From positions 1-22,636 of the IMG/VR virus record IMGVR_UViG_3300008999_000042: a stretch of 22,636 nucleotides of DNA; one strand, 5' to 3'. The first letter of the stretch is position 1; each line of letters opens with the position of its first letter. Shown in pieces: positions 1-22,636 of this stretch. This DNA is from a virus. Both the position numbers and the translations under genes were made by a program. The notes below the pieces were generated by a model. It ran no database searches. It had not been told where the DNA came from and saw only the letters and a program-made list of their open reading frames with translations.

Positions 1-279
1 AGCTTTAACTTTCTTAGCAGCCTTTGGCTTTTTAATCAGCTTCAAAATTTCCTTTGGAACAACCTGATGCTCTCTGAAATCTGTCACATCACCATGAGTC
101 ATGTGAGAGTCCTGATCGCCATAGAATTTATTTAGAATGGCGTTAAACACTTTGGTCAAACCATATCGCTCCGAAGGATTCTTGGCATGGATATTAGCAA
201 AGTGGCAAGCTACGCCATAGACTTGTTTAGCACTAGCAATTTTGTTGTTGTCGATATTAACGAAGTTAATGTTGTTCAT
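1..279 (-). CDS. Hypothetical protein, leftward, 3' end cut by window edge
   Basis: An open frame of 93 codons runs from the ATG (complement of 277-279) to base 1 without a stop, so its C-terminus lies outside the window. The start is supported by AAGGTGAT a few bases upstream on the minus strand. The protein begins MNNINFVNIDNNKIASAKQV. It has a mixed middle containing HFANIHAKNPSERYGLTKVF and turns strongly basic at the visible end (KKPKAAKKVKA), as in small nucleic-acid-binding phage proteins, though I recognise no domain. It is the only probable gene on this strand and is divergent from the packaging and structural operon. In phages this arrangement usually separates early replication or takeover genes from late genes, which is an inference here. 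Function unknown. Confidence 0.72.
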   Translation of the reverse strand, partial: MNNINFVNIDNNKIASAKQVYGVACHFANIHAKNPSERYGLTKVFNAILNKFYGDQDSHMTHGDVTDFREHQVVPKEILKLIKKPKAAKKVKA

Positions 280-345
280 AATAATCACCTTGAGAAAAAT
301 TTATAATTTTTGGACTGACTCAATCGGCCAGCAGTTTTCGACTTT

Positions 346-412
346 AGCTTCTATATTAAATAACTTAAAAAGTCATAAATGACTTCTTTTTAAGTTATTT
401 AATATAGAAGCT
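346..412. repeat. Long inverted repeat, 27-bp perfect stem
   Basis: Bases 346-372 (starting AGCTTCTATATT) are the exact reverse complement of 386-412. The centre can add a further TCA/TGA pairing around a TAAA loop. In RNA this would form a very stable AT-rich hairpin of roughly 30 bp. No T-run follows on the + strand and no upstream + strand gene needs termination. If a leftward transcript starts further right, the hairpin would sit in the 5' leader of the minus-strand gene, where it could be an RNase III site or stability element. It could also act as DNA, as an extruding cruciform or origin element. Confidence 0.85.
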
Positions 413-415
413 TTA

Positions 416-452
416 TTAGTACATTAGTATATATAGTATACTAATGTACTAA
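416..452. repeat. Inverted repeat, 16-bp perfect arms
   Basis: TTAGTACATTAGTATA at 416-431 is exactly mirrored by TATACTAATGTACTAA at 437-452, with a 5-base centre. It lies only three bases after the larger inverted repeat. The arms carry TATACT-like -10 hexamers, so it could be a repressor operator over a promoter or a second leader hairpin. Neither role can be shown from sequence alone. Confidence 0.8.
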
Positions 453-499
453 AAGTTTGAGGCAACAGCAAAGCTGTCGTGTGAGTCTGGGTGCATCTG

Positions 500-905
500 A
501 AGTCTTTTAAAGACTTTTAAGCTGCTTGGTGGAAATCGCCAATTCCTCCTTCGGAGGGTTGTTAGCTAAGAAATCTAGCAATCTGTTTAGAAGTATAATC
601 CTTAGATTATAAATTCTTGTAAGTCGTTGAAATCCTTGGAAGTCTCTATAGAAATTCTAAAGAATTTTAAAAGTCTCTAAAGTCTCTACAGTTTGGAAAC
701 TAGATTATAAATCTATGGAGATCTCTCAAGTCTTTTAAAGACTTTATAGCGTGGGCGATAGAATCTATGGATTCTTTGGAAGTCTTTTAAAGACTTTATG
801 GGGCGGGCAGGTGACCATACCCCCACCCCCCTATATATACACAATCATATACATTTTGACAGACTTTGGAGTGTCAACCAGTTAGCGCGGCAGCTTTAAA
901 GACTT
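500..905. repeat. AAGTCT/AGACTT palindrome cluster (three 17-bp palindromes plus half sites)
   Basis: The interrupted palindrome AAGTCTTTTAAAGACTT occurs exactly three times, at 500-516, 728-744 and 780-796; the last two also share the following bases TAT. Half sites AAGTCT at 640, 671 and 680 and AGACTT at 861 and 900 bring the hexamer count to eleven in 406 bases. The 8-bp arms around one central base look like a dimeric DNA-binding protein site. Clustered copies plus half sites suggest an operator array, an iteron-type origin or a pac recognition site. The protein that would bind is unknown; TerS and the recombinase-like protein just downstream are local candidates. Confidence 0.8.
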
Positions 906-962
906 TAAAGGTGAGAGTAAGTGCAGATAAGTGTACATAAAGAACACTTATATGTACATAAA
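856..962. repeat. Short inverted and direct repeats before terS
   Basis: TTGACA at 856-861 is mirrored by TGTCAA at 872-877. ATAAGTGT at 927-934 is mirrored by ACACTTAT at 944-951. TGTACATAAA is directly repeated at 932-941 and 953-962. The 856 hexamer matches a -35 box, but no matching -10 follows at the right distance. These are probably parts of the same control region. Confidence 0.6.
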
Positions 963-1155
963 AAAGGGGAGGAAGATGGTTGTGACTAAAATGACTATAT
1001 AACCCCGGTGGGCTTAATATCTATTATAGGAGTAATATTGAATTCTGTCAATCTATTTCGTATGTATTCGCTGCATGAGCCTCCACTTACATATACCATT
1101 AATGATATATAAGTGTATATATGACGTATAATATATCATAAAAGGTATAAACTAC

Positions 1156-1184
1156 TTGACAGTAATGCTTTTTAGGTATATACT
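1156..1184 (+). promoter_or_regulatory. Sigma-70-type promoter for the packaging/structural operon
   Basis: A perfect -35 TTGACA (1156-1161), an exact 17-base spacer and the -10 TATACT (1179-1184) place the start of transcription near 1191. That gives a terS leader of about 25 bases. This is the best promoter in the window and points to host RNA polymerase transcribing the structural genes, at least in part. A TATAAT at 1192-1197 is too far from the -35 box to pair with it. Confidence 0.75.
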
Positions 1185-1215
1185 ATATATATATAATAGA
1201 TAAACTAGATTAGAT

Positions 1216-1614
1216 ATGAGTCAGACTAAAGAATTAACAACCAAGCAGGAAGCTTTTCTCAACCACTTAGTTGAAGTAGGAGGTGATCCGCGCAAAGCAG
1301 CAGAATTAGCTGGCTATGCAGATAGTAGTTATCCAGCGGTTGTTAAATCATTAAAGACGGAGATCTTGGATCTAGCTACAAATATCTTAGCCCAGTCTGC
1401 ACCTAAAGCAGCGATGAAGCTCGTAGACATTATGGATAGTGCAGAGCCAATTCCACAGGCCAATATGCGTATACAAGCAGCACAAACCATATTAGATCGT
1501 GTAGGTTTAGGGAAGACCGACCGTTTAGATGTAACGGTAAACACGGCAGGTGGTATTTTTGTATTACCCGCAAAACAAGAGACAGTGTTGGAGGGTGACT
1601 ATGAGGAGGTCTAG
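1216..1614 (+). CDS. Terminase small subunit (TerS)
   Basis: This 132-aa protein begins MSQTKELTTKQEAFLNHLVE and continues with a helix-turn-helix segment, GGDPRKAAELAGY, the pattern of the Terminase_2 type of small subunits that recognise viral DNA and hand it to the large subunit. After the DNA-binding N-terminal third, residues about 55-100 read as helical oligomerisation core, and the C-terminus is acidic (EGDYEEV), as expected for contact with TerL. It lies directly before terL with one small gene between. There is almost no Shine-Dalgarno sequence in its roughly 25-base leader, unlike most genes here, so translation may be weak. The start is the first ATG after the promoter and fits the family N-terminus. 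Confidence 0.85.
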   Translation: MSQTKELTTKQEAFLNHLVEVGGDPRKAAELAGYADSSYPAVVKSLKTEILDLATNILAQSAPKAAMKLVDIMDSAEPIPQANMRIQAAQTILDRVGLGKTDRLDVTVNTAGGIFVLPAKQETVLEGDYEEV

Positions 1615-1825
1615 TAGCACAATTCCTTTTGGTTATGAGTTAAACGAAAACAACCCAGAGTTGTTGATAGAAGTACCCGAACAATTAGAAGAGCTTGATA
1701 AGATGATTGATATGATCAAGCAAAGAACTTTAAGCCTACGAGAAGCGTCATTGTTTTTAGAACATAAAACAGGAAGAGCAATCTCCCACATGGGTTTAAA
1801 AAAGATAGCAGATAAAAGACAATGA
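1601..1825 (+). CDS. Small recombinase-domain-like helix-turn-helix protein
   Basis: This is a 74-aa protein. The frame is open further upstream, but the ATG at 1601 has a strong GGAGGG five bases before it and gives only a 14-base overlap with terS. The sequence runs TIPFGYELNENNPELLIEVP, a helical stretch, SLREASLFLEHKTGRAISHM and then GLKKIADK. This order (xPFGY, Glu-rich helix, 'slreaaxxL', 'tGrxis..glkkI') matches the start of the recombinase domain (PF07508 type) in large serine recombinases, here without any catalytic or zinc domain. It overlaps terL by ATGA, so translation is coupled. It may be a DNA-binding partner of the terminase or a regulator. The similarity is seen by eye and the role is inferred. 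Confidence 0.68.
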   Translation: MRRSSSTIPFGYELNENNPELLIEVPEQLEELDKMIDMIKQRTLSLREASLFLEHKTGRAISHMGLKKIADKRQ

Positions 1826-3507
1826 AAGATTGGGAAGTTAATCCCGACAATTATGCAAAGGACGATACTGGAGAGTTTATACTAAAGGTTGATGGGACTC
1901 CGCGCAAAAAGTCAGGAAGAGCTAAAGGATCTAAGGGAAGAGGATATACATATCATTCTCAAACTAAAGCTAAAATGGCTGCAAAGAAACAAGTAAAAGA
2001 AAAAGAAAAGAAACTTAAAGCAGCACAGAATAAAGTCGATAGTTATAAAAAGGCTATCAGTAGCACCAAGAAAACTTTAAATAAATTAGACAACAAAGAA
2101 TCTTCTATCGAAGGTAAGATAATAGAAGATGTACAGTTAGACAGTTTACCTAGTGCATTAGCTCAAGAAGCTACAGATGATGTTATCTTTAAGGCTAACG
2201 AAGGGCCACAAGAAGACTTCCTTGCAGCGGGTGAAACAGACGTTCTGTACGGAGGAGCAGCCGGAGGTGGTAAATCCTACGCGATGCTCGTAGACCCTCT
2301 TAGATACGCTCACAGGGCGGCTCACAGGGGTTTGATTATTAGACGGTCTATGCCGGAACTCCGCGAGTTAATAGACAAGTCTAGAGAGTTATATCCTAAA
2401 GCTTTTCCGGGATGTAAGTATAAAGAAGTAGAAAAGCTTTGGACGTTTCCAAGCGGAGCTAAAATAGAGTTTGGATTCCTTGAGCGTGATGCGGATGTTT
2501 ACCGCTATCAGGGTCAAGCATATAGTTGGATAGGTTTTGATGAAATTACACACCTACCTACAGAATTTGCTTGGAATTACTTAGCATCACGATTACGTAC
2601 TACTGATCCTGAAATTGAAGTATATATGCGCTGCACAGCAAATCCGGGGGGTGCGGGAGCAACATGGGTTAAAAAGCGTTATATTGATGTAGCTCCACCC
2701 AACAGTTCTTTTTTAGGTAATGATGGATTAACCAGAAAGTTCATACCAGCACGATTACAAGACAATCCTTTTCTAGCAACAGATGGTAGATATGAAAAGA
2801 TGCTTCAGGCTTTGCCGCCTACACAGCGTCAACAACTGTTAGAAGGGAATTGGGATGTTGCCGAAGGTGCAGCATTCACAGAGTTTAATCCAATGAATCA
2901 TGTAATAACTCCTTTTGAGATTCCGTTACATTGGGAACGTGCAAAAGGAATTGACTATGGATATGCTTCAGAAAGTGCATGTGTATGGGGTACAGTTGAT
3001 CCTAGTGATGGAACTTTAATTATATATAGAGAACTATATAAAAAAGGTCTTTTAGGTACAGAGTTAGCTGATATGCTAATGAACATGGAACTAGAAGATC
3101 CTACAAGTGTTGCGGGAGTTTTAGACACAGCTTGCTGGAGTCGCACCGGAACAACAGGCCCGACAGTCGGAGAAACTCTTCAACGAGCAGGACATAAGTT
3201 AAGAAGAGCAGATAAGAACCGAATACAGGGCAAAATACAGATCCATGAATACTTGAAGTTGCAGCCAAGCGGTAGGCCACGCATTCAAATATTTAATACT
3301 TGCCCGAACCTGATACGCGAACTACAAAGTATTCCTCTGGATAAAACAAATCCTGAAGATGTTAATACACATGCTCCTGATCACGCATATGATGCTTTAA
3401 GATACTTGATCATGTCTAGACCTCGTATAAACGATACTTTACAACAGATGCGACAGTTTCAACGAGAACAACATTTCAGACCTTTAGACACAACTTTTGG
3501 ATACTAA
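1822..3507 (+). CDS. Terminase large subunit (TerL)
   Basis: The ATPase-nuclease packages DNA into the prohead by docking on the portal. Of 561 residues, the ATPase shows Walker A GGAAGGGKS (144-152), Walker B WIGFDE (236-241) and a coupling motif TANPGG (272-277). The RNase H-like nuclease shows candidate acidic residues D378 (GIDYG), D435 (VLDT) and D520/D524 (HAPDHAYDALRY). Before the ATPase there is an extension of about 120 residues that is not part of the core. It contains a basic Gly-rich GRAKGSKGRG (32-41) and a Lys/Glu/Ala-rich likely coiled coil (about 50-92). The start overlaps the preceding stop (ATGA), which gives translational coupling in place of a good ribosome site. Function is certain; the role of the extension is unknown. 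Confidence 0.95.
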   Translation: MKDWEVNPDNYAKDDTGEFILKVDGTPRKKSGRAKGSKGRGYTYHSQTKAKMAAKKQVKEKEKKLKAAQNKVDSYKKAISSTKKTLNKLDNKESSIEGKIIEDVQLDSLPSALAQEATDDVIFKANEGPQEDFLAAGETDVLYGGAAGGGKSYAMLVDPLRYAHRAAHRGLIIRRSMPELRELIDKSRELYPKAFPGCKYKEVEKLWTFPSGAKIEFGFLERDADVYRYQGQAYSWIGFDEITHLPTEFAWNYLASRLRTTDPEIEVYMRCTANPGGAGATWVKKRYIDVAPPNSSFLGNDGLTRKFIPARLQDNPFLATDGRYEKMLQALPPTQRQQLLEGNWDVAEGAAFTEFNPMNHVITPFEIPLHWERAKGIDYGYASESACVWGTVDPSDGTLIIYRELYKKGLLGTELADMLMNMELEDPTSVAGVLDTACWSRTGTTGPTVGETLQRAGHKLRRADKNRIQGKIQIHEYLKLQPSGRPRIQIFNTCPNLIRELQSIPLDKTNPEDVNTHAPDHAYDALRYLIMSRPRINDTLQQMRQFQREQHFRPLDTTFGY

Positions 3508-3508
3508 T

Positions 3509-3967
3509 ATGAACGGAAAAAAGAAATTAAAATATAATAATGGTGGTCTAGTAGCTCAAAAACAATTTGGGAATGTGGGTTCTTTAGTAGCTCAAGCATC
3601 AGGTGATCAAGGATTTAGATCAGGAAGTGTTACAGGAAATTTAAGAAAAGGAAGTGCTGCTGTATCAGCTACTAAATTTAAAGACTCTGCTGGATTTAAA
3701 TCAGGAAGTATGACAGGAAGTTTAAGAAAAGGAAGTGCTGTTGTATCAGCTAGTAAATATAAAGACTCTGCTGGTGTTCGTAACAAGAACATTAGTATAG
3801 AAAAACAATTAAAAAATAAGTCTTCTGTAGGTGCAAACAAATCAGCATATGGTATGGGAGCTTCTTATAATAAACAACTAAAAAGCGGCTTTAATTTAAG
3901 AGTAGAAGCACATAAAGATGGACGAGGCCAATTATCTGGCAGTATGTCTATTTCTAAGCCACTTTAA
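3509..3967 (+). CDS. Gly/Ser/Lys-rich repeat protein between TerL and portal
   Basis: This 152-aa protein starts at the ATG one base after the terL stop; a TTG at 3497 in frame is less likely. It begins MNGKKKLKYNNGGLV, a Lys-rich tag followed by NNGG that I have seen at the start of small marine-phage virion proteins. Residues 35-61 and 62-88 are two tandem 27-residue units of the form GF(R/K)SGS(V/M)TG(N/S)LRKGSA, then (A/V)VSA(T/S)K(F/Y)KDSA. The last part, GASYNKQLKSGFNLRVEAHK, reads like antiparallel beta strands. No known domain is recognised. Basic composition and position suggest a minor virion or DNA-associated protein, possibly beta-structured. The function is inferred only from place. 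Confidence 0.7.
   Translation: MNGKKKLKYNNGGLVAQKQFGNVGSLVAQASGDQGFRSGSVTGNLRKGSAAVSATKFKDSAGFKSGSMTGSLRKGSAVVSASKYKDSAGVRNKNISIEKQLKNKSSVGANKSAYGMGASYNKQLKSGFNLRVEAHKDGRGQLSGSMSISKPL
3611..3772 (+). repeat. Two tandem 81-bp coding repeats
   Basis: Bases 3611-3691 and 3692-3772 are adjacent copies of the same 27-codon unit, similar in both DNA and protein (for example TTAAGAAAAGGAAGTGCTG occurs in both). High DNA similarity points to a fairly recent tandem duplication or ongoing homogenisation, so copy number may vary between related phages. Confidence 0.8.
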
Positions 3968-3978
3968 AGGTAATTTAA

Positions 3979-6162
3979 ATGCAAGAAGAAAATTCGTTAT
4001 ATGCAAATGCAAACGACATCTTTTACCAAGTAGAAGGTGAAAATGGTTTAGAAATGAACCTTGAAGAGAGTGTGCGTTCTAAACTTGTTGGGTTAATTGA
4101 AGATCGTTTTGAACAATCTCAAAGTGCAAGAGAAGCTGACGAACAACGCTGGCTAAAAGCCTATCACAATTTTAGAGGCTTGTACGGAAAACAACAAAGC
4201 TTTAGAGAATCTGAAAAATCTAAAGTATTTATTAAAGTTACAAAAACGAAAGTTTTAGCTGCTTTTGGGCAGTTAGTAGATGTTATTTTTGGAACAGGTC
4301 AGTTTCCAATTGGAGTTAAAGAAACTCTTATTCCCGAAGGTGTTGCAACATATCGACATGTTGATACAACTCCCGGAATAGAGACATCTCTTTCAGAAGA
4401 AGAAGAAGAAAAAAAAGAACAAGAAATTGTTAATCCTTTTGATGTTGGTTATGAAGGGGATGGTAAAGTTTTAAAAGCTGGAGCAACCTTTGGACAAGGT
4501 GAATCACGTTTTGAAAGACTTCTAAATGAAGCAGAAGAAAACGGTGAAATTACTTTAACAGATGGCCCTTCTCCTGATCCTAATGTATTAGAAGTTTCTC
4601 CAGCTAAAGAAGCTGCTAGAAAAATGCAGAAGTTAATTCACGATCAAATAGAAGAATCAAACGGATCTTCTGAATTACGAAACGCTATTTTTGAAGCGGC
4701 TTTATTTGGCACTGGTATTATTAAAGGCCCGTTTAACCACAACAAAACTATTGGAAGGTGGAGAAAGGATGAAGCAACGGGTACTCGCAACTATGACCCT
4801 CTTAGTGTGCGTGTACCACGTATTGAATTTGTTAGTATTTGGGACTTTTTCCCCGACCCTAGCGCAACCACAATTGATGAGTGTGAATACACTTTCCACC
4901 GTCATAAGCTCAATCGTTCTCAGTTAAGAGCATTATCAAAGCTACCTTATTTTGATAAAGATGCTATACGTGATGCGTTAATGCTTGGGCCTAATTATGT
5001 TGAACAAGATTATGAGCATGAGTTAAAAGACGATGCGCGTACAGAAGAATATGGTTCAGGACAGTTTGAAGTTTTAGAATACTGGGGAATCATGGATGCA
5101 GAGTATGCGCGTGAAGCTGGCATGGAGCTTGATGAAAATGTTGACGATTTAGATGAAGTACAAATTAATGCTTGGGTTTGTAATGGCAAGCTTCTCCGCA
5201 CAGTTGTTAATCCATTTACTCCATATCGACTGCCCTATAATGCCTTTAGTTACGAGCGTAATCCTTATAGCTTTTTTGGCATTGGTGTTGCCGAAAATAT
5301 GGACGACTCGCAACAGATAATGAACGGCCACGCACGTATGGCAATTGACAATCTTGCTTTAAGTGGCTCTTTAGTTTTTGACGTAGACGAGTCTGCTTTA
5401 GTTGGTGGGCAGTCAATGGAAATATATCCCGGAAAAGTCTTCCGCAGACAAGCAGGAATGCCGGGCCAAGCTATTCATGGAGTTAAGTTTCCGAACACTT
5501 CTCAAGAAAATATGATGATGTTTGATAAGTTTAGGCAGCTTGCTGACGAGCAAACCGGAATACCTAGTTATTCACATGGTCAAACAGGCGTTCAGTCTAT
5601 GACCCGTACCGCTTCTGGTATGTCTATGTTGCTAGGTGCTGCGTCACTTAATATTAAAACTGTTGTTAAAAACCTAGATGATTTTTTATTAAAGCCTTTA
5701 GGTCAAGCATACTATCAATGGAACATGCAGTTTTTTGATGGTCAGTTAGAAATAGAAGGCGATTTAGAAATTAAAGCTATGGGTACAAATAGCTTGATGC
5801 AGAAAGAAGTACGTAGTCAACGATTGACAATGTTCTTACAAACTGCACAAAACCCTGCTATTGCACCTTTTGTTAAGATCTCTAAGATCATTAGTGAGCT
5901 TGCATACAGTCTTGATTTAGACCCTGATGAAATTCTAAATGATCCTGAAGAAGCGGCTATTATGGCTAAAATCATAGGAGTACAAAATGCTGGACAAGGA
6001 AATGGCAGCGAGGCTGTCCCCCCTAGTGACCAATCAGGAGCTATGGGAAGCCCTCAAGGAACACCTCAACAACCTCAAGATGTTGGAGCTACAGGGACTG
6101 GCGGTGGCAACATCGGAACTGGAAGTGTTCCGCAAGCAGGGGAAAGTGAGTTCTCTGGCTAA
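3979..6162 (+). CDS. Portal protein
   Basis: This 727-aa protein follows terL and precedes scaffold and capsid genes, the usual portal position. It forms the dodecameric ring at one capsid vertex where TerL docks and the tail attaches. The N-terminal 120 residues (EESVRSKLVGLIEDRFEQSQ, then RWLKAYHNFRGLYG) match portals of HMO-2011-type podoviruses as I remember them. A charged loop with five consecutive glutamates lies at residues 140-144. SMTRTASGMSMLLGAAS near 540-557 is the conserved core before the crown. The last 55 residues are Gly/Pro/Gln-rich and disordered, ending ESEFSG. It is longer than the T7 portal (536 aa). AAAGG lies 8 bases before the start. A second frame overlaps the 3' end (see 5987-6217). 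Confidence 0.88.
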   Translation: MQEENSLYANANDIFYQVEGENGLEMNLEESVRSKLVGLIEDRFEQSQSAREADEQRWLKAYHNFRGLYGKQQSFRESEKSKVFIKVTKTKVLAAFGQLVDVIFGTGQFPIGVKETLIPEGVATYRHVDTTPGIETSLSEEEEEKKEQEIVNPFDVGYEGDGKVLKAGATFGQGESRFERLLNEAEENGEITLTDGPSPDPNVLEVSPAKEAARKMQKLIHDQIEESNGSSELRNAIFEAALFGTGIIKGPFNHNKTIGRWRKDEATGTRNYDPLSVRVPRIEFVSIWDFFPDPSATTIDECEYTFHRHKLNRSQLRALSKLPYFDKDAIRDALMLGPNYVEQDYEHELKDDARTEEYGSGQFEVLEYWGIMDAEYAREAGMELDENVDDLDEVQINAWVCNGKLLRTVVNPFTPYRLPYNAFSYERNPYSFFGIGVAENMDDSQQIMNGHARMAIDNLALSGSLVFDVDESALVGGQSMEIYPGKVFRRQAGMPGQAIHGVKFPNTSQENMMMFDKFRQLADEQTGIPSYSHGQTGVQSMTRTASGMSMLLGAASLNIKTVVKNLDDFLLKPLGQAYYQWNMQFFDGQLEIEGDLEIKAMGTNSLMQKEVRSQRLTMFLQTAQNPAIAPFVKISKIISELAYSLDLDPDEILNDPEEAAIMAKIIGVQNAGQGNGSEAVPPSDQSGAMGSPQGTPQQPQDVGATGTGGGNIGTGSVPQAGESEFSG

Positions 6163-6217
6163 CTTAATAAATCTTAAAGAACAAGTAAAAGAAGCTAAAC
6201 AAAGAATTGAGGATTAA
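5987..6217 (+). CDS. Possible overlapping small gene at portal 3' end
   Basis: A 76-codon frame starts inside the portal gene in the +1-shifted frame and runs 55 bases past its stop, ending three bases before the next start. Its ATG has an excellent AGGAG at 5976-5980 with six bases of spacing. The product (MLDKEMAARLSPLVTNQELW, ending LINLKEQVKEAKQRIED) is helical and charged, whereas the portal frame it overlaps is low-complexity Gly/Pro/Gln sequence that could tolerate a second frame. Without it there would be an unusual 58-base gap in an otherwise tight operon. It could instead be a chance frame whose real use is a shorter peptide starting at GTG near 6146, or an extension reached by frameshifting. 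No family is recognised. Confidence 0.45.
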   Translation: MLDKEMAARLSPLVTNQELWEALKEHLNNLKMLELQGLAVATSELEVFRKQGKVSSLANLINLKEQVKEAKQRIED

Positions 6218-6220
6218 TCC

Positions 6221-7837
6221 ATGAAAATACCTAAAAAGTCAGCTAAGAAAGTTTTAAGTTTGTTATCTAAACTTTCTGATAAAGAAGTTGCTGAAGCAGG
6301 TGCTAAAGCATCAACGACAAAAAAGAATAAAGTAGATGCTGAACGTATACGCGAAGCTTTAGAAGAACGTCTAGCTGATAATCCTCAGTATTTAGATACT
6401 TTAAGTGATGATGAATATATAGATCTAATGGATGCTCTTCCTGAAAAAGAGCGTTTAAAAATGTTAGGTGATGACTATGGCGTTGAAATAGCTGAGTCTC
6501 AAGAAGGTATGATGACTTCTATGACACCTAAAGAAGCAGCAAACAGTTTAGAACTATTTACAGGTGCTTCCGAAGTTTCTCAGTATTTAAATACATTAGA
6601 CGCTAAAGGTCTTAAAGAGTTTAAAGAGAATGTAAATGAAGCAGATGTAGATCTATATGGCCCTGCCTTAGATCGTTTAGAATCTACTGGCCCTAGAGTA
6701 GTTAAAGCTGAAGGTGGCTCTATGTTAGTACCACCAGAGCGTGAAGAATATAGCAAGGGCGGTAGAGTTGGCGAGTTAATTGTTAGCATGTTGCGTAAGA
6801 ATGTTAAGCAAGGCAAGAAGCCAACACGCAAACAAATAGATACTGCTGTAGTTGAAACAAAAGAAACGTATCCTAATTTAATTAAAAAGCTAACTAAAGA
6901 AAATAAAGAAGACGAAAAGAGTTTACGGTTTTTTGAAAACTATGCTACAGGTGGTGGCGGTAAAACTGATTTAGATTCAATTATTGCAAGTCTTAAAGAT
7001 AATGCAACTGAAAGCCAAGAAGCTACAAAACCTTTAGTACGGAAACAAAAAACTTATCGTAGTGATATGGCTAAAAATACTGCGGGTACAGCAGGTGTAA
7101 CAATGTTGTTACTAGAAGGCCCAGAAGCAGTTAAAGATGTATATGAAAGTTTAACTGAAAGCAAACGTGAAAAGTTTGAAAGTGCATTTAGCGAAGCTCA
7201 CAATGCAGGAGAAAATACTTTTATGTTTGAAGGTAGCGAATATACTACAGATGTAGCTAAAGGAAGAGAAGCTAAAGCTGAAGGTGGTTCAATGCTACTG
7301 CCCCCAGAAATACAAGATACTTATGACAATATTCCAGAAGAAGAAAAAGAAGCGGCTAAAAAGTCACAGCTTCCTGACGCTGAAATGGAAAATAACTATT
7401 TGCAATTTATACTTGACGAGTCTTTAGAAGAAGACGATCAAGATTATTTAATGGACGTTTTAGAACAAGATGAACGTCTAAGCAGCATCTTTGATCAAGT
7501 TATGGATGTTGCAGGAGAATTCTCAGGTGAAGGGGAAGTAGATGGCCCCGGAACTGGAGTATCAGATTCGATACCCGCAAGGTTATCGGATGGTGAATTT
7601 GTTTTCACCAGAAAGGCTACTGATCAACTAGGCGCGGAACAGCTACAAACTATGATGGACGATGCTGAACGTGCTTATGACGGTGGTTTAATGAAAAAAG
7701 CATTTGGTGGTATTGCTTATAATCCTATGGGAAATGGTGAAATGTCTAATAGGATTACTGAGGATGAACTTACGGAAGAAGAAATTAAGCGACAAATGAT
7801 TAGTTCTAACCGTATGCCAAGTGTAACCCCACGATAA
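6221..7837 (+). CDS. Probable virion protein with AEGGSML and DSIPA..GEF motifs
   Basis: This 538-aa acidic protein has a GAGGA ribosome site seven bases before its start. The N-terminal 30 residues are basic (MKIPKKSAKKVLSLLSKLSD). The motif KAEGGSMLxPPE occurs twice, near residues 162 and 352. Near 441-475 is GPGTGVSDSIPARLSDGEFV, a motif I know from many marine-phage structural and tail-associated proteins. It is followed by a helical segment and AYDGGLMKKAFGGIAYNP. The Gly-Gly tags split otherwise helical, Glu-rich stretches. It lies between portal and scaffold, so it is probably a head or portal-associated virion component. No enzymatic motif is seen. The structural role is inferred from motif and context. 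Confidence 0.7.
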   Translation: MKIPKKSAKKVLSLLSKLSDKEVAEAGAKASTTKKNKVDAERIREALEERLADNPQYLDTLSDDEYIDLMDALPEKERLKMLGDDYGVEIAESQEGMMTSMTPKEAANSLELFTGASEVSQYLNTLDAKGLKEFKENVNEADVDLYGPALDRLESTGPRVVKAEGGSMLVPPEREEYSKGGRVGELIVSMLRKNVKQGKKPTRKQIDTAVVETKETYPNLIKKLTKENKEDEKSLRFFENYATGGGGKTDLDSIIASLKDNATESQEATKPLVRKQKTYRSDMAKNTAGTAGVTMLLLEGPEAVKDVYESLTESKREKFESAFSEAHNAGENTFMFEGSEYTTDVAKGREAKAEGGSMLLPPEIQDTYDNIPEEEKEAAKKSQLPDAEMENNYLQFILDESLEEDDQDYLMDVLEQDERLSSIFDQVMDVAGEFSGEGEVDGPGTGVSDSIPARLSDGEFVFTRKATDQLGAEQLQTMMDDAERAYDGGLMKKAFGGIAYNPMGNGEMSNRITEDELTEEEIKRQMISSNRMPSVTPR

Positions 7838-7971
7838 GGCCACTCTATTTTAGACCCCTTATCACTTTATAAACCTAGAGGCCACCTTGAAGTATCAAGA
7901 CCCTTTGTTGTAAACGCGAACAACGAAGCCACCTTGAAAGACTAGCAAGCCCCAAAAGGAGTGTGACGATT
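7838..7971 (+). promoter_or_regulatory. Leader before scaffold with GCCACCTTGAA direct repeats
   Basis: The 134-base gap contains GCCACCTTGAA exactly at 7881-7891 and 7928-7938 (47 bases apart), plus a partial third copy starting GGCCAC at 7838. Each copy is followed by a C-run (GACCCC, GACCC, AGCCCC). A weak promoter match is TTGAAG (7887-7892), 16 bases, TGTAAA (7909-7914). The repeats come just before the highly expressed head genes, so a regulatory or RNA-processing role is possible. No clear hairpin was found. Confidence 0.45.
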
Positions 7972-8826
7972 ATGTCCGAAGCAATTGAAAGTATAACTGA
8001 AGAACAAGCACCTAATCCGTACAATTCACGAAAGGACTGGCATGTACCAGATGCTCCAAGTAGAGGAAGTGCAGATGGGCTGTTTTATGATGATAGATCT
8101 GAAACACAGGCTACCCGCAGCGCGGCCCCTGAAGAAGTTGAAGAAACATCAGCAAAAAGAACTAACTATAAAAAACGCTATGATGATTTAAAAAAGCATT
8201 ATGATCAAAAGATTTCAGATTTTAAACAACGAGAACTAGAGTTACAAGCAGCGGCTATGGAGCAACAACCTGCTTACGCACCGCCTAAGTCACTTGAAGA
8301 TCTTGAACAATTTAAAAGCCAATATCCTGATCTATATGAAACTGTTGAAAGTGTTGCTCACCTACAAAGTGAACAACAACTAGAGCAGATAAAATCAAAG
8401 CTTTCTGTTATCGAAGAAAGAGAAGCTGCTATAACACGTAGAGAAGCTGAAACAGCCCTACATGATAGGCATCCCGATTTTGACGAAATAAGAGGCGATG
8501 ATCGTTTTCACGAATGGGCCAAAGAACAGCCAGAACAAATTCAAGGCTGGATCTATAACAACCCAGATAATGTACCTTTAGCCATTAAAGCAATTGATCT
8601 TTATAAGTTGGAGACAGGACTCAGTTCTACTAAGTCTGCTAAGAACAAAAAGTCGCAACCTACTTCATCAGCGGCTGATTTTGTTTCTACTAAAACAAAT
8701 GCAGTGGATGCAAAACAACCGAAGGTGTGGACTCAACGGGAAATCTCTAAACTTTCGATGGCTCAATTTGACAAATATGAAAGTGAAATTGATCAAGCCA
8801 TTATGGAAGGCAGAGTAATCCCATAA
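7972..8826 (+). CDS. Capsid scaffolding protein
   Basis: This 284-aa protein lies immediately upstream of the major capsid gene, where scaffolds are encoded. AAGGAG at 7956-7961 favours the ATG at 7972 over an in-frame GTG at 7963, which would be only one base from that site. The N-terminus is acidic and disordered (MSEAIESITEEQAPNPYNSR). Charged coiled-coil stretches follow at about 63-100 (NYKKRYDDLKKHYDQKISDF) and 131-160. The C-terminus is basic to mixed (VWTQREISKLSMAQFDKYES), as in scaffold tails that bind the coat protein. Length and composition fit T7-type scaffolds (about 300 aa). There is no sequence signature of a protease, so scaffold is probably released rather than digested. Confidence 0.8.
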   Translation: MSEAIESITEEQAPNPYNSRKDWHVPDAPSRGSADGLFYDDRSETQATRSAAPEEVEETSAKRTNYKKRYDDLKKHYDQKISDFKQRELELQAAAMEQQPAYAPPKSLEDLEQFKSQYPDLYETVESVAHLQSEQQLEQIKSKLSVIEEREAAITRREAETALHDRHPDFDEIRGDDRFHEWAKEQPEQIQGWIYNNPDNVPLAIKAIDLYKLETGLSSTKSAKNKKSQPTSSAADFVSTKTNAVDAKQPKVWTQREISKLSMAQFDKYESEIDQAIMEGRVIP

Positions 8827-8856
8827 TAATTTAATGTCTTTTTAGGAGAATATAAC

Positions 8857-9831
8857 ATGGCTCAATATTTTGAACCCGGCACAGATACTAATGCTAACTT
8901 TGCAAACAGTGTCACAGGCCAAACTAACTCGTACTTCCTTCCAGCAGTTTACTCAAAGAAGGTTCTAAACTTCTTCCGTAAAGCTTCTGTATGTGAAGCA
9001 ATCACTAACACTGACTATGCTGGTGAAATTACTGCTTTCGGTGACTCTGTAAAGATCATCAAAGAGCCTGTAATTTCTGTTTCTGCTTACACCCGTGGCA
9101 GCGACACTACAGCTACTAAGCTAACTGACCAAGAAGTTAATTTGGTTGTTGACAACGCTAACGCTTTTAAGTTTATCGTTGACGATATCGAAACTTCTAT
9201 GTCTCATGTAAACTTCAAAGAAGTTGCATCTTCATCGGCTGCTTACGCTCTGCGTGATGCTTTCGATTCTGCTGTAATTGCTGAGATGTTTGCTGGTGTA
9301 TCGGCTGCTACTCCTAACCATGTCCTTGGTTCTGACAGCACAACTGACCTAGCTGGCGGTACTTTTGATGGTACTGGTAACTTGGATATTGGTCAAGGTT
9401 CTGGCGAACACGATCCTTTGGATGTTATGGCTCACATGGCCCGTCTACTTGACGAGCAAAACGTGCCAGAAGAAGGTCGTTGGTTCCTAGCACCGCCTAG
9501 CTTCTACGAGCAGCTTTCACAAGCAAGCTCTAAGTTGATGTCTGTAGACTTTAACGCTGGTCAAGGCTCTATCCGCAACGGTCTGGTTTCTTCAGGCAAG
9601 CTGCGTGGCTTTGACATGTATAAGTCTAACAACATTGCAGCTACTACTAACGCTGCTGGCAAGATCCTTGCTGGTCACGTTAGTTCTACTGCAACTGCAC
9701 AGACTATCACTAGCACTGAGGTCATTCGTGATCCAGATAGCTTTGGTGACATCTGTCGTGGTCTGCATGTATTTGGAGCAGAGGTTCTACGACCTGAAGC
9801 TCTAGTATCTGCCTTCTACGGTATAGACTAA
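8857..9831 (+). CDS. Major capsid protein (HK97-fold)
   Basis: This 324-aa protein begins MAQYFEPGTDTNANFANSVT and is preceded by AGGAG with eight bases of spacing. It follows scaffold and is itself followed by a terminator, the expected setting for the coat protein. The pattern EITAFGDSVKIIKEPVISVS, the helix ALRDAFDSAVIAEMF (like a spine helix), FLAPPSFYEQLSQ and a C-terminal VFGAEVLRPEALVSAFYG fit HK97-fold coats of T7- and pelagiphage-type podoviruses. Codon choice differs from neighbours: many AAC, TTC, GAC and GGT codons in place of A/T-ending ones. One 60-base line counted by eye (9001-9060) holds 24 G/C, against 13 in 11401-11460 of the nozzle gene, which is consistent with selection for high expression. 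Confidence 0.88.
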   Translation: MAQYFEPGTDTNANFANSVTGQTNSYFLPAVYSKKVLNFFRKASVCEAITNTDYAGEITAFGDSVKIIKEPVISVSAYTRGSDTTATKLTDQEVNLVVDNANAFKFIVDDIETSMSHVNFKEVASSSAAYALRDAFDSAVIAEMFAGVSAATPNHVLGSDSTTDLAGGTFDGTGNLDIGQGSGEHDPLDVMAHMARLLDEQNVPEEGRWFLAPPSFYEQLSQASSKLMSVDFNAGQGSIRNGLVSSGKLRGFDMYKSNNIAATTNAAGKILAGHVSSTATAQTITSTEVIRDPDSFGDICRGLHVFGAEVLRPEALVSAFYGID

Positions 9832-9843
9832 GCTGTAAATTAA

Positions 9844-9874
9844 AGTCGGGGGTGTAAAAGCCCCCGCACTTTTT
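9844..9874 (+). terminator. Intrinsic terminator after the capsid gene
   Basis: CGGGGG (9847-9852) pairs with CCCCCG (9861-9866) around an 8-base loop. AGT/ACT extends the stem across one bulged C, and five Ts (9870-9874) follow. It sits 12 bases after the capsid stop and before the ribosome site of the next gene. It would make capsid mRNA more abundant than downstream tail mRNA, with the rest made by read-through. It is the only clear terminator in the window. Confidence 0.88.
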
Positions 9875-9886
9875 AAGGAGAAATAA

Positions 9887-10054
9887 ATGCCTCAAGTTGG
9901 AAGTAATGCAAAGCCTATAATGATTAAAGGCAAAAAAACTGGAAAGATTTTAGGCGATACAGGAAGTTGGTACACAAAAGAAAATAAGAAAAAATATGAA
10001 GATAACTATGATGCTATCTTTAGAAAAGATGAAACTAAATCAAAGGCACAGTAA
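9887..10054 (+). CDS. Small basic protein after the capsid gene (55 aa)
   Basis: This 55-codon frame begins MPQVGSNAKPIMIKGKKTGK and ends in a Lys/Asp/Tyr-rich stretch (KKKYEDNYDAIFRKDETKSK). AAGGAG at 9875-9880, with six bases of spacing, overlaps the end of the terminator T-run, so initiation follows straight after it. The stop lies two bases before the adaptor start, consistent with a real, coupled gene. No domain or membrane segment is seen. Small genes between coat and adaptor in podoviruses sometimes encode capsid decoration or head-completion proteins. That is possible here but not shown. Confidence 0.75.
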   Translation: MPQVGSNAKPIMIKGKKTGKILGDTGSWYTKENKKKYEDNYDAIFRKDETKSKAQ

Positions 10055-10056
10055 TT

Positions 10057-10827
10057 ATGTCAACAAGTTATTTAGATTTAACAAATGAGCTTCTCCGCGA
10101 ACTAAACGAAGTTCCTTTAACAGCAGGAAATTTTGCTGCTTCTATTGGCGTTCAACAACATGTTAAAGATTCTGTAAATCGTGCGTACTTTGATATAATT
10201 AATGAAGAACCGCAATGGCCTTATTTAGCAGTTACTGAAAGCGGTGATGTAGATCCTATGTACGGAAACGTATATGTAGAAACAGTAGTCGGACAAAGAT
10301 ATTATGAATTGAAACCTGCAAGTAGTTCTATTACTACTGATTATGGTTCAATAGATTGGGATAACTTTTATCTCACAACTGTAGGTGTTAGCGGTGAATC
10401 TGCTCCCTTTGAAGGGCGTAATTTACGTTATATTACCACAGAAGAATTTAAAGATTTTCGGAGAGTTTCTGAAAATTTAGATGATGCAAACACTCAAAAC
10501 TATGGCGTTCCTAATGCTGTTACTAGAAGCCCAGATGCTAGAAAATTTGGATTAAGTCCAATACCAGATAAAGTTTATCGTATTTGGTTTTTTGCATGGA
10601 GCCTTCCTACAAAACTATCGAGTGCTACAGACACTTTAGTTTTTCCTGAAGTATACAGTTCTGTTTTATTATCAAGAGCTAGATATTACATACATCAATT
10701 TAAAGATAATCCACAAGCAGCAGCGTTTGCATTAGACGATTACAAAAAAGGCTTGCGTAGCATGAGGTCTAATTTATTAGAGCCTACTCCTGCGTATTTT
10801 AAAGATGATCGAATGAGATTCGTATAA
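10057..10827 (+). CDS. Head-tail adaptor (tail tubular protein A-like)
   Basis: This 256-aa protein begins MSTSYLDLTNELLRELNEVP. It has VKDSVNRAYFDIINEEPQWP near 37-56, the helical bundle of adaptor proteins that bind the portal from outside (T7 gp11 and phage SU10 adaptor types). The middle is beta-rich (YYELKPASSSITTDYGSIDW), and the C-terminal helices (YYIHQFKDNPQAAAFALDDY) close the fold. It is followed after one base by the nozzle gene, the usual adaptor-nozzle pair of podoviruses. AAGG lies ten bases before the start, a modest ribosome site. Assignment is by pattern and order; exact family membership needs a profile search. Confidence 0.8.
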   Translation: MSTSYLDLTNELLRELNEVPLTAGNFAASIGVQQHVKDSVNRAYFDIINEEPQWPYLAVTESGDVDPMYGNVYVETVVGQRYYELKPASSSITTDYGSIDWDNFYLTTVGVSGESAPFEGRNLRYITTEEFKDFRRVSENLDDANTQNYGVPNAVTRSPDARKFGLSPIPDKVYRIWFFAWSLPTKLSSATDTLVFPEVYSSVLLSRARYYIHQFKDNPQAAAFALDDYKKGLRSMRSNLLEPTPAYFKDDRMRFV

Positions 10828-10828
10828 T

Positions 10829-12430
10829 ATGGCAGCTTCACAACCTTTTGGTATTTCATGCAAAGGTGGATTAAACACTAATCTTAATCAGCTTGAAATG
10901 CTCTCACAGCCGGGACTTGCTACAAAGTTACAAAACTTTGAAGTAGACCCTGACGGTGGTTATAGACGAATTAATGGTTTTACAGCTTTCGGTTCTACAC
11001 GACCCAACGGCAGTAATAGAGTTTTAGGTATTCAAGTATATGCAGACGGTGTAGTTGTTTGTTCTGGCACAAATATATATTTTAGTGTTGATGGCAATAG
11101 CTGGTTACAAATTAATAGATCTGGTGTACATAGTTCTGGAGATAATTATTCTACATTTACAGGACGAAGTGTTTTAACTAGATCAGGACAAAAACAAACA
11201 TCTTTTGCGGTGTTTGAAGGTAATACAGATTATGGAGCATTAATTATTTGCGATGGTGCAAATAAACCTTATTATTTTTACATGACAGGTACAGGTGATT
11301 TAAATACTCGTACTTTTTTTGCTGAAGAAATAACTGTAAATAGCACTGAAGCTCCTGATGTTTGTGCAATACATGATCATCATTTAGTAGTTTCAGGAAC
11401 TTCAGAAAATAAAAATACTATTTATTATAGTCATAATTTTGAGCCAAATAACTTTACTGGTGCTGGAGCAGGAAGCATAAAGCTAAGTGACCAAGTAGTA
11501 GCAATTAAAAGTTTTCGTAATGACTTAATGGTTTTTTGTAAAAATAGTATACATAAACTTATTAATATTAATGACTCTTCTAATATTGCAGTAGTTCCAA
11601 TAACTAAAAATGTTGGTTGTTTAAGTTCTCACAGTGTTCAAGAAATTGGCGGTGACTTAGTATTTTTAAGTCCTGACGGTATTCGTTCAGTTGCGGGTAC
11701 TGCAAGAATCGGAGATGTTGAATTAGGATCTGTAAGTAGACAAGTACAAGATCTTATTTCAAACTTAGCAACATTAATAGATACACATGTAATAACAAGT
11801 GCAGTATTAAGAAAAAAATCACAATATCGTTTATTTTATTCCCCAGCTACAGGAAATGTAGCAGATGCTAAAGGAATTATAGGAACTTTAACAGCAAACG
11901 GTTTTGAGTTTTCTGAAACAAAAGGTATTCAAGCTTTAGGGCTTGACAGTGGTTTTGATGAAGAAAATATAGAACAAATATATCATGGAGATAAAGACGG
12001 CTATATTTATAATCACGATATTGGATCCTCTTTTTTATCTTCAGGAGCAGAACAAAATATAGATGCTCAATACATTACACCTAATTTTGATTTTGGTGAT
12101 GTGGGTACGCGAAAAACAATGCACTATGCTAAAATTTCTGTGTCTCCTGAAGGGGGAGTAAGCCCTACTTTAAGAGTTAGGTATGATTATGAAGATCCTA
12201 ATATTCCTCAACCATCTGATTATCCGTTAGCTACAATACCTTTGCCAGCTACTTTTGGTACTTCTTTATTCGGTACAGGAGTCTTTGGAGCAAGTAATGA
12301 TCCAATGGTAAGACAAGCACTTGAAGGTAGTGGACATGCTGTTAGTTTTAGAATTAGCAGTTTAGATAAAAAGGCATCTTATTCAATAAACGGTTTATAT
12401 ATTAATTACGTTCCATCGGGCAGGAGATAA
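10829..12430 (+). CDS. Tail nozzle protein (tail tubular protein B-like)
   Basis: This 533-aa, beta-rich protein follows the adaptor after a one-base gap. It begins MAASQPFGISCKGGLNTNLN and then QNFEVDPDGGYRRINGFTAF, the opening of nozzle proteins whose beta-propeller forms the hexameric tube below the adaptor (T7 gp12 and P22 gp10-like). Propeller-like strands recur (VLGIQVYADGVVVCSG, DLMVFCKNSIHKL, GDLVFLSPDGIRSV), and the end (FRISSLDKKASYSINGLYIN) is the strand pair seen in this family. There is no good Shine-Dalgarno, so it is probably translated by coupling to the adaptor gene. A/T-ending codons dominate. The role follows from both sequence pattern and position. Confidence 0.8.
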   Translation: MAASQPFGISCKGGLNTNLNQLEMLSQPGLATKLQNFEVDPDGGYRRINGFTAFGSTRPNGSNRVLGIQVYADGVVVCSGTNIYFSVDGNSWLQINRSGVHSSGDNYSTFTGRSVLTRSGQKQTSFAVFEGNTDYGALIICDGANKPYYFYMTGTGDLNTRTFFAEEITVNSTEAPDVCAIHDHHLVVSGTSENKNTIYYSHNFEPNNFTGAGAGSIKLSDQVVAIKSFRNDLMVFCKNSIHKLININDSSNIAVVPITKNVGCLSSHSVQEIGGDLVFLSPDGIRSVAGTARIGDVELGSVSRQVQDLISNLATLIDTHVITSAVLRKKSQYRLFYSPATGNVADAKGIIGTLTANGFEFSETKGIQALGLDSGFDEENIEQIYHGDKDGYIYNHDIGSSFLSSGAEQNIDAQYITPNFDFGDVGTRKTMHYAKISVSPEGGVSPTLRVRYDYEDPNIPQPSDYPLATIPLPATFGTSLFGTGVFGASNDPMVRQALEGSGHAVSFRISSLDKKASYSINGLYINYVPSGRR

Positions 12431-12434
12431 CCAA

Positions 12435-15400
12435 ATGGCAGGTACGAGCTATACAAGACAAAGCACATTAACAGACGGTGATACAATCACTGCGGGTCTG
12501 TTTAATAATGAATACAATCAAATTGTAAGCGCATTTTCATATACAACTTCTGGAACAACAGGACATCAACATGATGGTTCTGCGGGCCAAGGTGGTCATA
12601 TTCATACAATAGGCGACCAAGACTTTTTAAATAAAATTGTTGTAGATACAGCTAACAACCGTGTTGGCTTTTTTATTGAAGTAGGTGGCAGTGCAATAGA
12701 ACAAGTTAGAGTTGAAGATGGTGCAGTAGTTCCTGTAACTGACAATGATGTCGATTTAGGTAGCTCTAGTGTTCAGTTTAAAGATTTATTTTTAAACGGA
12801 ACTGCTAATATTGATGCTTTAGTTCTTACGTCAGGATCAACTGTAACTACTATTCTTAATGAAGATAACATGTCTTCTGATTCTGATACTGCTTTAGCTA
12901 CTCAACAATCTATTAAAGCTTATGTAGATGCTCAAGTTACTGCCCAAGATCTTGACCTTACTGATGGTACAACTGTTATTGCAATTGATTTAGATTCTGA
13001 AACTCTAAGCATTTTAGGAGGAACAGGAATCACTTCTACTGCATCTGGTAACGGTGTAACTCTTGCTATTGACGGTACAGTTACAACACTTACTGGAACG
13101 CAGACACTTACTAATAAAACTATTAATGCTGATAATAACACTATTCAAAACCTCGAAGTTGATAATTTAAAGTCAGGTGTATTAGATACTGATATTTCTA
13201 GTGTGTCAAGCTCTGACGATACGCTTCCTTCTGCTAAAGCTGTAAAAACTTATGTAGATGCTCAAGTAACAGCACAAGACTTGGATTTCCAAGGAGATTC
13301 AGGTGGTGCTTTAAATATTGATTTAGACTCAGAAACTCTAACAGTAGCGGGCGGTGCGGGTATTGACACCTCTGGAGCTACTAATACTCTTACTGTAGCG
13401 ATTGATAGCACTGTAGCTACTCTCACAGGAACTCAAACGCTTACTAATAAAACTCTCACTGCTCCTACAATTTCAGGGAACTTAACTACTGATGGTACTA
13501 TTGATGGTCGTGATGTAGCTGCTGATGGTACTAAACTAGACGGAATAGAGGCTTCTGCAACCGCAGATCAGACAGATGCAGAGATTCGTGCAGCCGTTGA
13601 AGCTGCAACAGATTCAAATGTATTTACAGATGCAGACCATACAAAGCTTAATGCAATTGAAGCAAGCGCAGATGTAACTGATACTACTAATGTTACAGCC
13701 GCTGGCGCATTAATGGATAGTGAAGTTACTAACCTAGCACAAGTTAAAGCTTTTGACTCTTCTGATTATGCTACGGCTGCTCAAGGAACTTTGGCTGCAA
13801 ATGCTTTGCCTAAATCTGGCGGTGCAATGACTGGAGCTATAACAACTAACAGCACTTTTGATGGTGTTGATATTGCAACAAGAGATGGGGTGCTAACTAC
13901 CACCACAAACACGGCAAACGCAGCACTTCCTAAAGCTGGTGGAACTATGTCTGGCGAGATTGCTATGGGAACTTCAAAAATTACTGGAGCAGGAGATCCT
14001 ACAGCCAACCAAGATGTAGCTACAAAAGCTTATGTTGATACAGAAGTAGCTGGGGTTGTTGACTCTGCTCCCGCAGCTTTAAATACTTTAAACGAATTAG
14101 CTGCTGCTTTAGGTGATGATGCTAATTTTTCTACAACTGTAACAAATAGTATAGCTGCTAAACTTCCTCTAGCTGGAGGCACAATGTCTGGTGATATTGC
14201 TATGGGATCTAACAAGATCACTGGCGTTACAGATCCTACATCGGCTCAAGACGCAGCTACTAAAGCTTATGTTGATTCATCTTCTATTTCAGTAGCTACT
14301 GATTCAGTTTTAGGAGGCATTGAATTATTTAGTAATACAGATCAAAGTGTGGCTGCAAATAGTGTAACTACTACTGCTTCAAGAACTTATGGCCTTCAAT
14401 TAAACAGCGCAAACCAAGGTGTTGTTAATGTTCCTTGGACAGATACTAACACAACATATTCAGTTGGTGATGGTGGACTTACTGAAATAAACTTTACCTC
14501 TGCTGATAACACGAAGCTAGACGGCATAGAAGCAAGCGCAACAGCAGATCAAACAGATGCAGAAATTAGAGCAGCCGTTGAAGCAGCTACAGATTCTAAT
14601 GTTTTTACAGATGCGGATCATACTAAGCTAAACGGCATAGAGACAGGTGCTACCGCAGACCAAACAGCGGCAGAAATTCTGACAGCGATTAAAACTGTTG
14701 ATGGTACAGGTTCAGGCTTAGATGCTGATCTTTTAGATGGTCTATCTGAAGGTACGTTTATGCGAAGGGCTGGTAACTCCCAGCTAGACATGAACAACTT
14801 TGACATTTTGGGTGTCGATCAGATTTTTGGCGAAGGTGACACCGACACATACATGCAGTTTCATGCGGCTAATCAGTGGCGTGTTGTTACGGGCGGCTCG
14901 GAGCGTCTAGAAGTTAATGACACTGCCGTAACTGTGCCGGGAAACATGACCGTTAGCGGAATCCTAAGTGTTAGAAATGCAATTGATCTTGCTGACAGTG
15001 ACATCCTGCGTTTCGGAACTGGCGATGACGTTGAGATGTTCTTTAGCGGAACCCATTTCTACATGGATTTGAATTCTGGAGGTAATAACTTCTACATCCG
15101 TGACACAACTACAACTCGCTTTACCTTTGATGACGCAGGTCACTTTACTGCCACAGGTAACGTAACTGCTTATTCTGATAGACGATTAAAGGATGACATC
15201 CAACCAATCGAAGGTGCCTTAGAAAAAGTAAGCACCCTTAGTGGTAACACTTACCAGCGTAATGACTTACTCGACAAAGACCCTGAGAGACGCTACGCAG
15301 GTGTCATTGCTCAAGAGGTTGAAGTTGTATTACCCGAAGCTGTCTCTGAGTCAGAGGACGGTACTAAGACTGTAGATTACAACGCAGTGATCGCCTTGCT

Positions 15401-15458
15401 AGTAGAGTCCATTAAAGAACTTAAAGCAGAGGTTTCACAACTTAAAGGAGGTGACTGA
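12435..15458 (+). CDS. Tail fibre with S74 intramolecular chaperone
   Basis: A 1007-aa trimeric fibre for host binding. AGGAG lies eight bases before the start. The N-terminus carries GHQHDGSAGQGGHIH (43-57), a tag common at the attachment end of podovirus fibres. The shaft is built of repeats: DAQVTAQDLD with K(A/T)YVD at 161 and 271, TGTQTLTNKT twice, a 41-residue block twice (366-406 and 693-733), and LPxxGGxMxGxI segments. Residues from about 914 are the endosialidase-type chaperone: YSDRRLKDDI with Ser914, Asp915 and Lys919 as probable self-cleavage residues, RRYAGVIAQEV, and the final helix ALLVESIKELKAEVSQL. Cleavage would remove the last 94 residues. Base composition changes near 14760, so the tip looks exchanged. 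Confidence 0.9.
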   Translation: MAGTSYTRQSTLTDGDTITAGLFNNEYNQIVSAFSYTTSGTTGHQHDGSAGQGGHIHTIGDQDFLNKIVVDTANNRVGFFIEVGGSAIEQVRVEDGAVVPVTDNDVDLGSSSVQFKDLFLNGTANIDALVLTSGSTVTTILNEDNMSSDSDTALATQQSIKAYVDAQVTAQDLDLTDGTTVIAIDLDSETLSILGGTGITSTASGNGVTLAIDGTVTTLTGTQTLTNKTINADNNTIQNLEVDNLKSGVLDTDISSVSSSDDTLPSAKAVKTYVDAQVTAQDLDFQGDSGGALNIDLDSETLTVAGGAGIDTSGATNTLTVAIDSTVATLTGTQTLTNKTLTAPTISGNLTTDGTIDGRDVAADGTKLDGIEASATADQTDAEIRAAVEAATDSNVFTDADHTKLNAIEASADVTDTTNVTAAGALMDSEVTNLAQVKAFDSSDYATAAQGTLAANALPKSGGAMTGAITTNSTFDGVDIATRDGVLTTTTNTANAALPKAGGTMSGEIAMGTSKITGAGDPTANQDVATKAYVDTEVAGVVDSAPAALNTLNELAAALGDDANFSTTVTNSIAAKLPLAGGTMSGDIAMGSNKITGVTDPTSAQDAATKAYVDSSSISVATDSVLGGIELFSNTDQSVAANSVTTTASRTYGLQLNSANQGVVNVPWTDTNTTYSVGDGGLTEINFTSADNTKLDGIEASATADQTDAEIRAAVEAATDSNVFTDADHTKLNGIETGATADQTAAEILTAIKTVDGTGSGLDADLLDGLSEGTFMRRAGNSQLDMNNFDILGVDQIFGEGDTDTYMQFHAANQWRVVTGGSERLEVNDTAVTVPGNMTVSGILSVRNAIDLADSDILRFGTGDDVEMFFSGTHFYMDLNSGGNNFYIRDTTTTRFTFDDAGHFTATGNVTAYSDRRLKDDIQPIEGALEKVSTLSGNTYQRNDLLDKDPERRYAGVIAQEVEVVLPEAVSESEDGTKTVDYNAVIALLVESIKELKAEVSQLKGGD
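13530..13652 (+). repeat. Fibre repeat block, copy 1 (41 codons)
   Basis: Encodes TKLDGIEASATADQTDAEIR and 21 further residues up to ADHTKLN (residues 366-406). The protein is identical to copy 2 at 14511-14633, but 19 of the 41 codons differ, all synonymously. Confidence 0.9.
14511..14633 (+). repeat. Fibre repeat block, copy 2 (41 codons)
   Basis: Encodes the same 41 residues as copy 1 (here residues 693-733), followed by NGIETGATADQ, which starts a degenerate third unit. The DNA has diverged from copy 1 only at synonymous positions. Confidence 0.9.
15444..15453 (+). promoter_or_regulatory. Very strong ribosome site for the fibre-tip gene
   Basis: AAAGGAGGTG inside the last codons of the fibre gene is a near-perfect Shine-Dalgarno, four bases before the ATG at 15458, which itself overlaps the fibre stop (TGATG). 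It fixes the start of the next gene and suggests strong, coupled translation. Confidence 0.8.
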
Positions 15459-16000
15459 TGACTCTACCAACTTCAGGCGCGATTAGTCTTAATCAAATGC
15501 ACGTTGAAGCTGGTGGACAGTCTGGCACAATTGTAAGTCTAAACGACAGCGATGTGCGTTCCCTAATAGGAAAAGCTAGTGGGGCTACTTCCAGTTTTTC
15601 CCAATTCTATGGGGCCAGTAACCTGCTAGATACTCAGACTGTAACAGTCGGCTACCTAGCCCCATCCTTGTACACGTTTCAGACAAGGGGCTTTGACTCA
15701 ACTTTATCAGTAGGTTCTATTTCAGATGGAACACTGAACCCAGTAAGTAACGCCTCAATCGTCATATTAGCTTGGCTGGGTGCTAACAGCACCGGATCAA
15801 GTGTACTCAACCGGGTGTATCTAACCGTAAGTGGGGTAAGAGCTAATAGTGGATGGACAAGTATGAAAGTAGGATCAACAACCTACACCAGAACATCAGC
15901 AACTTATTCAAACAATAGTACGGTAACTAACTGGTCGTGGTCAACTACAAGTAGTCCGTTCGGATCAACCGGATCAAGTGTTGCAGTGGAGTTCTCATAA
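15458..16000 (+). CDS. Tail fibre-associated/receptor-binding tip protein
   Basis: This 180-aa protein begins MTLPTSGAISLNQMHVEAGG, then SLNDSDVRSLIGKASGATSS and FSQFYGAS. This N-terminal module occurs at the start of many phage tail-tip proteins (the 'PTSGAISLxxVxxE...SLNDxxVRxLxG' pattern). The rest is Ser/Thr/Gly-rich beta sequence (VYLTVSGVRANSGWTSMKVG), probably the variable receptor- or glycan-binding part. It follows the fibre with overlapping stop and start and ends overlapping the next gene by one base, so the three form a coupled host-recognition cassette. It has the higher-GC codon use of the fibre C-terminus, unlike the nozzle gene. The specific receptor is unknown. Confidence 0.72.
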   Translation: MTLPTSGAISLNQMHVEAGGQSGTIVSLNDSDVRSLIGKASGATSSFSQFYGASNLLDTQTVTVGYLAPSLYTFQTRGFDSTLSVGSISDGTLNPVSNASIVILAWLGANSTGSSVLNRVYLTVSGVRANSGWTSMKVGSTTYTRTSATYSNNSTVTNWSWSTTSSPFGSTGSSVAVEFS

Positions 16001-16788
16001 TGGAAAGATTATATACAAAAAAAACAGACGAAATGGAATCAGATACAGAGTTCGCCTGTGTAGCTAAGGAAAATCTGTACATTGAAGTACCCATAGGTAA
16101 CAGAACTGAGGCTGAAGTACAGCTTGCTATTGACGACGCGCTTTTGCATACAGCGTTGAGCAAGTTTAAACCAGTCCAATGTAGAGATGATGTCTACTGT
16201 GACAAGCAGATAGTTCGTCAGGACTACTCTACTGGTACGACAGAGGCGCAATTGATGGCTGAAGAACTACAGGCGAGCTTTCCTGACTATCAGGATTGGT
16301 TAAGGTGGGAGTTCAATATCATAGGAAGGTATACCCCATACAGGGAGCCATATGCTAACGGTGGTTTGAGCTTCTACAACTTCGGACAGGTTCCTAGTGA
16401 AAAGCTATTACTTGAATTTGGAACATCTTACCCAACCACAAACCTTATGGATTGGCATGGTTTCAAGTTTGATTCTGAAACTAAGGAAATAATGCTCAAA
16501 GTAGTTTTTAAACTGTACGATGGTGAAACTCCTGACCTACCATACAACGATGGTAACTTCTATGCCGCCACTCACAGTCAGGACGGAACCACTAGCGACT
16601 GGGTGGATTACTACGCATACGCCACACCTAAGCTCATACGTGAGTTTTGCGCTGATAAAGGATTGTCGTATCCATTACCACCAACCACACACACGGACTG
16701 TGACGTTGTATGGTGCTGGGGCTTTGTGTTTAACAAAGACACTTTAGAGTATGGGCCTGTTAAAGCTTATGCTAGATATAATTTATAA
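16000..16788 (+). CDS. Unknown protein in the fibre cassette
   Basis: This 262-aa soluble-looking protein starts in the stop of the previous gene (TAATG). GGAG lies eight bases upstream. I recognise no domain. Visible traits are an acidic start (MERLYTKKTDEMESDTEFAC), several cysteines (including CRDDVYC), and many aromatic residues (DWLRWEF, GGLSFYNFG, DWVDYYAYATP). The last third contains DCDVVWCWGFVFN. There is no signal peptide or membrane segment. Its place after two fibre proteins and its shared composition suggest a fibre assembly chaperone or an additional receptor-binding or baseplate-like part. Genes at this spot in other phages often exchange together with the fibre. The function is not known. 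Confidence 0.6.
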   Translation: MERLYTKKTDEMESDTEFACVAKENLYIEVPIGNRTEAEVQLAIDDALLHTALSKFKPVQCRDDVYCDKQIVRQDYSTGTTEAQLMAEELQASFPDYQDWLRWEFNIIGRYTPYREPYANGGLSFYNFGQVPSEKLLLEFGTSYPTTNLMDWHGFKFDSETKEIMLKVVFKLYDGETPDLPYNDGNFYAATHSQDGTTSDWVDYYAYATPKLIREFCADKGLSYPLPPTTHTDCDVVWCWGFVFNKDTLEYGPVKAYARYNL

Positions 16789-16806
16789 TTTAGTAAGGGG
16801 AACTAT

Positions 16807-17247
16807 ATGCTTGCAGAACTAGCCGCAGCTAATGCCGCCTTTGCAGTTATTAAAAGTACAATAGCTAACGGTCAAGAACTAGCAAGTGTAGCACAACAAG
16901 CAACCACATACTTTGATTCTAAAAGTTCTATAGCTAAACAAGCTAATAAAGGTGGAAATAAATCAGACATGCAAGCTTTTATGGCTTTAGAAACTTTAAA
17001 GCAACAAGAAGAAGAGCTTAGAGAAATTATGATTTATGGTGGTAGAGCCAACATGTATCAAGACTGGCTTCAATTTCAGTCTGATTGTAAACGTAAAAGA
17101 GCAGATGCTGAAAAACAAAAGTCATATAAATCAGCTAAAAATCGTGAGCTAATGTTAAATATTTTTACTGTTATATGTGTAACACTTGTAGCAGTCCCCG
17201 TTATTGGCACACTTGTTTATTTAATAGTAAGTATTTTAAAAGGATAA
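16807..17247 (+). CDS. Membrane-anchored protein, possible lysis or ejection role
   Basis: This 146-aa protein begins MLAELAAANAAFAVIKSTIA, a start I recall from conserved hypothetical proteins of marine phages. Residues about 1-110 are helical and charged with a probable coiled coil (ALETLKQQEEELREIM, then FQSDCKRKRADAEKQKSYKS). Residues 117-143 form one strong transmembrane helix (IFTVICVTLVAVPVIGTLVY). It therefore seems to be tail-anchored, with the soluble part on one side of the membrane. It directly precedes the holin-like gene, so a lysis role (spanin- or holin-associated) is possible. Being in the ejection-protein block, it may instead be a virion protein. AAGGGG lies seven bases before the start. 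Confidence 0.7.
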   Translation: MLAELAAANAAFAVIKSTIANGQELASVAQQATTYFDSKSSIAKQANKGGNKSDMQAFMALETLKQQEEELREIMIYGGRANMYQDWLQFQSDCKRKRADAEKQKSYKSAKNRELMLNIFTVICVTLVAVPVIGTLVYLIVSILKG

Positions 17248-17251
17248 TAAC

Positions 17252-17431
17252 ATGAATGAGCTTAGTGAACCAACAAAAGATATGTTAGATGTTGCAGCAG
17301 CTTCTACGGCTTTAGCTTCTTTAGCTGCGTGGCTACCACCTACAGCTTCTCTCTTGACAATTGTCTGGTTAAGTCTTAGAATTTATGTGCAGATTCAAGA
17401 GTTTAAACAAAACCCCAAGCAGGATGATTAA
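17252..17431 (+). CDS. Holin-like small membrane protein (59 aa)
   Basis: A 59-codon frame with AAAAGGA eight bases upstream, starting five bases after the previous stop and ending two bases before the next start. The sequence is MNELSEPTKDMLDVAAASTA, a hydrophobic stretch ending WLPP, a second one (TASLLTIVWLSLRIYVQ) and a charged tail (EFKQNPKQDD). Two membrane segments split by WLPP, then a W-x-x-x-R-I-Y end and a short hydrophilic C-terminus, are typical of the small class II-type holins of podoviruses and many marine phages. Such proteins make membrane lesions that release endolysin at the end of infection. No endolysin is visible nearby, so the enzyme is probably encoded outside the window or fused to a virion protein. 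Confidence 0.72.
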   Translation: MNELSEPTKDMLDVAAASTALASLAAWLPPTASLLTIVWLSLRIYVQIQEFKQNPKQDD

Positions 17432-17433
17432 TA

Positions 17434-20121
17434 ATGAGCAAAAAAAGAAATAAAAGAAATACTAAAAAAGTATTAAAATCTCTTCAAGCTAAAAGAGCAG
17501 CTTATCATAGTGGGGGACATAACTATGCAGGGCGTATGGGCTGGCAACCACACAATCCAAAACTTGGATCGCATAATCAGCCTACAGGTGGTGGAAGTAC
17601 TTCAACAACTGCAAAAACTGCAACAGGCAAGCCACCTACACCAAAGTTAAAAAGACCTAGTGGTAGCCCCTATAGTTTTGTAAGAACGTTTGATGCAAAA
17701 AAAGGTGTTGAATCAGCTATAGATCCTAGCGCATCTGCGGCTGAACAAGGCTTTACAACAGGTTCTGAAATTCAACAACTAGATGCAGGAACACCTGTAA
17801 CTACTGATGGTGTTCAAGCCCCTACAATGGCTCCTGCTGCTCAAGGAGATGTTACTTTAGGTGAAGCTGTACAACCTGTTGAAGCTTCTACATTTACAGC
17901 ACAAAAAGCTGAAGCTACTGCACCTACTCAAGCTGCTCAAGGCACAGTATCAACAATTGCTGAAGCTGCTGGGCCTACATTAACTGAAAGAGCTACTGCT
18001 GCTCAACGAGACACAGAGCAAGAACAAGCTTCTTTAGCATCTGCTCAAGATTATGAAATTAGTGACGGTGCATATGTTGATGCTGTTACAGGTAAAGTTA
18101 CAGACATTGCTCCTACAAAAGAAGCAGAATTTAAACAACGCGATGCTATTACAGATAATACTGTTTCATCAGGAGAAGCATCTAAAATTGTTGAGTCTGT
18201 TGGTTTTGAAGCTGCATCTAGAAGAGCCGTTACGGGCGAAGCCGCTAAAGGTGCAGCAGCAGAAATGGTTGCAGCCGTAGGAAACATTCCTAAAGAAATA
18301 ACAGCAGCTATTGTTGAAGACCCTGCCTCAGTAGAAGCAGCTATAGATACACAGCCTGTTGAAGTTAAAGCAGCCATTGCAGCATTACCAACTGAAGCTT
18401 TAGTATCTTCTCAAATGGAAGGTCTTTTAGCTTCTATGGATGATGGAGAAGTTCCTGTTTGGGCTAGGCCAGCGGTACAACAAGTAAACTCAATGCTTGC
18501 TAAACGAGGTCTTTCTTCATCAACAGTAGGAAGGGATTCGTTATTTAATGCTATTATTCAAACTGCTATGCCTATTGCTCAAAGCAATGCTCAAGCTCTT
18601 CAGACTAGAGCAGCACAAAATTTAAGTAATGAGCAACAAGCTAACTTAGCACAGTCTACGGCTGACATGCAGTTAAAGCTGGCTAATTTAGCTAATGAAC
18701 AAACAGCATCATCTCAAACAGCACAGATGGCACAGCAGATGGCTACACTGCAAAGCCAGTTTAAACAAGACGCTGTTATGACTACTGCACAGCAACAGCA
18801 ACAAACTGCTATGCAAAACTTGCAAAATCGTCAGCAAGCTTCTGTATTAAATGTTCAGAATCAACAAGCTACAAATTCACAAAATTTAGGTAATGAACAG
18901 CAAATAGAACTTGCTAATCTTTCATACTTAAATGCTAGTGCATCTGAAAACATGTCAGCGGAACAACAAACACGCTTAGTTCAAATGCAAACTGCCGCAG
19001 ACTTTTTAGCTAAGAATGCTGCGTTTAAACAGCAAATGGATTTAGCAAATTTAAGCAACGATCAACAAACAAGACTTGCAAATCTTTCTGCACTTAATCA
19101 AGCAAGTGCTGATAATCTAAATGCAGAACAACAAACTGAGTTAGCTAATCTTAATGCTACGTTGCAAACTAATTTAACTCAAGGTAAAATTGCAGAGTCA
19201 ATGGGGCTTGCTCAGTTAAATGTAGATCAACAACGGGCAGTACAAAATGCAGCAATGGTTGCTAATGTTGATTTAAATAAGTTTAATGCTGAACAGCAAG
19301 TAGAATTAGCAAACAGTAAGTTTATGCAGTCTATGACTATGGCTGACTTCAATGCTTCACAACAAGCAGCGATGCAGAATGCCACAACTCTTGCAGCAAT
19401 GGATATGGCTACAGCCGACCAAGCTACTAAACTAGCTATTACTAACGCTCAAAACTTTTTAAGTATGGACATGGCTAACTTAAACAATGAACAGCAAGCA
19501 ACTGTTTTAGATCAGCAACAGCAGCAACAGCGTTTGTTATCTGATGCGGCTGCTGCAAATGCTTCTTTACAGTTTAATGCTACGTCTGAAAATCAAACTA
19601 ATCAGTTTATGGCAAGTCTAGCAAGCTCTATGGAACAGTTTAATTCAACTCAATCTAATGCTATGGCACAGTTCAACACTGCTGAAACTAATAGACAAGC
19701 AGCTATAGAAGCAGGGAATGAACTACAAGCTGAACAAATTACTGCTCAATTAGAAGTAGATGTTGCTAAATACAATGAACAGGTTGAATTACAGCGTGAT
19801 ACTTGGAATGCTCAAAATGCTCAAGCAATTGAACAATCTAATATTGCATGGCGTAGATCTGCTAACACCGCAGAAACTGCGGCTATTAATGCAGCTAATC
19901 AACAGAATGTTCAAAACGCATATAACTTAACAGCGTTAGAGCAAGCTCAAATCTGGCAGCAATATCGTGATGAAGCATCTTATATTAGACAATCATATGA
20001 AAATGAAGAAAACAGAAAGACACAGCTTTATGCTACAGCTATTGGTAATGAAGCAGGAGCAACTAAAGACAGTAGAACATCAAGCAGTTCTTTAGTTTCT
20101 ATGGTTAATGGGATTATATAG
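17434..20121 (+). CDS. Gln/Asn/Ala-rich internal or ejection protein with 11-residue repeats
   Basis: The 895-aa protein has a basic N-terminus (MSKKRNKRNTKKVLKSLQAK), a Pro/Thr/Ala-rich middle to about residue 350, and then RGLSSSTVGRDSLFNAII (358 on), a short motif I recall from similar marine-phage proteins. Residues about 390-700 are a repeat of the type (N)(E/D)QQxxLANLxxx. The acidic-QQ anchors fall at 400, 422, 488, 510, 543, 565, 598, 620 and 686, all separated by multiples of 11. The end is helical (IWQQYRDEASYIRQSYENEE). There is no enzyme motif, signal peptide or membrane segment. It precedes other virion-type genes, so it is probably an internal virion or ejection protein forming a long helix. 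The family function is not established to my knowledge. Confidence 0.7.
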   Translation: MSKKRNKRNTKKVLKSLQAKRAAYHSGGHNYAGRMGWQPHNPKLGSHNQPTGGGSTSTTAKTATGKPPTPKLKRPSGSPYSFVRTFDAKKGVESAIDPSASAAEQGFTTGSEIQQLDAGTPVTTDGVQAPTMAPAAQGDVTLGEAVQPVEASTFTAQKAEATAPTQAAQGTVSTIAEAAGPTLTERATAAQRDTEQEQASLASAQDYEISDGAYVDAVTGKVTDIAPTKEAEFKQRDAITDNTVSSGEASKIVESVGFEAASRRAVTGEAAKGAAAEMVAAVGNIPKEITAAIVEDPASVEAAIDTQPVEVKAAIAALPTEALVSSQMEGLLASMDDGEVPVWARPAVQQVNSMLAKRGLSSSTVGRDSLFNAIIQTAMPIAQSNAQALQTRAAQNLSNEQQANLAQSTADMQLKLANLANEQTASSQTAQMAQQMATLQSQFKQDAVMTTAQQQQQTAMQNLQNRQQASVLNVQNQQATNSQNLGNEQQIELANLSYLNASASENMSAEQQTRLVQMQTAADFLAKNAAFKQQMDLANLSNDQQTRLANLSALNQASADNLNAEQQTELANLNATLQTNLTQGKIAESMGLAQLNVDQQRAVQNAAMVANVDLNKFNAEQQVELANSKFMQSMTMADFNASQQAAMQNATTLAAMDMATADQATKLAITNAQNFLSMDMANLNNEQQATVLDQQQQQQRLLSDAAAANASLQFNATSENQTNQFMASLASSMEQFNSTQSNAMAQFNTAETNRQAAIEAGNELQAEQITAQLEVDVAKYNEQVELQRDTWNAQNAQAIEQSNIAWRRSANTAETAAINAANQQNVQNAYNLTALEQAQIWQQYRDEASYIRQSYENEENRKTQLYATAIGNEAGATKDSRTSSSSLVSMVNGII
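18631..19521 (+). repeat. Phase-locked 11-residue (33-base) coding repeat
   Basis: Within the 895-aa protein, residue 400 onwards repeats with an 11-residue period. E/D (or K/S) followed by QQ or Q occurs at residues 400, 422, 488, 510, 532, 543, 565, 598, 620, 642 and 686, all equal modulo 11. LANL commonly follows three residues later. The DNA copies are highly diverged, so selection acts on the protein pattern. Confidence 0.8.
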
Positions 20122-20134
20122 AGGATAGTACAAA

Positions 20135-21283
20135 ATGGGACTTATTTCAAAACTTTTTAAAGGCGTTAAAAAAGTAGTAAAGAAAATAGGCAAAGGTATT
20201 AAAAGTGCTTTTAAGTCTGTTGGTAAATTTATGGGGAAGCTAGGCATTATTGGTCAAATTGGTTTAGGGCTTTTAATGCCGGGAATAGGCTCAATGTTCG
20301 GAAAGTTTGCTGGTGCTTTAATAGGCACTGGCGGCACAGTAGCTACTGCGGCAGGAAACTTTATTAATGCCGCACTAAATATAGGTACTAAAGTAGGTAA
20401 TGTTTTTAGTAGTATTACAAAAGGCGTTACAAATGTTGTTGGTGAAGTTGTTGGTGCTGCCGCAAATCAACTTGGTTTAGCTAATCCTATAAAAAACTTT
20501 ACAGGTGCTTTAGGTATTAATAAAGGAAATGGTTGGAATGTAGCAGGTAAAGGCTTTAACTCTGTTATGGACACAGTTTCTAATGCAGGTACTGATCTCT
20601 TATCAAAAGGTCAAGACCTGTTTAGCATGGACACACTTACAGGTAAACACGCAAGCGTATCTAAATACTTAGATGAATTAAAAGTTAAGCGAGATGCTTT
20701 AGTTCCTGATCTTAATGTGTCAGCCGAAATGGATTCGGTCACTAATGAATTTACAGGTAAACTTGTTGAAACACCCGATATAGTTCTTGAAGATTCTATG
20801 GCAAAAGCTAAAGCTTTAGCAACAGGGCCGAACTTAACAGGTGTAGAAAACATGTCTCGAGGCTTGGATGGGACAATAGCTTCTAATACAGCACAAATGT
20901 CAACCGTTGCTGATGGAGTAACTAATGTAGCTACTGAACCAAAAAGTTTACTTAGCAAAGCTAGTGACTTTGTAGTAGAAAAGGCGGGTGACGCTAGAGT
21001 AAAACTTGGAGAAGCTCTTACAGATGCACCTTCTAAATTTGTAAGTACAGCAGTAACAACCGCAGGGCAAAAAGCAGGAGGAGGGATTCCTGATGTTAAT
21101 TATACTACAAATGTAGCTTCAGTTGCTTCTATGCCTACATCACTGTCTATCGGATCAGGTGATTATGCAGGAGATGTTAATTTAAATGCTTACATGGACA
21201 ACACTAACTACATGAATGCTTCTCCTTATGGACACACAGCAGCTATATATAACTACGGTCAAAGTATGAGAGGAGTAGGCTAA
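20135..21283 (+). CDS. Probable internal virion protein with cationic amphipathic N-terminus
   Basis: This 382-aa protein begins MGLISKLFKGVKKVVKKIGK, then GIKSAFKSVGKFMGKLGIIG. The Lys/Phe/Val/Gly pattern has the look of a membrane-active amphipathic helix. It leads into a hydrophobic Gly-rich stretch (QIGLGLLMPGIGSMFGKFAG, about 41-60) and Ala/Gly/Val sequence to about residue 120. The remainder is soluble and helical. GAGGA lies nine bases before the start. I recall similar N-termini in marine podovirus proteins lying beside internal virion proteins. The likely job is ejection: inserting in or crossing the host membrane to help DNA entry. That is inferred from composition and neighbours; no direct family assignment is made. 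Confidence 0.65.
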   Translation: MGLISKLFKGVKKVVKKIGKGIKSAFKSVGKFMGKLGIIGQIGLGLLMPGIGSMFGKFAGALIGTGGTVATAAGNFINAALNIGTKVGNVFSSITKGVTNVVGEVVGAAANQLGLANPIKNFTGALGINKGNGWNVAGKGFNSVMDTVSNAGTDLLSKGQDLFSMDTLTGKHASVSKYLDELKVKRDALVPDLNVSAEMDSVTNEFTGKLVETPDIVLEDSMAKAKALATGPNLTGVENMSRGLDGTIASNTAQMSTVADGVTNVATEPKSLLSKASDFVVEKAGDARVKLGEALTDAPSKFVSTAVTTAGQKAGGGIPDVNYTTNVASVASMPTSLSIGSGDYAGDVNLNAYMDNTNYMNASPYGHTAAIYNYGQSMRGVG

Positions 21284-21285
21284 TA

Positions 21286-21888
21286 ATGGAAGAAGCATAT
21301 CTTAAACTACAACAAAAAGGAGGCCGACCTATTGCGGGTCAGTCTTTAACAAACGATCCCGAAAACCCTGCTCCGTTTGAAAAGCAACCAGAATATACAA
21401 GTGTTCACCAAGCTTCTGAAGTATTGTTTGAAAAAATGCTACAAAAAGAAGTATACATCCCGCTGATGCAAGCGGTTGAAAGTGGAACACCTGTTATGGA
21501 AATTGTTCAGGTAATCTTGTTTAAAGGTTTTACAGAAGGCAAGTGGAATCCTGACTTGTTAATAATGTTAATTGAGCCTGTTGCATATATGATTATAGCT
21601 TTAGCAGAACGCTTAGACATTGACTTTGTAGTTTATGAAGACGAAGAACAAGATGAAATAGAAGACGAACAAAACTTTGGAACTCAGTTTGAAGAGTTAG
21701 CAATGCAGAAAATAGCAAAAACTTCTGCTCCTCTTAAAGTTCCTGCTGGTGTAATTAGTAATGAAGTGCTTTCTAAGATTGAAGCTATACCCGAAAATAG
21801 TTTAGAAGAAACACAGGATGAACCAGTACCTGAACCAACACCTGAACCAATGCAGCAACCTGCAAGCTTGTTAGCTGCTGCTCAATAA
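21286..21888 (+). CDS. Conserved marine-phage protein, probable virion component
   Basis: This 200-aa acidic protein begins MEEAYLKLQQKGGRPIAGQS and continues LTNDPENPAPFEKQPEYTSV. A helical core follows: ASEVLFEKMLQKEVYIPLMQ, VMEIVQVILFKGFTEGKWNP and DLLIMLIEPVAYMIIALAER. I recognise this core from conserved proteins of marine podoviruses and cyanophages, usually called hypothetical or virion proteins. The C-terminal 75 residues are acidic and Pro-rich (EPVPEPTPEPMQQPAS). The hydrophobic stretch at about 88-110 could be a buried helix or a membrane contact. AGGAG is ten bases upstream, and the start is three bases after the previous stop. Structural or ejection role inferred. Confidence 0.68.
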   Translation: MEEAYLKLQQKGGRPIAGQSLTNDPENPAPFEKQPEYTSVHQASEVLFEKMLQKEVYIPLMQAVESGTPVMEIVQVILFKGFTEGKWNPDLLIMLIEPVAYMIIALAERLDIDFVVYEDEEQDEIEDEQNFGTQFEELAMQKIAKTSAPLKVPAGVISNEVLSKIEAIPENSLEETQDEPVPEPTPEPMQQPASLLAAAQ

Positions 21889-21900
21889 AAGGATATAATA

Positions 21901-22636
21901 ATGGCGATTGAAAATATAGGCGAGTCGTTGCTTTCTAATGTACGGCAAAGAAATGATAAAATTGCTCGTCAAACCAGAAAAGCAGAGCGTAAAGATGAAT
22001 TAAAAACTTTGGGTATGACTTTAGCTGTAGGTGTTGGTAACAAAATGTTAGCTGATAGAACAGCAGATTTTTTAAACAATGAACAAATTTTAGCTTCTAA
22101 TGTATTGTTTAAAAATGCTAGTTTAGCTAGGACACAAGCTGCCGATGAACAAAAAAAAATTGATCAGCATAAAGGAACAGCAGTAGACTTTTATAGAGAT
22201 CAAATGAAAACTGAATTTGAAACACAGTTTAAACTGCAACAAGATCCTGATGAAATAGGAACTAAGTTGTATGATGCAAAAATGTTTGACGAACTTACAA
22301 AGTTAGCAACAGCAAGGGCTGACGCACACAAAAACCTTTATGAATCTACTTTAAAAATTAAAGATGTTGACACTGTAAATGCTTCTATAGTAAAAGAAAT
22401 AAAATCAGCGCGTCCACAAAAAGTAGGAGATCTTATAACTTCAGGAATTGCAAATCTATTTACTGGGACTTCTAAGCAAGAAAGAGAACAAGCAGCTATA
22501 CAATCTATTATAAAAAATGATCCTAATAGAGAAAGAACTATTGCGCTTGCAAAAGAGTTTGAAAGAACTGGCAATGCAATTCTTGCTAAAAACTTTGCAG
22601 ATATGACTGTTGTAAAAACGCCTGAAGAAGAACGAT
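21901..22636 (+). CDS. Probable internal virion protein, 3' end cut by window edge
   Basis: An open frame of 245 codons begins MAIENIGESLLSNVRQRNDK and reaches the window end without a stop, so length and C-terminal domains are unknown. AAAGGA stands about seven bases before the ATG, twelve bases after the previous stop. The visible part is helical and Lys/Glu/Ala-rich, with one mildly hydrophobic stretch (LGMTLAVGVGNKMLADRTAD, near 40). There are no catalytic motifs so far. A large protein at this place in podoviruses is usually an internal virion or ejection protein, some of which carry a peptidoglycan-cleaving domain. The rest of the gene would show whether that holds here. Confidence 0.72.
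   Translation, partial: MAIENIGESLLSNVRQRNDKIARQTRKAERKDELKTLGMTLAVGVGNKMLADRTADFLNNEQILASNVLFKNASLARTQAADEQKKIDQHKGTAVDFYRDQMKTEFETQFKLQQDPDEIGTKLYDAKMFDELTKLATARADAHKNLYESTLKIKDVDTVNASIVKEIKSARPQKVGDLITSGIANLFTGTSKQEREQAAIQSIIKNDPNRERTIALAKEFERTGNAILAKNFADMTVVKTPEEER

Follow-up and report, generated by a model that had tools for sequence, protein, structure and literature searches.

A phage protein of probable ejection type: its hendecad rod varies by whole units and probably packs side by side as in the phiX174 tube

The window analysed here, a stretch of 22,636 nucleotides, is a fragment from an uncultured-virus record and carries a podovirus-type structural block, with genes for terminase (at 1822), portal (3979), major capsid (8857), tail proteins (10057 and 10829) and an S74 tail fibre (12435). 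Downstream of these, a plus-strand gene (17434..20121; the rod gene) encodes a protein of 895 amino acids that contains a long rod of 11-residue units, or hendecads, and has homologues in 203 loci. The next gene of the block (20135..21283, plus strand) encodes 382 aa with a Lys-rich amphipathic and then Gly/hydrophobic N-terminus and weak tape-measure-like matches; its product is, by these sequence features, a candidate membrane-acting ejection protein. It is followed by a 200-aa gene (21286..21888, plus strand), with a gene of ~165-200 aa near this place in most annotated relatives, and by a fourth block gene (21901..22635, plus strand) that is cut by the window end. At the homologous locus L004, the fourth gene is 418 aa long and is followed by a fifth and last block gene (L004:13738-18685) of at least 1648 aa, whose match to DUF6973, at 26.1 bits, falls slightly short of the curated cut-off of 27 bits.

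Elsewhere in the window, a 262-aa ORF without a PHROG match (16000-16788) lies after the tail fibre block and before the rod gene, and a 156-aa ORF (3497-3967) contains two imperfect repeats of ~35 residues (SGSMTGSLRKGSAVVSASKYKDSAG type) and has no family match. The C-terminal motif (DSIPARLSDGEFVFTRKATDQLG) of a 538-aa protein encoded between the portal and capsid genes (6221-7837) matches parts of PHROG families for endolysins and tape-measure proteins.

The 895-aa protein begins with an arm of variable length (residues 1-325; 17434..18408), most of which is of low confidence in the structural model. A conserved N-side helical domain (residues 326-387; 18409..18594) is defined by an anchor HMM and conserved alignment columns and carries the motif P.WA..A.......LA.RGL..S......NAI...ALPIAQ.NAQ. 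It leads into the rod, which comprises ~39 units of 11 residues (residues 388-816; 18595..19881), is rich in Q, N and A, lacks proline, and was delimited by autocorrelation, a profile register scan, unit composition, helix prediction and quantised length. A conserved C-side helical domain (residues 771-885; 19744..20088), also defined by an anchor HMM, overlaps predicted helices at residues 720-830 and 834-876, and its initial part is still in hendecad register. All of these features lie on the plus strand. The protein has no match above cut-off in either the Pfam or the PHROG scan. PDB sequence searches with it gave chance matches only, with no homologue of solved structure, and a Foldseek fold search likewise gave chance matches only, none of which reached E 0.001.

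An earlier note on this DNA had proposed an exact 11-residue register of glutamines in this protein, and the residues that it listed (400, 422, 488, 510, 532, 543, 565, 598, 620, 642 and 686) are all equal to 4 modulo 11. When isolated QQ pairs are counted, with poly-Q runs excluded, 12 of the 13 within residues 388-816 belong to a single class modulo 11 (binomial p ~4e-11, corrected for 11 classes); the sole exception is at residue 477. Identity autocorrelation over residues 390-700, which was run as a check on the periodicity, gave a z of 4.9 at lag 11, followed by 10.1, 4.2, 6.8 and 6.1 at lags 22, 33, 44 and 55, and all remaining lags up to 60 have z values of 1.5 or less. The Gln, Asn and hydrophobicity periodograms peak at 11 and its harmonics, and within residues 388-816 there is no heptad signal, with no power at 7 or 3.5. 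The register of the positional profile is constant from approximately residue 388 to 816 and is lost outside. Thus the register proposed in the earlier note stands, but its extent of 26 units over ~290 residues (400-696) was too small, and the helix of ~40 nm derived from it would instead measure ~64 nm if it were one straight helix. The observation that the DNA copies are diverged also holds, as there is no 33-nt tandem array scoring at least 30; direct repeats of 23-26 nt with 70-88% identity occur at spacings of 33n.

Homologues gathered from IMG/VR, a phage collection and GTDB contigs come from phages of SAR11, SAR116, Roseobacter, Rhizobium, Vibrio, Aeromonas and Pseudoalteromonas as well as from metagenomes. 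The best-covered matches among named phages are the Pelagibacter phages HTVC103P, HTVC104P and HTVC115P. Further named relatives include HMO-2011, Roseobacter CRP phages, Vibrio phage CHOED, Aeromonas phage MQM1, Pseudoalteromonas phage Slicky01, and Rhizobium/Sinorhizobium phages. In the sea, HMO-2011-type phages are considered one of the most abundant and most widespread groups of viruses (PMC9038755). In phage records with a CDS under the match, the rod gene is annotated as 'hypothetical protein' in nearly all cases, and once as 'huntingtin'.

Rod length was measured as the distance between the HMMs of the two flanking conserved domains (window residues 326-387 and 771-885), of which the N-side anchor was recognised in 197 and the C-side anchor in 196 of the first 200 loci. 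Roseobacter phage CRP-212, in which the N-side domain is unrecognised, was excluded from the length test. In all 203 measurable homologues, the flank-to-flank distance differs from that of the window protein by an exact multiple of 11 residues, and the register-breaking insertions that would have spoken against the repeat were sought among them and not found. The 17 length values are -275, -264, -253, -242, -209, -198, -187, -110, -88, -66, -11, 0, +11, +22, +33, +44 and +110 residues, and the family accordingly ranges from 14 to 49 hendecads, a 3.5-fold difference. The sample is not independent, with the classes -198, 0 and -110 together covering 164 loci, so it is the 17 distinct lengths that carry the evidence. 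With freely varying lengths, the probability that sixteen independent differences would all be multiples of 11 is ~11^-16. The N-terminal arm serves as a control: in 195 homologues it takes 130 distinct lengths, and these fall into every class modulo 11.

Small indels follow the same division. The rod is ungapped in 1247 of 1252 pairs of same-length representatives (mean identity 73%, down to 39%), whereas the 150-aa stretch just upstream of it has gaps in 328 of 435 pairs, mostly of one residue. Small indels therefore occur close by, and the rod does not tolerate them. For homologues that differ in rod length, gap sizes were also considered and set aside as uninformative, because gap placement within a repeat is ambiguous.

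AlphaFold2 modelling predicts that the rod of the window protein is an almost continuous helix (residues 367-503 and 720-830; mean pLDDT 54, with low pLDDT up to approximately residue 270). For the 460-aa CHOED homologue it predicts one helix of 155 residues (227-381), with block pLDDT up to 90 and a mean pLDDT of 62. The long helix anticipated in the earlier note is therefore predicted, as near-continuous, in both models, and their moderate confidence may be what is expected of a helix that needs partners. Prolines are absent from the rod in all 97 representatives (2245 units). Across the same 2245 units, positions 4 and 5 are Gln-rich and position 10 is Asn; positions 8 and 11 are Leu/Met/Ala and position 6 is Ala/Met/Val. 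Charges sit mainly at positions 3 and 7, and Lys makes up 2% of rod residues.

On an 11/3 helical wheel, the first harmonic of hydrophobicity is close to zero (0.04) and the second harmonic is strong. Charges point to 195 degrees, Q/N to 24 degrees, and the hydrophobic seams to 116 and 296 degrees, such that each unit has two hydrophobic seams on opposite flanks, with a Gln/Asn/Ser face on one side and the charges facing away from it. Across all length classes, the axis through the two seams stays within 96-123 degrees, and the charge direction is similar in most. The first harmonic is 0.19 or less in 13 of 14 classes, and reaches 0.34 in the lone CHOED sequence. As judged from this sequence pattern, the layout is that of a helix flanked by two others, as in a sheet or wide barrel, with polar uncharged residues on one face and charges on the other. 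Right-handed hendecad coiled coils likewise make three helical turns in 11 residues, but they have one hydrophobic core face where the rod has two lateral seams. The presence of two seams and no single hydrophobic face argues against both structures to which the period had initially been assigned, an ordinary right-handed coiled coil with a single core and a membrane-lying amphipathic helix, each of which needs one hydrophobic face.

A comparable design is found in protein H of phiX174, whose amide-lined tube is built on QKELTKMQLDN-type hendecads and which has been proposed to deliver the genome across the envelope (PMC7354561). H was the only outside hendecad protein scored against the rod profile, and a literature search for hendecads or 11-residue repeats in other phage proteins found H alone. 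Its three hendecads (taken from PMC7354561) fit the rod unit profile best in one phase, with p 2e-4 by residue shuffle and 0.022 by position permutation over 33 residues and with the phase chosen by best fit, while its heptad part does not fit (p 0.94). Both proteins have hendecads of the form Q-x-E-L/I-A-x-L/M-Q/N, with an amide-rich face opposite a charged face. On the wheel, the layout of the rod is in agreement with a putative lumen lined by amides, as in the decameric H barrel. The H hendecads, however, have a hydrophobic first harmonic that the rod lacks. H belongs to the Microviridae, which have ssDNA, and combines 3 hendecads, a kink and 11 heptads over 17 nm, whereas the rod family has 14-49 hendecads, no heptad signal, and belongs to tailed dsDNA phages. 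Searches against PDB chains (up to E 10) detected no sequence homology between the rod and H. The rod thus resembles H in design, an analogy that carries no evidence of descent.

In annotated relatives the rod gene opens a block whose genes include one of ~165-200 aa and one of ~300-930 aa, and whose last gene encodes ~820-1650 aa. The rod gene is part of a late block of virion genes downstream of the tail genes, together with large ejection-type genes, and its position next to probable ejection proteins, as first suspected, is borne out by gene order, which places it at the head of an ejection-type cassette. Podophage ejection proteins (T7 gp14/15/16; SU10 gp20-24) are likewise encoded in a block of virion genes that follows the tail genes and closes with a very large gene, and relatives of the rod gene share with these blocks a wall hydrolase nearby. 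In CRP-603, a Hydrolase_2 cell wall hydrolase occupies the place that corresponds to the 20135..21283 gene. In SU10, the five ejection proteins gp20-24 were shown to be part of the virion, and the genome release intermediate lacks them (PMC9509320). The T7 and SU10 ejection proteins, unlike the putative virion protein described here, are not known to contain a hendecad rod that varies by whole units, and no similarity in sequence between the rod protein and proteins of T7 or SU10 was found. A literature search returned no relevant virion proteomics for rod-bearing phages.

The homologue in CRP-3 matches PHROG 6121, 'virion structural protein', and the homologues of CRP-3, CRP-235, CRP-738 and CRP-212 end in S74-like domains. 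S74 is absent from the window protein and from the large majority of homologues. Outside this family, the best S74 matches of the CRP-3-type homologues include several annotated DNA ejection/injection proteins, and also tail spike and fibre proteins. One such protein, the 'DNA ejection protein' of Salmonella phage 7-11, shares the S74 C-terminus with the CRP-3-type homologues and likewise comes first in a block of five genes; unlike the rod protein, it has no hendecad periodicity. Kinship beyond S74 was considered and rejected, as there is no significant match outside that domain. The cassette layout, the Hydrolase_2 neighbour and the likeness to S74 and PHROG proteins make an ejection role of the rod protein likely.

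The reading that we prefer, with a probability of roughly one half, is that the product of the rod gene is a virion protein, part of the DNA-ejection cassette in HMO-2011-related podovirus-like phages, and that its hendecad helices associate laterally as a tube or sheath lined with amides. The variable arm and the conserved helical domain would be followed by one very long alpha-helical rod, each 11-residue unit of which makes three turns. The two seams of each unit would place copies side by side in register, with the amide groups turned inward and the charges outward. During infection, the resulting tube would lengthen the DNA path of the short tail and would work like the H-tube of phiX174. 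Because only whole-unit steps would keep the seams of every copy aligned, the rod could change length only by elevens. On this account we infer that the protein is carried in the virion, assembles into an oligomer with a lumen, takes part in ejection and contacts DNA. A bolder proposal, on which we are tentative and lean slightly towards doubt, is that this dsDNA phage ejection protein is an all-hendecad, amide-lined helical barrel that arose independently of the phiX174 H-tube and acts as a unit-counted DNA conduit or ruler of 14 to 49 units.

Rod length bears on where such a structure could lie. If each rod is one straight helix, predicted lengths run from ~23 to 81 nm across the family, the longest being that of locus L209. 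The Gram-negative envelope is shorter than 64-81 nm. Short rods, if straight, match the envelope width and long ones do not, and a tube confined to the periplasm is awkward for the long members unless it passes through tail and portal or is folded back. Among phages of host strain FZCC0040, CRP-3 and CRP-235 are at -264 and CRP-207 at -209; among SAR11 phages, HTVC033P is at -264 and HTVC104P at -110. Since rods of unequal length occur on one host strain, envelope width alone does not set the length, and a simple host-envelope ruler was rejected.

That rod length does not follow the host would also be compatible with an internal core, in which the rods would be bundled solidly, or arranged as a cage, inside the head along the axis of the portal, helping to order DNA and to hold the other ejection proteins without serving as a channel. 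Members too long for the envelope could fit along the head-portal-tail axis, and the position in the cassette is equally compatible with such a core. A solid core, however, would want one hydrophobic face, and the two-seam wheel with its polar uncharged and charged faces is better suited to packing around a lumen, so we consider an internal core unlikely.

It is more improbable still that the rod forms a trimeric stalk in an external tail fibre or spike and is folded with the aid of a C-terminal S74 chaperone. The rod gene does follow tail fibre genes, and the CRP-3, CRP-235, CRP-738 and CRP-212 homologues do have S74-like ends. Against this, most family members, including the window protein, have no such domain, the outside S74 matches include ejection as well as spike and fibre proteins, the downstream block is not a fibre block, and a trimer would need the one hydrophobic core face that is absent from the rod.

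We give very little credence to an amphipathic 11-mer helix lying on or coating a membrane, as in synuclein or apolipoproteins: the period is equal, the rod is Ala-rich and the product of the 20135 gene looks membrane-active, but the near-zero first harmonic and the scarcity of Lys fit poorly, and synuclein-like helices need no whole-unit length change. Just as improbable is that multiples of 11 merely record a DNA mutation mode (slippage or unequal exchange of 33-nt repeats) free of structural constraint. Units are presumably gained and lost via exchange between repeats, and the direct repeats at 33n spacings agree with this, but no 33-nt array is similar enough for slippage, and selection against other indels would still be needed, given that small indels are common upstream and missing from the rod in nearly all same-length pairs. 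Slippage was therefore rejected as a sufficient cause.

Relatives of the rod gene carry no functional name, in a group of phages that are mostly marine and short-tailed. A rod that changes by elevens only, and that differs in length among phages of one host strain, is a natural experiment that opens to direct test what determines how long a phage DNA-delivery device is. Should the barrel proposal be true, tailed dsDNA phages and phiX174 use one solution, an amide-lined helical tube.

Two further observations concern individual homologues. The longest rod (+110 residues, 10 extra units; L209:674-4423) is on a contig filed under a Sphingobacteriales MAG, which is probably a viral contig in the bin. 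A C-terminal module of ~80 aa (FCWVAREVYG..D.RW..FR.W....APKWL..LY.KHGE..AKFI..KP..KW...K.MD), with no Pfam or PHROG match, occurs in HMO-2011 (L082:10960-13077) and in most homologues of the -198 class; it is present or absent among otherwise similar homologues, and by this sequence distribution it looks like a swapped module.
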